DNA from: Armatimonadota bacterium
GTDB taxonomy: Bacteria > Armatimonadota > HRBIN16
Direction of reading: 5' to 3'
Length of the DNA: 64,000 bases
Assembly: GCA_026003195.1 (NCBI GenBank)
Contig: BPGU01000004.1
Span: 134,317 to 198,316, forward strand
The notes under the pieces: generated by a model
Told to the model about the DNA's origin: nothing
What the model saw: only the letters and a program-made list of their open reading frames with translations
The model's database searches: none
Program-made: the position numbers and the translations under genes
Part shown: one piece after another, positions 1-64,000 of the stretch
How positions within the stretch are numbered: position 1 is the stretch's first letter
Layout of the letters: every line of letters begins with the position of its first letter

Positions 1-1
1 C

Positions 2-790
2 GTGCCCTGCGGGCAGTGCCGGTGGTGTCGCAATGGGCTGGGCAATAACTGCCCGATCAACTACGCGGTGGGCTACCAGATACCGGGTGCGTTCGCGCAG
101 TACATGAAACTGCCCAAACTACTGCTGGATGAGGGACCCATCACGCCCATCCCCGACAACATGGACTACGATACCGCCGCGCTGGCGGAACCGCTGGCGT
201 GCGCGATCAACGGCATGGAGCTGGTGAACATGGGACTGGGCAAGAGCGTGGTTATTATCGGCTTGGGACCGATTGGCTGTATGCTGATTGACCTCGCTCG
301 TGTGATGGGCGCGACCAGAATCATCGCCGTGCAGCGCAGTAAGGCGAGGCTGGAACTGGCTCGTTTCTATGGGGCAGATGTGTACATCAGCTCAGAAGAG
401 GAGGATGTGGTGGCACGCTGCCGGGAGGAGACTGGCGGCGAAGGACCGGACATCGTGATTACCGCCAGCGCGTCGGTGGAGGCACATGAGCAGGCGATAG
501 AGATGGTGGCGCATCGGGGTTACGTCAATCTGTTCGGCGGTTTGCCCAAGGGCACTCGCCCGATGAGCGTATACTCCAATACGATTCATTACAAGGAATG
601 CTTCGTGACGGGTTCGCACGGTTCGGTGCCCAGACACCACGAGCTGGCAGTGCAGTTATTAGCGCAGGGGAAGGTGCGCGTGGCTCCGCTCATCACCCAT
701 CGCTTTCCACTTTCGCAGATTCACCGCGCCTTCGAAGTGATGCAGAATCGCGAGGGGATGAAGGTGATGCTCCATCCACAGGAGGCGTGA
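2..790 (+). CDS. Zinc-dependent alcohol/polyol dehydrogenase, 5' truncated by window edge
   Basis: C-terminal 262 residues of a medium-chain dehydrogenase (threonine/sorbitol dehydrogenase type), which oxidises an alcohol with NAD(P). The visible part starts in the structural zinc loop (Cys at residues 3, 6, 9 and 17 of this fragment). It continues through the nucleotide-binding GLGPIG motif (about 87-92) and ends at a normal C terminus. The catalytic zinc ligands near the N terminus lie outside the window, so the true start is not visible and the substrate cannot be told. No downstream partner is on the same strand within 85 bp apart from the decayed toxin-antitoxin pair. Confidence 0.9.
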   Translation: MPCGQCRWCRNGLGNNCPINYAVGYQIPGAFAQYMKLPKLLLDEGPITPIPDNMDYDTAALAEPLACAINGMELVNMGLGKSVVIIGLGPIGCMLIDLARVMGATRIIAVQRSKARLELARFYGADVYISSEEEDVVARCREETGGEGPDIVITASASVEAHEQAIEMVAHRGYVNLFGGLPKGTRPMSVYSNTIHYKECFVTGSHGSVPRHHELAVQLLAQGKVRVAPLITHRFPLSQIHRAFEVMQNREGMKVMLHPQEA

Positions 791-875
791 TGCGGCTCCT
801 CATTTGCCCAGTGGAGATGATATTCCCCGAGGGCGGCAAGTATGGTATGCTATAGCGGAAGGAGGAAGATGTTCT

Positions 876-1100
876 ATGGAGTAAACTCTGGAGGAGCGCA
901 TTAGACAACTACCTGCCGATCTACAACAGGAGGTTTCCGATTTCATCGACTTCTTGCTAGAGCGACGGCGACGGCAGAAACACCCTCCTACCTTTTCATG
1001 GGCAGGTGCTTTCAAGGACATGCGTGATCAATATACCTCGGTAGACCTGCAGCACGAGGCTGCAGAGTGGAGAGCGCAAACCGATGAGATTGCTCATTGA
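876..1100 (+). pseudogene. DUF2281/VapB-like antitoxin with stop at codon 3
   Basis: The frame reads ATG GAG TAA and then continues open for 71 codons with the sequence typical of DUF2281 antitoxins (LEERIRQLPADLQQEV, then an acidic/basic helix and an FSWAGAF segment). A strong ribosome site (GGAAGGAGGAAG, about 856-867) precedes the ATG. The third codon is usually a sense codon, so this is most simply a nonsense mutation. An alternative is initiation at CTG 888. The 3' end overlaps the downstream PIN gene by 17 bp, as in functional vapBC operons. Confidence 0.65.
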
Positions 1101-1362
1101 TACTAATGTGTTTCTGGAGGTGTTCCTGAATCAGGAGCAAGCTGAAGCCGCTCGCTCTCTTCTATCTATGGTTGGAGAGCACGATATGTTCCTTTCCGAT
1201 TTTTCTCTACACACTATCGGTGTCGTGCTCTTTCGCAAGCGACTCTACCGGATGTTTCAAGATTTTGTTCAAGATACTAGAGGTCGCGCAGGTTTCAGCG
1301 TGCTGAGCCTCCCTGTTAACGAGGTAGAACGAGTCGCACGAGCCGCTGAGCGATTCCGTTGA
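1084..1362 (+). pseudogene. Truncated PIN-domain (VapC-like) toxin
   Basis: The protein opens with MRLLIDTNVFLE, which carries the first catalytic Asp of PIN ribonucleases. It stops after 92 residues at AERFR, where family members normally continue for about 30-40 residues with the second half of the acidic active site (LDFDDA...D.D). The missing C-terminal acidic residues predict an inactive nuclease. Its partner antitoxin is also broken, so the locus appears to be a dead toxin-antitoxin module. Confidence 0.7.
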
Positions 1363-1380
1363 CCCCAGTCCCTTTCTGCA

Positions 1381-1429
1381 CAGACAGGAGGAAAAGCCCC
1401 TCCCCCACAGGGAGAGGGGCAGAGGTCTG
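1381..1429. repeat. REP-like palindrome at gene 3' end
   Basis: Stem GCCCCTC (1396-1402) pairs with GAGGGGC (1414-1420). Outer arms CAGAC (1381-1385) and GTCTG (1425-1429) extend the palindrome. It lies between the end of the PIN remnant and the convergent end of the interrupted pseudopilin, so it may act as a bidirectional terminator. Similar GCCCCTCTCC palindromes occur at 30160 and 56587. Confidence 0.6.
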
Positions 1430-1437
1430 TTGCTGTA

Positions 1438-3298
1438 TTACTGCGGAGCCCTGTCCGGCGGCCAGCCGGTGGCAGGGATGGTCGTCCACTTGCGACCGTA
1501 GTTGATCAGCTTGGCGTGGCCGTCGAAGAAGGTGGCGTTGTAGCCCTGCGAGTGGTTGAAGATAGTACGCCTGTTCGGGTCAGAGGCATCTGCGCCATCC
1601 CAACCAAACGCCCCACGCTCGGTGAACAGGATACGCTCCGCGATGTATTCGGATTTTTCATCCGGCGGCATATCGTTCAGGTTTTTGTATGTGCCGTCGG
1701 GATACTTCACGCAGGGGAACGGACCGGGATAGCCCGCGCTACTGCCCGGGCACCAGGTGTTGTACACCCAGTTGGGGAACCACTGGTAGGACTGCATTCC
1801 CATCTGCATGTTCGCCGGGGATGGGTCGCGGTACCTGTCCGACGGGCAGTACCAGATGCTCTTGTTCTTCTGGTAGGGACCCAGCTGCACCGTCATCAGC
1901 GTGCGGTAGAACTGGCTGCCGTAGGCGCAGCGGGTATAGTTGGGTCCGCCGTCTCCCGGATTGAACCCCTCCCACCAGCCAAAGCAGTCAGCCCATGGTT
2001 CACCACGGTCTCCAGTGTAGTTGTTCACATCTGGGTGAGGCTGTTCGAAAAATCGGTGAGTATCGGGTATAAAACATACTATGAAACACACACACTTCAG
2101 ACAAACTACCCTCGCCACCATACGGGTACGCACCATTTACAGCCTTGTCCTGCGCTTTTGCCAACTCCACCCTCTCCCCAAACGACGCGGACGACCCTGC
2201 AAATACTCCGAAGCCCTCATCCTCACCCTCTGGCTGCTTGCCGTGCGCGAAAACGCCTCCTACCGACGCCTGCTTTTTGCGCTTGCCCCCGAAATCCTGC
2301 CCGACCACCCCCTGCCTGCCTTAGGCACGCTCGCCTACCGCTTGCAGCATCTTGCAGACAAACGCCTGCAACAACTGCTCCATTGGCTTGCCCAGCAGGG
2401 CATGGCGTCAGAGACACTGACCTGTGAAACGCCGTGTGTGTTTGTGGATGGCACGGGCGTGGGATATGCCTCGCCGTTTTTCGCGCAGTATTTGCGAGGG
2501 GCACAGATACGTCAGCAGCGTTCGCATGTGAAGGTGGTGGCGTTGGTGTATTGGCAGGGGGGTCGGGCGTGGGTGATAGGGTTATCGTGTGGGGCGGCGT
2601 ATGCGGATGAGGGGCGGCTGTTGGGGGAGTGGGTGGAGCGGTATGGTCGTGGTGGGTTGGGGTCTGGCACTTTGTTGGTGGGAGACAGGTTGTATGGGTA
2701 TCGGGCGCGATTGTTGAAGCAGTTGGAGGAGGCGGGTTGGTTGCCTGTGGCGCGTGTGGAGGCAGGGTTGCATCAGCAGGTGCGTGCGGATGCGCGGTTG
2801 CGTGCGCGTTTGCGTGCGGAGGTGTATGGTTGGGCGTTGGGGGAGCGTTATCGGATAGAGCAGGTGTTTGGGAGCGTGAAGAGTGCGTATGGGAGCGTGT
2901 GGCGAGCGCGTTCGTGGGAGGGTGCGCGGGTATGGGTGTGGGGGATGTTTGTGCTATGGAACATGGTGGGTTTGGTGCGTGTGCTTGGAGATGGTTCTGA
3001 TGGTTTTATTGTATGTTGTGTGTGGGTGAGGGGGGGCTGGGTGATTTTTCGAACACCCTCCATCTGGGTTGACTTCCCAGTTGCGGGCTCCGGGGTAGGT
3101 GCCCATGGGGAACTTCTCATCGTAGTCCTGCGAGTACATGCGCACCGACAGACCTATCTGCTTGAAGTTGGAGAGACACGAGGTCTGCCGTGCCTTCTCC
3201 CGTGCCTGAGCGAACACTGGGAACAGAATAGCCGCCAGTATCGCGATAATCGCGATGACCACCAGCAGCTCGATCAGAGTGAAAGCGTGTCGCTTCAT
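1438..3298 (-). pseudogene. Pseudopilin (DUF1559-type) gene split by an insertion sequence
   Basis: The 5' part (3298-3061) encodes a prepilin N terminus: MKRHA, then [19 protein letters not shown] and a [12 protein letters not shown] segment. The 3' part (2027-1438) encodes the body and a C-terminal H-x9-DG-like signature (NHSQGYNATFFDGH). Removing the element at 2037-3060 and one 9-bp target copy joins the two halves in frame (238 + 590 = 828 nt, 275 residues), reading NPDVNNYTGD across the scar. Position -1 of the peptidase site is Ala instead of the common Gly. It was the last gene of an operon with the regulator and small membrane protein upstream. The 5' half alone could still yield a short exported helix fused to IS-encoded residues. 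Confidence 0.92.
2037..3060 (+). mobile_element. 1,024-bp insertion sequence with 18-bp ends and 9-bp target duplication
   Basis: Left end GAGGCTGTTCGAAAAATC (2037-2054) matches the inverse of the right end (3043-3060) at 17 of 18 positions. The flanking direct repeat CATCTGGGT is identical at 2028-2036 and 3061-3069. One transposase gene fills the element in plus orientation, opposite to the disrupted pseudopilin. The perfect target duplication and the uninterrupted host frame on either side argue for a recent insertion. The strong strand asymmetry of G over C after about 2,500 is a local composition feature of this element. Confidence 0.95.
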
Positions 3299-3325
3299 GA
3301 TGTAAACCCTCCTTTTGTGTTGTGA
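2081..3325 (+). CDS. IS4/IS5-superfamily-like DDE transposase, reading through the right IS end
   Basis: A DDE-fold transposase that should cut and paste its element. First Asp is in the [11 protein letters not shown] segment, second Asp in [15 protein letters not shown], and the Glu in [13 protein letters not shown], which keeps the R-x3-E-x6-K spacing of IS4-type enzymes. The N terminus carries a basic [20 protein letters not shown] helix. No stop codon occurs in this frame before the right inverted repeat at 3060, so the frame runs 265 nt into antisense host DNA and ends at 3325. The normal enzyme probably ends near 3000-3050, so either the stop was lost or the element relies on target-supplied stops. 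Confidence 0.85.
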
Positions 3326-3337
3326 TGTTTTGGATGT

Positions 3338-3580
3338 TTAGCGTCCAGCGGGAGCTGGAGCAGGCATTGCCGGCGTGCCACCGGCGGGTGCACCACCGGG
3401 GGTCATCCCCCCCATCCTGCGCTGGAACTCCGCCTGCACATCCGGGGGCATAGGCGGTGGTGCTGCAGCTCCACCTCCTTTGGTGCGCCCTTCCGTTGCC
3501 CACCAGTACACTCCGCCGATAATCAGCAACACCACCACGATCACAATGACGGCGGTCACGGGTGATACTTCACGCTTCAT
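3338..3580 (-). CDS. Small single-pass membrane protein with Pro/Gly/Ala-rich tail
   Basis: 80 residues: a short MKREVSPVTA lead, one transmembrane helix (about 9-27, VIVIVVVLLIIGGVYWW) and a low-complexity tail rich in Gly, Pro, Ala and Met. Its start overlaps the end of the upstream regulator by 11 bp, and it lies 39 bp before the pseudopilin, so the three form one operon. The function is unknown; the position suggests a membrane accessory to the pseudopilin. Similar short MKRE(V)SP proteins are, to my recollection, frequent beside pseudopilins in Armatimonadota, which is not checked here. Confidence 0.8.
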   Translation of the reverse strand: MKREVSPVTAVIVIVVVLLIIGGVYWWATEGRTKGGGAAAPPPMPPDVQAEFQRRMGGMTPGGAPAGGTPAMPAPAPAGR

Positions 3581-4709
3581 GTCCAGAACCTCCCTCCTTG
3601 GGGTAGATGCGCCGCACCGGGCGCGGCTCGCGCCACAAAACGGGCACCGACAGGATATACGTGCGCGGTGTGGATTGCCTGCCGCTCAGCCATTCGTCCA
3701 GCACCTCCACTGCGATTTCGCCCAGGCGAGCGAAGTCGGGTTGCGAGGTAGGAAACGCCGGCTGGAAGAAGTGAGTGGTCTCCAGGTCGTCGAAACCCAC
3801 CACTCGAATCTCTTCTGGTACGGCGACGCCCATCTTCTGCAACGCACGGATGATAGTCACAGCGGTGCTGTCTTCCCAGGCGATGAGCGCATCTGGCGTG
3901 GGGGAAAGGCGCAGAATCTGGTGGACAACCTCTTCGCCGTCGATCTCCTCCTCCCGCCGCTCCAGAGGCGTCCACTGCAGGTAGTTTTGCGGCACAGGTA
4001 CTCCGGCATCTTGCATCGCCGCCAGCCAGCCTTCACGCCGTTCGTGGATAGAGCGATGCAGGCAGTCCGGGTTCAAAGGCAGGAAAGCAATCCGCCGGTG
4101 TCCGTGTGCCAGCAGAGCCTGCGTCATCTCGTAGCCCAGCCGAAAGTTGTCAAACAACACCATTGGGCGTTCCCATTCCTCGTAGCCGATGTCAAAGAGG
4201 ACAATCGGCACGTCACGCCAGCGCTGGCGCAGGTAATCGGTGGGTAACTCGTGCCGCCAGCGTGTGACTGGATAGAGGATGATGCCCTGTGCACCCGCCT
4301 GCAGGTGTTGTTCCACCAGCTCTTCTTCGTGCTGGACATCGTCTTCCGAGCTCGCCATCAGCAGCTGGTAGCCCCTCTGGCGCGCGCGCCGTTCGATGCC
4401 ATAGTACGCTCGCAACACCAGTGCGGCGTGGGCACGCGGCGCGATGAAGCTCAGCAGACGTGTGCGCGTGCTTGCCAGAGGCACCGAGCGCAAGTAGATT
4501 CCGCTGCCCTGTCGGGATTCGATCAGCCCCTCCGCTGCGAGCAACGCCAGCGCTTTCGCCACGGTGGGACGACTGACTCCCAGCATCTTGCGCAGCTGGT
4601 GTTGTGTAGGCAGCTTATCGCCCGGGCGCACGTCGGGACGGCTAATCCACTCCGCCTTGATGCGCTCCGCCAGCAGTACGTATGTCGGCAACCGTTTGGA
4701 CGCACTCAT
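3570..4709 (-). CDS. GntR-type HTH / LacI-type sensor hybrid transcriptional regulator
   Basis: 379 residues. The N terminus is a GntR winged helix (RPGDKLPTQHQLRKMLGVSRPTVAKALALLAAEGLIE). The rest is a periplasmic-binding-protein-like effector domain of LacI type (about 80-370; VVGFDDLETTHFFQP near the end), so it should bind a sugar-like ligand and DNA. I chose ATG 4709 because a consensus promoter ends just upstream. The longer frame from 4751 would start inside the promoter's -35 region. It heads an operon with the small membrane protein and the pseudopilin, and may control its own operon. Confidence 0.9.
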   Translation of the reverse strand: MSASKRLPTYVLLAERIKAEWISRPDVRPGDKLPTQHQLRKMLGVSRPTVAKALALLAAEGLIESRQGSGIYLRSVPLASTRTRLLSFIAPRAHAALVLRAYYGIERRARQRGYQLLMASSEDDVQHEEELVEQHLQAGAQGIILYPVTRWRHELPTDYLRQRWRDVPIVLFDIGYEEWERPMVLFDNFRLGYEMTQALLAHGHRRIAFLPLNPDCLHRSIHERREGWLAAMQDAGVPVPQNYLQWTPLERREEEIDGEEVVHQILRLSPTPDALIAWEDSTAVTIIRALQKMGVAVPEEIRVVGFDDLETTHFFQPAFPTSQPDFARLGEIAVEVLDEWLSGRQSTPRTYILSVPVLWREPRPVRRIYPKEGGSGHEA

Positions 4710-4718
4710 AGTGTTTTC

Positions 4719-4747
4719 ATTATAGAACTTCCTTCCAAATTTGTCAA
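4719..4747 (-). promoter_or_regulatory. Consensus sigma70 promoter for the regulator-pseudopilin operon
   Basis: On the minus strand TTGACA (4747-4742) is followed after exactly 17 bp by TATAAT (4724-4719), both perfect matches to consensus. Transcription should start near 4712, only about 3 nt before the ATG at 4709, so the mRNA is expected to be leaderless or nearly so. Confidence 0.85.
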
Positions 4748-4790
4748 GCAAATTTTGAGGTTGATAATCTGATTTTTTGAAGAAGCCCCC

Positions 4791-4819
4791 TTGACGAACT
4801 CGCCATCTTGTGGTAGATT
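4791..4819 (+). promoter_or_regulatory. Promoter of tRNA-Thr
   Basis: TTGACG (4791-4796), a 17-bp spacer and TAGATT (4814-4819). The predicted start near 4826 lies about 3 nt before the mature tRNA 5' end. It is divergent from the regulator promoter at 4719-4747. Confidence 0.75.
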
Positions 4820-4828
4820 CCCTAGCGA

Positions 4829-4904
4829 GCCGACGTAGCTCAACAGGCAGAGCAGCGGTCTTGTAAACCGCAGGTTAGGGGTTCGAGTCCCCTCGTCGGC
4901 TCCA
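4829..4904 (+). tRNA. tRNA-Thr(TGT), CCA encoded
   Basis: Acceptor arms GCCGACG (4829-4835) and CGTCGGC (4894-4900) pair fully. The D arm is TAGCTCAACAGGCAGAGCA, the anticodon stem GCGGT/ACCGC encloses a loop with TGT, and the T arm holds GGTTCGA. Discriminator U is followed by a genome-encoded CCA (4902-4904). The anticodon UGU reads ACA and other ACN codons. Confidence 0.96.
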
Positions 4905-4932
4905 GTATGCGTCGCCGACACTAGGGACCCAG

Positions 4933-6738
4933 ATGTCCGCCGACAACATTCTGCCGGAGCAGAGGAAGGAGCACATCGTGACAGTCGGCACTCTCTTTGG
5001 CAAGTATCGTATCCTTCGCGAAATCGGCGGGGGCGGGATGGCACGGGTGTTTGAAGCGGAGGACCAGACTATTGGAAGGAAGGTGGCGCTGAAGGTGCTC
5101 GTCCCGCCCTCGGTAGTGCCCGAATCCGAGAAGTGCCTGCTGATAGAGAGATTCCAGCAAGAAGCGCGTGCCGCGGGGACCCTCTCTCACCCCAACATCG
5201 TTACCCTCTATGAAGTTGGTGAGTTCGAGGGGGCACATTACATCGCAATGGAGATGCTCACGGGCAAAACCGTGCGCGAGCTCTTGCAGGAACAGGGCAG
5301 AATACCTGTGGACCAGGCGCTGAACATCCTGCTGCAGGTGGCACGTGCGCTGGACTATGCGCACAAGCAGGGCGTCGTGCATCGCGATGTGAAGCCGGAC
5401 AACATCGTGGTCACGGATGAGGGACAGGTCAAACTCACGGACTTCGGCATCGCACGAGCGGCAAACGACCTGTTGCGCACGCAAAAGGGGATGCTCGTTG
5501 GCTCACCAGCATACATGTCCCCGGAGCAGATTCTGGGCGAACCGGTAGATTATCGGACGGATATCTACTCGCTAGGCGTGACTGCCTACGAGATGCTGAC
5601 AGGGCGCAAACCGTTCGATGCCGCTGCTGTGACGGCGGTAATGCACCGTATCGTCTATGACGAACCTGATGCTGCTCCCGATCTGCCTCGCCCGGCGGAG
5701 ACTGCTCTGCGCCATGCGCTGGCGAAAAAGCCCGAAGAGCGACCACGTTCCGCGATTGCCTTTGTCGAGGAACTGAGCGCAGCCTACTATGGCGCAGCGG
5801 TGGTTTCGCCGGAGGCACGCATTTCGGTGCCGTCCTATCCTGTGCATCTTGAGAAGGAGAAAGCGCGTATGAGTCCTCATCCCTCGTTCTCATCGTCACG
5901 TTCGCAGCGACTCTACTGGGGAATTGGAGCGCTGGTTCTGGTGCTGGTACTTGCAGGTATCTTCGTGTGGCGTTCACTGTCTCCCTCGAAAGAGCAGTTT
6001 GGCGTACGAATCGTGGATATCGGTGAGCTGGCAACGTCCACACCGGCTGTGGCAACCAACTTCGTGCTGAACGACTTCGAGTTAAGTCCCGGCTCCTGGC
6101 AGGCAGAGAACAAAGGGCTGAAGCTGGAGCGGGTTCGTGGAGGCGCGAGCCAGGCGGCATACTGGCTGAAAGTCAGTGGGGTGCAGCTGGCTCCGGGGGA
6201 GAGCGTAGCTATCTCCTGTTTGCCTGAGACGCGCGACTGGTCGCGATTTGGGGGCATTATTTCGCTGGATGTGCTGGTGCCCGGCACTGCTCCTGCCGAC
6301 TTGCGCGTGATGATAGAAGTGGAAGACTCTACCGGCGGTTTGCAAGCGATGCCGGGGGAAGGGGTTTTGCTCACTCCCGGCAGATGGGCAGCGATCACGT
6401 GGAACGCTGGTGCAGTAGCCCGTGATGTGGCGCGCCTGCGGGTGAAGTTATTGTGTGGACAAAATGCCTACAGGGGCTATTTCGGCATAGACCATGTGCG
6501 GGCGCAGGGTACCACGACAAGTGCCGCGGCGCTGCGCTACAAGGTACGTATCGGGCCGTTTACGGATTCAGCCTCGCTGGAACGGGAAACCGCACGCTTG
6601 AAATCGCTGGGCAAGTCGCCGTTTCCGGTGCGCGAGGGCGACAAGCGTTATCTGCAGGTGGGAGCGTTCACCACGATGGATTCCGCCCGGCGCGAGCTGG
6701 ACGCTCTGGTCGCAGAGGGATACAGGGAGATTCGCTAA
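4933..6738 (+). CDS. Membrane Ser/Thr protein kinase with extracytoplasmic SPOR domain
   Basis: 601 residues. The kinase domain covers about 24-290: glycine loop GGGGMA (32-37), VALK lysine 54, catalytic HRDVKPDN (His150, Asp152), DFG (170-172) and SPE (196-198). A juxtamembrane linker leads to one transmembrane helix (about 328-346). The outer part holds a beta-rich, carbohydrate-binding-like region (about 375-520) and a C-terminal SPOR-type repeat (about 535-601; two RIGPFTD / LQVGAFTT halves). SPOR domains bind denuded peptidoglycan glycan, so the protein probably senses cell-wall state and phosphorylates cytoplasmic targets. PknB-type kinases usually carry PASTA repeats instead. It follows the tRNA by 28 bp and has no obvious phosphatase partner nearby. 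Confidence 0.93.
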   Translation: MSADNILPEQRKEHIVTVGTLFGKYRILREIGGGGMARVFEAEDQTIGRKVALKVLVPPSVVPESEKCLLIERFQQEARAAGTLSHPNIVTLYEVGEFEGAHYIAMEMLTGKTVRELLQEQGRIPVDQALNILLQVARALDYAHKQGVVHRDVKPDNIVVTDEGQVKLTDFGIARAANDLLRTQKGMLVGSPAYMSPEQILGEPVDYRTDIYSLGVTAYEMLTGRKPFDAAAVTAVMHRIVYDEPDAAPDLPRPAETALRHALAKKPEERPRSAIAFVEELSAAYYGAAVVSPEARISVPSYPVHLEKEKARMSPHPSFSSSRSQRLYWGIGALVLVLVLAGIFVWRSLSPSKEQFGVRIVDIGELATSTPAVATNFVLNDFELSPGSWQAENKGLKLERVRGGASQAAYWLKVSGVQLAPGESVAISCLPETRDWSRFGGIISLDVLVPGTAPADLRVMIEVEDSTGGLQAMPGEGVLLTPGRWAAITWNAGAVARDVARLRVKLLCGQNAYRGYFGIDHVRAQGTTTSAAALRYKVRIGPFTDSASLERETARLKSLGKSPFPVREGDKRYLQVGAFTTMDSARRELDALVAEGYREIR

Positions 6739-6778
6739 TTGCCTCTCTGATACACGGGAACACCTTCCCGAAGTATCT

Positions 6779-7029
6779 TCAGGTCGCTGTCGCGTCTCTC
6801 CGAGGCAATTCGAAAGCCGCGCGCAACACGCGGCGAGGGCTGTTCGCCTTATAGCCCAGTGCTGTAGGTAAAGCTGCAGTGTTTTCCACAACAGATCGAA
6901 CGTGAACTCGAAACGCTGTATTACCCCGTCTCGCACCACTTTGCTGTATGGCAGGGCGAGCGCTTCGCGCAACCTCTGTAACGCTTGCGCAAACTGCTGG
7001 CGTCTTTCATCAAACCGTTGCTGGCTCAT
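6779..7029 (-). pseudogene. HI0074-like nucleotidyltransferase substrate-binding protein, frameshifted and truncated
   Basis: The reading frame from ATG 7029 gives MSQQRFDERRQQFAQALQRL and FEFTFDLLWKTLQLYLQ, typical of the substrate-binding partner of minimal (MNT) nucleotidyltransferases. Homology then jumps to another frame, SPRRVLRAAFEL, which ends at a TGA (6779-6781). Family members are about 130 residues, so both a frameshift and a C-terminal loss are present. No MNT catalytic partner is visible nearby. The gene starts 4 bp after the ABC ATPase stop, on the same strand. Confidence 0.7.
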
Positions 7030-7033
7030 GGCA

Positions 7034-8545
7034 TCACCCGCCGCCCGTAGCGAGGTGCATGACGTGTTCCTGGGTGGCTTCTTCGCGCGAGAGTTCTCCC
7101 GCAATGCGCCCCTGGTGCATTACCAGAATACGGTCACTCATGCCCAGCACCTCGGGCAGTTCGCTGGAAATCATCAGGATAGCCACCCCTTGTTCGGCAA
7201 GGCGGTTCATCAGCTGGTAGATTTCCGCCTTCGCACCGACGTCGATACCGCGCGTCGGCTCGTCGAAGATCAGCACTTTGGAACGAGTAAACAGCCACTT
7301 CGCCAACACCACTTTCTGCTGGTTGCCGCCGGAGAGATTCTTCACCGCCTGCTCGATGGAGGGAGTGCGTATCATCAGGTCACGCACGTACTGCTCGGCG
7401 ACTTGTCTCTCCCGGCGCAGCTGCACGAACCCCAGCCGGGTTAATGCTTTCAGGTTCGCCAGCGTGTTGTTCTCACGAACGGTCATAGTGAGGATAAGCC
7501 CTAACGCCTTACGGTCCTCGGTCATCAGCCCGATGCCCAGTCGAATGGCATCCTGTGGGGAGCGGATGCGCACCGGTTTCCCTTCCAGAAGAATCTCCCC
7601 GCTGTCGATGGGGTCTGCCCCAAAGATGGCGCGTGCCAGCTCCGTGCGTCCTGCGCCCACCAGTCCCGCCAGCCCGACGATCTCGCCTCGGTGCACCTTC
7701 AGGGAGATATCGTGGAGCACGCCTTTACGGTTCAGATGGCGTACTTCCAGAACCACGTCGCCTCGCTGTGTGCGGCGAGTGGGGAACTGCTCGGTGATTT
7801 CGCGCCCCACCATCATACGTATCAGCTCATCACGGTTGGTTTCCGTGACCTGCCTCACGCCTACCAGCTTGCCATCGCGCAGTACGGTCACCCGGTCGGC
7901 AATTTCGAAGATTTCCTCCAGACGGTGCGAGATGTAAATAATGCCCACGCCCTGTTCCTTCAGCCTGCGGATGAGTGCGAACAGGTTTTGCAGCTCGTGT
8001 TCCGTGAGGGTTGCGGATGGCTCATCCATCGCCAGCACGCGCGCGTTCTGGGAGATGGCTTTGGCGATTTCCACCATCTGCTGCTGTGCCACCGAAAGAT
8101 ACTGCACCGGCGTACGCACATCTATCTGCACACCCAGTTCGTCAATCAGTTGCTGGGCGCGAGTGTACATGGTGCGGAAGTCCACGAAGCCAGGCACTTT
8201 GGCGCGAGGCTCACGTCCCAGAAAGATGTTCTCCGCCGCACTCAGATAGGGAACAAGGTTGAACTCCTGATAAATAATGCGGATGCCGAGGTCCATCGCC
8301 TCATGCGGATGGGTGATGTGCACCGGCTTACCGTCCAGCAGGATTTCGCCCCTGTCGCGCATCTCTGCGCCGGCGAGGATTTTCATCAGGGTGGATTTGC
8401 CTGCACCGTTCTCACCCACGAGCGCCATCACCTCGCCCGCGCGCACCTCGAAATCTACGTTGTCCAGCGCCTGTACGCCCGGGTACTGCTTGCTGATGCC
8501 ACGCATCTGCAACACAGGTGGAGCCGCTATCGCCGTTTCCGTCAT
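7034..8545 (-). CDS. Sugar ABC transporter ATP-binding protein (RbsA/MglA type)
   Basis: 503 residues, the normal length for the fused double-ATPase subunit of CUT2 sugar importers (ribose, xylose, galactose). The first half has Walker [10 protein letters not shown], and [15 protein letters not shown] around the signature. The second half has the family's degenerate P-loop GLVGAGRTE and a good [15 protein letters not shown] signature. ATG 8545 is preferred over the upstream ATG 8590 because it matches family N termini ([23 protein letters not shown]). No permease or binding protein lies in the window, so it must work with subunits encoded elsewhere or be an orphan. Confidence 0.92.
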
Positions 8546-8615
8546 CTCTCTGCCTCGCTCGTGCCGACTTTTGCATTTTCTTTTCGCCAACTGGGGGAAG
8601 GAGTCCTTGTGTGGT

Positions 8616-8632
8616 GCCAGAACCGTTCTGGC
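8616..8632. promoter_or_regulatory. Perfect 17-bp palindrome upstream of the ABC gene, candidate operator
   Basis: GCCAGAAC C GTTCTGGC: two 8-bp arms with a single central base, 71 bp before the ABC start codon in the gap after the SDR gene. It could be an operator for a sugar regulator or a small hairpin; no promoter boxes could be placed convincingly around it. Confidence 0.4.
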
Positions 8633-8669
8633 TGAACGATTAAGGGGAGGTGCTCCGATTCATCACCCA

Positions 8670-9440
8670 TCACAGCCGATTCACTGTCAGTCCACCGTCC
8701 ACCATGATAACCGCGCCGGTGGAGTAGGGCAGGTCGCCGCGTGCCAGCATCGCTACCGCCTTGCCCACATCCTCCGGCGTGCCCCAGCGCGGTTGCAGAG
8801 TCAAGCCTTCGGCGATCAGGCGATCGTAGCGTTCCTGCACGGGAGCGGTCATGTCGGTGCGGATGATACCGGGGCGCACCTCGTAGACGGGAATGTCGAA
8901 CTCCGCCAGTCGCACCGCCCACAGCTGCGCCGCCATCGCCAGCCCCGCTTTGGAGATGCAGTAATCTCCCCGATTGACCGAAGCCACCGTCGCCGAAATG
9001 GAGGTGATGAACACGATGCAGGCGGAGAAGTCAGCGTCTGCTTGCTTCTGCTCGATCATCCAGCGGGCGGTCGCCTGAGTGAGGAAGTAGGGAGCTTGCA
9101 GATTGATACGGATGAGCCGCTCGAAGCTCTCCTCACTGGCTTCCAGAATATCCGCCCGCACCTGTGGCGCAACACCTGCGTTGTTCACCAGCACGTTCAA
9201 CCGCCCGAAACGTTCACGCACTAGTTGCACCAGCTGGCGATGCTGCTCGGGCTGAGAGAGGTCTGCCTGAAAATACTCGACGGGCACGCCCAGCGCGCTT
9301 AGTTCCTGCAGCACATCGGCTACCGCATCGAGCGGGCGCACGCCGTTGAGCGCGAGCGCATACCCCTCCTGCGCCAGGCACCGTGCGATGCCCAGCCCAA
9401 TACCGCGCGTGCCGCCCGTGATCAGTGCGACCGGATGCAT
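8670..9440 (-). CDS. Short-chain dehydrogenase/reductase (FabG-like)
   Basis: 256 residues with the SDR nucleotide motif TGGTRGIG near the N terminus, NNAG in the centre, and an S...Y-x3-K active site (YCISKAG). The C-terminal IMVDGGLTVNRL is typical of FabG-like reductases. ATG 9440 follows the upstream gene's stop by 2 bp (TAACCATG), so the two are translationally coupled. The neighbouring sugar ABC ATPase and glycosidase-like protein suggest a sugar or polyol oxidoreductase rather than a fatty acid synthesis enzyme. The substrate is unknown. Confidence 0.88.
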   Translation of the reverse strand: MHPVALITGGTRGIGLGIARCLAQEGYALALNGVRPLDAVADVLQELSALGVPVEYFQADLSQPEQHRQLVQLVRERFGRLNVLVNNAGVAPQVRADILEASEESFERLIRINLQAPYFLTQATARWMIEQKQADADFSACIVFITSISATVASVNRGDYCISKAGLAMAAQLWAVRLAEFDIPVYEVRPGIIRTDMTAPVQERYDRLIAEGLTLQPRWGTPEDVGKAVAMLARGDLPYSTGAVIMVDGGLTVNRL

Positions 9441-9442
9441 GG

Positions 9443-11083
9443 TTACTGGATTGCCACTACCGTCCATAGTCCTGCGCTTTGAACCTCTACCGATACGTCT
9501 TCTCTATTCTTCTGCAGGGTGACCGTGATTGCTTTGCCCTCCGGCGAAAAGACGGCTGCCTCGCGAGGTGAGATGCCCAGACGCCTGAGCAACACACCGC
9601 CGAGGCGTACCTTCACGTCCACAGGGGCAACGCCATCCGCCTCCACCCGGTAATTGCGGTTCAGCAGGTGAATCACCAGCGGATAGCCGCCTCTCTGCGC
9701 GCGCCGACGCAGGGACACCACGAAACTGCCCGCGCTTTCTACACGCAGCTGGCTTTGCGTCTCTTCGGGCAGGTTAGAAAGCGATTGCTCTGCGGAGAGC
9801 ACGCGGTAGCCGCTCGGTCTGGCATTACCAGCGGTGTGCGCGCGTCCATCGGGGGTACGGTACAGAACCGCGAAAGGCACACTCGCCTCCAGCATCGCCA
9901 GCGCCAGGCGTTTGGTGGCTTCGAAGCGTTGCTCGTCGACCTCCAGCAGGGTGTTGCTCAGAGGCAAGTAGCCATCGAACAGGTCACGATGCTCGCGCAC
10001 AAAGCGATACAGATAGGCGAAATCTTCGGGTTTGCCACGCCACCAGTGCGTGCCCTTTTCGGGCGTGTAGCACCACTGGTTGTGTGGCACCATGAACACC
10101 GAACCGAAGGCGTACGCCTGCGCAATCCATGTGCGCACCATACCCGGCTTCTCCTGGGCGGCTATCCACGCCCAGTCCCATCCGCTGGCGGTTGCGGTTT
10201 GTCGCTTGTTGAACGCTTCTACCAATCGGTAGACGAACAGCGGTTCCACCGACACTTTGCCTGACGCCGCGTGATGGTCTACCTCTCCGCAGAAGTAGTC
10301 TACCAGTGGCTCCACCAGTAGCGCCTCGGGGCTGGATGCGCTGGAGTTGACGCTGCGTAACAGAGCCTTGCGCCGAATGCGCTCTGCCTTTTCATACACC
10401 TGCTGGACAAGCGCCATCATTGCCTCGCGCTGGAAACGTTGAAACTCCGCTCCGAAGGGCACCGTCCAGGGGTTCTGGCGATAGCGCTCGGCGGTGATGC
10501 CCTGCTGGAGTAAGTAGTCACGGTAATTGAACTTCTCCGCTTCACTCGCACTCAGCTTGCCCGTGCGCTTCAGGTATTCGCGAAAACCTTTCAGACAGTG
10601 TTCACAAAAGCAACCTCCGTTCCACGCAGCGCATGCGGACGTACCCCTGTAGTCGTCGATATGCAGTCCGTCAACGGGAGCAAGGCAGGCGCGTTCGGTT
10701 TGATCCATCAGGTAGGCACGGTAGTCCGGGCTGTTAGAGCAAAACCAGTAAGCGGGATGTCCTTTGTGCGAATGGTCATGCAGCCAGGGCACCGTGAGGG
10801 GCTTACCGTTCAGGTCACGGCAGACAGAGTCCATGAAACGGTCGGGACAAAAATCGATAAAGCCTGCAAAATCCACCAGAAAATCCACGCTGGCACAGTA
10901 GCGCATCTTGCGTCGCTTTGCCTCGTCCACCTGGGCGAGGAACTGCTCTAGAGCGTGCCCCTCTCGCGAGCGAGCCCTGCCGCCCCATCCGGTGACCGTG
11001 CCCGAATACAGGTCATATTGCCTCGGTTCCGGGGCGTACATAAACACCACATCGCTGGCTTCGATGCGTGGTCGTGATGGCAT
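9443..11083 (-). CDS. Putative glycoside-hydrolase-like TIM-barrel protein
   Basis: 546 residues without a signal peptide. The first about 400 residues look like a (beta/alpha)8 barrel: DVVFMYAPEPRQYDLY start, HIDDYRGTSAC, and a Cys-rich CFCEHCLKGFREYL segment as in GH42-like enzymes. A beta-rich C-terminal part (about 430-546; SFVVSLRRR...YPLVIHLLNRNY) resembles the sandwich domain that follows such barrels. It heads the minus-strand run with the SDR and ABC ATPase. The exact family and substrate cannot be named from the sequence alone. Confidence 0.6.
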   Translation of the reverse strand: MPSRPRIEASDVVFMYAPEPRQYDLYSGTVTGWGGRARSREGHALEQFLAQVDEAKRRKMRYCASVDFLVDFAGFIDFCPDRFMDSVCRDLNGKPLTVPWLHDHSHKGHPAYWFCSNSPDYRAYLMDQTERACLAPVDGLHIDDYRGTSACAAWNGGCFCEHCLKGFREYLKRTGKLSASEAEKFNYRDYLLQQGITAERYRQNPWTVPFGAEFQRFQREAMMALVQQVYEKAERIRRKALLRSVNSSASSPEALLVEPLVDYFCGEVDHHAASGKVSVEPLFVYRLVEAFNKRQTATASGWDWAWIAAQEKPGMVRTWIAQAYAFGSVFMVPHNQWCYTPEKGTHWWRGKPEDFAYLYRFVREHRDLFDGYLPLSNTLLEVDEQRFEATKRLALAMLEASVPFAVLYRTPDGRAHTAGNARPSGYRVLSAEQSLSNLPEETQSQLRVESAGSFVVSLRRRAQRGGYPLVIHLLNRNYRVEADGVAPVDVKVRLGGVLLRRLGISPREAAVFSPEGKAITVTLQKNREDVSVEVQSAGLWTVVAIQ

Positions 11084-11086
11084 TGT

Positions 11087-11548
11087 CTACTCTCCTCCGG
11101 CGAGCTTCTCTATCAGCTTCGCCGGGGTAATAGCGGTGACCTCCTGGTATCGGCTGAAATCGTCGGGGTTGAGGGTGAGGATGTGGGGTATAGCGTATGC
11201 CAGAGCAAACGCTACCAGTCGTGCGTCATGTACCTCTTTGCCCTTCACCTCGTGGCGACGTACCACCTCCAGCCACCGCTGAGCGATGTCGGGAGGCTCC
11301 TCCAGGAGAGGTATGGCATCAAGGAACAGGTGGCAATCGGAGTAAGCCTGCTCTACGCTACGTCCCAAGCCGTTTGCTTCCAGAGGGCGAGTTGCCACGC
11401 TCCAAAACTCGATGAGCACTTGCGTGCAAAGGTACAGTTCGTGCTCACCATCGATGAGCAGTTCAATAGCACGCTCGCATTCTACAAGTTGAGGACTGTT
11501 CTTGTCGCGCAATCGGACAAGCACGTTAGTGTCCACCATCAGCCTCAT
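11087..11548 (-). CDS. PIN-domain toxin (VapC-like), copy 1
   Basis: 153 residues. PIN ribonuclease features: MRLMVDTNVLVRL (first Asp), QVLIEFW (Glu), VHDARLVAFALAY (Asp) and a terminal LTLNPDDFSRY (Asp). It should cleave RNA unless bound by its antitoxin, which is encoded 7 bp upstream (11556-11792). It is closely related to copy 2 at 11827; the shared C-terminal region includes a 64-bp identical DNA block. It is intact by eye. Confidence 0.9.
   Translation of the reverse strand: MRLMVDTNVLVRLRDKNSPQLVECERAIELLIDGEHELYLCTQVLIEFWSVATRPLEANGLGRSVEQAYSDCHLFLDAIPLLEEPPDIAQRWLEVVRRHEVKGKEVHDARLVAFALAYAIPHILTLNPDDFSRYQEVTAITPAKLIEKLAGGE
11124..11187. repeat. 64-bp block identical to 11858-11921 (duplicated toxin-antitoxin cassette)
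   Basis: Both blocks encode the same toxin C-terminal stretch (HILTLNPDDFSRYQEVTAIT) without a single nucleotide difference, while the rest of the toxins has diverged. The two antitoxin starts also share an almost identical segment (near 11745-11792 and 12470-12518). This indicates tandem duplication with recent gene conversion or selection on this part. Confidence 0.85.
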
Positions 11549-11555
11549 CGCGCGT

Positions 11556-11792
11556 TCAGTCCTCGTACAGATTCTCGCGTCGGAGGGCTTCCTCCGGGAT
11601 GTTGGCTCCCTCTACCGCGGTGGCTACCAGCTGCTTCAGCGCTCTGAGCCGTTGTTCGCGCGATGGTCTATCGTCAGTCTGCGCCCCTTGCTCGATGATT
11701 TGCAGGGTGACTTCTTGCCCCTCCTGCAATTCCAGAGGTTCCTCCGGGATCAGCACTTTGCCGTCATAACGAGCATGAATAAGCGTTTTCAT
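11556..11792 (-). CDS. AF2212/DUF104-like antitoxin, copy 1
   Basis: 78 residues starting MKTLIHARYDGKVLIPEEPLELQEG, the usual start of the DUF104-type antitoxin family that pairs with PIN toxins. The C-terminal tail (about 45-78) is charged and helical, fitting a toxin-binding arm. ATG 11792 is chosen because AGGAGG lies 8 nt upstream; the longer GTG start at 11801 would overlap that site. It is upstream of and co-oriented with PIN copy 1. Confidence 0.85.
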   Translation of the reverse strand: MKTLIHARYDGKVLIPEEPLELQEGQEVTLQIIEQGAQTDDRPSREQRLRALKQLVATAVEGANIPEEALRRENLYED

Positions 11793-11826
11793 CACGAACA
11801 CCTCCTGATACTCATTCTACCACTTT

Positions 11827-12282
11827 TCAACCGCTCAGCTGCTCCACCAACTGTGCTGGGGTAATAGCGGTGACCTCCTGGTATCGGCTGAAATCGTCGG
11901 GGTTGAGGGTGAGGATGTGGGAGATACCATGTGCTACGGAGAAAGCTACCAGCCGCGCGTCGTGCACCTCTTTGCCTTTCACCTCATAGTGGCGCACCAG
12001 CTCCAGCCAGCGATGCGCTATATCGGGAGGTTCGTCGAGTAAGGACATCACAAAGAGGTAATCCGCGCAGTCCTCGTCAGTCACCTGAATAGAGCGTCCC
12101 AATCCGTTTGCTTCTGCGGGGCGCGTGCTGACTGCCCAGTACTCGATAAGCACCTGGGCACATAGAGCCAGAGTGTAGTCTTGTTCTATCGCCAGGAGCA
12201 CAGCCTGCTCGCAAACCTGTCTGATTGGGCTGCTGTGGTCACTGAGGCGCACCAGAATACTGGTGTCTACAAGCAGGTTCAT
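11827..12282 (-). CDS. PIN-domain toxin (VapC-like), copy 2
   Basis: 151 residues with the same acidic residues as copy 1 (MNLLVDTSILVRL, QVLIEYW, VHDARLVAFSVAH, LTLNPDDFSRY). Its ATG overlaps the antitoxin stop in an ATGA (12279-12282), the tight coupling normal for such pairs. The paralogues share much of the C-terminal half but differ in the N-terminal half, where antitoxin contact and target specificity often lie. Confidence 0.9.
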   Translation of the reverse strand: MNLLVDTSILVRLSDHSSPIRQVCEQAVLLAIEQDYTLALCAQVLIEYWAVSTRPAEANGLGRSIQVTDEDCADYLFVMSLLDEPPDIAHRWLELVRHYEVKGKEVHDARLVAFSVAHGISHILTLNPDDFSRYQEVTAITPAQLVEQLSG

Positions 12283-12518
12283 ACTCTGTCCTCATAGATA
12301 TTCTCGCGACGCAGCGCTTCATCAGGAAGGTCTATGCCCTTTGCACCGCGCTCGACAATACGTCTTAGCACATCTTTCTTTTGCTCCTTTGACAACACCC
12401 CTGCCTGTAGCGGCAGTTCCAGCAGAAATACAGCCACCCTTTGTCCTTCTCGAAGTTCCAGAGGTTCCTCTGGGATCAGCACTTTGCCGTCATAACGAGC
12501 ATGGATGAGCGTTTTCAT
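12279..12518 (-). CDS. AF2212/DUF104-like antitoxin, copy 2
   Basis: 79 residues starting MKTLIHARYDGKVLIPEEPLELREG, almost the same N terminus as copy 1, with a diverged C-terminal half (SKEQKKDVLRRIVERGAKGI). The C-terminal divergence parallels that of the toxins, which suggests the two cassettes may now be insulated from each other. A GGAGG site (TGGAGGTGTTTCCG) precedes ATG 12518. Confidence 0.85.
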   Translation of the reverse strand: MKTLIHARYDGKVLIPEEPLELREGQRVAVFLLELPLQAGVLSKEQKKDVLRRIVERGAKGIDLPDEALRRENIYEDRV

Positions 12519-12568
12519 CGGAAACACCTCCATAGAGATTGTACCACTGCAGGTGCGTGAGGATACCG

Positions 12569-13945
12569 TTATCCGTTCCCGAAGAAAGCATAGTACTTTT
12601 CTCCCTGTGCAACACGCTGCACATACAGGCACGCTTCGCGCAGGTGGTAATCGCCCCACATGCTCGCCTCGCCGCAGGGGATGCGCCTGTCTTCGGGCAC
12701 ATGGTCCCAGCCGTTCGGGCGGTGGTACACACTGTGTAGTAACAACCCCTGGTGCGCTTCATCGGTGCTGAGGTAGGGTTCTTGCAACAGACGTTTCAGC
12801 ACGGTCAAGCCAGCTTGCCAGTAGTGTTCGCCTCCGCTTCCGTGTACGGACATCCAGTGTCCCAGCCTCAGCAGTCCCTGCGCGGCGATGGCGGCGGCAG
12901 AGCTGTCTACCGGTTCGTGGTCGTTGAAGGGGTCGGCGGGGCGGTTCAAGTAGTCGCCCAGCTCACGCAGGCGCGGTGCACCGGTATCCCAATAGGGAAC
13001 GCCATCGGTGGGTGTGTTCTCGATATAGAAATCGCAGGTTGCCAGCGCAGGCTGAAGCAGCAGATCCTGCACCGCTTTGCGACCGCCAAAGGGTTCCATC
13101 TCCGCATCACCCAGCGTCTCCACAAACTCCAGCTGTTCGGCAAAACCCAGCATCACCCATGCCAGCCCGCGCGTCCATGTGCTGAAGGGTGAGTAACCCT
13201 GCTGGGTGGAGGGGCAACGGTAACTGCCGTCCTTGGGGTTGAATAGGCTCTCGTGTGCTACTCGCCCGCGCACGTCGTAAATATCGCGCCCCTCGCCGTA
13301 GTACACGGTGTAGCGTGCGGTGGTGCGCGCGTGCAGAATCAGCCTTTCCAGTAGCGAAACCGGTCGGTCGCCTTCCTCCTTGAGCACATGTCCCAACCGG
13401 TGTGCTAAAGCGAGCACGCGCAGGGTACGCATGGTGTCGGCGAACAGTGAATGCGGTCCGTTAAAGGAGTAGATGTACCCGCCACCGTCGGCGGTACGTG
13501 TCCAGCGGGTTGCCTGCACCGCGCCGCTACAACGGATAGCGAGCTCGCACAGGCGAAGTTCATTCTCGTCGTGGGGGATCCTTCCCTCCCGCATCAGCCG
13601 CCACAGGTTGCCGTAGGTGCTGACCACGTTGAAGCCATGATCGTGCACGCCCGTGTGGGTGATGTGGATAGGGATATGACGGTATGTCCCCTCGCGCCCA
13701 ATGTGCAGGAACCGTTCCTCGCCGGTGGCATCAAACTGCAGCAAGGCGGAGCCGAACTGGAAGCCGTGTGTCCAGTCCGTCCAGGCGCGGCTGGTGTAGC
13801 GTCCCCGCACTGTAAACACCGGCGCACCTGCGTCCGGCGACCAGGTCTCCTCTATCGCCAGTATCTTCGCCGCTGACAGCTGCCACATCCGCTCGATAGC
13901 GGGCAACAGGTCAGAAGGGGTCAGGTTGTTATCGATATGGAGCAT
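12569..13945 (-). CDS. GH88-like unsaturated glucuronyl hydrolase
   Basis: 458 residues of an alpha/alpha-barrel enzyme of GH88 type, which removes the unsaturated uronic acid left by polysaccharide lyases. Typical elements are ARAWTDWTHGFQFGSALLQFDATGEERF-like barrel helices, HDHGFNVVSTYGNL, and the segment STWTRGLAWVMLGFAE. The later part has YWDTGAPR and DSSAAAIAAQGLL, as in the family. The catalytic Asp residues are probably in HDHGF and in the AWTDW or DSSAA segments. No signal peptide, so cytoplasmic. ATG 13945 was chosen from GGGAGGAA about 9 nt upstream. Confidence 0.85.
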   Translation of the reverse strand: MLHIDNNLTPSDLLPAIERMWQLSAAKILAIEETWSPDAGAPVFTVRGRYTSRAWTDWTHGFQFGSALLQFDATGEERFLHIGREGTYRHIPIHITHTGVHDHGFNVVSTYGNLWRLMREGRIPHDENELRLCELAIRCSGAVQATRWTRTADGGGYIYSFNGPHSLFADTMRTLRVLALAHRLGHVLKEEGDRPVSLLERLILHARTTARYTVYYGEGRDIYDVRGRVAHESLFNPKDGSYRCPSTQQGYSPFSTWTRGLAWVMLGFAEQLEFVETLGDAEMEPFGGRKAVQDLLLQPALATCDFYIENTPTDGVPYWDTGAPRLRELGDYLNRPADPFNDHEPVDSSAAAIAAQGLLRLGHWMSVHGSGGEHYWQAGLTVLKRLLQEPYLSTDEAHQGLLLHSVYHRPNGWDHVPEDRRIPCGEASMWGDYHLREACLYVQRVAQGEKYYAFFGNG

Positions 13946-13994
13946 AGTAGATGGTTCCTCCCGAAACCGCTCACCCCGCTGGCGCAAGGGTTGG

Positions 13995-14357
13995 CTACAG
14001 TATATCCCCTTTTTGCCAACGCGACAACATCGTTCTGCAAGGGTGTAACGCTGTTCTGCCAAGATAATCATAATCTACCGTTCGGGCGATGTTTCTACCA
14101 GTGGAGTTTTCACTGGTGCGGCGCCGAGTAACCTCTTGACGTATCTGCCAGGCACCAACGATGCCAGCAACCAGCAGGTACAAGCCCCCTGCCAGTAGCA
14201 GAATACCCGGCCAGCGAGGTTTGTACTTTGTCCGCCATGCTTTATCAGGCAGAAATGCAATGACAAAGCCCGCTACGCTAAAGCAGAAACCAATGAGGGC
14301 TGCAGCATAGTACATTCCCAAAGCACTCAGGGCATAGTCAGGATAGCCAGCAGACAT
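13995..14357 (-). CDS. Small integral membrane protein, candidate immunity to Rhs cassette A
   Basis: 120 residues with two clear transmembrane helices (about 12-34 and 48-69). It starts 16 bp after the stop of the orphan Rhs tail at 14374 and on the same strand, the position of an immunity gene. Because that tail looks like a cell-wall-type cysteine peptidase, a membrane-anchored antidote facing the periplasm would fit. The last about 45 residues are hydrophilic, and part of them (RQEVTRRRTSENSTGRNIAR) is encoded by a 64-bp dispersed repeat, so the native C terminus may have been replaced. The function is inferred from position only. Confidence 0.6.
   Translation of the reverse strand: MSAGYPDYALSALGMYYAAALIGFCFSVAGFVIAFLPDKAWRTKYKPRWPGILLLAGGLYLLVAGIVGAWQIRQEVTRRRTSENSTGRNIARTVDYDYLGRTALHPCRTMLSRWQKGDIL
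13999..14027 (-). promoter_or_regulatory. Promoter of the GH88 gene with nearby imperfect inverted repeat
   Basis: Minus strand TTGTCG (14027-14022), 17 bp, TATACT (14004-13999), giving a leader of about 47 nt. An imperfect inverted repeat (TTGCAGAACG ... CGTTGGCAA) spans the -35 region and could be an operator. The promoter lies inside the 3' end of the upstream small membrane gene. Confidence 0.6.
14078..14141. repeat. 64-bp dispersed repeat, copy 1
   Basis: Matches 19608-19671 with about 9 differences in 64; the first 27 bp are identical. On the minus strand both copies stay open in the same frame and encode TGRNIAR. One copy ends a putative immunity gene, the other precedes an antitoxin-like gene. 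It has no terminal inverted repeats of IS type. Confidence 0.7.
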
Positions 14358-14373
14358 GCTCCTCCTCCCCTGT

Positions 14374-14949
14374 TCACCACGTCCGGTATCCGCACTGCTC
14401 TAAAAGCCACTTCGCCACATCATAGCAGTTATTGCCAATTGCGCAATATAAAGGTACATCCTTCGGTGGGTTCTTGATATTTCGGCAAACACATTGCTCT
14501 TGTTCAGAAGTAAGCGGTAATTTGCGACACTGCTCCCCCGGACGGTGGGGAGGTGCGTCATCCCCAGTTTCCCAAGAACCTTCATCAATCCATGGCGTAG
14601 TACACCACTTGCCCGAGGGGCGAAAGCCAAGACACGTACGCCGTTCTGGTCCTCCGCGCTTGCTCTCGTCGCAACAGAGCCATGCGTGACTGCCAACGCC
14701 TGATTTCTGCTCGCCCTCGCACCAGTCCACCCGAAAACCCAAACGGTCAGTGCGCACCACCACCCCATTGCCCACATACGCATACAGATTCATCCCACCC
14801 TCTACTCCTATCGGGTCCCTGGTCAAAAACCTCCCCGTCGCGGGGTAAAGGTAGCGATGTGTCAGTAAGAGTATACCTGTTTCCACGTCCGTGGTGTAGC
14901 CCCATTGCGCTTTGTAGCCGTAGGGGGTGCGGGTGGAACCAGAAGCGTC
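14374..14949 (-). CDS. Orphan Rhs C-terminal cassette A with NlpC/P60-like (permuted papain) tail
   Basis: No start codon; a fragment of an Rhs/YD-repeat protein. The core end is clear: TPYGYKAQWGY, ILLLTHRYL, GRFLTRDPIGVEGGMNLYAYVGNG. After the boundary (RTDRLGF) the tail is unique: SHAWLCC, CLGFRPSGKW, LTSEQEQCVC and PLYCAIGNNCYDVAKWLLEQCG. An early HAW, then GF.P, a conserved helix and a late NNC.D is the layout of permuted NlpC/P60-type cysteine peptidases found as Rhs tails, with His in HAW and Cys in NNC as likely catalytic residues. The frame begins directly after the TGA of the RelE-like toxin gene. Immunity candidate: the membrane protein at 13995. Confidence 0.8.
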   Translation of the reverse strand, partial: DASGSTRTPYGYKAQWGYTTDVETGILLLTHRYLYPATGRFLTRDPIGVEGGMNLYAYVGNGVVVRTDRLGFRVDWCEGEQKSGVGSHAWLCCDESKRGGPERRTCLGFRPSGKWCTTPWIDEGSWETGDDAPPHRPGEQCRKLPLTSEQEQCVCRNIKNPPKDVPLYCAIGNNCYDVAKWLLEQCGYRTW

Positions 14950-15231
14950 TCAGTAAACCTCATCATGCGACCCTAGCGTCAACAACAATATCTCCTCACC
15001 ACCATCCTCTGCAGTAACAAACTCGAACAACAGTCTTACGTCCCTCTCTACCCAGCAAGCCCACACCCCTTCCAGTTCGCCGCGCAGCTTATGCGTACGC
15101 AGTTGCGGCTGGAACGGATCAACACTCAGCTGCTCCAGCACGCCTTTCAGCTTTTCCAGCAGCTGCGGATGCCGGCGCGAGAACCGTTGATACGCCCGCA
15201 CGAAGGTGTTTGTCCAGACCAGCCTTCTCAT
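14950..15231 (-). CDS. RelE/YafQ-family mRNA interferase toxin
   Basis: 93 residues: MRRLVWTNTFVRAYQRFSRR start, LEGVWACWVERDVRLLFEF core and a LLTLGSHDEVY end, typical of RelE/ParE-fold (YafQ-like) toxins that cut ribosome-bound mRNA. The C-terminal SHDEVY carries the His-x3-Tyr type residues common in YafQ-like enzymes. Its ATG overlaps the antitoxin stop (ATGA at 15228-15231). The pair sits inside the Rhs cassette array, between the immunity gene of cassette B and the core fragment of cassette A. Confidence 0.9.
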   Translation of the reverse strand: MRRLVWTNTFVRAYQRFSRRHPQLLEKLKGVLEQLSVDPFQPQLRTHKLRGELEGVWACWVERDVRLLFEFVTAEDGGEEILLLTLGSHDEVY

Positions 15232-15455
15232 TCACCCAGATCGCGCAACAGGTCGTCCACACTACCCCGACGCGCCTCATCCCTCTGGTAAGCGGAGCGA
15301 GCTTTCTCTACCTCTTCTACCAGTTGCTGTCGGCGCAGGCGGCGCAAACGGTTGCTAATGATTTCCACCACCATCCACTGCTCTTCCTCGGAAAGCGCTT
15401 CCACCGCATCCAGAACCTGCTGCACCCCCTGCGGGAGACCAGTTTCCAGAGCCAT
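15228..15455 (-). CDS. Antitoxin partner of the RelE/YafQ-like toxin
   Basis: 75 residues, mostly helical and charged (DAVEALSEEEQWMVVEIISNRLRRLRRQQLVEEVEKA). The end, RRGSVDDLLRDLGE, resembles addiction-module antitoxins whose C terminus wraps the toxin. Directly coupled to the toxin by ATGA. No clear ribbon-helix-helix motif was seen. A GAGGAGGAACC ribosome site lies just before ATG 15455. Confidence 0.82.
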   Translation of the reverse strand: MALETGLPQGVQQVLDAVEALSEEEQWMVVEIISNRLRRLRRQQLVEEVEKARSAYQRDEARRGSVDDLLRDLGE

Positions 15456-15556
15456 CGTGTAGGTTCCTCCTCTCTACCGGCGTTGTGCCTTGCAGTCGTT
15501 ACAGCATGATGATACTTCCAACCGCACAGCTATTGCAAGAGAAAGCATTATCCTCA

Positions 15557-16354
15557 TCATACGCGATCATCCGCCCCGAAGTAGTCCTCAACGGCTTTCC
15601 AGCACGCTTGGCAAACTGCTACGCTCTGACACCGCTGCGTCACCTCTCGCAGCATGTGCTTGGCAGCCTCTCCGCGAATATGAAACCCTATCGTTTCGCA
15701 GATTTTCCACAGAGCCATATCGTCTACGTCTTGGGTCAAGCATAACCGGTCCACATACAGCAGCACCCTTTTCAAAGCGTCCAAGAGTTCTCGTTTTCGC
15801 ACCTCATCCATGCGGTCAATCACCCAGTTGTCCAGAACGAACAGCACGTTCCATGCTGTGCCGTGACGCCACGGTGTTTCCTGGAGGAGTAGCGAAATCA
15901 AGTCACGCCAGGCAACATACTCCGCCCAGTCCACAATGGTCAGCCAGATATCCTCTTGCGGATGCAGGATGTTTTGCAGAAACAGCCGTCGCTTGTCGGC
16001 TGCGGTGTAGCAGTAGGCATTCTCTGCTGCTTTGAACCCAGCCTCGCGCACCTTGATATGATGATGACACAGGCGGCGGCGAACGAAACGTCTTAGCGTA
16101 TACCACACCTGCCGATGGATCCGGTTAGGTGCTTTCTTGTGCCAACCGTACACTTCCCAAAGGAGCAGGGGTGTGATAAAGGTCACATCTGGGTCGTAAT
16201 CGCTACGCACGCACTCCAGCACAAGAGCACAAGCCTCGGCAGGGGACAACGATCCCAGTCGCTCTCTAAGACGCCTGAGGCTCTGGTCCCTACTGCCGCG
16301 TGCCCAACGCCTGAGCCAGTATCGCATGTAACAACAGTAGTGCCGTGCCGTCAT
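15557..16354 (-). CDS. Candidate immunity protein of Rhs cassette B (helical-repeat type)
   Basis: 265 residues, predicted all helical, with HEAT-like spacing (RLRERLGSLSPAEACALVLE; VREAGFKAAENAYCY; LDALKRVLLYVDRLC; GEAAKHMLREV). ATG 16354 overlaps the cassette B stop as ATGA (16351-16354), so it is translationally coupled to the toxin tail, the strongest immunity signal in the array. An upstream in-frame ATG at 16453 lies within the toxin tail and is not preferred. It resembles in style the helical C-terminal half of cassette D. No family could be named. Confidence 0.65.
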   Translation of the reverse strand: MTARHYCCYMRYWLRRWARGSRDQSLRRLRERLGSLSPAEACALVLECVRSDYDPDVTFITPLLLWEVYGWHKKAPNRIHRQVWYTLRRFVRRRLCHHHIKVREAGFKAAENAYCYTAADKRRLFLQNILHPQEDIWLTIVDWAEYVAWRDLISLLLQETPWRHGTAWNVLFVLDNWVIDRMDEVRKRELLDALKRVLLYVDRLCLTQDVDDMALWKICETIGFHIRGEAAKHMLREVTQRCQSVAVCQACWKAVEDYFGADDRV

Positions 16355-16923
16355 ATAGGTACGAGGACGGGCGGTCTTATCGGAACAGGAGTGGGTATAC
16401 GAGGCGGCCAGGGATAGGGCAGAGGAACGCATGGATAAAGACCTCCAGGCCATTCGGGAATGGGGGCGTTGAGAACCCCTTCGAAATACTTGATTTCGTT
16501 ATGAAAGTAGTTTTTCCAATGATTGTTGCAGTTATTGTCAATTTGGTTCAGCACCTCTCCCAGCCTCCGTTTCAACCCTTCTACATCTTTAACGTGCCCC
16601 CGATAATTTTCCCACTTCTCCAACAATGTGTGGTCTGGCCTTCGGGGAGCAGCAGCACACGGTTCGCTGGGAATGCATAAACTAGCCACAGGAGGGAGGT
16701 TATCTCGTATCTTTTGCAGATGTTCCTCGATCTTTCTCGCCAACTCACGTGCTTTAGCAACAGCCTCAAAGCACTTCTCTTTATTATGTAGCCCCTGTGG
16801 GTCGGCTGTAGTCATCACCCCATTGCCCTCATAAGCATATAGGTTCACGCCTCCCTTACACCCCGCCGGGTCCCTCGTCAAAAACCTCCCCATCGCGGGG
16901 TCAAGGTAGCGATGGGTTAGCAG
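16351..16923 (-). CDS. Orphan Rhs C-terminal cassette B, 5' truncated
   Basis: The shortest core remnant: LLTHRYLDPAMGRFLTRDPAGCKGGVNLYAYEGNGVMTTADPQGL, with an in-frame stop 9-12 nt upstream and no convincing start except ATG 16893. The tail (about 145 residues) is helical (KCFEAVAKARELARKIEEHLQKI), then DNNCNNHWKNYFHNEIKYFEGVL, and ends in a proline-rich PPRIPTPVPIRPPVLVPI. No known toxin family was recognised; the CNNHW...FHNEI cluster is a possible active site. Immunity candidate: 15557-16354, overlapping by 4 bp. Confidence 0.72.
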   Translation of the reverse strand: MLTHRYLDPAMGRFLTRDPAGCKGGVNLYAYEGNGVMTTADPQGLHNKEKCFEAVAKARELARKIEEHLQKIRDNLPPVASLCIPSEPCAAAPRRPDHTLLEKWENYRGHVKDVEGLKRRLGEVLNQIDNNCNNHWKNYFHNEIKYFEGVLNAPIPEWPGGLYPCVPLPYPWPPRIPTPVPIRPPVLVPI

Positions 16924-16993
16924 GTGGTCTGTTCAGCAATCTTGCCATCGCGAGGCAGAAGCAATCCGCCAGTCAGCTTTCATTTCGTCGTTT

Positions 16994-17908
16994 TTATGAA
17001 GAACGCCACACACGCTGCCATTGATCTATTATTTGCAACACCTGTGGAGTTGGTTCGACAACCCCAACACATTCGTAGCCCGTTTCCAGCACCTTTCCCA
17101 TAAATCTTCCAGAATAGTCATACGCTAACACCACCGTACCAAAGTGGAATGGTTTATGGCATAGAACCCAGTATTCGCGCGCTGCAGGTCTTGCGTAAAT
17201 CCTTCTGCAGAGATACCACCTCGGCAAGCGTGCAAAGCGGGTAGAACCTGCCCGACAAATCTGTACACCGTGTTGCGTTAAGACGACGAGGAAGTCGTTG
17301 TGAGCATCATAGTCCCAGTCGACGATGTCGAAATTAGCGTCGTACATGCGTATCCCTGATGGTAGTAGAACCTTGACACGGGCATACTCATCGAGCAAAG
17401 CGAGAGCATTACCCCCTGCTGATACCCGGACCTCCAGCACTTTAGGCACAGGAACCACTTGTCCTGAATGGGGAAGCACCTTGAGCACGCCAATATAGCG
17501 TCGGATGAAAGTACGAGAGTAGAGGTTCAGCCACAGTTCTCCCCCGCGAGCGGCGATCCTTACTTGTTCTACTTGTGGTGATAGGTACTTCCCCACTTCT
17601 ATCCAGCGAATGGACCCGTCTTTACGCGCTACTGCTATGGATCTGTCCGTATCCGACCAGTAAACCAGATTGCCCTGCCATTCTACAAACTCGGGATAGA
17701 GCACTGCTTGCCCATTCTTACCACGCGGACTACCCAGATAAGTGACTTTCCTACCGTGGGTGGTGATGTACAACCCGCGATAATCAACAAGGATCATCGA
17801 GCGAGGGGAGGTGCGTGAGGGGGCGCAGTAGGGTAGAAAGAGAGCTGAGCAGATGAGCACAGTGCCCACTGCAACACCTGCTAGCAAACCTGTCAAACGC
17901 TTATTCAA
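16994..17908 (-). CDS. Membrane-anchored or exported protein of unknown function (WD/propeller-like strands)
   Basis: 304 residues: a basic start with a hydrophobic segment (about 7-27, GLLAGVAVGTVLICSALFLP) that may be a signal peptide or anchor. It is followed by a strand-rich body with repeated patterns (LVDYRGLYITTHG, VYWSDTDRSIAVARKDGSIRWIEVG, LLPSGIRMYDANFDIVDWDYD) that could form a beta propeller. TTG 17908 is chosen from GGAG 9 nt upstream. It lies directly upstream of cassette B, so it may be the immunity gene of a cassette now lost, or an unrelated passenger. Confidence 0.55.
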   Translation of the reverse strand: MNKRLTGLLAGVAVGTVLICSALFLPYCAPSRTSPRSMILVDYRGLYITTHGRKVTYLGSPRGKNGQAVLYPEFVEWQGNLVYWSDTDRSIAVARKDGSIRWIEVGKYLSPQVEQVRIAARGGELWLNLYSRTFIRRYIGVLKVLPHSGQVVPVPKVLEVRVSAGGNALALLDEYARVKVLLPSGIRMYDANFDIVDWDYDAHNDFLVVLTQHGVQICRAGSTRFARLPRWYLCRRIYARPAAREYWVLCHKPFHFGTVVLAYDYSGRFMGKVLETGYECVGVVEPTPQVLQIIDQWQRVWRSS

Positions 17909-18285
17909 TCGTCACATCTCCATAGAGAGGTTACTTGGCCGGGAAGGGTGTGCTTAGCGTTCCCTGGGGTAGACCTAATCCAGCCTGTCCGGGACCAGGA
18001 AGGCGGGGAACTTTACGACGCGCACACTCCCAAACATCCCAGACCCATCAGTGGCAAGCACTCCATGGGAATTGATAGACTCTGTTCTTGCCAACGCTAG
18101 CCTTCATGCATTCACATAATGCCACCTCGAATTCTCTACGGCTGTCTTGCTCCATCACGTATCGGCAGTGAGCCCTATCTGGCGCCTCCCAATGTCCCAC
18201 ATGCGGTTTGAATGGGTTACGCTCCTCCGTACACTGTGGATGAACGCGCAGCTGATTCTGGCAAGGAGTATTTGGGTAAAATCCT
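17909..18285. other. Gene-free stretch with a possible gene remnant
   Basis: 377 bp between the exported protein and the dead IS. On the minus strand an open stretch without a start codon ends at 17978 or so and reads ...INSHGVLATDGSGMFGSV and then FPAFLVPDRLD, which has the look of a real protein C terminus but is unassigned. No promoter or RNA structure was recognised. Confidence 0.35.
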
Positions 18286-19324
18286 TAGGAGTTACGCAGT
18301 TGACGTCAACTCCTTTTTCTGAGTATCAGACTACCACAACCATGCCAATCCTGTCAACAGGAGTGAACCAGTGTGAACCCACCCAAACCTGATGACACGG
18401 ACTACATCCACTTCCTCATCGCCAGCCAAAGGGTGTTCACCTGCACCCAAGCCGCCCGATGCCAACCCGAGACACAGGGCACAGCCGCGCACGATGCCTT
18501 CACCCGCCTGCTGGCACCGATACCGAGGCGTTGTGGCAGCCAGCACAGCAGTGGATACACAAGCAGAAGGGGATACGACGACACCCTCTTAGACCAGCCC
18601 TATGCGCCGCAGATGGAGTGGGTCTGTGACCACTGGAGTGGCAAACACCGTCGCGTGGTCCAAGGCATTTGCCTGTTGACGTTGCTGTGGACACAAGGGG
18701 AAGCGCTCGTTCCCTGTGACTATCGGGTGTATACCAAGAGAGAGACGAAGAACGAGTGATTTCGGGCGATGCTTGGGGTAGCGCACGCTCGCGGTTTCAC
18801 ACCCAAGTATGAGTTGGTATTCTGGGGTAGAGAACCTGAAGGCGATACGCGCTTTGGGCTGGCACTTTGTGACGAGGCTCAAGAGCAACCCCGACGGGAA
18901 AGGGGACGTGCCTCTGGGCACGGTAGAGATCGGTGCGCAGGGTCGGATAGTTCCTCTGAAGGCGTTCGGTTTCGTCAAAGTATTTCGGACAGTTTCCTGC
19001 AACGGAGAGGTGGCATACTGGGCGACGGACGACTGAGAGATGACGGAGGCACAGCGTGCGCAGTGGGAACAGATGGGTTGGGGTATAGAGGAATACCATC
19101 GTGCTGTGAAGCAGTGTTGCGGGGTGGAGCGCGCGCAGGTTCGGCAGGCGGTGTGTTGGTTGGGGCACTTGCAGTGTGCGTTGCGTGCCTTTTTGCGGTT
19201 GGAGTCGTATCGTTTGCGCAGCGGGGTGAGTTGGTATGAGGCGAAGCAGCGCATCATTCGGGATGCGATACATGCATATTGGAGGCATCCCCTCTCTGTC
19301 GTGCAGCCAACTGCGTAACTCCTA
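18286..19324 (+). mobile_element. Degenerate IS701-like element with intact 17-bp inverted repeats
   Basis: TAGGAGTTACGCAGTTG (18286-18302) is perfectly inverted at 19308-19324, giving a 1,039-bp element. The transposase inside is broken in several frames, yet the ends are perfect. No flanking target duplication could be found, which suggests older age or later rearrangement. It separates the 17-kb and 20-kb parts of the Rhs array. Confidence 0.85.
18373..19318 (+). pseudogene. Broken IS701-family-like DDE transposase
   Basis: GTG 18373 begins MNPPKPDDTDYIHFLIASQ, the normal start of this transposase family. The first part ends with DDTLLDQPYA, HWSGKHRRVVQGICLLTLLWT and PCDYRV, containing the first catalytic Asp region. 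Later pieces occur in other frames: NLKAIRALGWHFVTRLKSNPDG (from about 18827), then WGIEEYHRAVKQCCGVE with the likely catalytic Glu (from about 19077). At least two frameshifts and internal stops (18757-18759, 19034-19036) make it non-functional. Confidence 0.85.
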
Positions 19325-19374
19325 CCAGTTTCTACATCCGTTTGAGGGCGACCGAAGCATCAATGACAGCCGCT

Positions 19375-19581
19375 TTAATGGGCGCGTTCATAGTCTACCA
19401 ACTCTCGCACGGGGAAGGGGAGAGGGGGATGTGACCCTCTGATGCGAAGCAACTTTGCTGCAGTGGTATCTCCCAGCTGAAAGATAATCTGGACAGGCAC
19501 CTCGTCTTCTACATCGGGAAGGCGCTCTCCAGGCAGGGGACGTATTGTCTTGCCATCATAGACTCCGTGTATGGTCCACAT
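19375..19581 (-). CDS. Orphan antitoxin-like protein (DUF104-like start)
   Basis: 68 residues starting MWTIHGVYDGKTIRPLPGERL; the YDGK...PL pattern matches the beta-hairpin start of AF2212-type antitoxins, followed by an acidic VEDEVPVQIIF strand. GAGGTG precedes ATG 19581. No toxin gene lies downstream (the next feature is the dead IS), so the cassette is either a solitary antitoxin or the remains of a pair whose toxin was removed by the IS insertion. Confidence 0.6.
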   Translation of the reverse strand: MWTIHGVYDGKTIRPLPGERLPDVEDEVPVQIIFQLGDTTAAKLLRIRGSHPPLPFPVRELVDYERAH

Positions 19582-19607
19582 GTTACACACCTCGTACCAT
19601 TTTATAT

Positions 19608-19671
19608 CCGTTCGGGCGATGTTTCTACCAGTGGCGCCTTCAACGGTGCGTCGCCAAGCAATCTCTTGACG
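19608..19671. repeat. 64-bp dispersed repeat, copy 2
   Basis: Second copy of the repeat at 14078-14141, 27 bp upstream of the antitoxin-like gene's start codon. Both copies have the same orientation. Confidence 0.7.
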
Positions 19672-19780
19672 CGGCACCCAAACATCCATGAGGCTCACGA
19701 TGAATGAGTAAAATCCATCTGTCAGTAACAGCGGGCATAGCTAGCGGGGCTGGCGCCCACCATGCGTGCTCACTGTTCAT

Positions 19781-21112
19781 CTACCTTTTGCATTGCGCAA
19801 TCGCCTTAAGTAGCAAAGTATCGAATATTGTCCAGATATGTCCTTCCAGTTTGTGGATACTTTGCAGTAAGGCTAAGGGATGGAGAGGAGAAGTGGCGAA
19901 TTGTTGTAGCCAGCGTGCGACGTCTGTAGCGGGGTGAAGCATCTTTGTTTCTATAGGGAGAGTTGTCATCGCGTCATCGCCCAGTGTCCACAGAGGATTC
20001 TTGGCCAAGAGTGTAGATATCTCCCCATCTATAGCATTCACAAGCGACCGATCGATAGGGACCACCGTCGTGTCAAGAGGGAGCAGAACACTCTCAGTAT
20101 ACCACTCCCAAAAGGAAGGCAACTGTATGACAAGCCTCACCATGAACTGCGTTTCGCTTTCAAGTGTAGCCACGTGAGTTTGCTCCACCCCCATCAAGGA
20201 AAAGAGCAATTGTGTCAATTTGTAGGTTCTTGATAGACGTTCTGCAAGACGGATCGAGTTTATCTGGTCCAAACCTGACATGCGACATGCTTCGGCAGAA
20301 GCAAACGCATAAGATAATCGCGCCATGACTTTGGGAGCGTCCTTGTCCGCAAAGTGTCCAACCATTCTGGGGAACGATACCGTGGTACCGCTGAGTTGCC
20401 TCTGCCACTTATGAGTTAGCGCATCCGCTACAGCACTGTATACCTCGTGATATCCATACGCTACATGGTAGAACTCCTCAAGTAGATAAAGGCTGTGGTA
20501 AGGGCTTGTGTTCCATCTATCAAGAGTAGTAAAGAGCTTCTCCAAACTATCCTTGAGACGCATGAGCGAAGGCGCCATGTTTACAATGGTCTCTGTATTC
20601 TGAATGGTTGGAGCCTTTGCATACCACCATGCATACGTATCGCGAAGGTACTCATCCAATCGCCTTTCGAAGGATTCTGCCAATACGGGGTCCAGGCTTA
20701 CATGCTTGGGTTTACCATCTTGGCACCGAGCAAGCAACATGGATAACAACCAGCAAAAATGGGCCCAAACTACATCGCTGCCATAGATGGGGTGCGCGTA
20801 CCCCCAGCAGTCAATGCCCCCGTGATTAGTAGGCTGGGCGTGAGGCTGTCCTAAAGCAAGTAGGTCCGTATACTCAATCATTGCATCGTGAAACAAAGCC
20901 TCCGCAATCAATGAAGCACATGCTAGCTGTACCGCATCTGGAGGCTCACCCGTGCGTTCAAAGGCGGATTCCTCCGCTTCATCTGGCACGTGCAAGACCA
21001 TGCAGGCGATATCGTTTGCTTTTTCGGGTGCAAGCAACCATCTCGTCAGGTAGAGTAGCCTCCCCATAAAATGCGCAGGCTGTAAGTCAATCATGGGTAA
21101 TCGCCGTGGCAT
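19781..21112 (-). CDS. Candidate immunity protein of Rhs cassette C (large, helical)
   Basis: 443 residues, no signal peptide, mainly helical with many Trp, Tyr and His (HFCWLLSMLLARC, YLLEEFYHVAYGYHEVYSAVADAL, SYAFASAEACRMSGLDQIN). It starts 14 bp after the stop of cassette C and faces the same way, the normal place for an immunity gene, although it is large for one. It was not recognised as any named family. An alternative is that it is an unrelated accessory gene captured with the cassette. Confidence 0.55.
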   Translation of the reverse strand: MPRRLPMIDLQPAHFMGRLLYLTRWLLAPEKANDIACMVLHVPDEAEESAFERTGEPPDAVQLACASLIAEALFHDAMIEYTDLLALGQPHAQPTNHGGIDCWGYAHPIYGSDVVWAHFCWLLSMLLARCQDGKPKHVSLDPVLAESFERRLDEYLRDTYAWWYAKAPTIQNTETIVNMAPSLMRLKDSLEKLFTTLDRWNTSPYHSLYLLEEFYHVAYGYHEVYSAVADALTHKWQRQLSGTTVSFPRMVGHFADKDAPKVMARLSYAFASAEACRMSGLDQINSIRLAERLSRTYKLTQLLFSLMGVEQTHVATLESETQFMVRLVIQLPSFWEWYTESVLLPLDTTVVPIDRSLVNAIDGEISTLLAKNPLWTLGDDAMTTLPIETKMLHPATDVARWLQQFATSPLHPLALLQSIHKLEGHIWTIFDTLLLKAIAQCKR

Positions 21113-21126
21113 TCCTGGTCGGTCTC

Positions 21127-21756
21127 CTACTTCATGTAAGGTATCAGATCAGGCGAAGGTCGTAGACCCCGAAGCAGCTCAGGAACGCACTTCACCGCTT
21201 GCTGCCCCAGCCTATAGCAAATCACCCCCGCACGTACGATACCAAGTGCCAAACATGCTTCGATGGTACAGTCCTTTAGCCCGGGATCATGAATAAACTC
21301 AGGCACATCCCATCTACGCGGACTACCATAATCCACGCAGAACTTGTACGCCTTTAACCATTCACCCAGCAATTTGTCATAGTTCGGATGCTTATAGCAA
21401 TACTTTCTGAAGCGGGCTATCTCATCTGCCATCGTTTCGCACTCTTGTTTTGCTTTCTTTGTATGGCCCTTGTCTAAGCATCGATGTTTTTCATAATAGT
21501 CTTTAAGCTCTCCGACCTTCTTTGCCCCTTCTGCAAGAGACCTTACCAATTTGTCGCGATCGACCACATGAAAGCCAATCGGGTGCACGCTCATTACCAC
21601 CCCGTTGCCCACATACGCATACAGATTGATTCCACCCTCCAGCCCTATCGGGTCCCTCGTCAGAAACCTCCCCGCCGCGGGGTCCAGGTAACGGTGTGTC
21701 AGTAAGAGTATACCACTTTCCACGTCAGTGTACTCGCCTCTATTCCTGCTCCTCAT
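21127..21756 (-). CDS. Orphan Rhs C-terminal cassette C
   Basis: The core remnant begins at YTDVESGILLLTHRYL and runs through GRFLTRDPIGLEGGINLYAYVGNG. ATG 21756 lies inside the end of the preceding gene and could drive a 209-residue product. The tail (from about VHPIGF, some 155 residues) is Cys- and Lys-rich: KHRCLDKGHTKKAKQECETMADEIARFRKYC, then DYGSPRRWDVPEF and a hydrophobic stretch CLALGIVRAGVICY. The C.DKGH...C pattern is reminiscent of Rhs tails that carry spaced Cys/His helices, but no activity can be assigned. Confidence 0.72.
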   Translation of the reverse strand: MRSRNRGEYTDVESGILLLTHRYLDPAAGRFLTRDPIGLEGGINLYAYVGNGVVMSVHPIGFHVVDRDKLVRSLAEGAKKVGELKDYYEKHRCLDKGHTKKAKQECETMADEIARFRKYCYKHPNYDKLLGEWLKAYKFCVDYGSPRRWDVPEFIHDPGLKDCTIEACLALGIVRAGVICYRLGQQAVKCVPELLRGLRPSPDLIPYMK

Positions 21757-22333
21757 CCTTTCCTACCATCTCGACAAACCGCTTGTGAATGTACAACATG
21801 CTATCCTCTTTTGGGGTAGTGGTAGCCCATGTCATTGCTTGCTCGTATGCCTCGCGCAGCTGGGGATGCCTTTGCCAATCCACGAAGTGCTTTGCTGCCT
21901 GCGGATGTTCCAGGACGTGTTCGAGCACCGAGTTGACGACGAAATCTCTCAGTTCATGTCTCTCAAACAGACGAACCATTAACCGCTTCAGGTCCTCTAT
22001 TGCATAATAGGGGAGAGAAGGGTTATCTAGAAGATACCAGAAGTAGGTCACTAAACGATAGCCTGCCTCCCATCTCTCCAGCACGTACTTGTGGTTGTGC
22101 ACATCTCTCCAGATGCATTGCTCGATATAGCGCACCAAGAACTCATGGTACTCCTCGAACTGCAGAGGAGGACGTATTCGGTCTGTAAAACGCCTATCCC
22201 CAAGCAACTGCTCTACAAGTGCCATGACCTCGATGTCTTGGCTGCGCATCCAGGAAAGCACCAGTTGGCGCGGAAGCGTGCTACTTCCCCGAGACTCTTC
22301 CAGAATTTTCTTAAGCAGATTATTATGCTGCAT
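21740..22333 (-). CDS. Candidate immunity domain of Rhs cassette D, internal start
   Basis: 197 residues from ATG 22333, in the same frame as the upstream Rhs tail with no stop between. GAGG lies 8 nt before this ATG, so separate translation is plausible. The sequence is helical and HEAT-like (RQLVLSWMRSQDIEVMALVEQLL; IEDLKRLMVRLFERHELRDFV; EHPQAAKHFVDWQRHPQL), similar in style to the cassette B immunity candidate. It may exist both as a free antidote and as the C terminus of a toxin-antidote fusion. Confidence 0.5.
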   Translation of the reverse strand: MQHNNLLKKILEESRGSSTLPRQLVLSWMRSQDIEVMALVEQLLGDRRFTDRIRPPLQFEEYHEFLVRYIEQCIWRDVHNHKYVLERWEAGYRLVTYFWYLLDNPSLPYYAIEDLKRLMVRLFERHELRDFVVNSVLEHVLEHPQAAKHFVDWQRHPQLREAYEQAMTWATTTPKEDSMLYIHKRFVEMVGKDEEQE

Positions 22334-23026
22334 TGCAGTTGCCTCAATGTTGTAGTTGGCGTTTAATTGGCAGTCTGGATAGTACTTCTCCCAATCAACA
22401 GGCATGTCAGGATGGCAACTTGCCCGAGTCTGCGCCTTCTTGGGCGGCTGACATTTCTTTGCCCAAAGGCTCAGACATCTCAGTAGGGCTTTTTCCAAAT
22501 CCTCTATCTCTTTACTGTGCTGGCCGCCTCGCGGCAGTGGGACGTGCTCGTCCCACCCTTTTTGAGAACGTAGCATCCTGAGCAGATTCCAGATCTTACC
22601 CCGTATTAGACGGCACTCGTCGCTAGGTCTGCAACCTACCTTTACCTTTTCCGGAGGGTGCCAAGGTCCCCCTCGACGGGGCAGTTCGCCTTCCGGGTCA
22701 TAGTAATCGACTACCCCATTGCCCACATACGCATACAGATTGATTCCACCCTCCAGCCCTATCGGGTCCCTCGTCAAAAACCTCCCCGTCGCGGGGTCCA
22801 GGTAACGGTGCGTCAGTAACAGTATACCACTTTCCACGTCCGTGTAGTAGCCCCATTGCGCTTTGTAGCCGTAGGGGGTGGGGTTGGAGCCGGACATCAA
22901 TTGACCCCACGCATCATACGCAAAGTTCGCCAGCACCGTGCGACCGTCGTCGTCCAGCAAATGCGCCACGTTGCCCTGCGGGTCAAAGAGGATATGGGTC
23001 TTCGGGTGGGTGGGGTGATGATGGTA
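21740..23026 (-). CDS. Orphan Rhs C-terminal cassette D, toxin tail fused in frame to immunity-like domain
   Basis: The longest core remnant: from THILFDPQGNVAHLLDDDG and FAYDAWGQLMSGSNPTPYGY to GRFLTRDPIGLEGGINLYAYVGNG. The boundary motif is YYDPEG. The tail then has a Cys/His helical domain of about 110 residues (GCRPSDECRLIRGKIWNLLRM; HVPLPRGGQHSKEIEDLEKAL; LWAKKC), somewhat like Rhs tails with a GH..Q helix and paired Cys. The frame runs without a stop into a helical immunity-like domain. No ATG exists at the 5' end: the frame opens immediately after the murJ TGA, in the murJ frame; GTG 22969 is the first usable start. Confidence 0.72.
   Translation of the reverse strand, partial: YHHHPTHPKTHILFDPQGNVAHLLDDDGRTVLANFAYDAWGQLMSGSNPTPYGYKAQWGYYTDVESGILLLTHRYLDPATGRFLTRDPIGLEGGINLYAYVGNGVVDYYDPEGELPRRGGPWHPPEKVKVGCRPSDECRLIRGKIWNLLRMLRSQKGWDEHVPLPRGGQHSKEIEDLEKALLRCLSLWAKKCQPPKKAQTRASCHPDMPVDWEKYYPDCQLNANYNIEATAMQHNNLLKKILEESRGSSTLPRQLVLSWMRSQDIEVMALVEQLLGDRRFTDRIRPPLQFEEYHEFLVRYIEQCIWRDVHNHKYVLERWEAGYRLVTYFWYLLDNPSLPYYAIEDLKRLMVRLFERHELRDFVVNSVLEHVLEHPQAAKHFVDWQRHPQLREAYEQAMTWATTTPKEDSMLYIHKRFVEMVGKDEEQE
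22717..22845 (-). repeat. Rhs core-end repeat shared by four cassettes
   Basis: The DNA that encodes LLLTHRYLDPATGRFLTRDP and the segment to YVGNG recurs at about 21603-21730, 16820-16923 and 14763-14895. The D and C copies differ at only a handful of positions over more than 120 bp; A and B are more diverged. Such shared core ends are the recombination substrate by which Rhs genes exchange tails. Confidence 0.85.
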
Positions 23027-24592
23027 TCAGCTGCTTCGTTTGTGCAAAGCCCTCAGTGCGATGTCCATCTCTTCAGCGCGGAACAGCCGGGCTATCAGCA
23101 GATACGCACCTCCACCAGCCGAAAACACCAGCGCAATCGCCAGCAGGGATACCAGCTTGGGGTGAAGTCCTGCCTCGTGAAGAGTCGTCACCAGCAGAGT
23201 CCGCGCCGCGTAACCCACCGCTCCGCTTAGCAGGGAAGCCAGCACCAGCCGCGCAAAAGGCAACCACAGCTGCCCCACCGGTATCTGCACCTTGCGCCGC
23301 AGAGCGTACAGCATCCACAGAACATGCAATATCGCCGCGATGGAACCTGCCAGCGCAAGCCCTTTATGCGCCAGAGGACCAATGAGCCACCAGTTGAGCG
23401 GCACGAACACGAGCGTAGTCAGCGTGCCGATGACCACCGGCGTCACCGTATCCTGCACGGCGTAAAAAGCACGGTTCAGGATGGCTTGACTGGAGAAGGC
23501 AAACAGACCGATGCAATAGAACACCAGCGCCTCGGCGGTGATGCGCGTGTCGTCAGGGGTAAACTTCTTATACTGGAGCAGAATAGACACGATGTCGGTG
23601 GAGAGTATCATCATCCACACGGAAATGGGCACGGTGAGGAACCATAGCGCACGCACCCCCTGCACCAGGGTGCGACGAAACGCCTCCATATCGCCTCGCG
23701 CCGCTTGTGCGCTGAGTGTGGGGAACACCGCGATGCTGATAGCCTGTGCGAAGATGCCCAGGGGCGCCTGCATCTGCTTGTTGGCGTTGTCCAGCGCGGA
23801 CACCGCCCCGGGAGGCAACAGCGAAGCAAACACGCGGTTAATCAACACGAACACCTGAGGCAGCGACAGCCCCAAAATCACCGGCAGCACCAGCTTGCCC
23901 ACCTTCACCACGCCCGGGTGCCGGAGGTGTAGGCTAAACCGATAACGCACGCCCACCCGACGCAGGAAAGCCATCTGCAGCAGCAGATTGCCCACCACCG
24001 CGCCTATCAGCGCACCCCACGACAGCCCGGCAACCCCCAGATGCCCTCCTAGCAGCCATCCCCCGGCGATGATGCCCAGATTGTAGATGATGGGACCCAG
24101 CGCGGGAACCAGAAAGTGTCCGCGCACATACAGCGTTGCCATCATCAGCCCGCCCAGAAAGAAGCATATCTGCGCAGGCAGTACGATGCGCGTGAGCGCA
24201 GCGGTCATATCCAGCTGCCACGGCTGAAAGCCGGGAGCAACCAGCGGAACCAGCTGACGAGCAAAAATCTCGCCGACGAGCACAAAGCCCGTCACCACCA
24301 GCGTCATGAAGGTAGCCACCACCGAAAAGACCTTCCACGCCTCCTCCTCCTGACCGCGCGTCAAATACTCGGTAAACACGGGCACAAAAGAGGATGAAAG
24401 CGCACCACCTGCAATGAGGAAGAAGAGCAAATCGGGAATGGAAAACGCTGCCCGATACACATCGGTGTAGGCGTTTTGACCGAACCAGGCGGCGATGGCG
24501 GTGTCTCGCAACTGCCCGAGCACGCGGCTGACGAAAATCGCCGCCATCATCACCGCCGCGGCGCGGGCGACCTTGTGTGTCTCTCCAGTCAT
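23027..24592 (-). CDS. murJ: Lipid II flippase MurJ
   Basis: 521 residues with 13-14 predicted transmembrane helices, the normal size and topology of MurJ/MviN, which flips lipid II across the membrane for peptidoglycan synthesis. Recognisable are VSRVLGQLRDTAIAAWFG at the first helix, PDLLFFLIAGGALSSSFVPVF, and ALNRAFYAVQDTVTPV (here AILNRAFYA). It is monocistronic by appearance, convergent with nothing. The stop TGA (23027-23029) directly abuts the Rhs cassette D fragment in the same frame. Confidence 0.95.
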   Translation of the reverse strand: MTGETHKVARAAAVMMAAIFVSRVLGQLRDTAIAAWFGQNAYTDVYRAAFSIPDLLFFLIAGGALSSSFVPVFTEYLTRGQEEEAWKVFSVVATFMTLVVTGFVLVGEIFARQLVPLVAPGFQPWQLDMTAALTRIVLPAQICFFLGGLMMATLYVRGHFLVPALGPIIYNLGIIAGGWLLGGHLGVAGLSWGALIGAVVGNLLLQMAFLRRVGVRYRFSLHLRHPGVVKVGKLVLPVILGLSLPQVFVLINRVFASLLPPGAVSALDNANKQMQAPLGIFAQAISIAVFPTLSAQAARGDMEAFRRTLVQGVRALWFLTVPISVWMMILSTDIVSILLQYKKFTPDDTRITAEALVFYCIGLFAFSSQAILNRAFYAVQDTVTPVVIGTLTTLVFVPLNWWLIGPLAHKGLALAGSIAAILHVLWMLYALRRKVQIPVGQLWLPFARLVLASLLSGAVGYAARTLLVTTLHEAGLHPKLVSLLAIALVFSAGGGAYLLIARLFRAEEMDIALRALHKRSS

Positions 24593-24734
24593 GCTGGGTG
24601 TTATTGTACTGCGCTACCGCTCTCCTGTCAAATGCCGGTGAGAGCAGACACACAGGTCTATCCCCTGCGGTCGGATGCGGGGCTCGAGGCATACCTGCGT
24701 GTGCGCAGTTACATTCCATCAGCCTCACTGCCTG

Positions 24735-24764
24735 TTTACAACAAAGTGGCGAATATGGTAGACT
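24735..24764 (+). promoter_or_regulatory. Promoter of the HEAT-thioredoxin gene
   Basis: TTTACA (24735-24740), 18 bp, TAGACT (24759-24764); expected start near 24771, about 48 nt before the ATG. GGAGG lies at the usual distance before ATG 24819. Confidence 0.5.
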
Positions 24765-24818
24765 GTATACCGGTTCGGCAGTTCCTGCTTCATCTTTTGG
24801 GAGGGCTGGAGGTGGGGG

Positions 24819-26006
24819 ATGGCTGCTTCCTCTCCATCGGGTGCCGAGAGTGAAACAAAACCGCAAAAGGTCCATCCATTGTGGGGAGCACTGGTTATCT
24901 TGGCAGCCCTGGCGGTTCTCTTCGTGATGATATACCCCTTCATCGCCGGTCGTCTGAGCCAGAATCTGCAGATTCCCTCTACCGAAGAGACCACTGTCCG
25001 GGTGGCTGACAGGATGGCGCCTTTGCCACAAGCTGAGCGTGCCAGGCTGGCCAGGGAGCTGTTTCGCAGCCCCAATCCCCTGGTGCGTCTGGCAGTGGTG
25101 GAATCGATTGAAGACTGGAAAATCCGGGACGCTTACCCCTTGCTGGAGCGGGGCATGGAAGATAACTGCTCGGCAGTGCGCCGACGTTCACTAGAAGCAT
25201 TGTGGAAGTTAGAGCGGGAACGCGGGATGCGCCTGCTGCTGGCAGGGCTGCTCGATGAGGACGTAGACATCCGCCGTGCAGCCGTCAGTCAGTTGCGTTT
25301 CGCCAACGACAAACGGACGATACCCGCCGTGATGCCCCTGCTGGATGATAGTGACCAGACCACCCGCTTCTTCGCGTTGGGCGTACTGCGCAAGATAACC
25401 GGGCAGCCTTACTTCGCCAAAACGACCGATCCGCCCGAAAAACAGCAGGCGGTTATCCGTCAGTGGAAACAGTGGTGGGCGAAAGAACGCGCTCGATGGG
25501 TGGATGCAGAGAAATGGGCAAATGCAAAGCCCGTCTATCCTGCCCGCACCGACCCTGCTCCTGACTTCACCGTGACAGCGGTGGATGGTTCCAGGATACG
25601 CCTTGCGGACTATCGGGGCAAGATATTGCTGTTGCACTTCTACGGTACGTGGTGCGCTCCGTGCGAGTTTGAGATGCCCGAGCTGGTGCGCCTGCGGCAA
25701 GCTTTCCCGGAGGAACAGCTTGCCATGCTGGGCGTGGCGGTGAACGAAACAGAGGGAGAACGCGCCGTGCGCGAGTGGATGGCAAAGTTCAAAATCACCT
25801 ACCCACAGGCTCTGGCAACCGCCGATATCGCCTCCGCATACTGGATACAGGGTGTGCCCATTACCTACCTCATCGACGCTCAGGGGCGTATCCGCTACCG
25901 ATGGGACGGCGAACGCGACTTTGAAACCTTCCGCAGGGCAGTGGAGCGCATTCGCCGAGAATCTACCGCCACAGGTTCATTACCCACACCAGCAGGGGGG
26001 CAATAA
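24819..26006 (+). CDS. Membrane-anchored HEAT-repeat / TlpA-type thioredoxin fusion
   Basis: 395 residues. One N-terminal transmembrane helix (about 22-44) exports the rest. Residues about 75-200 form HEAT-like repeats (LVRLAVVESIEDWKIRDAYPLLERG, AVRRRSLEALWKLERERGM, DIRRAAVSQLRFANDKRTIPAVMPLL). Residues about 245-385 are a thioredoxin/AhpC-TSA fold of TlpA/ResA type with the CxxC motif WCAPC and cis-proline QGVPITYLID. It should act as a disulphide oxidoreductase outside the membrane, the HEAT part probably docking a partner. The last 44 bp overlap the end of the convergent DUF554 pseudogene. Confidence 0.88.
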   Translation: MAASSPSGAESETKPQKVHPLWGALVILAALAVLFVMIYPFIAGRLSQNLQIPSTEETTVRVADRMAPLPQAERARLARELFRSPNPLVRLAVVESIEDWKIRDAYPLLERGMEDNCSAVRRRSLEALWKLERERGMRLLLAGLLDEDVDIRRAAVSQLRFANDKRTIPAVMPLLDDSDQTTRFFALGVLRKITGQPYFAKTTDPPEKQQAVIRQWKQWWAKERARWVDAEKWANAKPVYPARTDPAPDFTVTAVDGSRIRLADYRGKILLLHFYGTWCAPCEFEMPELVRLRQAFPEEQLAMLGVAVNETEGERAVREWMAKFKITYPQALATADIASAYWIQGVPITYLIDAQGRIRYRWDGERDFETFRRAVERIRRESTATGSLPTPAGGQ

Positions 26007-26656
26007 CCAGCGCAGGCAGGAAGTTCGCTACCGGAATCGGGCGCAGGTTCAGCAGGCGGATACCTAATCCCAGCATCATCAACCCGCCGGTGGCGAACAT
26101 TACGTTCTTCATGCCTTCGGTCAGCACGTTGCCTATCCAGCCTGCGCCCAGCGTCAGTGTGCCCTGCACCACCAGCACCGTTCCCGCCGAGAACAACACT
26201 CCCCAGCCCAGCGCAGCGGTGAAAAAGGCGGCGGAGACTCCGTCCAGCAAGACTCTTCACCAACAAGCAGGCTATAGTCACCTCTCAAGCCGTCCTGAAT
26301 ACAACCCATGATGGTCATGGGACCGACGCAGAAGAGGATGCTGGTGCTTACGAAACGCCTGACTGAAGGTGCTCCCCCCCTCGTTGCTGAAGCGTTGCTG
26401 TAAGGCGTCGCCCAAGCGCGTCCAGCTTGCCCTCGATATCCAGCCCTTCGCCAATGAGTGCGCCAACCAGCAGGCTCGCCAGAGGTAAAAGGGGGTTTTT
26501 CTCGCTCAGGCTCATCTGCACCCCAATCATCAGCGTCATCAAACCGATGATTTGCATGGTGGTTTCGCGCAGGCGCGGCTTCAGGAACCGCCGCGCCGTG
26601 AGCCCTACGCCCGTGCCGATAACCACCATGGCTGTATTCATGAAGGTGCCGATCAT
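25963..26656 (-). pseudogene. DUF554 membrane protein, two frameshifts
   Basis: Frame 1 (26656-26348) gives MIGTFMNTAMVVIGTGVGLTARR to LIGEGLDIEGKLDALGRRL, the normal DUF554 N-terminal half. Homology continues in frame 2 (FVSTSILFCVGPMTIMGCIQDGLRGDYS) and then in frame 3 (LLDGVSAAFFTAALGWGVLFSAG to the end). The first shift is at a run of seven G on the minus strand (26374-26380), where eight would restore the frame. The second is near 26250-26262 and also needs one extra base. Both may be real decay or assembly errors. Its start overlaps the acyl-CoA ligase stop (ATGA). Confidence 0.8.
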
Positions 26657-28188
26657 CCTGCGCTGGCGCCCTGCTCCTGCTCGAGTTCCTTACGCAACAG
26701 CCGCTTGAGGATTTTACCCGTGCCCGACTTGGGCAGCGACTCGCGGAATATCACACGCCGCGGTACCTTGAAATTCGCCAGCCGCTGGCGGCAGTAGCGA
26801 ATCATCTCACGCTCGGTCGCCTGTGCTCCCGGTTTCAGCACCACGTAAGCCACTGGAGCCTCACCGCGCAGCTCGTCATACTCGCCGACCACCGCCGCCT
26901 CCGCGACCGCCGGGTGAGCGTGCAGCACCTCCTCCACCTCACGGGGGTAGACGTTCAATCCACCCACGATAATCATGTCTTTCTTGCGGTCGAGGATGTA
27001 GAAATAGCCATCCTCGTCCATTTTACCGATGTCGCCGGTGTGGTACCATCCGCTGCGCATGGCTTCAGCGGTGGCTTCGGGCTGGTTATAGTAGCCCAGC
27101 ATCACGTTTTCGCCGCGCACCACGATCTCGCCCAGTTCACCCACCGGAACCTCGTTGTCGTTGTCGTCGAAGATTTTCATCTCCACGCCGGGGATGGGTA
27201 GCCCGATGCTGCCCGGCTTGCGCACCCCTCGTGGCGGGTTCACCGCGGTAACCGGCGAACACTCCGTGGGTCCATCCCCCTCCACAATCACCACGTTGAA
27301 CCGCTTCTCGAAGGCTTCCATGACCGCCACCGGCATCGGCGCACCGCCCGACACGCAGATGCGCAGGGAGGACAGGTCGTACTCGCGCGGCAACGGGAAA
27401 TGCAGGATGGCGGCAAACATCGTCGGCACGGCGGGAAAGATGGTGCAACGGTGCTTCTCTATCGCCTCCAGCACACCGTCGGGAGTGAATCGCTCCAGCA
27501 GCGTGCTGGTACAGCCTACGTGGATAGAGAGATGCATGCATACCGTGCCCGCGAAAGCATGGAACAGCGGCAACACGGTCACGAAGTTATCCGCAGGCAC
27601 CATCTCCAGCACGGGCACGCACGATTCGCAGTTGGCAATCAGGTTGCGGTGGCTGAGCATACACCCTTTGGGAAAGCCCGTCGTGCCGGAGGTGTAAAGA
27701 AACACAGCAGGATGCTCACGCGGGTTGAGCTCGGGTGGAGTGGGCACCGGTGCAGGCTGCTGCCACAGGGCGTCGAAAGGCAGGAAGTCAGGAGCTTCAC
27801 CCCCTGCCAGCAACAGATGCTGTAGGGAAGGAACCTCCGGCTTCACCGCCCGAAGCACATCCGCCAGCATCGGTATCGTCACCGCTGCTTTCACACCGGC
27901 GTCGTTGTAGATGTAGCGTAGTTCGTCGGGCTTCAGCAAGGGATTGGCGGGCACAGCAATCGCGCCCAGTGCCTGGCAGGCGTAATATGCCATCACGAAC
28001 TGCGGCATGTTGGGGAGCAGAATCGCCACCCTGTCGCCCTTTTCAATGCCGAGTTCCTTCAGCCCCTTCGCGACCCCGCTCACCGCGCCGAGCAGCTGTG
28101 CGTAAGAGATAGACTTATCACGGAAGATAAGAGCAGTTTGATCGGGATTGCGCTGGGTGGTTTGTAAAAGCATTCCGAAAAGATTCAT
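26653..28188 (-). CDS. Long-chain acyl-CoA synthetase-type AMP ligase
   Basis: 511 residues of the ANL superfamily: P-loop-like YTSGTTGFPKGCMLSH, GDGPTECSPVT (A5), YHTGDIGKMDEDGYFYILDRKKDMI (A7-A8) and the PKSGTGKIL lysine motif at the C terminus. It activates a fatty acid with ATP to the CoA ester. ATG 28188 (MNLFGMLLQTTQRNPDQTALIF) fits the family start and has GAGGAGG 12 nt upstream; the in-frame extension to 28257 lacks family similarity. Translationally coupled to the DUF554 remnant downstream. Confidence 0.92.
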   Translation of the reverse strand: MNLFGMLLQTTQRNPDQTALIFRDKSISYAQLLGAVSGVAKGLKELGIEKGDRVAILLPNMPQFVMAYYACQALGAIAVPANPLLKPDELRYIYNDAGVKAAVTIPMLADVLRAVKPEVPSLQHLLLAGGEAPDFLPFDALWQQPAPVPTPPELNPREHPAVFLYTSGTTGFPKGCMLSHRNLIANCESCVPVLEMVPADNFVTVLPLFHAFAGTVCMHLSIHVGCTSTLLERFTPDGVLEAIEKHRCTIFPAVPTMFAAILHFPLPREYDLSSLRICVSGGAPMPVAVMEAFEKRFNVVIVEGDGPTECSPVTAVNPPRGVRKPGSIGLPIPGVEMKIFDDNDNEVPVGELGEIVVRGENVMLGYYNQPEATAEAMRSGWYHTGDIGKMDEDGYFYILDRKKDMIIVGGLNVYPREVEEVLHAHPAVAEAAVVGEYDELRGEAPVAYVVLKPGAQATEREMIRYCRQRLANFKVPRRVIFRESLPKSGTGKILKRLLRKELEQEQGASAG

Positions 28189-28326
28189 CGCTCTGTCACA
28201 CCTCCTCTCTGGTGGATTCGCAAAGGGAGGAGCTTTTTCCTGCGAAACAGGAATCACGGGATCACAGGTGGTAACAGCTCCATGTCATCGCGAGGCACGA
28301 AGTGAGCACATCAAGGAGGTACACAA

Positions 28327-29358
28327 GTGGCACTCGAGCAATGGGGTATCGGCATCGTCGGTTTGGGCGGTATCGCCAACATACACCTGACCGCTTACCG
28401 CAATCTGGCACTGAAGGTCGTGGGCGGCGCAGATATTGACCCCGAGCGCGTCCAGAGGATGCAGGCGAAATGGGAACTGCCCATCGCCACTACCGATGTG
28501 GAGTCTCTCATCGCCCATCCCGAAGTGAAGATTGTGGATGTGGCGGCGCCGCATTTCTTGCACGTGCGCGAACCCATTTTCCGCTGGGCAGCAAAGTACG
28601 GCAAAGCGCTGTTCGTGCAGAAGCCGCTGGAGCAGTACTACGAAAATGCCAGAAAACTGGTGCAAATCGCCGAAGAGGCGGGCATCCCGCTGATGGCCAA
28701 CCAGAACTCGGTATTTGTGCCCGGTTTTCAGGTGGTAGAGCGGTATCTCCGTGAGGGAACTATCGGCACGCCGTACTACTGCCAGATAGAGAACCGCAAC
28801 TGGTATGACCTGAGCGGGCACCCCTTCTACGGCAAGCAGGAGCGCTGGGTGCTCAGCGATATGGGAGTGCATCATCTCGCGCTGGTGGTGCACTGGTTCG
28901 GCAGCTGGCGGAGCGCATACGCCATCATGGGGCGCGACCCTTCCCAAAAAGGCATTGTCGGCGACACCTGGAACGTGATGAACATCCGCTTCGAGAACGG
29001 CATGCAGGCGTGTATCCTCAACAACTGGTGCTATCGCGGGCACCTGCCACGCCCGCACTCCGTGGAAGAGGTGGTGATTCAGGGGGACAAGGGTGCCATC
29101 ACAGGCACCAGCGAGGAGGTGGTCATCGTGACTGCCGACCCGCCTGCCGAGATACGTCCTCGTTTCACTGGCAAATGGTTCCCCGACGCTTTCAGCAACG
29201 CCATATCGCACTACATCCGCTCTCTGGAGGAGGGCAAGCCTTACCTGTGCAGCGGCAGGCACAACCTGCAGGTGGTTGCGCTGATTGAGGCGGGCTACCG
29301 CTCGGTGCAGGAAGGGCGCGAGGTGACCCGTAAAGAGATAATGGGTGACGATGCTTGA
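28327..29358 (+). CDS. Gfo/Idh/MocA-family oxidoreductase
   Basis: 343 residues. N-terminal Rossmann fold (GIGIVGLGGIANIHLTAYRN) and a C-terminal alpha/beta domain with an EKP-like motif (here FVQKPLEQ) and a SDMGVHHLALVVHWFG segment that supplies the catalytic His/Asp. It should oxidise or reduce a sugar or inositol derivative with NAD(P). GTG 28327 has AAGGAGG 8 nt upstream. The ThuA-family gene starts 25 bp downstream on the same strand, a common pairing in sugar catabolic loci. Confidence 0.92.
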   Translation: MALEQWGIGIVGLGGIANIHLTAYRNLALKVVGGADIDPERVQRMQAKWELPIATTDVESLIAHPEVKIVDVAAPHFLHVREPIFRWAAKYGKALFVQKPLEQYYENARKLVQIAEEAGIPLMANQNSVFVPGFQVVERYLREGTIGTPYYCQIENRNWYDLSGHPFYGKQERWVLSDMGVHHLALVVHWFGSWRSAYAIMGRDPSQKGIVGDTWNVMNIRFENGMQACILNNWCYRGHLPRPHSVEEVVIQGDKGAITGTSEEVVIVTADPPAEIRPRFTGKWFPDAFSNAISHYIRSLEEGKPYLCSGRHNLQVVALIEAGYRSVQEGREVTRKEIMGDDA

Positions 29359-29383
29359 AAACGGAAGCCATACGGAGGAGGAA

Positions 29384-30134
29384 ATGAGCAAACTGCGTGT
29401 TCTGGTATGGGATGAGAATCCGCCCCATGCACCCAAAGCCATCTACCCGAACAGTATCAACGGCGCAGTGGCGGAAGGGCTCAAAGAGCTGGACACAGAG
29501 GGTGTGCTGGAGGTGCGCACTCGCCAATCTCGACGAACCGGAGCAGGGCTGCCCTGCCGACCTGCTGGCGGACACCGATGTGCTGATGTGGTGGGGACAC
29601 GCCCGGCACGGCGAGGTGAAAGACGAACTGGCAGCACGTATTGCGCAGCGCGTCCAGCAGGAGGGTATGGGTTTTGTCGCCCTGCACTCGGCACACTACT
29701 CCAAGCCGTTCCGAGCGGTGCTGAACTGCACCGGACACCTGAAAGGCGGCTGGCGCGAGCACGAACCGCCGGAAGACGAGCATATCCGCGTGTGCGCTCC
29801 CTGGCATCCGATTGCTCAGGGGGTGGAAGACTTCGTCTTGAACGGTGAGGAGATGTACGGCGCGCCGTTTGACGTGCCTCCGCCGCTGGTGGTCATCCTG
29901 CAGTCCTACTTCCCGCTGGGCGGCGAGACCTTCCCGTCCGGTTTGTGCTGGACGGTAGGCAAAGGGATAGACCCGAACTTCACTTCAGGACCCGGTGGCG
30001 GCGTTGGACAGGGCGAAGGCATCGGGCGCGTGTTCTACTTCCGCCCCGGGCACGAGACGATGCCCACCTACTTCCATCCCACCGTCCGCCGCATCCTGTA
30101 CAACGCGGTACTCTGGGCGGGGAAGAGAGTGTAA
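29384..30134 (+). pseudogene. ThuA-family protein with single-base frameshift
   Basis: ATG 29384 follows GGAGGAGGAA. The first frame reads MSKLRVLVWDENPPHAPKAI to GVLEVRT, then homology moves to another frame as ANLDEPEQGCPADLLADTDVLMWWGHARH and continues to the end (VRRILYNAVLWAGKRV). Deleting one C near 29522 restores VRTANLDEPEQG, exactly the family pattern. All other family motifs (HSAHYSKPF, GE.MYGAPF, GRVFYFRPGHE) are intact, so this is either a very young pseudogene or a sequence error. ThuA-like proteins belong to the glutamine-amidotransferase-like fold and act in disaccharide use. Confidence 0.85.
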
Positions 30135-30159
30135 ACTTCCCTCACAGCAAAAGGGGAAC

Positions 30160-30184
30160 GCCCCTCTCCTCACCGGAGAGGGGC
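30160..30184. terminator. Bidirectional hairpin between convergent genes
   Basis: GCCCCTCTCC (30160-30169), 5-nt loop, GGAGAGGGGC (30175-30184). It lies between the ThuA gene and the convergent GH51 gene. It shares its stem with the repeats at 1396 and 56587, including the following AGGTCT motif seen at 1423. Confidence 0.6.
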
Positions 30185-30201
30185 GAGGTCTCTCCTCTTT
30201 G

Positions 30202-32607
30202 CTATCTCTCCTTCAGCACTATCACCGTCAGCGAGTGTTTGGGGAAGGTGTATCGGAACTGCGGAGTAATCCCCCTCCAACTGCTCTCCACCGGCGCGAC
30301 GCGCGTGGGGTTCTCCAGCGAGTTCTCGTCGTCCAGACTATCACTGGTGAGGGTTACCACTTTTGCCGAGGGCTGCAAAGCGCGCGTGCCCTGGAGGCGG
30401 ATCTCTGTCTCCACCGCCCTGTCGGAAACGTTCACCACCTTGAGAATGACCTCACGGGTCTGACGGTTCCGGCTCGCCACAGCATAGAGGGCTGGTAGCG
30501 ATTTGTCCTCGAAGTCATGGACCAATGTGCCATCCAGATAGCACCGGATGCGCGCCCCCTGCACCTCGATGCGGATGTCGTACCATCGTCCGGTTTCAAT
30601 GCTGCCGGGTACCTCGTTGCTCACGATGCTCTTGCCGCCGCCGACGCACTTCTCTACGGCGTGTTTGGAGTTGCCCCAGCCGCCGAGGTTCCACCAGTAC
30701 CAGTTGTTGTCATCGCGTACGCGGAAGAGGATGAGAAAGCCTTCCGCACCACCCAGCTTGCGCGCGCGCAGGGTCAGAGTGTAGTCCGTCCAGCTGGCGT
30801 CGCCCGCAACGGCACGGCAATCGGTGGCCAGGCTGTTCTGGCGATAGCTGCCTTCCACTGCCTGCCAGTCGCCTCGCACCACGCGCCAGCCGGTTGCCCC
30901 TTGCGTGAAATCGGCAGTAAACAGAGTCTGCCCGTCGTGCGTCACCTTCACCTCACGATACTCCGCCTGCGTCGCCCACGTACCCAGCCCGATCGCTCCG
31001 CGCTGTTCAGTCATCGCCATCGCCGGTGCCTGCACCTGCAGAGGCAACGCATGCGTCCCCCGATAGTTCCCGAACAGCTTCTGCACGTAATAGGAGGGCG
31101 TGCCATACACGCGCGAGCTGTCAAAACCAATCAGGTCGGGGTTCCACTGGCGGGCATTCACGTTCACCAACAAGGGTGCGTACGCCGCCATGATGACGAT
31201 ATCACTGTTGCGCTCTATACCCGTCATGAAGGCGGCTTCGGCAAGAGCCGCGCGCAGGTTACCCGTTCCGCACCCCTGCGTGACCGCATATTCGCCTACG
31301 AAAATCTTGGCACCGCTGCGGTCGTAACGGTCGTAGCGATTGGCTTGCGAGAGGAACCACTCCGGACTGGAGTAGTAGTGTTCGTCCAGCACATCCATCG
31401 GACGGCTGCGTACCGGGGAGTTGGCGATTATCTGAATCTGCGGGAAGCGCGCCTTGATGGCATCGTAGAAGCGAGCGTACCTTTCTTCATACGCCGGTCC
31501 CCAGTTCTCGTTGCCTACCTCCACAAAGCGCAGGGGGAAAGGTTTGGGGTGTCCGTTCTTCGCCCGCAGAGCCCCCCACCGGCTGCTGGGAGGTCCAATG
31601 GCGTATTCGATGGCGGCCAGCGCATCTTCGATCCACTCGTCCAGCTGTTCCATCGGCGCCACGTCGCCGTTGCGATACTGGCATGCCATCCCGCAGTTGA
31701 CCACCAGCAGCGGTTCTGCGCCCAGGTCTTCGCTCATCTGCAGGTATTCGTGTAAGCCCAGTCCCTGCGTGGTGGTATACCCCCACACGCACCAGCGCGA
31801 TGGACGCTCGGCGATGTCGCCCAGTGTCTCACGCCAGCGCAGGGCGTTGCTCATCCGATCGCCCTCCACGAAACAACCGCCGGGGAAGCGCAGAAAAGAG
31901 GGCTTGAGGTCCGCCAGCATCTGCGCCAGGTCCCGGCGCAAACCGTTGGCACGTCCCTTGAAGGTGTCTTCCGGCATCAGTGAGACCATATCCAGCCAGA
32001 CAGTGCCCGGTGAGTCGGCGGTAATCACCAGTCGCGCTTTGGGGTCGGTCGCACGGGAGGTGAGCGTCGCGGAGAATCGTTTCCAGTCTGTACCGATTCC
32101 CCGCACGGTGTGCTGGGCGTACACCTGACCACTTGCCCCCTGCAGACTGATCGTCAACTGTCCGCGAAAGCGTTCGTTCCTCCGGGCGTACAGAGACAGG
32201 CGATACCGCTTGCCCTTTTGTACCGCAATGCCCCAGTAGCCCTCGTTCATCACGCTGACTCTCGATGCGCCCTCATCGATCTCCCAGTGCAGGCTGCGCG
32301 TGTTTCGGGCGTGGAGTGGGTGGGAAGTGTCTATCGCAATGCGGGACTTTCCCCCGCCGTCTTCAGCGAGTGTCCATGCCCGCGGGACAGGGGCATCCTC
32401 GAAGGAGCGGTTACGCACCAGCTCGGCGTAGATTCCCCCGTCGCCTGCGTGGTTAATCTCCTCAAAGAAGATCCCCCACAACAGAGGGCTGATAGGCGTA
32501 CCCTCTACTCCCGCGTCCACTTCTATTCTGGCGACCTGAGCCTGCAAGCGCACCGAGAGGAAGACAAGCAGTGTCATCGCGAGGACGCAACCCTTCATGA
32601 ACCACAT
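30202..32607 (-). CDS. Secreted GH51-like alpha-L-arabinofuranosidase with added beta-sandwich module
   Basis: About 800 residues. A signal peptide (MWFMKGCVLAMTLLVFLSVRLQAQ) is followed by GISPLLWGIFFEEINHAGDGGIYAELVRNRSFE-like residues of GH51. A carbohydrate-binding-like insertion follows (about 90-190), then the barrel with acid/base EVGNENWGP and nucleophile IFVGEYAV. A further module (FTADFTQGATGWRVVRGDW... about 600-720) looks like a concanavalin/LamG-type sandwich. It should release arabinofuranose from plant polysaccharides outside the cell. ATG 32607 has GGAGAGGG 6 nt upstream; longer starts at 32613 and 32697 are possible. Confidence 0.92.
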   Translation of the reverse strand: MWFMKGCVLAMTLLVFLSVRLQAQVARIEVDAGVEGTPISPLLWGIFFEEINHAGDGGIYAELVRNRSFEDAPVPRAWTLAEDGGGKSRIAIDTSHPLHARNTRSLHWEIDEGASRVSVMNEGYWGIAVQKGKRYRLSLYARRNERFRGQLTISLQGASGQVYAQHTVRGIGTDWKRFSATLTSRATDPKARLVITADSPGTVWLDMVSLMPEDTFKGRANGLRRDLAQMLADLKPSFLRFPGGCFVEGDRMSNALRWRETLGDIAERPSRWCVWGYTTTQGLGLHEYLQMSEDLGAEPLLVVNCGMACQYRNGDVAPMEQLDEWIEDALAAIEYAIGPPSSRWGALRAKNGHPKPFPLRFVEVGNENWGPAYEERYARFYDAIKARFPQIQIIANSPVRSRPMDVLDEHYYSSPEWFLSQANRYDRYDRSGAKIFVGEYAVTQGCGTGNLRAALAEAAFMTGIERNSDIVIMAAYAPLLVNVNARQWNPDLIGFDSSRVYGTPSYYVQKLFGNYRGTHALPLQVQAPAMAMTEQRGAIGLGTWATQAEYREVKVTHDGQTLFTADFTQGATGWRVVRGDWQAVEGSYRQNSLATDCRAVAGDASWTDYTLTLRARKLGGAEGFLILFRVRDDNNWYWWNLGGWGNSKHAVEKCVGGGKSIVSNEVPGSIETGRWYDIRIEVQGARIRCYLDGTLVHDFEDKSLPALYAVASRNRQTREVILKVVNVSDRAVETEIRLQGTRALQPSAKVVTLTSDSLDDENSLENPTRVAPVESSWRGITPQFRYTFPKHSLTVIVLKER

Positions 32608-32726
32608 AGGCATCCCTCTCCCATACTCTGTCTCAACTGAATGCGCTTCTTGTTTCGCCATATTGCGACGATTCACCTGCCAGGAGAGAAGTCGCACAGC
32701 TCGCCCGGGTTCCCCCCTCAGCCACC

Positions 32727-32756
32727 TTGCAGGTCAACCCGTGCTTATGGTATACT
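32727..32756 (+). promoter_or_regulatory. Promoter of miaA-hfq
   Basis: TTGCAG (32727-32732), 18 bp, TATACT (32751-32756) with an upstream TGG that may form an extended -10. The expected leader is about 70 nt. Confidence 0.55.
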
Positions 32757-32833
32757 GGGTTGCGCAAGCATTTTGTACCTTGTCAAGTTGCAAGGGCGTA
32801 CGCTACAGCCACACCCTGAGAAGCACGGAGCCA

Positions 32834-33805
32834 ATGAGAGACTTTCTGCCTGATGTTCTGGCAGTCGTGGGCCCCACTGCGACCGGCAAGACGGACGTGG
32901 GTATCTTGTTAGCGGAAGCGCTGGGTGGCGAGATAATCTCTGCGGACTGCATGGCGGTCTATCGCGGGATGGATATCGGTACCGCCAAGCCTACGCCAGA
33001 TCAACAGCGGCGCGTGCGCTTCCACCTCATCGACGTCTGCAATCCCGATGAACCCTTCAGTGTAGCAAGGTTCCAGCAGCTGGCACTGGAGGCGATTCGT
33101 CAGATTCGGCAGCGTGGAGCGTTGCCGCTGGTGGTGGGAGGCACCGGGCTGTATGTGAAGGCGTTGCTGGATGGTTTTCACATCCCACCCGCCGCTGCGA
33201 ACGAGGCGCTGCGCCAGCAGCTGTGGCAGCAAGCGAAGAAAGAGGGCAGCACAGCCCTTCATGCGCGGCTCCAGGAGGTAGACCCCGTGGCGGCGTCGCG
33301 CATCCACCCCAACGACGCGGTGCGGATCATTCGTGCGCTGGAGGTCTACCAGCTCACAGGACGTCCTATTTCGGAGTGGCAGCGCAGCCAGCCTCCCGCA
33401 GAGGTGGGCAGTGCACGTCGCTTCGGGTTGACCATGCCGCGTGATCTGCTGTACCGGCGCATCAACGAGCGAGTGGAGCGGATGATAGCTCAGGGGTGGC
33501 TGGACGAGGTACGCCGACTGCTGGAAGCGGGTTATGCTCCCGACCTGCCCGCGATGCGCTCGCTGGGATATGGGGAGCTCGTACAGGTCGTGCAGGGACG
33601 GCTGCAACTCTCAGAAGCCATCACGCGGATACAACGTGAAACAAGGCGGTTTGCCAAGCGTCAATTAACATGGTTCCGCGCCGATAAGCACATCGAATGG
33701 ATTGACGCTTCGCAAGGTGCCGAAGAGGCGGCGCGGCAAATACTGCAAAAACTGCGAAGCGGGCAAGAAAACACTTCATGGATTTTGGGATGGAGGGGAG
33801 CCTAA
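32834..33805 (+). CDS. miaA: tRNA dimethylallyltransferase MiaA
   Basis: 323 residues. P-loop VVGPTATGKTDVGI, SADCMAVYRGMDIGTAKPT, HLIDVCNPDEPFSVA, VVGGTGLYVKALLDG and the C-terminal TRRFAKRQLTWFR are family signatures. The enzyme adds a dimethylallyl group to A37 of tRNAs reading UNN codons. ATG 32834 fits the family start. hfq starts 3 bp after the stop, as in the classical miaA-hfq operon of Proteobacteria. Confidence 0.97.
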   Translation: MRDFLPDVLAVVGPTATGKTDVGILLAEALGGEIISADCMAVYRGMDIGTAKPTPDQQRRVRFHLIDVCNPDEPFSVARFQQLALEAIRQIRQRGALPLVVGGTGLYVKALLDGFHIPPAAANEALRQQLWQQAKKEGSTALHARLQEVDPVAASRIHPNDAVRIIRALEVYQLTGRPISEWQRSQPPAEVGSARRFGLTMPRDLLYRRINERVERMIAQGWLDEVRRLLEAGYAPDLPAMRSLGYGELVQVVQGRLQLSEAITRIQRETRRFAKRQLTWFRADKHIEWIDASQGAEEAARQILQKLRSGQENTSWILGWRGA

Positions 33806-33808
33806 GAC

Positions 33809-34114
33809 ATGGCGAAGACTCAAATCAACTTGCAAGATGTTTTTTTGAACCAGGTGCGCAAGGAGAACATTGCCGTCACCATCTATTTGATAGGAGGCGT
33901 GCAACTGCGCGGGTTGGTTCGCGGGTTCGATGCCTTCACGGTGCTGCTCGACAGTCCGGGCAAGCCTACTCAACTGGTCTACAAACACGCGATTACCTCT
34001 GTGGTGCCTTCCAGACCGGTCTCTACCTATCGCCCGCCGGATGTTGCAGCACGAGCGGTCAGCGCGCCTGTCGAAGGCACCGAGAGCACCGAAACGCCTT
34101 CCGAGAACGTGTAA
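33809..34114 (+). CDS. hfq: RNA chaperone Hfq
   Basis: 101 residues. Sm1 motif [39 protein letters not shown] and Sm2 [12 protein letters not shown], where the usual YKHAIST is nearly kept. A flexible tail of about 35 residues rich in Ala, Pro, Thr and Glu follows. It forms the hexameric ring that helps small RNAs meet mRNAs. Cotranscribed with miaA. Confidence 0.96.
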
Positions 34115-34141
34115 GCAGCGCGCCAGAGCGTCCAAAGGGCG

Positions 34142-34175
34142 AAGCAATCCTCCGACACCACAGGGGGGATTGCTT
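34142..34175 (+). terminator. Hairpin after hfq
   Basis: AAGCAATCC (34142-34150) pairs with GGATTGCTT (34167-34175) across a 16-nt loop. Only a short T run follows, so it is a weak intrinsic terminator or a processing hairpin between hfq and dapF. Confidence 0.45.
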
Positions 34176-34236
34176 TGCTGACTCTCGCGACGATAACGCG
34201 CAATTCTAGGCGACAGGAGGTTGTGGATAGCGTAAA

Positions 34237-35076
34237 GTGCAGTTTACCAAGATGCATGGCATCGGCAACGACTTCGTGGTGCTGGACTGCCTGAAGTCAG
34301 AAATCGCTGAGGAAACTCTGCCGCAGCTGGCGCGCCGCCTGTGTGATCGGCGTTTCGGGATAGGAGCAGATGGCTTGATTCTGGTGTTGCCTTCCCGAGT
34401 GGCGCACCTGCGGATGCGTATGTTCAACCCCGACGGCAGTGAGGCGGAGATGTGCGGTAACGGTATCCGCTGCTTTGCCAAATACGCATATGACCGCAAG
34501 CACGTCACCAGCACACAGATGAACGTGGAGACGCTGGCTGGCGTGAAGTCGTTGAGGCTGAACACGCAGGGCGGCAAAGTGACCTCTGTGACCGTAGATA
34601 TGGGCGTACCTCGCCTGGCGCCGGAGGAGATACCGGTGCGCGTGGAGGGAGTGGAAAGCGTTATCGGTTATCCTCTGCGGGTAGCAGGCAGAAAACTGGA
34701 GTTCACCGCCGTCTCGATGGGCAACCCGCACGCGGTGCTCTTCCTGGACAACGTCGCCACCTTCCCCGTGGAGAAAGTCGGTCCGGAAATCGAAAACCAC
34801 AGGCTGTTCCCCAAGCGCACGAACGTGCAGTTTGTTCAGGTGGTGAACACGCGCGAAATCATTGTGCGAACCTGGGAACGAGGTGCTGGTATCACGCTGG
34901 CTTGTGGCACGGGGGCATGCGCATCGGTCGTGGCAGGTGCGCTGAATAAGCTCACCGGGCGAGAGGTTCTGGTACACCTGCCTGGCGGAGACCTGCAGAT
35001 CGAGTGGCTGGGCGACGGGCGCGTGCTGATGACCGGTGCCGCTACCGAAGTGTTCGTGGGAGAGATAGATATCTGA
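34237..35076 (+). CDS. dapF: Diaminopimelate epimerase
   Basis: 279 residues, normal length. KMHGIGNDFVVLD start, AEMCGNGIRCFAKY with the first catalytic Cys and GITLACGTGACASVVA with the second. It converts LL- to meso-diaminopimelate for lysine and peptidoglycan. GTG 34237 begins the family N terminus (MQFTKMHG). The aminotransferase DapL follows 18 bp downstream, so the last two steps of one DAP pathway are in one operon. Confidence 0.97.
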   Translation: MQFTKMHGIGNDFVVLDCLKSEIAEETLPQLARRLCDRRFGIGADGLILVLPSRVAHLRMRMFNPDGSEAEMCGNGIRCFAKYAYDRKHVTSTQMNVETLAGVKSLRLNTQGGKVTSVTVDMGVPRLAPEEIPVRVEGVESVIGYPLRVAGRKLEFTAVSMGNPHAVLFLDNVATFPVEKVGPEIENHRLFPKRTNVQFVQVVNTREIIVRTWERGAGITLACGTGACASVVAGALNKLTGREVLVHLPGGDLQIEWLGDGRVLMTGAATEVFVGEIDI

Positions 35077-35094
35077 TGGAAGGAGGAGAGAGAT

Positions 35095-36267
35095 TTGCCT
35101 GCACGTGCATCTCGTCTGGATAAAACTCCACCCTATCTGTTTGGCGAAATCGCGAAGCTGAAGGCGAAGGCGCTGGCAGAAGGGCGTGATTTGATCGATT
35201 TCGGTATCGGCGACCCTGACCAGCCGACGCCACGCGATATTATCGATAACCTGTACGAGGCGGCACAGGACCCCGCCACCCACCGCTACGACGAAACGCC
35301 CTACGGTGAACCCTTCTTTCTGCAGGCGGTTGCGGAGTGGTATCGCCGTCGCTACGGCGTGTCGGTAGACACCGAAGGTGAAATCCTGCTGCTGATAGGC
35401 TCGAAGGAGGGGTTAGCGCACCTGGCATGGGCATATATTGACCCGGGTGACATCGCGCTGGTTCCCGACCCTGCTTACACAGTGTATGCCATCAACACAC
35501 GCATGGCAGGCGGTGAGGTGTACACCATGCCTCTCCTGCGTGAGAACGGCTTCCTGCCCGACCTTTCGGCGATCCCCTCCGACGTGGCGCGACGCGCCAA
35601 GCTGCTGTTCCTGAACTATCCGAATAACCCTACCGGTGCTGTGGCTACACCAGAGTTCTACCGACAGGCGGTGGAGTTTGCCCGACAATACGACATCCTG
35701 CTGGTAAATGACGCGGCGTACTCGGAGGTGGTGTATGAGGGATATCGCCACCCCAGTCTGCTGCAGATAGAGGGCGCGAAGGATGTGGCGGTAGAGTTCA
35801 ACTCGCTGTCCAAGATGTTTAACATGACGGGGTGGCGCATCGGCTTCGCAGCGGGCAACCGGGATGCCATCGCCAACCTGAACAAGATGAAGTCGTATGT
35901 GGACAGCAAGCAGTTCGCAGCCATCTCACGCGCCGCCGCATACGCCTTGCTGTATGCCGACAACACCCGCACGCTGAACCTCTATCAGAAAAGACGTGAC
36001 ATCCTGGTGGAGGGACTTCAGTCCATCGGCTGGGAGGTGCAAAAGCCCAAAGCCACCTTCTATGTGTGGGTTCCCACGCCCGGTGGAATGTCCTCCATCG
36101 AGTTCGCGAAGCAGCTGCTGGAACGAGCGGGTATTCTGGCGATACCGGGCATCGGTTACGGAGAGTACGGCGAGGGATACGTCCGCTTCTCCATCACTGT
36201 GAGCGGCGACCACCATGGCGAGCGAGTGGAAGAGGCAGTGCGACGTATCCGCGAGCATTTCGGATAG
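35095..36267 (+). CDS. dapL: LL-diaminopimelate aminotransferase
   Basis: 390 residues of a fold-type I PLP aminotransferase: FGIGDPDQPTP start, NYPNNPTGAVA, DAAYSEVVY and SLSKMFNMTGWRIGF with the PLP lysine. This pattern is that of DapL, which makes LL-diaminopimelate from tetrahydrodipicolinate in one step and replaces the succinylase or acetylase routes. TTG 35095 has GGAGGAGAG upstream. Its place after dapF supports the assignment. Confidence 0.92.
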   Translation: MPARASRLDKTPPYLFGEIAKLKAKALAEGRDLIDFGIGDPDQPTPRDIIDNLYEAAQDPATHRYDETPYGEPFFLQAVAEWYRRRYGVSVDTEGEILLLIGSKEGLAHLAWAYIDPGDIALVPDPAYTVYAINTRMAGGEVYTMPLLRENGFLPDLSAIPSDVARRAKLLFLNYPNNPTGAVATPEFYRQAVEFARQYDILLVNDAAYSEVVYEGYRHPSLLQIEGAKDVAVEFNSLSKMFNMTGWRIGFAAGNRDAIANLNKMKSYVDSKQFAAISRAAAYALLYADNTRTLNLYQKRRDILVEGLQSIGWEVQKPKATFYVWVPTPGGMSSIEFAKQLLERAGILAIPGIGYGEYGEGYVRFSITVSGDHHGERVEEAVRRIREHFG

Positions 36268-36380
36268 TGCCAAAACCCGATGGACAGGAGGGATGCGCTC
36301 TGCCGCCTGAGTGTGGTCACTGCGGGGCGCAGCCCTCCCTCCAGTATGCAGGATGCCCTCCCGTCCGTGCCCGCCATACC

Positions 36381-36410
36381 TTGACGGAGCTTCACACGGT
36401 GTGGCACAAT
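36381..36410 (+). promoter_or_regulatory. Candidate promoter of the PhyH-like gene
   Basis: TTGACG (36381-36386), 18 bp, CACAAT (36405-36410); the -10 is poor and TAGTAT at 36412-36417 is an alternative. GAGGAGG follows before the gene. Confidence 0.4.
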
Positions 36411-36450
36411 TTAGTATAGAAAAATGATTTTTCCGAGGAGGTACCCACCC

Positions 36451-37293
36451 ATGATTTCCGGTCACAAGCAATATGCGCTCACGCCCGAGCAGGTGCTTTC
36501 TTATCGGGAAAACGGTTACCTGTTGTTGAAATCTGTGTTCACCCGTGAAGAGGCGCAGTATTTGCGGGAGGAGGCACACGCACTGATTGCCCGTCTGGCG
36601 CAGGGACACACGGAGAACGGTATTAACGCCGCATGGGGTAGCGCGAAGGAGATCACGCAGTTGCCCACGCAGCTTTTACACTGTCATAACGCTCAGTACC
36701 ATAGTGCTGCCTTCACTCGCTTGATGCTGGACCCTCGCCTGACCGACCGCATCGCCGACCTCATCGGAGAGAACATTCAGCTACACCATACTAAGCTGTT
36801 CATCAAGCCGCCGGAGAAGGGCGCTCCTTTCCCCATGCATCAGGATTATCCCTACTTCCCCCATGAAAAGCACACTATGCTGGCGGCGATTGTGCACTTC
36901 GACGACGCGCCCATCGAGAAAGGATGCGTGTGCGTGATACCGGGCAGCCACAAGCTGGGTCCCCTGGAGCATCTTCCCGAAGGAGGCTGGCACTTGCCTG
37001 TGAACCAGTACCCGCTGGAGTCGGCGGTGCCTGTACCTGCAGAGGCGGGCGACGTGGTGGTTTTCAGCTATCTCACCATCCACGGCTCAGGGGTCAATAC
37101 CAGCCGAGAAGCGCGGACGACTCTGTTGATTCAGATGCGTGACCCCACCGACCACCCGACGGTATGGACGCACCTTTCGCGCGGACAGGGCATGATGCTG
37201 CGTGGCTACGACCCCGAGGCGGATGCCGGTACAGGCACCGATTCGCCCTCACGCCTCCTGGCATCGCGGCAGGTGGAGGCAGTATTGTGGTAA
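36451..37293 (+). CDS. Phytanoyl-CoA dioxygenase (PhyH)-like Fe(II)/2-oxoglutarate oxygenase
   Basis: 280 residues. Metal ligands are probably HQDYPYFPH (His-x-Asp) and the distal His in LTIHGSGVNTS, followed by R in REARTTLL for 2-oxoglutarate. The N-terminal LTPEQVLSYRENGYLLLKSVF is the family start. Substrate unknown; such enzymes are common and varied in sugar- and osmolyte-related loci. ATG 36451 has GAGGAGG 9 nt upstream, better than the in-frame ATG 36424. Confidence 0.88.
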   Translation: MISGHKQYALTPEQVLSYRENGYLLLKSVFTREEAQYLREEAHALIARLAQGHTENGINAAWGSAKEITQLPTQLLHCHNAQYHSAAFTRLMLDPRLTDRIADLIGENIQLHHTKLFIKPPEKGAPFPMHQDYPYFPHEKHTMLAAIVHFDDAPIEKGCVCVIPGSHKLGPLEHLPEGGWHLPVNQYPLESAVPVPAEAGDVVVFSYLTIHGSGVNTSREARTTLLIQMRDPTDHPTVWTHLSRGQGMMLRGYDPEADAGTGTDSPSRLLASRQVEAVLW

Positions 37294-37348
37294 AGCCACC
37301 TGGACAGACCTTGTGTCTGCCTCCCAACATGTTCTCCTTTTGAGTGTC

Positions 37349-37390
37349 AGCGAAGCATCTCAGGCGGTCGTTACACCGAGATGCTTCGCT
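37349..37390. repeat. REP-like 13-bp stem palindrome between convergent genes
   Basis: AGCGAAGCATCTC (37349-37361) is perfectly inverted at 37378-37390, with a 16-nt loop, and is followed by a GCCTTCACAATGACA-like tail. It closely resembles the GAGATNCTTCGCT...AATGACA elements dispersed in many bacterial genomes. It lies between the PhyH-like gene and the convergent GH29 gene. Confidence 0.65.
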
Positions 37391-37455
37391 TGCCTTCACA
37401 ATGACATGAAGGGCGTTACCATCCTGTGACCCCCAGAACCATCAGGCTGGACGAA

Positions 37456-39213
37456 CTACTCGTCCAGCGGCTGCAACACCACCTTCTGCAGGTTCATCAC
37501 TGCCCCGCGAGGCATTTCCAGCGCCCGCACCGAGAGCGTGTGCCTCCCCGCAGGCAGCGTGAGTTCGCCCAGTATCACCTCGCGAAACGCCGTCCACGAG
37601 CCGGTGGCTTGCACCGTGCCCTGCAGGCGCTGTCTGCCTTCGATGCCGACGGTAAACCGGCTTCCTGCGTTCTCTGGGGGGCAGGCGTATGTCACGCTGA
37701 CCCGATACCTCCCTCTTGCGGGCACGGAAATGTTCCACGTCACGTAGTCCGCAGCATTCGTCCAGAAGCCGATATTGTCCTTGCCGTCACCCTGCTCGTA
37801 GCGCGCGCTCTGACCGTGTACCTCCGCTTCGCGGGCATGACAGAGCAGTACGCCCCGGTCATCCGGCTGGACTACCGAAGTGACCTGCGTCACCACCGGT
37901 TTGCCCGCTAACTTCAGTTCTATCACCGTCGCGGCGGGGTCTATGCGTTTGGGCTTGGAGAGATACATCACCGTGTAGCCGTCTTTAGAGTGCTCGGTGC
38001 GCACCTTCAACGGTTCGTTGCCCAGCAGGGCACGTGCGCTCAGCACTTTCGTCTCCAGTCCCTCCAAGCGCAGTTCCCCATCGGGCCAGTTAAAAACGTG
38101 CAGGTACAGGGTATTGCCCTTCGCCGTGCAGCGTCCGTCAAACGAGAGCTTGCGGAAGGGGCTTTGGGTGGTGCCGTAGATGCTTTTGCCGTTGACCTTC
38201 ATCCACTGTCCGATGCGCTGCAGACGTTCCACAATCGGCTCGGGGAACGTGCCTTCGGCGGTGGGACCGACGTTGAGCAGGAAGTTACCTCCTTTGTGGG
38301 CGATGTCGCACAATTTGCGAATCAGGTCTTCTGCCGATTTCCAGTTGGTGTCGTTCTTCGCGTAGCCCCAGGTGTCATTGATGGTCATGCAGGTCTCCCA
38401 CAAACGCCCACCGGGCATTGCGCCTGCGGGGATGGTCTGCTCTGGCGTGGAGAAGTCTTCGGGCAGGTGGTTGCGGTCGTTAATGAGAATGTTCGGTTGC
38501 AGGCTGCGGATGAAAGCGTTCACTTCCGCTGAGCGCAACTCTTGTGCGTTATGCTCCCATCCGCCGTCAAACCACAGCACGCCTATCGGACCGTAGTGCG
38601 TTAACAGCTCGCGGAGCTGCCCTTTCATGAAATCGATGTAGCGGTTCAGGTCCGCTCCAGCGGCGGGACGCACCTCACGCTCCCATGGTCGGCGAGGCAG
38701 GTAATCGGGGTGATGCCAGTCCATGATGGAATAGTAGAAGCACAGTCGGATACCCTGCCTCTTGCACTCCGCAGCCAGCTCCTTCATGGGGTCACGCCCG
38801 AACGGCGTGGCTTTAACGATATTGTAGTCGGTCAGTTTGGTGTCGAACATGCAGAAGCCGTCGTGATGTTTGCTGGTGATGACGATGTACTTCATGCCTG
38901 CCTCTTTCGCCATGCGCACCCATTCGCGGGCGTTGAACTTCACCGGGTTGAACTGCGCAGCGAACTTCTCATAATCGCGCACCTGCATCTGCTTGTTGCT
39001 CAGATACCACTCGGCGATGGTCTTGCGCCCCTGCAGGTCGGTGGCGTCCGCAGGCACGGCGTAAATCCCCCAGTGAATGAACATGCCGAACTTTGCCTCA
39101 CGCCACCAGCGGGTGCGCTTTTCGAAAGCTTGCGGCGTTTCGCCCTGCGGCTGAGCAAGCCCGACACTGCACACCACGACAGCGAAACTTATCCAGAACA
39201 GCACAGAGCGCAT
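37456..39213 (-). CDS. Secreted GH29 alpha-L-fucosidase with C-terminal carbohydrate-binding-like domain
   Basis: 585 residues: signal peptide (SVLFWISFAVVVCSVGLAQ), then the GH29 barrel (FGMFIHWGIYAVPA, YIVITSKHHDGFCMFDTK, GVLWFDGGWEHNAQE with the nucleophile Asp, KGGNFLLNVGPTAEGTF). A sandwich domain and a C-terminal CBM6/35-like module (about 460-585) follow. It removes alpha-fucose from glycans outside the cytoplasm. It is preceded on the same strand by the DUF4432 gene at 39232, forming a two-gene unit. Confidence 0.95.
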   Translation of the reverse strand: MRSVLFWISFAVVVCSVGLAQPQGETPQAFEKRTRWWREAKFGMFIHWGIYAVPADATDLQGRKTIAEWYLSNKQMQVRDYEKFAAQFNPVKFNAREWVRMAKEAGMKYIVITSKHHDGFCMFDTKLTDYNIVKATPFGRDPMKELAAECKRQGIRLCFYYSIMDWHHPDYLPRRPWEREVRPAAGADLNRYIDFMKGQLRELLTHYGPIGVLWFDGGWEHNAQELRSAEVNAFIRSLQPNILINDRNHLPEDFSTPEQTIPAGAMPGGRLWETCMTINDTWGYAKNDTNWKSAEDLIRKLCDIAHKGGNFLLNVGPTAEGTFPEPIVERLQRIGQWMKVNGKSIYGTTQSPFRKLSFDGRCTAKGNTLYLHVFNWPDGELRLEGLETKVLSARALLGNEPLKVRTEHSKDGYTVMYLSKPKRIDPAATVIELKLAGKPVVTQVTSVVQPDDRGVLLCHAREAEVHGQSARYEQGDGKDNIGFWTNAADYVTWNISVPARGRYRVSVTYACPPENAGSRFTVGIEGRQRLQGTVQATGSWTAFREVILGELTLPAGRHTLSVRALEMPRGAVMNLQKVVLQPLDE

Positions 39214-39231
39214 TGGATAACGACCTCCTTC

Positions 39232-40335
39232 TCACTGTTCTCCTGTGACTCTCTCCCCTCCGCACGCCTGCACCTCTTGCTCGAACTGCGCGATTGCCTC
39301 CGCGCCATCCAGCACGCCGATTTCCAGCGTGTAGGTGCGCTCTTCGCCCGGCTCCAGGTACTGCAGGCGTCCGGCGGCTCGTTCCTCCACGCGCCCCTGC
39401 ACCAGCGCGTTGCCCGGCTCCAAGCCCACCACGTACTCACCCTGTCCCATCATCTTCCACTGGGTGAAATAGGGCAGTTCATTGCGGTTGTAGCGCACGT
39501 ACACACCGTATCCGCCCTCGCACGCGCGGTTAACGATACCGCACACCACCGTGCCGTCCGCCTTTGCACCCATTTTGTGGAAGTACACCTGCTCGTAGAA
39601 GCCGGGCGTGGGCGCAATGAGGCGGTTCCAGATGGCGATGTCCTTCGCAGCGATTTCGGTGCGCGGAGTCACTTCCTGACTGGGAAGAACCACTTCCGCC
39701 CCCTCGTCCACCACGGGCCAGCCCAGGTTGATGTGATACAGAATCATGTGCGGGCTGCGTTTGTAACCCAGGTTCTTCACCACGTCGTGGATACGCAGCC
39801 ACGTCGCGCCCAGCTGCGTCTCGATGCGGCGCGTCAGCTGCAGGTTCTCGCCAAAGACCACCGCCTCGCGCAGGCTCCCCTGAGCGAACAGCACGTACTC
39901 CTCACCACGCCACTCTCCGCCCCATGCCAGGTGATACGCCGGGGTGTACGAAGCCCGTCCGTGCAAGCCCAGCTGCTGACCGTCGTCCTCGCTGGGAAAG
40001 CCCATCGTGCTGTAGCCACAAGTGGTCACCAGACCGCCGTAAAAACCGCGCAACCAGCCGAACTTCTCGGGTTCGTAAGTGTACGGGTGGGCGTCGCCTG
40101 TGGCGGAACGCCACGCCAGTGGTTTCCCCTTATAGTGCGCAGCGGAGATGTCCATGCCGCGGCTGGCAAGCACGCTGAAAGTCAGCCCGCTACCCGTCAG
40201 GAAATCAAAGCCCAGCACGCCATCCTCTACTCCTTCCATCAGGCGTATCGGTTTCACCCGGGCGACCTGCGAGATGTCGCCGACCTTCTGCAGCAGTTCA
40301 CTGACGCTGACACTCTTCCCGAAAAGCACAGGCAT
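39232..40335 (-). CDS. DUF4432 aldose-1-epimerase-like protein
   Basis: 367 residues of a beta-sandwich of galactose-mutarotase type: TFSVLASRGMDISAAHYKGKPLAW, FYGGLVTTCGYSTMG, LHGRASYTPAYHL, HINLGWPVVDEGAEV, LEPGNALVQGR. The family probably acts on sugar anomers, but its exact role is unclear. ATG 40335 has AGGAGG 9 nt upstream, better than 40395. It lies 18 bp before the GH29 gene, so it may process released fucose. Confidence 0.88.
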   Translation of the reverse strand: MPVLFGKSVSVSELLQKVGDISQVARVKPIRLMEGVEDGVLGFDFLTGSGLTFSVLASRGMDISAAHYKGKPLAWRSATGDAHPYTYEPEKFGWLRGFYGGLVTTCGYSTMGFPSEDDGQQLGLHGRASYTPAYHLAWGGEWRGEEYVLFAQGSLREAVVFGENLQLTRRIETQLGATWLRIHDVVKNLGYKRSPHMILYHINLGWPVVDEGAEVVLPSQEVTPRTEIAAKDIAIWNRLIAPTPGFYEQVYFHKMGAKADGTVVCGIVNRACEGGYGVYVRYNRNELPYFTQWKMMGQGEYVVGLEPGNALVQGRVEERAAGRLQYLEPGEERTYTLEIGVLDGAEAIAQFEQEVQACGGERVTGEQ

Positions 40336-40411
40336 GGTACCGAACCTCCTGGTGATGTGTTGTTGAAAGCCTCTATTTGGAGTACCATTCGGCACGCGGG
40401 GAGCGTTTTTC

Positions 40412-42073
40412 CTACCCTTCCCACTCGCCCTTCTTCACCACCGAACCGAGCGCGAGACGCACGATAACCTTTGCGGTCTCTTCTTCCGCGAACACCACCT
40501 GGTCCACCCCGCAGCGGCGCAGTTCGGCGATTTTGCTCTCCTCGTGTGTGCGTGCCAGCACCGTGAGACGCGGATTAATCTCCTTCAATCGGCGTGCAGC
40601 CACCATCGCGCTGCTGCTTTCGGGCATGGTGAGGATGGCGATGGAAGCGGTGTGCGGGTTTGCCAGCTCCAGCACCTCGCGCGCCTCGGCGTCGCCGTAG
40701 ATGGTGGGAATGTCCTGGTGGCGCGCCCGCAGGATGCTTTCCGGGTCCAGGTCAATCACCACCACCGGAACCTTCCGAGCCAGCAGCTGCTGAGCCACCC
40801 GACTGCCCACCCTCCCGAAACCGCACAGAATCACGTGGTCGCGCATGACACTGCGCTGCACCTGCACCTCCTCCCGCAGCTCGTGGAAACGCTCTCCCCG
40901 TACGAAGCGGCTCGCCCAGCGCGAAATCAGCGGCGAAAGAGCAAAGAGCAGTGGCGAGAAGAGCAGGGAAATCACCGATGAGGCAAGGATGGTGTTGTAC
41001 TCGCTGAGAGTGTACCAGTTCCGCGTGCGAGCCATCTCCGCTATCACGAACGAGAACTCGCCAATCTGCGCCAGCGATAAACCGACGGTGACCGCGATGC
41101 GCATCGGAAAGCCGATGGCACGGATGAGCCAGGCGATCATCAACGCCTTGCCCACCATAATCAGTATCAGCAGGAACAGTATCTCCGTCCACTGATCCAT
41201 CAGCGCGACAGGTTCTATCAGCATGCCCAGTGACACGAAGAAGAAGATGGCGAACACGTCGCGGATGGGAACGACTTCGGCGACAATCTGGCGGCTGTAC
41301 TCGGACTCACTGATGATCAACCCGGTAAGGAAAGCACCCAGCGCCATCGAGAAACCCAGCGCGTGCGTGCCCAGCGCCATGCCGAAACAGAGGCTCACCG
41401 CCAGCAACAGGAACAGCTCGCGAGAGTTCCACTGCACCGCATAGCGCAAAAGAGCAGGAATAAAGCGCGTTGCCAGCAAAGCGGCTCCTATCAACACCAG
41501 CACCGAGCGCAGCAATGTGCCTCCCAGTGCAGAAATGCGTTCGGGGGTGAAGTCCGCCAGCACAGGCAGCATCCCTACCAGCACGATCAACGCCAGGTCC
41601 TGCGTAATGGCAATACCCATTGCCAGCACGGATGCGGTGCTGCCGATGTCGCCCTGACGTTCATACAGGCGAATCATCACCACCGTACTGCTCATCGCCA
41701 CCACACAGCCGGCAATCAGCGCGGGGAACCATGCCCAGCCCAGCAACATCATCAGCAAGTAGCCCAAAAGAATGGAGAGAGTGATTTGCAGCCCTCCCGC
41801 CACAACCAGCCTGCCCCCGGAGCGCAGCAAGTCACGCAGCGAGAGCTCCATCCCCACCACAAACATCATCAGCGCAATGCCGAACTCGGACACGGTGTGC
41901 ACGGTCGCGGTGTCGATATGCAGCAACGGGTTCAGCGCACCCAGCAACACCCCTGCGCTGATGTAGCCGATGATGATAGGCACGCGCAGACGATGCGCCA
42001 CCGCTCCGCCGATGAACGCAGCCGTAATCGTAGCGATAATCGCCAGAAAGAGTGGATGCCCCAGAGTGACCAT
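40412..42073 (-). CDS. CPA2 cation/proton antiporter with TrkA-N domain (KefB type)
   Basis: 553 residues: about 12 transmembrane helices (ALMMFVVGMELSLRDLL, MSSTVVMIRLYERQGD, GITQDLALIVLVGM with the ion-binding Asp) and a C-terminal RCK/TrkA-N domain (HVILCGFGRVGSRVAQQLL, about 410-550) that binds a nucleotide. It exchanges K+ or Na+ for H+ and is gated by redox or nucleotide state. No ancillary flavodoxin gene (KefF/G) is nearby. Confidence 0.95.
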   Translation of the reverse strand: MVTLGHPLFLAIIATITAAFIGGAVAHRLRVPIIIGYISAGVLLGALNPLLHIDTATVHTVSEFGIALMMFVVGMELSLRDLLRSGGRLVVAGGLQITLSILLGYLLMMLLGWAWFPALIAGCVVAMSSTVVMIRLYERQGDIGSTASVLAMGIAITQDLALIVLVGMLPVLADFTPERISALGGTLLRSVLVLIGAALLATRFIPALLRYAVQWNSRELFLLLAVSLCFGMALGTHALGFSMALGAFLTGLIISESEYSRQIVAEVVPIRDVFAIFFFVSLGMLIEPVALMDQWTEILFLLILIMVGKALMIAWLIRAIGFPMRIAVTVGLSLAQIGEFSFVIAEMARTRNWYTLSEYNTILASSVISLLFSPLLFALSPLISRWASRFVRGERFHELREEVQVQRSVMRDHVILCGFGRVGSRVAQQLLARKVPVVVIDLDPESILRARHQDIPTIYGDAEAREVLELANPHTASIAILTMPESSSAMVAARRLKEINPRLTVLARTHEESKIAELRRCGVDQVVFAEEETAKVIVRLALGSVVKKGEWEG

Positions 42074-42111
42074 GCTTTCATTTTACAGGAAAGCGCAGGC
42101 TGAGGGAAGTC

Positions 42112-42150
42112 TTGACAGGCTTTTGGGAAATATGTATACTTTTGTATACT
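42112..42150 (+). promoter_or_regulatory. Strong promoter with tandem GTATACT operator-like repeats
   Basis: TTGACA (42112-42117), exactly 17 bp, TATACT (42135-42140). GTATACT occurs at 42134-42140 and again at 42144-42150, one helical turn apart, with AT-rich flanks. The second copy covers the predicted start site (about 42147), so a repressor bound to both would block the polymerase. Confidence 0.75.
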
Positions 42151-42172
42151 AATCTGCGTGGAGGGAGAAGCG

Positions 42173-42649
42173 TTGAGAGCAAAAGAGCGCACGGTGGACC
42201 TAGAAGTGTTGTCGGACCTGTTGTTGCGCCTGGCGGGGCGTGACGAACACTATCCTGCCTACACGCAGGCGCGCACCGCAAAGCGGGAGCAGGTGGACGC
42301 CCAATGGGCATCGCGCCTTGCTCCGCTGCACCACCATCCTCAGGTAGACGCGGTGGGCTTCTTGCGCCGGCGCGAGATCGCCATGATGCTGCAACAGGCA
42401 CCGTTGACCGCGCGCCAGCGTCAGGCGGTGGAGCTTTTCCTGCAGGGCTATACCTTTGAGGAGATGGGCAAACGCTGGGGCATCAGCAAGCAGGCGGCGC
42501 ACCAGCTGTTCCTCCGCGCCTGCGAAGTCATTCGCCACAGCTGGCAGCAACATCCCCTGCACGGCATCACGCGGACATATCGCGAAAGCACCCTGCGTCA
42601 CTACGCGCGACGCACACGCTGGCTGAACCGCGAGGAAGATGGCGAATAG
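42173..42649 (+). CDS. Sigma-70 region 4-like helix-turn-helix protein
   Basis: 158 residues. The centre (about 75-130) reads LTARQRQAVELFLQGYTFEEMGKRWGISKQAAHQLFLRACEVIR, a sigma-region-4/LuxR-like HTH in which KQAAHQ is the recognition helix. There is no sigma region 2, so it is a small DNA-binding protein rather than a full sigma factor. TTG 42173 has GGAGGG 7 nt upstream; GTG 42158 is an alternative. The promoter repeats suggest autoregulation. No membrane anti-sigma partner follows. Confidence 0.8.
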   Translation: MRAKERTVDLEVLSDLLLRLAGRDEHYPAYTQARTAKREQVDAQWASRLAPLHHHPQVDAVGFLRRREIAMMLQQAPLTARQRQAVELFLQGYTFEEMGKRWGISKQAAHQLFLRACEVIRHSWQQHPLHGITRTYRESTLRHYARRTRWLNREEDGE

Positions 42650-42790
42650 CCCCTGCAGGCGCAGCGAAATGAGGCTCGGCACGCTATCCATCTCTTCGTA
42701 GCCGGACTGGCTGCGAGAGATTCTCGTGCCGTGCCACCCCTCCTTTTGCGGGAGGAGAAGCGAAAGTGTTGTGTGCAGCGTGACTTACGA

Positions 42791-42810
42791 GGAGGGGCTT
42801 TCGCCCCTCC
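42791..42810. terminator. Hairpin between convergent genes
   Basis: GGAGGGGC (42791-42798), TTTC loop, GCCCCTCC (42803-42810), 5 bp beyond the end of the minus-strand gene at 42815. No T run on the plus strand. Confidence 0.5.
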
Positions 42811-42814
42811 CCGA

Positions 42815-43138
42815 TTAGCCACTGTTCAGCCGCGCGACAATTCTGCTCAGCAGTTCCCTTTCGTACTTGGTGCCCTCTTCGTGAGTCCACTTGCCGAACG
42901 ATCCGCCTGCTACGGCAGCCAGCGCTGCGGGCAGGATGGCGAACGGACCCAGCGCGACGGTGGCGATAGCTCCGCCAAGCAGTGCTCCCAATCCGGTGGA
43001 CTTGATCCTGTCACCGTCAATGGTTTTACGCAGGTAGTCGGCGGTCATTTCCAGGAAGGCGCGGTCGGACTCGCTCAGCACCACCTTTTGTAATATACGT
43101 TCTGCGGTCTTGCAAATCTCTCTGTGCTCCATCCTCAT
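42815..43138 (-). CDS. Small protein with glycine-zipper-like hydrophobic core
   Basis: 107 residues: an amphipathic helical N-terminal half (HREICKTAERILQKVVLSESDRAFLEMTADYL) and a hydrophobic Gly/Ala-rich segment (GLGALLGGAIATVALGPFAILPAALAAVAGGSFG, about 49-82), then a charged tail. The hydrophobic part could be a glycine zipper or a transmembrane hairpin. AGGAGGG lies before ATG 43138. Function unknown. Confidence 0.75.
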   Translation of the reverse strand: MRMEHREICKTAERILQKVVLSESDRAFLEMTADYLRKTIDGDRIKSTGLGALLGGAIATVALGPFAILPAALAAVAGGSFGKWTHEEGTKYERELLSRIVARLNSG

Positions 43139-43612
43139 GGTTTCCCTCCTTGACGCCGTTTTCGTCTGTTTCTATGTCACACAGGTCAGTGCGCAACTCT
43201 TCCTAAACAAAGAGACACTTCAAACCCCGTTTTTGTTTCCATTGCTTCCGGTTACGAGATGGATGATGAACACGTGGGGAGATGGGGACCCGCAGCAGGG
43301 GCGTGGTGACCACACCTCTGCGTAGATGTTTCTCACCCGTCCCGAAGGACGGGTGCAACGCCGAAAAAAGGCACCAAATCCTACATTTTCGCCCTTTTTG
43401 TCTGGTTCCTTTTGCCTCTATTTTACACCCTCTGTGTGCACGTATAAAGTAACCTGGCTTACATCGACACCCGCGAACCTCACGCTGGGAGCGTGATCCA
43501 TCCCGGTTCGCAGGAATGTAGTGTCAGCAAATAGAGTCTTCTGCACCTCTTGACGAGGTATAATGAAGAGGAGCAAACGCAACGCTCGGAACCAGCGTGT
43601 GGAGGCAGGCGG
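43139..43612. other. Divergent intergenic region with two strong inverted repeats
   Basis: 474 bp with no supported gene. CACCCGTCC-CGAA-GGACGGGTG (43334-43355) forms a 9-bp stem with a tetraloop, followed by a GCAACGCCGAAAAAAGGCACC segment that could pair alternatively. A two-tier structure at 43473-43511 has outer arms GCGAACC / GGTTCGC and an inner TCACGCT-GGG-AGCGTGA hairpin. TATAAT at 43559-43564 is a likely -10 for the downstream UbiX-type gene. No known riboswitch class matched by eye. Confidence 0.5.
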
Positions 43613-44209
43613 TTGACGGGAAAACTGGTCGTCGGTATCACAGGAGCGAGCGGAGCCATCTACGCCGTGCGCTTTTTGCAACATGCAGCACAGCACTTCG
43701 AGCAACTGCTGGTCATCGCTTCGGAGCACGCACTCTCCGTCGCCCGTACAGAGCTGGGGCTGGAGGTGCAGGCGGATAACCTTTGCGCTCGAAGCTTGCT
43801 CGGTCAGGATTATCCAAACATCCTTTTCCTGAACCCGAGAGACTATTTTACTCCCCCCGCCAGCGGCTCTTTCCGACACGACGGCATGGTGATTATCCCT
43901 TGCTCGATGGGCACTGCCGGGCGCATCGCACATGGTGTTTCCGATGACCTCATCACCCGCGCCGCCGATGTGTGCCTGAAGGAAAGGCGGAAACTGATAC
44001 TGGTGGTCCGAGAGACACCGCTGAACCTGATCCATCTGCGCACGTTGGCTGCGCTCACCGAAGCTGGCGCGGTGATACTGCCTGCTTCTCCGTCGTTCTA
44101 CCATCGTCCGCGCACGGTAGAGGAGCTGGTGGACACCATCGTCGCGCGGGTGCTGCAGCAACTGGGAGTAGAGCAGCAGATTGTGAGACAGTGGCAGGTA
44201 GAGGAGTAG
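43613..44209 (+). CDS. ubiX: UbiX-family flavin prenyltransferase
   Basis: 198 residues. VVGITGASGAIYAVRFLQ (flavin-binding start), IIPCSMGTAGRIAHGVSDDLITRAADVCLKERRKLILVVRETPLN and the C-terminal SFYHRPRTVEELVDTIVARVLQQLG are signature segments. UbiX makes prenylated FMN for UbiD-type decarboxylases; no ubiD is visible in the window. TTG 43613 has GGAGG 7 nt upstream. Confidence 0.95.
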   Translation: MTGKLVVGITGASGAIYAVRFLQHAAQHFEQLLVIASEHALSVARTELGLEVQADNLCARSLLGQDYPNILFLNPRDYFTPPASGSFRHDGMVIIPCSMGTAGRIAHGVSDDLITRAADVCLKERRKLILVVRETPLNLIHLRTLAALTEAGAVILPASPSFYHRPRTVEELVDTIVARVLQQLGVEQQIVRQWQVEE

Positions 44210-44300
44210 CCCTCCCCGCGCTGGGAAGGAAAAAACGCCACTGATGCGTAAAGTTATCCCGCGAGCACTCATTATCACCTTATAAGGAGGCATTCATACC

Positions 44301-45464
44301 GTGTCCGCACGTTCCTTTCGCTGGACGCTGACAGTGCTGCTGATCCTTCTCGGAATGGTGGTGGGGTATCAGGCAACACCCTGGTTCATCAAGATGCTGA
44401 AGGGTCTGTTGCCTGCAGCCGCCACTGAGCCCGACACACCCAACATCCTGGACGACCCGCGCTTCCAGTTCACGGTGCAGGTGGCGTTGACGGTGGTCGG
44501 TGGCCTGGTCGGCGTGATTCTCGGCTCGGAGATATTCCGCTTTGTGCTCAACGTGCAGAAGCAGATTGAAAGCGCGTCGACCCGCGAGAAAATCGCTCTC
44601 ACCCTCGGCGGCACCTTCGGCGTGCTGCTCACCGTGCCCTTTGCGGTGCTCTTTAGCCGATATGGTCTCGTGGGCATTCCGCTTACCCTGGTGGTGGGCA
44701 TTACCTTCGTCTATCTGAGCACGGTGGCAGTGCTGAGCATGAAGGAGTTGCGCGTGGTGCTGCCCGCCTCCGAAGGCGCGGTGGATACGGAAGCACCCAA
44801 AACCAAGATTCTGGATACCAACGTGATTATCGACGGACGCATCGCCGACATCTGCCGCACGGGCTTTATCGAGGGACCCATCTACGTGCCCGGTTTCGTC
44901 ATCGACGAACTGCAGCACATTGCCGACTCTTCCGACTCGCTGCGCCGGGCGAGGGGCAGGCGTGGGCTGGACATCCTGAACCAGATGCAAAAGGAACGCC
45001 ATCTGGAGGTGCGCACCTACGACGACCTGGTAGATCCCAACGAACCTGTGGACAAACGCCTGGTGAACCTTGCCAAAAGCATCAACGGCGTCATCGTCAC
45101 GAACGACTTCAACCTGAACAAGGTCGCCGAGCTGGAAGGCGTGCAGGTGCTGAACGTCAACGAGCTGGCGAACGCCCTCAAGCCGGTGGTACTACCCGGC
45201 GAGGAGATGCGCGTGCGCATCATCAAGGAGGGCAACCAGCCCAACCAGGGCGTCGGCTACATGGACGACGGCACCATGATCGTGGTGGAAGGCGGACGAG
45301 ATTACATTGACCAGGACGTGGACGTGATGGTGACCAGTGTGCTGCAGACGGTCGCGGGCAAGATGATTTTCGCCAACGTGAAGACCGGGGAGGGCGAGAG
45401 CAGCGAATGGTCTGACCGCAGCAGTTTGCGTCTGCCTACAGCACGTCTGCGAAGACGACGGTAG
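44301..45464 (+). CDS. PIN/TRAM-domain membrane protein (YacL family)
   Basis: 387 residues: four predicted transmembrane helices in the first 150 residues, a PIN-type nuclease domain (about 170-285; KILDTNVIIDGRIADI, GLDILNQMQ, VIVTNDFNLNKVAEL) and a C-terminal TRAM RNA-binding domain (QGVGYMDDGTMIVVEGGRDYIDQDV). YacL-like proteins are conserved in many Gram-positive-type and related phyla, and their role in RNA metabolism is not settled. AAGGAGG lies before GTG 44301. IspDF follows after 3 bp, as is often seen. Confidence 0.92.
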   Translation: MSARSFRWTLTVLLILLGMVVGYQATPWFIKMLKGLLPAAATEPDTPNILDDPRFQFTVQVALTVVGGLVGVILGSEIFRFVLNVQKQIESASTREKIALTLGGTFGVLLTVPFAVLFSRYGLVGIPLTLVVGITFVYLSTVAVLSMKELRVVLPASEGAVDTEAPKTKILDTNVIIDGRIADICRTGFIEGPIYVPGFVIDELQHIADSSDSLRRARGRRGLDILNQMQKERHLEVRTYDDLVDPNEPVDKRLVNLAKSINGVIVTNDFNLNKVAELEGVQVLNVNELANALKPVVLPGEEMRVRIIKEGNQPNQGVGYMDDGTMIVVEGGRDYIDQDVDVMVTSVLQTVAGKMIFANVKTGEGESSEWSDRSSLRLPTARLRRRR

Positions 45465-45467
45465 GAA

Positions 45468-46652
45468 GTGGTGAGCGTGGGAGGCACTTGCGCTCTGATT
45501 CTGGCTGCCGGCAAGGGCGAGCGGTTCGGAGGAACGGAGGGCAAGCTGTGGTCGCTCGTCGGCGGTATGCCCGTGCTGTGGTGGGCGATTCGCGCCTTCC
45601 AGTCGCATCTCGAGGTACAGCATATCGTGCTGGTGGGCAAAGAGGAGGAACTGCCCCGCCTGCGCGAGCACACTGCGCCGTTCGACAAGGTGACAGCGGT
45701 AGTGCGCGGTGGGCGTGAGCGGTGGGAATCGGTGCGACTGGGGCTGGAGGCGGTGCCTGCGCAGGACGAGTGGGTGCTGGTGCATGACGCGGCGCGGGCG
45801 GCGGTCTCCCCTGAGCTGATCTCACGCGTGTTGCAAGCCACACGCCAAACAGGAGCAGCCATCCCTGCCCTGCGCGTGCCCGATACGGTCAAATGGGTAG
45901 ATACCGCAGGCGTGGTGCGGGAGACCCTTCCCCGCGAAAGGCGACAGGACGGCGACCTCTGGCAACTGGCAACGGTGCAGACGCCCCAGGGCTTCGCGGT
46001 TCACCTCCTGCGCAGGGCGTACGAACGCTATGACTTCCAGCAGGGTACGCCGACGGACGATGCGATGCTGGTGGAACGTTTTCACCCGGTGACCGTGGTG
46101 CCCGGCGACCCACACAATATCAAATTGACCTACCCTGAAGACCTTGCACGACTGGAGGCGATCCTGCTGGCAGGAGGCGAAACACGGACAGGGCTGGGCT
46201 ATGACGTGCATCCCTTTGCGGAGGGGCGTCGGCTTGTGTTGGGGGGAATACCCATTCCTGCACCGCGGGGACTTGCCGGACACTCCGACGCAGACGCAGT
46301 GTTGCATGCCATCACCGATGCCCTGCTGGGCGCAGCAGGTATGGACGACATCGGCACGCACTTCCCCGACACCGACCCCGCCTACCGCAACGCCGACAGC
46401 GCAGAGCTGTTGAGCCGCGCCTGGATGCAGATACGCGAACGTGGCTGGACGCTGGTGAACGTAGACGTGACGGTGCTGGCGGAGAGCCCACGCCTGCGCC
46501 CCTACATCCCTGCCATGCGCGAGCGCATCGCTTCTGTGCTTCAGGTGGATGTCGACAGAGTCAACGTGAAAGCCACCACGAACGAGCGCATGGGGTTCAT
46601 CGGCAGAGAAGAGGGCATCGCCTGTTATGCGGTAGCCACGCTGAGGAGGTGA
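45468..46652 (+). CDS. ispDF: Fused IspD-IspF isoprenoid enzyme
   Basis: 394 residues. N-terminal IspD (about 1-225): ALILAAGKGERFGG, WVLVHDAARAAVSPEL, TVQTPQGFA, TDDAMLVE, which makes CDP-methylerythritol from MEP. C-terminal IspF (about 235-394): GLGYDVHPFAEGRRLVLGGIPI, GHSDADAVLHAITDALLGAAG, IGTHFPDTDPAY, VKATTNERMGFIGREEGI, which makes MEcPP. The enzymes of steps 2 and 5 of the MEP pathway are fused here. GTG 45468 is the long start; GTG 45477 has a better-placed GGAAG. Confidence 0.95.
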   Translation: MVSVGGTCALILAAGKGERFGGTEGKLWSLVGGMPVLWWAIRAFQSHLEVQHIVLVGKEEELPRLREHTAPFDKVTAVVRGGRERWESVRLGLEAVPAQDEWVLVHDAARAAVSPELISRVLQATRQTGAAIPALRVPDTVKWVDTAGVVRETLPRERRQDGDLWQLATVQTPQGFAVHLLRRAYERYDFQQGTPTDDAMLVERFHPVTVVPGDPHNIKLTYPEDLARLEAILLAGGETRTGLGYDVHPFAEGRRLVLGGIPIPAPRGLAGHSDADAVLHAITDALLGAAGMDDIGTHFPDTDPAYRNADSAELLSRAWMQIRERGWTLVNVDVTVLAESPRLRPYIPAMRERIASVLQVDVDRVNVKATTNERMGFIGREEGIACYAVATLRR

Positions 46653-46657
46653 TCCCT

Positions 46658-47134
46658 GTGCTGCAAGTGTTGCTGGTCACACTGTTCGCCATAGCGATGG
46701 GCTATGTGGAAGCAGCGGTTGTGGTCTATCTGCGTGCGCTGTACTATCCCGACGGTTTCCCGGTGCCTGTGAAGCTGGGCGCCGTGCCGATACGCTTCAC
46801 CCGCATTCCCGAGTTCGAGAACCGGATGCCCCGGCGCATATTGCGCACCGAAATCGGGCGAGAGGCTGCCACCATCGTCATGCTGTTCTCTCTGGCTCTG
46901 CTGGCAGGGCACAACCCGATGCAAATGCTGGGAGTGTTCTTGCTGGCTTTCGGCGTGTGGGACATCTTCTACTACCTGTTTCTCAAGGTGCTGATTCGCT
47001 GGCCCGAGTCGCTGAAGACTCTGGATGTACTGTTCCTGATACCGGTTCCCTGGATTGCCCCCGTATGGCTGCCTGTCAGTGTTTCCACGCTGATGATAGT
47101 GGCGGGAGTGAGTCTGGTGCTGACAGCACGGTGA
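46658..47134 (+). CDS. Conserved-looking integral membrane protein of unknown function
   Basis: 158 residues with four predicted transmembrane helices (about 1-25, 72-90, 95-115, 130-155). A loop has the motif FTRIPEFENRMPRRILRTEIGREAATIVML. GTG 46658 has AGGAGG 8 nt upstream; the overlapping GTG 46649 would share bases with the ispDF stop. It is the last gene of a PIN-TRAM, ispDF, membrane protein run. No family was recognised. Confidence 0.7.
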   Translation: MLQVLLVTLFAIAMGYVEAAVVVYLRALYYPDGFPVPVKLGAVPIRFTRIPEFENRMPRRILRTEIGREAATIVMLFSLALLAGHNPMQMLGVFLLAFGVWDIFYYLFLKVLIRWPESLKTLDVLFLIPVPWIAPVWLPVSVSTLMIVAGVSLVLTAR

Positions 47135-47140
47135 GGGATT

Positions 47141-47953
47141 TCACCTCTGCCACGTGGCGCATTCTTCGGTGCTGCACAGATCCCAGCCGCTGTCCTGCCA
47201 GCGCAGCACGAAGCCGCGCTGTATCTGCGAGACGTGCGGACAGGCAGGTGTGGTGACACAGGCACCGGGGTCGGGCGTGCCCAGAGCCACTTTGATCTCT
47301 ACAACTTTCGGGGTGCGTTCCACGCCCTGCGGTGCCAAACCCTGCGTCGCGTATTGCCAGAGTTGCTCGTGGATGAGCGGGGGGAAATCCTCCAGTGGAG
47401 CGATATCCGGCAAGTGATACCGCGTGTAAGCACGCAGAAAGCGCGATAAGACGCCGGTCAGCAGGGAACGTTCTTTGCTGAGCAGGTGCGTGCAACACTC
47501 ATTCCGTATCTCGCCGTACAGAACGTTGCTGATAGCAGGGTCCACCACCAGATGCCACAGAGGCGAGGTAAACGTATCTACCACCAGACGTTCCACATGC
47601 AGCGCTTCCAGATCCTCGGGCGAAAGGGGAGTGTCAGCAAATGCGAGATGAGGGAAAGCTTGCTGTGCCAGATGGTGCGCGTGCTGCACCGGGATCAGCA
47701 AGAAGGAAGGAGGGACAGAGTGTACGGGCAAACCACGTTCCTCAAACCACTGCATCTGCACGGTGCGAAGCAACAGAAGGTATCGCCCCTGCAGATGTTC
47801 CTGCAGGATATCCACACAGAGGCGAAGCGAGAGAGGTGTACCGTACAGAGCATACACCCCTTCCTGTGCGCGAAGATGTACATGTACCGGCTGGCGCGGG
47901 ATGACTTCGAGCAGATGTTCCCTCTCGCCTGCCGCATCAGCAAGACACGTCAT
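47141..47953 (-). CDS. Protein of unknown function, His- and Cys-rich
   Basis: 270 residues from ATG 47953. No signal peptide or transmembrane helix. Rich in His, Leu and Pro with several aromatic loops (VQMQWFEERGLPVHSVPP, HVERLVVDTFTSPLWHLVVD, SNVLYGEIRNECCTHLLSKER). The C terminus holds four spaced Cys (GACVTTPACPHV and GWDLCSTEEC), which could bind a metal. The upstream in-frame extension to 48088 is hydrophobic and unlike a normal start. It converges on the membrane gene with a 6-bp gap. Confidence 0.6.
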   Translation of the reverse strand: MTCLADAAGEREHLLEVIPRQPVHVHLRAQEGVYALYGTPLSLRLCVDILQEHLQGRYLLLLRTVQMQWFEERGLPVHSVPPSFLLIPVQHAHHLAQQAFPHLAFADTPLSPEDLEALHVERLVVDTFTSPLWHLVVDPAISNVLYGEIRNECCTHLLSKERSLLTGVLSRFLRAYTRYHLPDIAPLEDFPPLIHEQLWQYATQGLAPQGVERTPKVVEIKVALGTPDPGACVTTPACPHVSQIQRGFVLRWQDSGWDLCSTEECATWQR

Positions 47954-48148
47954 AGGATGAACACATCCTTTCCACCAATAAAGGCAGGGACTGAATGGCA
48001 GGTGGTCCGACTTGAGACAAGCGCACCAGTAACTCACCATGGAGGAGATGGTGAGCATAGTATAGCATAAATAGATGACACAATACAAGTGTCAGGCTCT
48101 GTCCGAGAGGGGCGCGTTTCCCCACAAGATGGGGCGTAGAACAAACCG

Positions 48149-50377
48149 CTAAAGTTCGCGCTGGAACATGGCTTCCATCTCGTCACGGGTAATCAGTATC
48201 TCGCGGGGTTTGGCGCCGTCCAGCGGTCCCACAATACCCCGCTGTTCCATCATATCGATGAGGCGAGCAGCGCGGGTGTAGCCGATTTTGAACCGCCTCT
48301 GCAGCAGACTGGTGGAAGCATGTCCGTTCATCACCACCAGCCTTACCGCCGGCTCGAACAGCTCGTCTTCCTCCTCTTCCTCGATGTCATCGCGCGTGCT
48401 GAAACCGCTCTCAATGGGCGTGAGCGTATACTCCGGCACGCCTCGCTGCTTCAGGAATTTGACCAGCGCCTCCACCTCCTGTTCACTGATATAGCAACCC
48501 TGAATACGAATGGGTTTGGAGGCGTCGATGGGCAGGAACAGCATATCGCCGCGCCCAATAAGCCTTTCCGCACCCGCCATATCCAGAATGGTGCGGCTAT
48601 CCACCTGCGAGGAGACCGCAAATGCGATGCGGGAGGAGATGTTCGCCTTAATCGTGCCGGTGATGACGTCCACCGAGGGGCGCTGCGTGGCGATGACCAG
48701 GTGGATGCCCGTCGCACGAGCCAGCTGCGCCAGACGACAGATGGAGGTTTCCACTTCCGCCGCCGCCTGCATCATCAGGTCTGCCAGCTCGTCTACCACA
48801 ATCACCACGTACGGCAGTCTCTCTTCCTCGCTAACGCGCGAGTTGTAGCCGTCGATATTGCGCACGCCCGCGCGCGAGAAGAGGTCGTATCGCCTCTCCA
48901 TCTCCTTAATCGCTGCCCGCAGGATGCCCGAAGCCTGTTTGACATCCTTCACCACCGGGCACATCAGATGCGGGATGCCGTCAAAAAGCGACAGCTCCAC
49001 CCGCTTGGGGTCAATCATGATGAACTTCACCTCGCGGGGCGTGGCGCGATACAGGATGCTGGCAATCAGCGCGTTCAGGCACATGCTCTTACCGGAGTTG
49101 GTGGCTCCGCCGATGAGCAGGTGCGGCATCTTGGCGAGGTCGGCATAGCGGTTCTCGTTACCCACGTCCTTGCCCAGCGCGAAGGTGAGCAGAGAGGGCG
49201 CATTGCGGAACTCGTCGGTATCAATCACCTCGCGCAGGGTGACGATGCGCGGGTTGTCGTTGGGCACCTCCACGCCGATCGCCGACTTGCCCGGAATGGG
49301 CGCTTCCACGCGCACGTCTATCGCTGCCAGTGCCATCGCGAGGTTGTCCGCCAGGCTGACGATTTTGCTCACCTTAATACCCGGAGCCAGCTGCACCTCG
49401 TAGCGGGTGACGGTGGGACCATGCGCAATCTCCACCACGTTCGCGCCGATACCGAACTCGTCCAGTGTCTGCTCGAGGATACGGATTTTCTCGGAGAGCT
49501 CCGCCTGAATCCGTTTGGGAGGCGGCGCAGGCTCCGCCAGCAGCGACAGGGGCGGATACTCGTACTCTTCGATCACCTCACCGTTCACCGGCGCGACCAC
49601 GGTCATCTCCTCTTCAACGGGAGCGGATTCGCGTCCCAGTCGCTGCTGCACGGCTTCTATCAGGTTGGAGCTGCGCTTGGGAGGCTCTTTGGCAGGGGAA
49701 GAGGTTTGGACAACCGCGCGATTGTCACTGCTCGCCAGTGTGCGCTTCACATCCCCTTTGCCTGCTTTGCGCGCCGCCCGCGCACTGCGAATCGCCGCGC
49801 CCTTCTCCTTCACCGTGCGCGCTCCCTGCTGTGCCAGCTGGAAGCCCTTGATCCAGCCCGCAATCGTGCGCCGAGCGATGTCCACAAACGGCAAGTCGAC
49901 AATGAGCAGTATCGCGATGATGGTCAGGGCGGTCAACACAATATACACCGCCGCTAAGTTGAGCAAAGAGTGCACCACGTACACGATCACGCCGCCGATG
50001 TAGCCACCACCTGCACGCAGGCTTTCGGGGGAAAAGTTTCGTTCGAAGGGCACGCGCAGGACATGTGCCCATCCCGTGAACGTGAGAAACAGCAGCACCG
50101 CACCCCAAGAGGTATTGGTGAACGAAAACCGCTCGTACCCGATGAGAAACAGCGTGCCCAGCAGCATGAGCAAGAGCGGCACCGCAAACGCCCCCAAGCC
50201 CGCCAACCGGCGCAGTAACTCGTTCAACCATTGCCCCAGGTAGCCGTTCTCAGCAGTGGTCAGGCTCACCAGCACCACCGCCCCGAGTGTAAATAGCACA
50301 ATACCCACGACGTCATACACGCGCCGGCTGATGACCACCGGGGACACCGGTTCCGTTTTGCGGATGCGAGTAGACAT
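48149..50377 (-). CDS. ftsK: DNA translocase FtsK/SpoIIIE
   Basis: 742 residues: four N-terminal transmembrane helices (about 20-180), a linker rich in Ala/Lys/Glu, and the RecA-like motor with Walker A GGATNSGKSMCLN and Walker B YVVIVVDELADLMM. A C-terminal winged-helix gamma domain (SLLQRRFKIGYTRAARLIDMMEQRGIVGPLDGAKPREIL) reads KOPS-like sites. It pumps chromosome ends through the division septum. ATG 50377 is preceded by AAGGGAG. Confidence 0.96.
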   Translation of the reverse strand: MSTRIRKTEPVSPVVISRRVYDVVGIVLFTLGAVVLVSLTTAENGYLGQWLNELLRRLAGLGAFAVPLLLMLLGTLFLIGYERFSFTNTSWGAVLLFLTFTGWAHVLRVPFERNFSPESLRAGGGYIGGVIVYVVHSLLNLAAVYIVLTALTIIAILLIVDLPFVDIARRTIAGWIKGFQLAQQGARTVKEKGAAIRSARAARKAGKGDVKRTLASSDNRAVVQTSSPAKEPPKRSSNLIEAVQQRLGRESAPVEEEMTVVAPVNGEVIEEYEYPPLSLLAEPAPPPKRIQAELSEKIRILEQTLDEFGIGANVVEIAHGPTVTRYEVQLAPGIKVSKIVSLADNLAMALAAIDVRVEAPIPGKSAIGVEVPNDNPRIVTLREVIDTDEFRNAPSLLTFALGKDVGNENRYADLAKMPHLLIGGATNSGKSMCLNALIASILYRATPREVKFIMIDPKRVELSLFDGIPHLMCPVVKDVKQASGILRAAIKEMERRYDLFSRAGVRNIDGYNSRVSEEERLPYVVIVVDELADLMMQAAAEVETSICRLAQLARATGIHLVIATQRPSVDVITGTIKANISSRIAFAVSSQVDSRTILDMAGAERLIGRGDMLFLPIDASKPIRIQGCYISEQEVEALVKFLKQRGVPEYTLTPIESGFSTRDDIEEEEEDELFEPAVRLVVMNGHASTSLLQRRFKIGYTRAARLIDMMEQRGIVGPLDGAKPREILITRDEMEAMFQREL

Positions 50378-50428
50378 GCCCTCACGCTCCCTTGGCGGTC
50401 AGATAGGGTGAATCTCACTATCACCGCT

Positions 50429-50434
50429 ATTATA
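50429..50434 (-). promoter_or_regulatory. -10 box upstream of ftsK
   Basis: TATAAT on the minus strand, about 52 bp before the ftsK ATG; no good -35 was seen. Back-to-back with the plus-strand promoter at 50462. Confidence 0.4.
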
Positions 50435-50461
50435 CCGACATTCCCATTTTCCCTGCATTCT

Positions 50462-50491
50462 TTGACAGAGGGGCAAAAGGCAAGATACAAT
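50462..50491 (+). promoter_or_regulatory. Promoter of the DUF1638 gene
   Basis: TTGACA (50462-50467), 18 bp, TACAAT (50486-50491). The predicted leader (about 75 nt) contains a GCCGTGG-TGG-CCACGCGGC hairpin before GGAGG at 50561. Confidence 0.65.
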
Positions 50492-50572
50492 GACGATGAA
50501 GCACTTGCTGCTGCGCCGTGGTGGCCACGCGGCAAGAAAACACAATACCTTGTTGGGAACGGAGGCATCCTT

Positions 50573-51313
50573 GTGTTGCTGAAACTGATAGCCTGTGAAG
50601 TGCTCACCCGTGAGGTCTGTCGTCACGTTGCGGACAGCCCGCATACGGTAGACCTGGAGTTCACCCCGAAAGGCGCACATGATGATAGCGAGAAGTTGCG
50701 TGCGATCATCCAGTCACGTATCGACGAGGCAGAAGCCTCGCCACGCCAGTACGAGGCGATCCTGCTGGGCTACGGCTTGTGTGGAAACTCCACGTTGAAT
50801 CTCACTGCCCACAAGACACGGCTGGTGATCCCCCGGGCACACGATTGCTGCACGCTGTTTCTGGGTTCTCGGCGGAGGTTCCAGCAGTACTTTGCGGATG
50901 CACCCAGCACCCCCTTCAGTGCGCTGGGCTACATGGAGCGCGACGGGGCGTACACTCGCGAAACCACGCTCAGCAGTACCACAGGGCTATATGCCACGCT
51001 GGAGGAATACATTGCCCAGTATGGCGAGGAGAACGGCAGATACATCTTTGAAACGCTGTACGGAAGCATCAAAGCCGCCGAGGGTAACCGGATAGTGTTT
51101 ATCGACATCCCGGAAACCCGCCATCTGAACGCGCTGGAGCGTTGTCGCGCCCTCGCCGAAGCCGAAGGCAAGGAGCTGGTGGTGCTAGAGGGCAGCAGCC
51201 GACTGTTGCGCAAGCTGGTTCACGGCGAATGGGACGACGAGTTCCTGATCGTGCAACCCGGTCAGCGCATTGCCGGTGTGTACGATTGGGAAGAGGTGGT
51301 CCGGGCAGAATAG
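50573..51313 (+). CDS. DUF1638 protein
   Basis: 246 residues: LLKLIACEVLTREVCRHVADSPHTVDLEF start and AILLGYGLCGNSTLNL, IPRAHDCCTLFLGSRRRFQQYF in the middle are DUF1638 hallmarks; the conserved Cys residues (CEV, GLCGN, HDCCT) may bind a metal or cobamide. The family occurs next to methyltransferase/corrinoid systems in anaerobes, but no such genes are nearby. GTG 50573 has GGAGG 7 nt upstream; an upstream in-frame ATG at 50408 lies before the promoter. Confidence 0.85.
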   Translation: MLLKLIACEVLTREVCRHVADSPHTVDLEFTPKGAHDDSEKLRAIIQSRIDEAEASPRQYEAILLGYGLCGNSTLNLTAHKTRLVIPRAHDCCTLFLGSRRRFQQYFADAPSTPFSALGYMERDGAYTRETTLSSTTGLYATLEEYIAQYGEENGRYIFETLYGSIKAAEGNRIVFIDIPETRHLNALERCRALAEAEGKELVVLEGSSRLLRKLVHGEWDDEFLIVQPGQRIAGVYDWEEVVRAE

Positions 51314-51346
51314 GAAATCACTTGACCCCGGCTACTCACTCGCCGC

Positions 51347-52324
51347 TTACAGACCGAAACGCCCCATCTGTTCTTCCATTCTCTGCCAGAGGCGTTCATC
51401 CACCGCCACGCCTGCTTGTTCCAGTGCCATGCACACGGCGGCAATCACCATCGGGAAGCGAGGCTGGACGACCTCTGCCAGAGTGCTCCGGTAGACCCGC
51501 GCACGGAAGGCTTCGTGCAGCGGTGCGGGCGCTCGAGCTACCCCTCCGACGATTCCCACTTTGACCCGGTTATACTGCATCCCGAGCTTGCGCAGCACAA
51601 CCACTGCCATCAGCCCCAGCTCCTTGCCCGCACTGCTGAGGATACGTATCGCCATGCGTTCTCCCAATCTGGCAGCGTCGGAAACCGCCCGCGCCGCAGC
51701 AGCCAGTTGCCCCCGCGACAACTGTCCAGAGTAAATCAGGCGATGCAGTGCGCTCAGACTCTCTACCCCGAAGTGCTCTAAAATAGCGCGCTTGAGCCAT
51801 GTATTAGGTATTCGCCCATCTTCCGCCCGGGTACACACGTTCAATGCCTGCAGGGCAATCCAGTAAGCGCTCCCTTCGTCGCCCATCAGGTAACCCCACC
51901 CGCCCACAGAAGCGGCTTCACCAGATGCGTTCACTCCGAACGCGACCGAACCGGTGCCGGCAATGACCACTGCTCCCGGCTCGCCCTGGGTGATGCAATA
52001 GAGCGCGGTTCGAGTGTCGTGTACGACCACGACCTTCTCTGCGGGCAGTTCCTGACGGCAAATCTCTTCCACCAGCGCACCGCCGCCCGTCATGCCACAC
52101 AGCGCCACCACAAAGCGTGTATCCGATGTCAACGAAGCACTTTGCAACGCGCCGTTCAGTGCCGTCCGCAGAGAGTGGCGGAGGCGTTCTGGACCGCCGG
52201 GTTCGTGAATGTGGTTCGAAGCTCCTCCGACCCCCAATCCCAGCAGGTTGCCTTCTGCATCGGCAATCAACGCGCGGGTGGTACTCTGCCCGCCATCGAT
52301 ACCCATGACCAGCGTCTGCGGCAT
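51347..52324 (-). CDS. BadF/BadG/BcrA/BcrD-type sugar kinase (N-acetylglucosamine kinase-like)
   Basis: 325 residues of the ASKHA fold: phosphate-1 loop MGIDGGQSTTRALI, AGTGSVAFGVN (phosphate 2) with VGGWGYLMGDEGSAYWI, and VGIVGGVARA (adenosine). This layout is typical of GlcNAc kinases of the BadF group, which phosphorylate amino sugars. The GH20-like hexosaminidase at 56649 could supply the substrate. It is co-oriented with the nitrilase upstream at 30-bp spacing. Confidence 0.88.
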   Translation of the reverse strand: MPQTLVMGIDGGQSTTRALIADAEGNLLGLGVGGASNHIHEPGGPERLRHSLRTALNGALQSASLTSDTRFVVALCGMTGGGALVEEICRQELPAEKVVVVHDTRTALYCITQGEPGAVVIAGTGSVAFGVNASGEAASVGGWGYLMGDEGSAYWIALQALNVCTRAEDGRIPNTWLKRAILEHFGVESLSALHRLIYSGQLSRGQLAAAARAVSDAARLGERMAIRILSSAGKELGLMAVVVLRKLGMQYNRVKVGIVGGVARAPAPLHEAFRARVYRSTLAEVVQPRFPMVIAAVCMALEQAGVAVDERLWQRMEEQMGRFGL

Positions 52325-52354
52325 TCTCTATTCCCTTCCTCCTACCGTCACCTG

Positions 52355-53293
52355 TTACAGAATCCCAACTTCTGCAAACACTATCTCTTCCTGAGCGGCG
52401 CTGGCAGCCTGTGCCAGATAACCCAAACCGTCGGAAGTGCGCGAGGCGTGCGCCACAATACTGGAGCGACCCTCGATCACCACATCGTCGAAAAGCTTGC
52501 CTACCATCATCGGGTTGATGCCGATGATCTCGCGGTGCTGCTGGCACGCCTGCCATAAGCCCGTTTTCCAGCTCTCTGCCTGCTCCTGCGTCCACGGCAG
52601 AGGGTTGAACGATGGCTGTGCTATCAGGCGCGCCTTTTGACGGACCAGTGCTTCGATGACATCAGCGTGGAAGCCGTCCCAGCAGATGGCGACGCCCAGC
52701 CTGCCCACGGGTGTGTCCACCACCCGCACATCTTCCACCGTACTCGCGCAGAGGTCCATCCCTTCTTGCTGCTCCAGTGGGATGAGATGCACCTTGCGCT
52801 GTGTCAATAGAAGCCGACCTTTGGGGTCAAATACGTGGCAGGTATTATACACTTCACCGGGGCGTTTGCTGTCGGGCAAGGGTGCACTACCTGCCACCAG
52901 CGTCACGCCGTATTTTCGCGCTGCCCGAGAGAACAGGCGGCGATAGCGACTCTCCAGTTTTTTGCCCAGCGCCAGCAAAATCGCACGGGTTGGTGAGACC
53001 TTATAGGCGTCTATCGCCTGTCGGATAGGCGCCGCATAACGCTGCGAAAGCACCGCAGCCGCCTCGTAAATGCTTCGACAGCCCTTCACCGCTTCGTAGT
53101 CGTCGAGAAAAAGCATTCCCAAGCCGATATCTTCGGGAAAGACGACCAGCGCGGGGATGCCAGACCGGACATGCCTCATGGCGGAGGCAAGCAGCCTGTC
53201 CAGACGATGCTCCAGCTGCTTCTCGCTTTGGTAGTCCTCCAGGGTGATGCGCATTTGTATGGCAATCAGCGCCACTTGGCCACCTGGCTTCAT
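52355..53293 (-). CDS. Carbon-nitrogen hydrolase (nitrilase superfamily)
   Basis: 312 residues. The Glu-Lys-Cys triad is visible: PALVVFPEDIGLG (Glu), LTQRKVHLIPLEQQ (Lys) and VAICWDGFHADV (Cys). It hydrolyses an amide or nitrile; the substrate cannot be told. ATG 53293 has GGAGG 8 nt upstream; the reading frame extends to 53485 without family similarity. Together with the BadF kinase it may form a two-gene operon for amino-sugar or amide catabolism. Confidence 0.9.
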   Translation of the reverse strand: MKPGGQVALIAIQMRITLEDYQSEKQLEHRLDRLLASAMRHVRSGIPALVVFPEDIGLGMLFLDDYEAVKGCRSIYEAAAVLSQRYAAPIRQAIDAYKVSPTRAILLALGKKLESRYRRLFSRAARKYGVTLVAGSAPLPDSKRPGEVYNTCHVFDPKGRLLLTQRKVHLIPLEQQEGMDLCASTVEDVRVVDTPVGRLGVAICWDGFHADVIEALVRQKARLIAQPSFNPLPWTQEQAESWKTGLWQACQQHREIIGINPMMVGKLFDDVVIEGRSSIVAHASRTSDGLGYLAQAASAAQEEIVFAEVGIL

Positions 53294-53704
53294 GTGCAAA
53301 ACCTCCGTTGTCACCCCTTCTTCCTTTCGAGGTAACCTGCCATTTTCCTGCAAAATATCGCCTGAGCAAGCAGGAAACAGGTTCCAGCCTGCACCAGCAT
53401 CTGGAGGGCGTGGCTCCTGCCGAGCCGCTGGTGTGAAGTGCATTGCCGTGTTCGCGCGTTGCGCTCTGATAGTGTTGGGAAACAATCTCCTTCACCCGCA
53501 GCCATCTCCCCGCGCCTTCCGCCAGTGAGCGATAGGACACAGCAGCAGGGGGGTGATTACTCGATGCAGAGCGCGCCGGTATCGCCAAAGACACGCCTGA
53601 CATATGAAGCAGTTCCTGCAGTGGTAAAGGTTGCTTCGGAAGGCAGTGTGGAGAAATTTCTGGAATACAAGCGGAGTGTGCCAACGCTCCAAGCCGTACG
53701 CCCC

Positions 53705-53761
53705 TTGACAAATGCGCACAAATGATGTATTCTTTATACGAAACGTTTCGCGAAACGTTTC
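53705..53761 (+). promoter_or_regulatory. Promoter with double LacI-type operator upstream of the LacI/pseudopilin operon
   Basis: TTGACA (53705-53710), 17 bp, TATTCT (53728-53733), then GAAACGTTTC twice (53740-53749 and 53752-53761), the CG-centred palindrome typical of LacI-family sites. The two copies are 12 bp apart centre to centre, cover the start site, and lie just before the ribosome site. This predicts autorepression by the encoded regulator. Confidence 0.88.
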
Positions 53762-53775
53762 TCAAGGAGAAAACC

Positions 53776-54828
53776 ATGCCTGCGACCATCCGCGACATCG
53801 CGAAAAGGCTGGGCATCTCGGTGTCTACCGTTTCCTATGCGCTGAACGGTGGTCCCCGTCCTGTGCCCGAAGAGGTGCGCCAGCGCGTGCTGGAGGTGGC
53901 GCGGGAGCTCGACTACCGCCCCAACCGCCTTGCGCGCTCGATGGTAACAGGTAAAACCGAAACCATCGCCGTCGTGCCGCCGGTAGTGACGCGCAACATG
54001 TTGCGTTCCCCCTACATCCACGCGATGCTGTCCAGCATCGCCGATGCGGTCGGTGAGCACGGTTACGATATCCTGCTGCACACCTCCGCCGCCCCAATGA
54101 GTGACATGGAACTGGTGCAGTCGTTGCTCAGCGGCAAGGTGGACGGTATCCTGCTGATTGCTCCTTTGAGCACCTCGCAGGCGCCGCAGGAGCTGCGTCA
54201 ACGCGATGTGGCCTGTGTGGTGGTGTCGGCACGGGTGGAAGGGTTACCGTGTGTGTGCGCAGACAACGCAACGGGCATCTTCGCAGCGATGGACTGGCTT
54301 TACGTGCACGGGCATCGCCGGTTCGGCTTTGTGGGGGGTCCCCCCGCATTCTATGATGCCCAGCAGCGTCTGCTTGCCTTCCGCCGGTACCTGCAGGAGC
54401 ACCATCTGCCTTTGCGCAGAGAGTGGCTTGCGGAAGGGGACTTTACCGCGCGGGGTGCAATGCAGGTAGCACAGCCAATGCTCACCTTACCAGAACGCCC
54501 CACAGCGGTTCTGGCGGCGAACGATGAAACAGCGGCGGGCGTCATGCAGGTGGCTCAGGAATTGGGGCTGCGTGTGCCGGACGACCTGTCGGTGGTGGGC
54601 TTTGATGACACGCCGTTCGCGCAGGTATTGTCGCCTCGCCTGAGCACGATACGCCAACCTCTGGAGCAGATGGCAACCGACGCAGTTAACATGCTCATGG
54701 CGTGGATGGAGCAGCGCGAACGACCTGCTGAAGAGGAACGGATATTCCCGACGGAGCTGGTGTTGCGGGAAAGCACAGCACCGGCTCCCGGTTTCTTATC
54801 TCAACCACGAGGAGGCAACATACCATGA
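53776..54828 (+). CDS. LacI-family transcriptional regulator
   Basis: 350 residues. The [28 protein letters not shown] is at the N terminus, the hinge [16 protein letters not shown]-like segment follows ([17 protein letters not shown]), and the effector domain extends to about 340 ([22 protein letters not shown]). It should sense a sugar. ATG 53776 has AAGGAGA 8 nt upstream; an in-frame ATG at 53722 lies inside the promoter. Its stop overlaps the next ATG (ATGA, 54825-54828). Confidence 0.94.
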
Positions 54829-55613
54829 AACGCACCGGCTTTACGCTCATCGAGCTGCTGGTGGTGATCGCGATTATCGCGATACTGGCAGCGATTCTGT
54901 TCCCCGTCTTCGCGCAGGCGCGGGAGAAGGCGCGTCAGGCCACCTGTCTGAGCAACATGAAACAGATAGGATTGGCAACGCGCATGTACCTGCAGGACTA
55001 CGATGAGACCTGGTTCCCCGCCTGGCACAATCGCCCCGAGGGGAATGGGCACTGGTTCTTCCGCATTTCGCCCTACATCAAGTCGGGTACCGGCGACAAC
55101 TGGGATACCTACCGGCAGAGTGGCGAAATCCGCATCTGCCCCTCGGGTATCGCTAAGCGGTTTAACTACAGCATGAACGGCCACATCTGCCCGCTGTGGG
55201 GCGATTGGGATGGGTGGGTGCACTACGTGCCCGATAGCGATGCCATCTTCACCCACCCGGCAGAGACCATCGTGTACGGCGACGGCACGCAGATCGGCGC
55301 GTGGGGTTACGACACCTCCGCCAACTTCTGCTGGTGGCCCGGGCAGGAGTTCTGCTGGTGGGGGCGCTTCCCGGAGGGCGATAACGACCCGCTGTGGAAG
55401 CTGCTGGACCGCGACCTGGGCGCGGGCGACTGGGACGGCAACAACTGGGATTGGACGACCAACCAGGGTTATGGTCAGGTGCGGTATCGCCATAACATGA
55501 CCGCCAGCTTCGTCTTCGCCGATGGTCATGCGAAAGCCATTCGGCGCGGGCTGGTGAAGGTGCCCTGGAACTGGTCTATCACCGGCAAAGACGAGAACGA
55601 CTGGTCACGCTAA
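54825..55613 (+). CDS. Pseudopilin (DUF1559-type), intact copy
   Basis: 262 residues. [17 protein letters not shown] is a class III-type prepilin signal with cleavage after Gly5; the hydrophobic helix is the pilin N-terminal helix. The body has [18 protein letters not shown] and [11 protein letters not shown] near the C terminus (H-x9-DG-like). It is probably a minor pilin or a surface protein exported by a type IV pilus or type II-like machine. It is the second gene of the LacI operon by ATGA coupling. Compare the interrupted paralogue at 1438-3298. Confidence 0.93.
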
Positions 55614-55626
55614 ACCCTCTTTCTCA

Positions 55627-55658
55627 GAGCCCTCCGCCGGGGCGGAGGGCTCGATTTT
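55627..55658 (+). terminator. Intrinsic terminator after the pseudopilin
   Basis: GAGCCCTCCGC (55627-55637) pairs with GCGGAGGGCTC (55642-55652), CGGG loop, then GATTTT. It lies 14 bp beyond the pseudopilin stop. Confidence 0.85.
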
Positions 55659-55670
55659 CTGCTGTCTCTT

Positions 55671-56528
55671 TTATGCCGCTCGCGAAAAGATAGGTGTCCA
55701 TTTCTCTGCCTCTGCGCGCAGATGCTGCTCTTCCCGCTGGGTAATCTTACGGAACCGCTCCGCGAAGGGTATCGCCATGCGGAAGATATTTTCGTCACCG
55801 GGGGGGATGGCGGCGGTGATATTCGGCAGGGACAGGGTGAAGCGCAACGCCAACTCTGCCAGCTTCGGGTCGGTGACCGGCTCGTACCAGCACTTCTCCA
55901 GTCGCTTCGCGCCCTCTTGCCAGTGCGTCCGCGCCATCGCCTTGAGTGCAAGCAGGGTGACGCCGCGCTTCGGAGCCTCCTTCAGCAGCTCCCAGCCGAA
56001 ATTGCCCTTGAACAGGGTCACAAAGTTGAACGGGAAGAGCGCGCTGTCGAAGGGGAACCGCTTGATGGCTTCCAGAGCCACCTCTTCCGAGTGCGCGCTG
56101 AAGCCGATGTAGCGCACTTTGCCCTGCTCCCGTGCTTTCAGGAAGACCTCCATCGCTCCGCCGGGTGCAAAACACTGCTCCAGCTCTTCCATGTTAGACA
56201 GTCCATGTAGCTGATAGAGGTCAAAATGGTCGGTTTGCAGTTTGCGCAGGGAGGCTTCCAGCTCTTCCTGTGCCCCCTTCGCATCGCGCTTCGTGGTTTT
56301 GCACGCGAGGAAAAGCTTGTCCCGGAAAGACTTGATAGCCGGACCCATGCGCTCTTCGGCGTCCCAGTAAGTGGGCGCGACGTCGAAGTAGTTGATACCT
56401 CGCTCGAAGGCTTCGCGGGCGATGGCGTCAGCCTCTTTTTGTGGTAACCTCGCCAGCACAATGCCTCCCAGACCGATGATGGAGATTCTGTCTCCTTTTT
56501 TGCCATACGGACGTTTGGGAATCATCAC
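55671..56528 (-). CDS. Aldo/keto reductase
   Basis: 285 residues: IIGLGGIVLARLPQKEADAIA start, YFDVAPTYWDAEERMG with the catalytic Asp and Tyr, and LFLACKTTKRDAKG with Lys; HGLSNMEE supplies the His region. It reduces an aldehyde or ketone with NADPH. AGGAGG lies 6 nt before ATG 56528. Separated from the pseudopilin terminator by 12 bp, in opposite orientation. Confidence 0.92.
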   Translation of the reverse strand: MMIPKRPYGKKGDRISIIGLGGIVLARLPQKEADAIAREAFERGINYFDVAPTYWDAEERMGPAIKSFRDKLFLACKTTKRDAKGAQEELEASLRKLQTDHFDLYQLHGLSNMEELEQCFAPGGAMEVFLKAREQGKVRYIGFSAHSEEVALEAIKRFPFDSALFPFNFVTLFKGNFGWELLKEAPKRGVTLLALKAMARTHWQEGAKRLEKCWYEPVTDPKLAELALRFTLSLPNITAAIPPGDENIFRMAIPFAERFRKITQREEQHLRAEAEKWTPIFSRAA

Positions 56529-56586
56529 ACACCTCCTATAGAATCAGGCGATCAGTCACACGCTATGAGTGTAACCTCTCCCCCAG

Positions 56587-56638
56587 CCCCTCTCCTGCAA
56601 GGAGAGGGGAGTAGTTTCTCCTTCCCTCGAAGGGAAGG
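56587..56638. repeat. Two REP-like hairpins between genes
   Basis: CCCCTCTCCT-GCA-AGGAGAGGGG (56587-56609) and CCTTCCCT-CGA-AGGGAAGG (56620-56638). They lie between the aldo/keto reductase start and the GH20-like gene end. The first shares its stem with 30160-30184 and 1396-1420. Confidence 0.7.
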
Positions 56639-56648
56639 CGATTGGGGA

Positions 56649-58514
56649 TTAGGTTTTACCTTCATACTCCTTGAGATGCTGTTCCAGCACCCGCGTGCTA
56701 TCTTGCAGCCCACCCTCGCGGTTGCGTGCCATCCACAGACGGCGGTGCTCCCCCAGAATCTCGCGCATCTCGGTGGCGAGGGCGCGCCGTTCCGAATCCT
56801 CATCGATGATACCCGAACGCACTGCCAGCGCGCGACGACACCCGTGTAGCAGCATCCGTGCGGCGTTGGCAAACTCGTCCACCATCAGCGAGGCATCTGT
56901 TCTATCCATGCGGGCGAGTGCCAACGGTTCGGTCACCGCGCGAATGTACTCCATGGTGGCATGGATGGTTTCCTGCGTGATGCTTTCCGGCAAGGGTTGG
57001 GTGAGGGGCGAGTGCACGAAGTGGAACAGCGCACTGGCGTTGCCCACCAGATGTCCTATCTTCTGGTAGGCGTTGCCCAGGTCATACACCAACCTGCCCA
57101 TCACCTCCGCATCGTCGCGGAAGACATGCACATCCAGCGCACGCACGATATCGATATCGCGGTTCGCCGGATAGCACCACGACATCGCCGCTCCCGCCGC
57201 GAAACCCAGGTAGCTCACCGGCAGGTATTGCCAGTGCCCGTTGTCACCCCAATCAGTGATCAGGTAGCCGATGGCGCCGTGCTTCAAGCCGTTCTCGGCG
57301 GCGTTGCGCAGGTTGCCCAGGCAGTTCTCGGTGCGCCCTGCAATGGTGTTCCACGAAGAGGTGCCAGGGCACACATAGAACGGAATGCCCGACGCCGCGA
57401 ACTTCGCGCCGTGCTCGTCAAAGGGATGGGTCGCCTCGTAGCCCCACTCCAGCGCGACTACGTCCTTGGGCAGCTCAGGAACCAGCTCGGGGTGCTCCAT
57501 GATAATATCGCCCCAGAAGTGCATGGTGCGCCCATGCCGTTTGACCAGTTCGTATATTTTCAGCAGGAACTCCAGATACACGCGCCCCTTGCCTTTGCGC
57601 TCGCACTCCGCTTTGCTCCTGCCCTGCCCCAGGTCGAAGGTCTCATCACATCCTACGTTGAACTTGCGGCTGCTGAAGTGCGGTAGCAGATCTGCGTATA
57701 GCCCCGCGATGAACTGCAGGCTCTCGGGGTTGGTGGGGTCCAGGCTGAAGGGTTCGTCGCTATGCCCGCCCCAGGGCCAGCCGAAGCCGTCGGGGCATTC
57801 AGCGAGGTGGCGATAGCGCGGCAGTTTGAGCCAGCGGTGCATGTGTCCGAAGGAGTTCTGGTTGGGCACCAGCTCTACGAACCGCTCGCGGCAGTAGGCG
57901 TCGAGGCGCAAGATGTCCTCGCCTGTCATCGGGCTGGCTTGCGCCCACACTTCGCGATGGTTGCGATAGGCAAAGGTGTGCTCGGTGTACAGCTCCAGGT
58001 GGTTGATTTTCCACTCCGCCAGTTCGTCCACCAGTGCGAAGAGCGTTTCGAGGGTGGGCACTTTGTCGCGGCTGATGTCCAGCATCACCCCGCGCGAGGG
58101 GAAGTCGGGGTAGTCTACTATCTCACAGCAGGGCAGGTCGCCTGCGCTCTGGCGCAGTATCTGCTTCAACGTCATCACGCCGTAGAACAGCCCGGCGGGT
58201 TCAGAAGCGGCGATGGAGATGTGCTCAGGCGTGATGTGCAGGCGGTAGCCCTGCGCCGGGATGGATGCAGAGGTATCCAGAGTGAGTACTGCCTGCGCCA
58301 GCGGGTCTCCATCTGCACTGCCCGCCCACAGGCTCCACTCCATGCCCTGCGTTTCCCACACCGCTTCTTGTAATTTTGCAGCGATGGGAAAGAGGGTCTG
58401 CGGCTCTCCCTGACAAACGATACGTGCCCCCTGCCGCAGAGCAAGCGATCCCCCCTGCCCCTGCACACGGCGCGGCTGTGGTAACAGAATGAAATCATCT
58501 ATCGTCGGGTGCAT
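56649..58514 (-). CDS. GH20-like beta-N-acetylhexosaminidase, cytoplasmic
   Basis: 621 residues with no signal peptide. A GH20b-like N-terminal domain (ILLPQPRRVQGQGGSLALRQGARIV to AGLFYGVMTLKQIL) precedes a TIM barrel (FPSRGVMLDISRDKVPTLETLFALVDELAEWKINHLELYTEHTF). The Asp-Glu pair FNVGCDETFDLGQG is the catalytic site of GH20, where Asp fixes the acetamido group. An extra C-terminal helical part (about 480-621) follows. It is likely to release GlcNAc-type sugars inside the cell, matching the BadF-type kinase at 51347. Confidence 0.85.
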   Translation of the reverse strand: MHPTIDDFILLPQPRRVQGQGGSLALRQGARIVCQGEPQTLFPIAAKLQEAVWETQGMEWSLWAGSADGDPLAQAVLTLDTSASIPAQGYRLHITPEHISIAASEPAGLFYGVMTLKQILRQSAGDLPCCEIVDYPDFPSRGVMLDISRDKVPTLETLFALVDELAEWKINHLELYTEHTFAYRNHREVWAQASPMTGEDILRLDAYCRERFVELVPNQNSFGHMHRWLKLPRYRHLAECPDGFGWPWGGHSDEPFSLDPTNPESLQFIAGLYADLLPHFSSRKFNVGCDETFDLGQGRSKAECERKGKGRVYLEFLLKIYELVKRHGRTMHFWGDIIMEHPELVPELPKDVVALEWGYEATHPFDEHGAKFAASGIPFYVCPGTSSWNTIAGRTENCLGNLRNAAENGLKHGAIGYLITDWGDNGHWQYLPVSYLGFAAGAAMSWCYPANRDIDIVRALDVHVFRDDAEVMGRLVYDLGNAYQKIGHLVGNASALFHFVHSPLTQPLPESITQETIHATMEYIRAVTEPLALARMDRTDASLMVDEFANAARMLLHGCRRALAVRSGIIDEDSERRALATEMREILGEHRRLWMARNREGGLQDSTRVLEQHLKEYEGKT

Positions 58515-58609
58515 AGGACTCTCCTGATGTATGGGTGATGTCTCAGGTATTCGACGTGGAGGGGCAGTTTCCTGTTGAGACGCATAGAGGAAGGGATAAG
58601 TATGTTCCG

Positions 58610-58639
58610 TTGACAGGCGTCTCCAGAGGCGATTACAAT
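58610..58639 (+). promoter_or_regulatory. Promoter of the decayed antitoxin-toxin pair
   Basis: TTGACA (58610-58615), 18 bp, TACAAT (58634-58639), then CAGGAGG and ATG 58668. A conserved promoter before a dead toxin suggests recent inactivation. Confidence 0.7.
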
Positions 58640-58667
58640 AGGTGTGACAACAGGAGGCTCCACGTCC

Positions 58668-58910
58668 ATGAGCGGCTCTCAGCGATTACAGATACTTGAA
58701 GAGATCAAGAGGCTGGAGCAGGAGATTGAACGCCTGAAGAAACTCCTTGCCTCCGACGAAGCCGAACAGAGGAAACAAGAAGAGAGCACGGACGATGCAG
58801 CAACAACCAGAACATCACTTGCGGATTTAGTCCGGGCTATTGGCAAACTTTCGAAGGGCGGCAATAGCGTGGAAGATACGCATCAGGAGCGCGAAAGATG
58901 CGGCTGGTGA
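58668..58910 (+). CDS. Small coiled-coil protein, likely antitoxin of a PIN pair
   Basis: 80 residues: coiled coil (about 5-35, QRLQILEEIKRLEQEIERLKKLL), then a charged linker and TSLADLVRAIGKLSKGG. It overlaps the PIN gene by 13 bp and shares its strand and promoter. Not a recognised antitoxin family, so the pairing is inferred from position. GGAGG lies 10 nt before ATG 58668. Confidence 0.6.
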   Translation: MSGSQRLQILEEIKRLEQEIERLKKLLASDEAEQRKQEESTDDAATTRTSLADLVRAIGKLSKGGNSVEDTHQERERCGW

Positions 58911-59320
58911 TAGATAGCAATATCTTTGTCAGTGCGCTTGATCCCAATGACGTTTTTCATTCCGAATGCTATCCTGTCATCGAGAGACTCTTGAGCCGAG
59001 AAATTGAAGCCGTGTGCCCCTTGCTGGTATTGGTAGAAGTAACCTGTGTCCTCCGAAGAAGGACAGGCTCTGAGCCACTGGCAAGGTCTGTTCTTCGGAG
59101 TTTGTTACAATGGTCATCGGTTGAGTGGCTGGACGTCACTCGCAAAGCAGCAGAGCACGCAGCAGCATGAGGGGCGCGAACGGGCGTCAGGGCAGGAGAC
59201 GCGGTGATACTTCGAGTAGCAGAGGAATACGATATCCCTCTGCTTCCAAAGGACAAAGAGATGAAACAAAAGAGACCGGAAAGTGTTCAAGTAATAGATA
59301 CTTCCGATATGACTTGGTAA
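58898..59320 (+). pseudogene. PIN-domain toxin with internal TGA stop
   Basis: The frame starts MRLVIDSNIFVSALDPND (first Asp) and continues LVLVEVTCVLRRRTG (Glu), then hits TGA at 59168-59170. The same frame continues with TGVRAGDAVILRVAEEYDIPLLPKDKEM, the expected second half with two further acidic residues, to TAA at 59318. One base change (for example CGA to TGA) accounts for the break. The short product would lack the C-terminal acidic residues needed for catalysis. Confidence 0.85.
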
Positions 59321-59429
59321 GAGAGCTTACTTTGCTTTCTTCCAGCTCGTACGGCGTGACAGCAGCGCATCTGGTGTGGGGTGCTGATACACGGCAGCGT
59401 GAGTTCGGCTCTAAAGTAGGGTACGCGCT

Positions 59430-60701
59430 TTACACCATCCCTGCAAACACCGCCTTGATGACCTCGTAGGGCGTGGTGACGCCTCGTAGCACCTTGTCGC
59501 GACCATCCTCCAGCATGGTGCGCATCCCTTCCTGGCGTGCGATCTGCAAAATCTCGTCGCCGGAGGCGCGGCGCAGGATGGCTTTGCGGATTTCAGGCGT
59601 CACCTTCAGCAGTTCAAAGATGCCCGTGCGCCCGCGAAAGCCTGTGCCGCGGCACGCCTCGCACCCTTTGCCGGTGAAGAACTGTTGCTTTTGCGCTGCA
59701 TCCAGCGGAAGTCCCAATGCCTTCAGCTCCTCGGGGTTGGGCTGGTAAGGCATACGACAGTTGCCGCAGATGATAGGTACCAGCCGTTGCGCCATCACCC
59801 GTACCAGCGTGGCGGCAATCAGGTAATCCTCCGCACCCATGTCTATCATGCGGCTGATGGTCTCTACCGCGTTGTTGGTGTGCAGGGTCGTGAACACCAG
59901 ATGCCCCGTCAACGCCGCCTGAATACCGATTTGCAGCGACTCGCGATCGCGAATCTCACCGATCATAATCACGTCGGGATCGTGGCGCAGGATGGCACGC
60001 AGCGCTTTGGGGAAGGTCACCTTCTCGGTCACATGTATCTGCATGATGTTATCGGGGAATTCGTACTCCACCGGGTCCTCCACCGTGATGATGTTACGGT
60101 GTTTACGGTCGAGCAGGTTAATAGAAGCGTAGAGGGTGGAGGTCTTTCCCGCACCGGTGGGACCGGTGACCACCATCATGCCGTAAGCGGTTTGCAGTGA
60201 TTGCTTCCAGTCTGCCAGCACATCGGCAGGCATACCGAGTTTGTCCAGGTCCACGCGCATCTGCGCGGGGTCCAGCAGACGGATGGCGATACGCTCGCCG
60301 TTGAGGGAAGGAATGCACGAAACGCGCGCGCTGAGCTTGCGGTCGTTGTACTCCATATCGATGCGCCCGTCCTGCGTCTCGCGCTTCTCGTCGATGTGCA
60401 TATCCGCGGCAAGCTTCACCCGGGTGAGGATGGCTTGAATCAGGTCGAGGTCAGTGATGGTCTGAAACTCGTGCAGTAACCCGTCGATGCGGAAGCGGAT
60501 GCGCAGCATGTCGCGCTCCGGGTGAAGATGGATATCCGACGCGCCAGCGTCCAGCGCGCGCATGAACATCAGGTCCACCGCCTGCACCGCCAGCGAGAGC
60601 TCCTGCCCACCCATCTCACGCATCGCGCCGGGCTGGCGCATTAACAGACGAAACGACCGCCCCGAACTGCGCATTCCTGTGTTATACATGTTCTGCATCA
60701 C
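59430..60701 (-). CDS. PilB/GspE-like secretion ATPase lacking the N1 domain
   Basis: 423 residues. AVDLMFMRALDAGASDIHLHPE (N2 start), Walker A GPTGAGKTSTLYA, Asp box HDPDVIMIGEIRDRESLQ, His box LTGHLVFTTLHTNNA and a Zn-binding CGNC...CEACRGTGFRGRTG. Normal PilB/GspE proteins are about 550-570 residues with an N-terminal MshEN/N1 domain that is absent here. It powers assembly of pilins or pseudopilins. The start overlaps the DUF1080 stop by 4 bp (ATGA). The pseudopilins in this window are plausible cargo or partners. Confidence 0.93.
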   Translation of the reverse strand: MMQNMYNTGMRSSGRSFRLLMRQPGAMREMGGQELSLAVQAVDLMFMRALDAGASDIHLHPERDMLRIRFRIDGLLHEFQTITDLDLIQAILTRVKLAADMHIDEKRETQDGRIDMEYNDRKLSARVSCIPSLNGERIAIRLLDPAQMRVDLDKLGMPADVLADWKQSLQTAYGMMVVTGPTGAGKTSTLYASINLLDRKHRNIITVEDPVEYEFPDNIMQIHVTEKVTFPKALRAILRHDPDVIMIGEIRDRESLQIGIQAALTGHLVFTTLHTNNAVETISRMIDMGAEDYLIAATLVRVMAQRLVPIICGNCRMPYQPNPEELKALGLPLDAAQKQQFFTGKGCEACRGTGFRGRTGIFELLKVTPEIRKAILRRASGDEILQIARQEGMRTMLEDGRDKVLRGVTTPYEVIKAVFAGMV

Positions 60702-61342
60702 TTCTCCAATTCCAGAATCCTGATATTGCGGAAGCGCACACGGCTGTTCTCACCCCATGCGCCTTCACCCCCATGCACCTGCAAGCCGATGTAGCCCTCA
60801 CGTGGATAGCGTTCCTCCGTATCTTGAAAGTGTATGGTCTTCACGCCGTTCAGCCACGCGGTGATGTGCGCCGGCTGTCCTTCGATACGCACCCGCAACC
60901 TGTTCCAGCCTTTGTCTTTGTAGGCTTTCTTCCAGTCTTCGTATTGCACCAGAAATCCGGCTGTACCGGAGGCGTACAAGCTACCCACGTAGCCGCCGTC
61001 GCGATAGTCGATGGTAATCTGGTAGCCCATGCCGTCCTCGCGGGTGCGCAGGAACAGACCGCTGTCCACCGGGTAGTCCGCCTGAAACTCCAGCTCTATC
61101 TCGAAGTCGGCGAACTTGCGTTCTGTGCCCAGCAATCCCCCCGTATGGTCGGTATCCTGATTGCCTACCAGCGCGCCTTTCTCCACCGTCCACACGCCAC
61201 CACGTCCGCCATGCACTGCCATCAGTCGCCAACCTCTCATGCTCTTGCCGTCGAACAGCTTCTGCCATCGCGGCGCGGCAAACACGCAGAGGCTCGCCAT
61301 TGCCAGCATCATTGCCAACCAGCACCACTTCGTGTTTCTCAT
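60698..61342 (-). CDS. Secreted DUF1080 (3-keto-glycoside hydrolase-like) protein
   Basis: 214 residues: signal peptide (MRNTKWCWLAMMLAMASLCVFA) and a concanavalin-like jelly roll (WQKLFDGKSMRGWRL, DFEIELEFQADYPVDSGLFLRTRE, EGYIGLQVHGG). DUF1080 members include hydrolases of 3-keto-disaccharides and carbohydrate-binding proteins. AGGAGG lies 6 nt before ATG 61342. Coupled to the PilB/GspE-like ATPase by overlap, an unusual pairing. Confidence 0.88.
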   Translation of the reverse strand: MRNTKWCWLAMMLAMASLCVFAAPRWQKLFDGKSMRGWRLMAVHGGRGGVWTVEKGALVGNQDTDHTGGLLGTERKFADFEIELEFQADYPVDSGLFLRTREDGMGYQITIDYRDGGYVGSLYASGTAGFLVQYEDWKKAYKDKGWNRLRVRIEGQPAHITAWLNGVKTIHFQDTEERYPREGYIGLQVHGGEGAWGENSRVRFRNIRILELEK

Positions 61343-61352
61343 GCGCATCCTC

Positions 61353-62630
61353 CTATACACCGATAGTATCCACCACGTTCCACCCTTGCACGTATGGCAG
61401 AGCATTCGCGAACCGAATATCCGGCACGTTGCGCCAGGGGTCACGGATGCCCATCGCCAAACGGTAGCGACCACTGCCCACTTGCAGGGGCATTTGCGTG
61501 CTGAAGCGAAACTCGCCCGGCAGCCAGCGGGTAATGTCCACATCGACCTGGTGTGTTTGCGCGACACTGTCATCGGGGCGAAGAAGAGCTACCTCCACCG
61601 CCCATGGGTAGTAGAAGGGCGCAACTCCCTCGTTGACGCCACGCACTTGCAGCCAGAGGGTGCGTTCGCGTAGTCGCCAGGTGACCTCCGTCAAGCGATA
61701 CTGGTAGCCCATTTGGCGCACCATCCAACGGGCGTTCTCCAGCTCGGCTTCGGTGAGGTCGGTTTCCAGGATGGGGCAATAGGGACCGACCCAGGTGAGA
61801 TGCATCCGCTCCAGCATGGTGCGCGTTTTCGCCCACTCGGTGCTCAGATACTTTTTGCCCTGGTTGGGCACCATCTCCGCGCCGATGGCAGCGACCTTCC
61901 AGTTGTTTTCCCTGCCTGCCCGGCGCAGCTGGGGCAGGAAGTACCACTCGTAGCCCCGTCCCTCGTAATAGTCGGTGTCTTCAGGGAACATGTCGTCGTG
62001 GTAGCCCAGCCAGGGCTCGCTGGTGGCGGGATAGGGAGCACGGGCGAGCAGAATCTTGCTGGGGAAGGCGCGACGGTACGCCTGCACCACCGCCCGCTGG
62101 GTGGCTTCGCTGGCGAACAGCTCGGTGCGCGGCCAGGTATGCCACTCGCCCCAGAAGCCCAGCGTGCCCAGTGCGACAAACGCCACACGCGGATTGCGGT
62201 TGTATCGCTCGCCGAACGCCGCGATGAACTCCAGCAGCGGGTTCAGCAAACGTGAGTCGTCGTAATCGGGCGACAGTCCCTTGCCGATTTCGGGAATATC
62301 GTACGGGCGCATGGCCACCCCGCTATCTATCACCCACTGAGGCACACCCGTAGGCAAGTTGGGGTAGTCCAGATACAGCCGGAAGACGATATGCTTACCG
62401 CGTGCGTTGGCGCTCTCCCATCGGTTGGCTTCCCATTCGGCGAAGCGGTATCTGCCGCGCTCGGGTTCCAGCTCGCGCCAGGAGACGTAGAAGTACGCCA
62501 TGCGTGTGGGCAGGGCATACCGGTTCCACTGCTCGCTGTACGCTGCCCAGCCTTTGAGTGGGTTGTCTAACGCGCCGTCCGCTGGGACAGGGCGCACCGT
62601 TCGCGATTGCACAGCACGACGTTGTGACAT
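61353..62630 (-). CDS. DUF4832-like glycosidase-fold protein
   Basis: 425 residues: NPLKGWAAYSEQWNRYALPTRMAYFYVSWRELEPERGRYRF start as in DUF4832/GH-like barrels, GTLGFWGEWHTWP with a conserved E, and a C-terminal Ig-like domain (about 325-425). No signal peptide was seen at this start; an upstream start with export cannot be excluded. It sits 10 bp before the DUF1080 gene on the same strand, so the three minus-strand genes form one unit from the promoter at 62691. Confidence 0.8.
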   Translation of the reverse strand: MSQRRAVQSRTVRPVPADGALDNPLKGWAAYSEQWNRYALPTRMAYFYVSWRELEPERGRYRFAEWEANRWESANARGKHIVFRLYLDYPNLPTGVPQWVIDSGVAMRPYDIPEIGKGLSPDYDDSRLLNPLLEFIAAFGERYNRNPRVAFVALGTLGFWGEWHTWPRTELFASEATQRAVVQAYRRAFPSKILLARAPYPATSEPWLGYHDDMFPEDTDYYEGRGYEWYFLPQLRRAGRENNWKVAAIGAEMVPNQGKKYLSTEWAKTRTMLERMHLTWVGPYCPILETDLTEAELENARWMVRQMGYQYRLTEVTWRLRERTLWLQVRGVNEGVAPFYYPWAVEVALLRPDDSVAQTHQVDVDITRWLPGEFRFSTQMPLQVGSGRYRLAMGIRDPWRNVPDIRFANALPYVQGWNVVDTIGV

Positions 62631-62661
62631 GGGACGACCAGTCTCCGTAAAGCAGTGTGTT

Positions 62662-62691
62662 CATTGTATTGCCTTCTGGAGAGGATTGTCA
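62662..62691 (-). promoter_or_regulatory. Promoter of the DUF4832-DUF1080-ATPase operon
   Basis: Minus strand TTGACA (62691-62686), 18 bp, TACAAT (62667-62662); expected start near 62655, about 25 nt before ATG 62630. Confidence 0.75.
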
Positions 62692-62795
62692 ACCGTCTTT
62701 TGCCCTTGTAAAGGAGAATCTCTGTGGGAAAGGGAATTATCGCAAGGGCGCGGTGAGCCTTGCGCCCGACTAACAACGGCGTTAGGAGGTATGCA

Positions 62796-63908
62796 ATGGT
62801 TATCGGAGTACCCAGGGAAATCAAAGACAGCGAGTTCCGTGTGGCAATGGTGCCCGCGGGTGTGGAGATATTGACGAAGGCAGGGCATACGGTGCTTATC
62901 GAGACGGAGGCAGGTAAGGGCACCGGCATCAGTGATGAGGAGTATGCTCAGGCAGGGGCGCGCATCGCTCCTGATGCGCGGACGGTGTATGCCGAGTCAG
63001 ACATGATAGTCAAGGTCAAAGAGCCCTTACCGCAGGAGTACCCGTTGATACGCCCCGGACAGGTCCTCTTCACCTACTTCCACTTCGCCGCCGACGAGGG
63101 GCTGACGCAGGCGATGGTGCAAAGCGGCGCGGTGTGTATCGCTTATGAAACCCTGCAAATGGACGACGGCTCTCTGCCTCTGCTGATCCCGATGAGCGAG
63201 ATTGCTGGGCGCATGGCGATCCAGGAGGGGGCAAAGTATCTGGAGCGCCCGATGGAAGGCAGGGGTATCCTGTTGTCGGGCGTACCGGGGGTGCGTCCGG
63301 CGCATGTGGTGGTGCTCGGCGGTGGCGTTGCGGGCACGAACGCTGCCAAAATCGCCGCTGGAATCGGGGCAAACGTCACCGTGCTGGACATCAACACCGC
63401 ACGCCTGCGCGTGCTGGAGGACATCCTGCCCAAGAACGTGGATACGCTGATGTCCAACGCCTACAACATTCGCGACGAGCTGCGTCGTGCGGACCTGGTA
63501 ATCGGCGCTGCGCTGCGCCCGGGAGCGCGTGCACCCATCCTGATACCCCGCGACATGCTGTCGCTGATGAAGCCGGGTGCAGTGATTGTGGATATCAGTA
63601 TTGACCAGGGCGGTATCGCGGAAACATCCCGACCAACCACCCATTCCCACCCTACCTACACGGTGGACGGCATCATCCATTACTGCGTTGCGAATATGCC
63701 AGGAGCTGTTCCCGGCACCAGCACCTATGCGCTGACCAACGAGACCACACGCTGGGTACTGGAGCTGGCGAACCTGGGATGGAAAGAGGCGGCGCGCAAA
63801 CATCGCCCCTTGCAACATGCGCTCAACGTCGTGGAAGGCAAGGTCACCTACGCAGCCATTGCGGAGCTGTTCGCGATGCCTTATACGCCGGTGGAAGCGG
63901 TGCTGTAG
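62796..63908 (+). CDS. ald: Alanine dehydrogenase
   Basis: 370 residues, the normal length. MVIGVPREIKDSEFRVAMVPAGVEILTKAGH start (substrate-binding Arg/Lys), VKVKEPLPQEY, nucleotide motif VVVLGGGVAGTNAAKIA and MPGAVPGTSTYALTNET near the end. It interconverts L-alanine and pyruvate plus ammonia with NAD. AGGAGG lies 7 nt before ATG 62796; a GGGCGC...GCGCCC hairpin occurs in the 60 bp upstream. Confidence 0.97.
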   Translation: MVIGVPREIKDSEFRVAMVPAGVEILTKAGHTVLIETEAGKGTGISDEEYAQAGARIAPDARTVYAESDMIVKVKEPLPQEYPLIRPGQVLFTYFHFAADEGLTQAMVQSGAVCIAYETLQMDDGSLPLLIPMSEIAGRMAIQEGAKYLERPMEGRGILLSGVPGVRPAHVVVLGGGVAGTNAAKIAAGIGANVTVLDINTARLRVLEDILPKNVDTLMSNAYNIRDELRRADLVIGAALRPGARAPILIPRDMLSLMKPGAVIVDISIDQGGIAETSRPTTHSHPTYTVDGIIHYCVANMPGAVPGTSTYALTNETTRWVLELANLGWKEAARKHRPLQHALNVVEGKVTYAAIAELFAMPYTPVEAVL

Positions 63909-63950
63909 GATGTTGCTTGCTCTCTCGCTGGCACTGTGAGAGGGGACGAT

Positions 63951-64000
63951 CTAACCCCGCGTCCAGTCTTGCACGGTTAGCCCATCTATGTAGTGGAAAC
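63951..64000 (-). CDS. Possible C-terminal end of a gene entering from the right
   Basis: The minus strand from the window edge reads FHYIDGLTVQDWTRG and ends at TAG (63951-63953). The composition is protein-like, but 16 codons are too few for a family call. Confidence 0.25.
   Translation of the reverse strand, partial: FHYIDGLTVQDWTRG

What the first reader, a model, noticed from the sequence alone, without database searches (positions are those of the whole stretch)
14374..14949. Cassette A tail looks like a cell-wall cysteine peptidase and is paired with a membrane antidote
The order HAW, GFxPxG, LTSEQ, NNCYD fits permuted NlpC/P60-type domains. A periplasm-acting toxin needs an immunity protein in the membrane or periplasm, and the neighbouring gene has two transmembrane helices. 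The logic of the pair is coherent without any database hit.
Basis: partly seen in the sequence, partly recalled or inferred. Interest (0 to 1): 0.62.

Follow-up and report, generated by a model that had tools for sequence, protein, structure and literature searches.

The report
RHS toxin tip with membrane antidote
A bacterium of the little-studied phylum Armatimonadota carries a spare toxin tip, probably a cysteine enzyme that attacks the cell envelope of rivals, beside a gene for a two-helix membrane protein that very likely protects the owner; sister species have lost the toxin and kept the antidote.

Summary
Window 14377-14733 (minus strand) is the 119-residue tip of a headless RHS fragment, and the gene 16 bp downstream (13995-14357) encodes a protein with two membrane helices. 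The tip belongs to a family without a Pfam or NCBIfam model, found as RHS tips across the phylum: His in 31 of 32 members, Cys in 32, Tyr exactly seven residues before the Cys in 28. That is the layout of permuted papain-like (NlpC/P60, LRAT, PPPDE) enzymes. A confident model of a relative (pLDDT 79) has the expected strand and helix order; Foldseek found no match, Pfam PPPDE matches are sub-threshold, and the window tail itself modelled poorly. The antidote reading is strong: in two sister species the toxin was deleted at different junctions while the membrane gene stayed open under purifying selection. I would change "cell-wall peptidase" to "permuted papain-like hydrolase, more likely lipid-acting", by precedent of Tox-Act1/Imm-Act1. 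Cautions: the closest orthologue has Arg in place of the His, and the window copy is a headless orphan that may be expressed only after recombining onto a full-length RHS gene. A second, broken copy of the same toxin family lies at 18009-18296.

The parts
14377..14733 (-). 119-aa toxin tip (stop codon 14374-14376); putative His16 at 14686-14688, Tyr96 at 14446-14448, Cys103 at 14425-14427
14734..14949 (-). remnant of the RHS-associated core (72 aa); start of the gene missing, directly after the stop of a YafQ-like toxin gene
   Evidence: (TIGR03696 E 1.9e-14), (89% DNA identity over 185 bp to the core at 22710-22894)
13995..14357 (-). 120-aa protein with two membrane helices, the likely cognate immunity protein; AGGAGGAG just before its ATG
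   Evidence: sequence; homologue beside the G003 orthologue
18009..18296 (-). second, broken member of the same toxin family: the half with the His is missing and two stops lie inside
   Evidence: (E 3.3e-10, 1 TGA and 1 TAA)
16994..17908 (-). intact-looking 304-aa gene with an N-terminal membrane anchor behind the broken copy; relative of the gene behind L053, likely its immunity gene
19624..19752 (-). degenerate remnant of a second copy of the two-helix immunity gene (residues 46-88, one TAG)
   Evidence: E 8.3e-4
21740..22969 (-). first RHS tip of the array, unrelated tail; upstream RHS head missing
21127..21756 (-). second RHS tip, unrelated tail, followed by a 443-aa gene without predicted membrane helix (19781-21112)
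16351..16893 (-). third RHS tip, unrelated tail, overlapped by a 265-298-aa gene without predicted membrane helix (15557-16453)

Best explanation
Window 14949-13995 (minus) is an orphan RHS toxin/immunity cassette. The tip is a small, cysteine-rich, permuted papain-like hydrolase: His16 on the second strand, Tyr96 before and Cys103 at the start of the last helix. When joined by recombination through the conserved RHS core DNA to one of the genome's full-length, signal-peptide-bearing RHS genes, it would be carried out of the cell and act outside the cytoplasm of a neighbour, most likely on membrane lipids or lipoproteins, with peptidoglycan second. The downstream two-helix membrane protein neutralises it at the inner membrane and could be made alone from its own ribosome site. 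Shown here: RHS tip, family, conserved residues, pair, selection, toxin loss with antidote retention. Inferred: fold, catalysis, substrate, export route, neutralisation.
For: RHS core before the tip and 51 RHS core matches in the genome, in arrays. Family of RHS tips: His 31/32, Tyr at Cys-7 28/32, Cys 32/32; PPPDE1 has the same Tyr-Cys spacing of 7 (Tyr101, Cys108; PMC3142127). AF2 of a relative, pLDDT 79 / pTM 0.76: five strands, then two helices, His16 opening strand 2 and Cys95 near the start of the last helix, the permuted order. Sub-threshold Pfam matches of three relatives' Cys segment to PPPDE (E 0.0033 and 0.013) and RTE1 (E 0.031), which PMC10318531 puts in cluster II, the NlpC/P60-like group with the permuted families. 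The tail matches (hhalign 94%, E 1.4e-7) the tip of a full-length 1295-aa RHS protein with a Sec-type signal in the same genome. Purifying selection on the tail (pS 0.84, pN 0.20). Immunity: homologous neighbour in G003; in G009 and G001 the toxin is deleted with different junctions and the membrane gene is intact (81% and 75% identity, dN/dS 0.20-0.42). Genes behind other members carry a membrane anchor (8 of 8 distinct family tails against 6 of 12 other tails). Parallel: Tox-Act1, permuted NlpC/P60, periplasmic, phospholipase, two-helix Imm-Act1 (PMC12994826).
Against: Foldseek of the good model against PDB gives nothing (best probability 0.14); profile comparison with YiiX/YaeF is not significant; the window tail itself models at pLDDT 46.5. 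The nearest orthologue has Arg in place of His16. The two subfamilies are not linked directly; the window tail bridges them. The window copy has no head and no evident start signal, so it may be silent. Substrate is by precedent only.
Confidence: 0.55

Rival explanations
1. Same toxin/antidote pair, but the enzyme is a true peptidoglycan peptidase or amidase.
For: Canonical NlpC/P60 enzymes cut peptidoglycan; anchored immunity genes only say that the target lies outside the cytoplasm.
Against: His-before-Cys order is the permuted layout, whose characterised members act mostly on lipids, acyl groups or, for PPPDE, isopeptides (PMC3142127, PMC12994826, PMC10318531). The two-helix membrane antidote resembles Imm-Act1.
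Confidence: 0.16
2. The tail is a disulfide-stabilised, cysteine-rich domain that is not a cysteine hydrolase (binding, pore-forming or other toxin); the His and Cys are structural.
For: 5-14 Cys per domain, all 11 conserved in the orthologue pair; H16R in G003; no PDB fold match.
Against: His 31/32 and the fixed Tyr-x6-Cys in sequences otherwise about 20-30% identical; strand/helix order of the model; C97 and RTE1 sub-threshold matches fall on the Cys segment.
Confidence: 0.17
3. The cassette is a dead relic with no present function; the neighbour is an unrelated membrane gene.
For: No RHS head, directly abuts a YafQ-like gene; a second family copy in the window is broken; the immunity gene's last 32 residues differ from its relatives.
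Against: Tail pS 0.84 against pN 0.20; neighbour conserved with the tail in G003 and retained under constraint where the tail is lost. Orphan CT/immunity modules in other bacteria are functional although they lack start signals (PMC3150448).
Confidence: 0.1
4. The C-terminal segment is an ankyrin-like repeat.
For: Weak Pfam Ank_3 match, E 0.011, 16.6 bits.
Against: Below the cut-off of 22.3 bits; a single repeat; of the 22 aligned family members only the window tail and its orthologue show it, while the Cys/Tyr pattern is general.
Confidence: 0.02

Closest known systems
Orphan Rhs-CT/RhsI (and CdiA-CT/CdiI) modules (PMC3150448, PMC3967940)
   Same: RHS core remnant followed by a variable toxin tip and its immunity gene, arranged in arrays, tip lacking start signals
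   Different: The full-length RHS proteins examined in this genome have a Sec-type signal peptide and the genome gives no TssC (VipB) match; the tips belong to an unnamed family; the toxin-deleted, antidote-kept state is seen beside the RHS core in sister species
Tox-Act1/Imm-Act1 of Salmonella and the TseH clade (PMC12994826)
   Same: His-before-Cys permuted NlpC/P60-like toxin with a two-helix membrane immunity protein; target outside the cytoplasm
   Different: Sequence relation not tested (those effectors were not fetched); here the toxin is an RHS tip, cysteine-rich and about 115 aa
PPPDE (Pfam PF05903, MEROPS C97)
   Same: Tyr exactly seven residues before the Cys; Y-x5-NC-type segment; sub-threshold Pfam match of two relatives
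   Different: Below the gathering score; the match covers only the Cys segment; characterised members are eukaryotic isopeptidases
YiiX/YaeF (Pfam PF05708, C92)
   Same: Order strand-His-strand, LT-x-EQ-type helix, Tyr, Cys
   Different: No significant profile match; Tyr-Cys spacing 13 in YiiX; the conserved acidic third residue was not recognised here

Membership tests
RHS orphan toxin/immunity module | RHS-associated core joined to a variable C-terminal tip | tested here: met
   51 core matches in the genome
RHS orphan toxin/immunity module | cognate immunity gene directly downstream, conserved with the tip | tested here: met
RHS orphan toxin/immunity module | toxicity and specific neutralisation | not testable with these tools
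   needs expression
permuted papain-like (NlpC/P60, LRAT, PPPDE) | conserved His before conserved Cys | tested here: met
   family His 31/32, Cys 32/32; the exception is the nearest orthologue
permuted papain-like (NlpC/P60, LRAT, PPPDE) | fourth catalytic residue, Tyr before the Cys | tested here: met
   Tyr at Cys-7 in 28/32, as in PPPDE1
permuted papain-like (NlpC/P60, LRAT, PPPDE) | beta-sheet first, helix carrying the Cys near its N-terminus last | tested here: met
   model of relative L078, pLDDT 79; window tail model too poor to test
permuted papain-like (NlpC/P60, LRAT, PPPDE) | significant fold or profile match to a member | tested here: not met
   only sub-threshold Pfam matches
permuted papain-like (NlpC/P60, LRAT, PPPDE) | His and Cys within hydrogen-bonding distance | not tested
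   the structure results listed secondary structure and confidence; no call returned a distance between the two residues
T6SS-delivered Rhs effector | T6SS sheath genes in the genome | tested here: not met
   no VipB/TssC at E 0.01; full-length RHS carries a Sec-type signal

The most novel reading that the evidence does not exclude
A so far unnamed, cysteine-rich family of permuted papain-like, lipid-acting toxins, carried as interchangeable tips of Sec-exported RHS proteins in Armatimonadota without a T6SS, in which sister species shed the toxin by deletion and keep the membrane antidote.
Probability: 0.4. Interest if true: 0.62.

Novelty: new variant of a known kind. Interest (0 to 1): 0.5.

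Why it matters
RHS tips are usually linked to cytoplasm-acting toxins (PMC12994826), and no paper in the library joins Armatimonadetes, Rhs and toxin. If true, the case gives a testable permuted papain-like toxin outside Salmonella and Vibrio, with a two-helix antidote of the Imm-Act1 kind, and natural deletions that show, species by species, a toxin lost and its antidote kept, which bears on the question of why orphan immunity genes persist.

Tried and rejected
Searches of phage and plasmid records with the window tail gave nothing credible, and plasmid searches with four relatives (L081, L078, L092 and L058 tails) gave no match. IMG/VR with the tail gave no relative; the diverse alignment A2 had no stretch conserved enough to scan with. 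PDB sequence profiles gave nothing for A1 and only chance matches for A3 and A14. Foldseek of the good model against PDB and viral libraries gave no match; I did not run it on the poor window model. Pfam C92 and Lnb_N (DUF4105) were sought in 121 genomes of the phylum: none. PADLOC: none. Ankyrin match rejected as sub-threshold. For folding the window tail, several alignments were misregistered (a split-fragment attempt also failed). I compared subsets and trims of the four relatives by script and used a set that keeps His, GF and Cys in register, chosen for register before a window model was seen; the model was still poor. The family model was made from relative L078, not from the window tail, because its alignment was cleaner.

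Full report
What is there. The minus-strand frame 14949-14374 is open. The frame begins right after the stop of a YafQ-like toxin gene (14950-15231; PF15738 E 1e-10), so the RHS head is missing. The next gene, 13995-14357, starts 16 bp after the tail's stop behind AGGAGGAG and encodes 120 residues with two membrane helices.

Setting. The genome (4.58 Mb) holds 51 matches to the RHS core, in arrays. Two arrays examined start with a full-length 1295-aa RHS gene with an N-terminal hydrophobic signal (MRRFTLALVVTALAFLTASVGWSK...) and 13-14 RHS repeats. No TssC/VipB match was found. The window array has four RHS tips with a core but no head; their cores share 77-94% DNA identity over 104-185 bp, enough in principle for recombination (inference).

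The family. The tail's only close relative in 291 genomes of the phylum is in G003 (71% identity). A motif scan of RHS tips and a profile search then found matches in 21 genomes at E <= 0.01, the weakest of which are doubtful; 25 tails from these were aligned. Over the 32 tails tabulated, some of them near-identical copies: His 31, Cys 32, Tyr at Cys-7 28. The window tail and its orthologue match the C2 tip with hhalign probability 94% and the larger subfamily with E 0.0015 but probability 17%; the two subfamilies without the window tail do not match each other, so their common origin rests on the bridge. No Pfam or NCBIfam model covers the family.

Which enzyme. In permuted NlpC/P60-type enzymes the His precedes the Cys and a Tyr lies before the Cys; in PPPDE1 these are His38, Tyr101 and Cys108 (PMC3142127), the same Tyr-Cys spacing as here. 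The AF2 model of relative L078 (4 sequences, pLDDT 79, pTM 0.76) gives strands 2-6, 16-20, 31-35, 48-50, 60-64 and helices 68-82, 94-110, with His16 opening strand 2 and Cys95 as second residue of the last helix: the permuted order. Two relatives match Pfam PPPDE on the Cys segment below the gathering score (E 0.013; E 0.0033), one matches RTE1 (E 0.031); PMC10318531 places C97 among circularly permuted cluster II and lists the RTE1 relative TMEM222 in cluster II. Against this: no Foldseek match, no significant profile match to YiiX/YaeF.

Active or not. The window-G003 pair differs at 0.84 of synonymous and 0.20 of non-synonymous sites, which indicates strong constraint although the synonymous sites are saturated. 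Yet G003 reads SRVW for SHAW. Either the G003 allele is recently dead or the His is dispensable there; I cannot tell which.

The antidote. G003 carries a homologue beside its tail (37% over 68 residues, E 7e-17). G009 and G001 carry closer homologues (81%, 75%) and no credible tail. There the membrane gene follows an RHS core directly; aligned DNA shows the tail missing with different junctions in the two, and pairwise comparison of the membrane genes gives dN/dS 0.20-0.42. A gene kept after its toxin partner is lost is what an immunity gene predicts. Genes behind other members of the family bear membrane anchors: 8 of 8 distinct family tails against 6 of 12 other RHS tips by a simple hydropathy rule, one of the six being a subfamily II relative; farther relatives mostly agree.

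Substrate. The permuted branch is linked to lipids: YiiX/BcPPNE and LRAT (PMC3142127, PMC10318531), and Tox-Act1, a periplasm-acting phospholipase whose immunity protein has two membrane helices (PMC12994826). This precedent moves me from cell wall to lipid or lipoprotein, as an inference. I did not fetch TseH or Tox-Act1 for comparison.

A second copy. Window 18009-18296 is a broken family member (two stops, His half absent), followed by an intact 304-aa anchored gene (16994-17908) that resembles the gene behind L053. A remnant of the two-helix gene lies at 19624-19752. The window thus shows a trend like that of the sister species, toxins decaying and antidotes staying, though one of its antidote copies has decayed too.

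Analysis choices that bear on the numbers. The 32-tail table uses hand-set motifs to locate the Cys and His in each tail, so it reports conservation in alignments I had already seen, not a blind test. Membrane-helix calls rest on one Kyte-Doolittle cut-off (19 residues, 1.6), and the split of tails into family and other used a motif rule. The alignment used for the window fold was picked from several by register of His, GF and Cys.

Noticed in passing
18009-18296 and 16994-17908: Broken second member of the toxin family followed by an intact anchored gene, a likely orphan immunity gene.
   Followed up: partly
G000: C1, C2, C3, C4, C12; L092, L093: 51 RHS core matches in arrays; two arrays begin with 1295-aa RHS genes with a Sec-type signal, each preceded by a 353-aa gene with a hydrophobic start, TPR-like in L092.
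   Followed up: partly
G000:C1:2826-7319 and C9:17519-22012: Several RHS matches on C1 and C9 have equal scores and equal spacing, possibly a duplicated stretch in the assembly.
   Followed up: no
14950-15455 and 11087-12659: Type II toxin-antitoxin genes interleaved with the RHS cassettes: YafQ-like toxin with a small upstream gene, and PIN-type genes (11827-12282 matched) with AF2212-like partners (11556-11801 matched).
   Followed up: partly
14078-14141 and 19608-19671: 64-bp stretch repeated at 86% identity; it covers the end of the immunity gene and the remnant of another copy, and the window gene's last 32 residues differ from its relatives.
   Followed up: partly
18373-19318 (+): Fragmentary frames that recur near another RHS array (L093 7523-8005); perhaps a mobile-element remnant that interrupts the broken toxin copy. 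No Pfam match.
   Followed up: partly
19781-21112 and 15557-16453: Genes of 443 aa and 265-298 aa without membrane helix behind the other RHS tips, no Pfam match; likely immunity genes of other toxin types.
   Followed up: no
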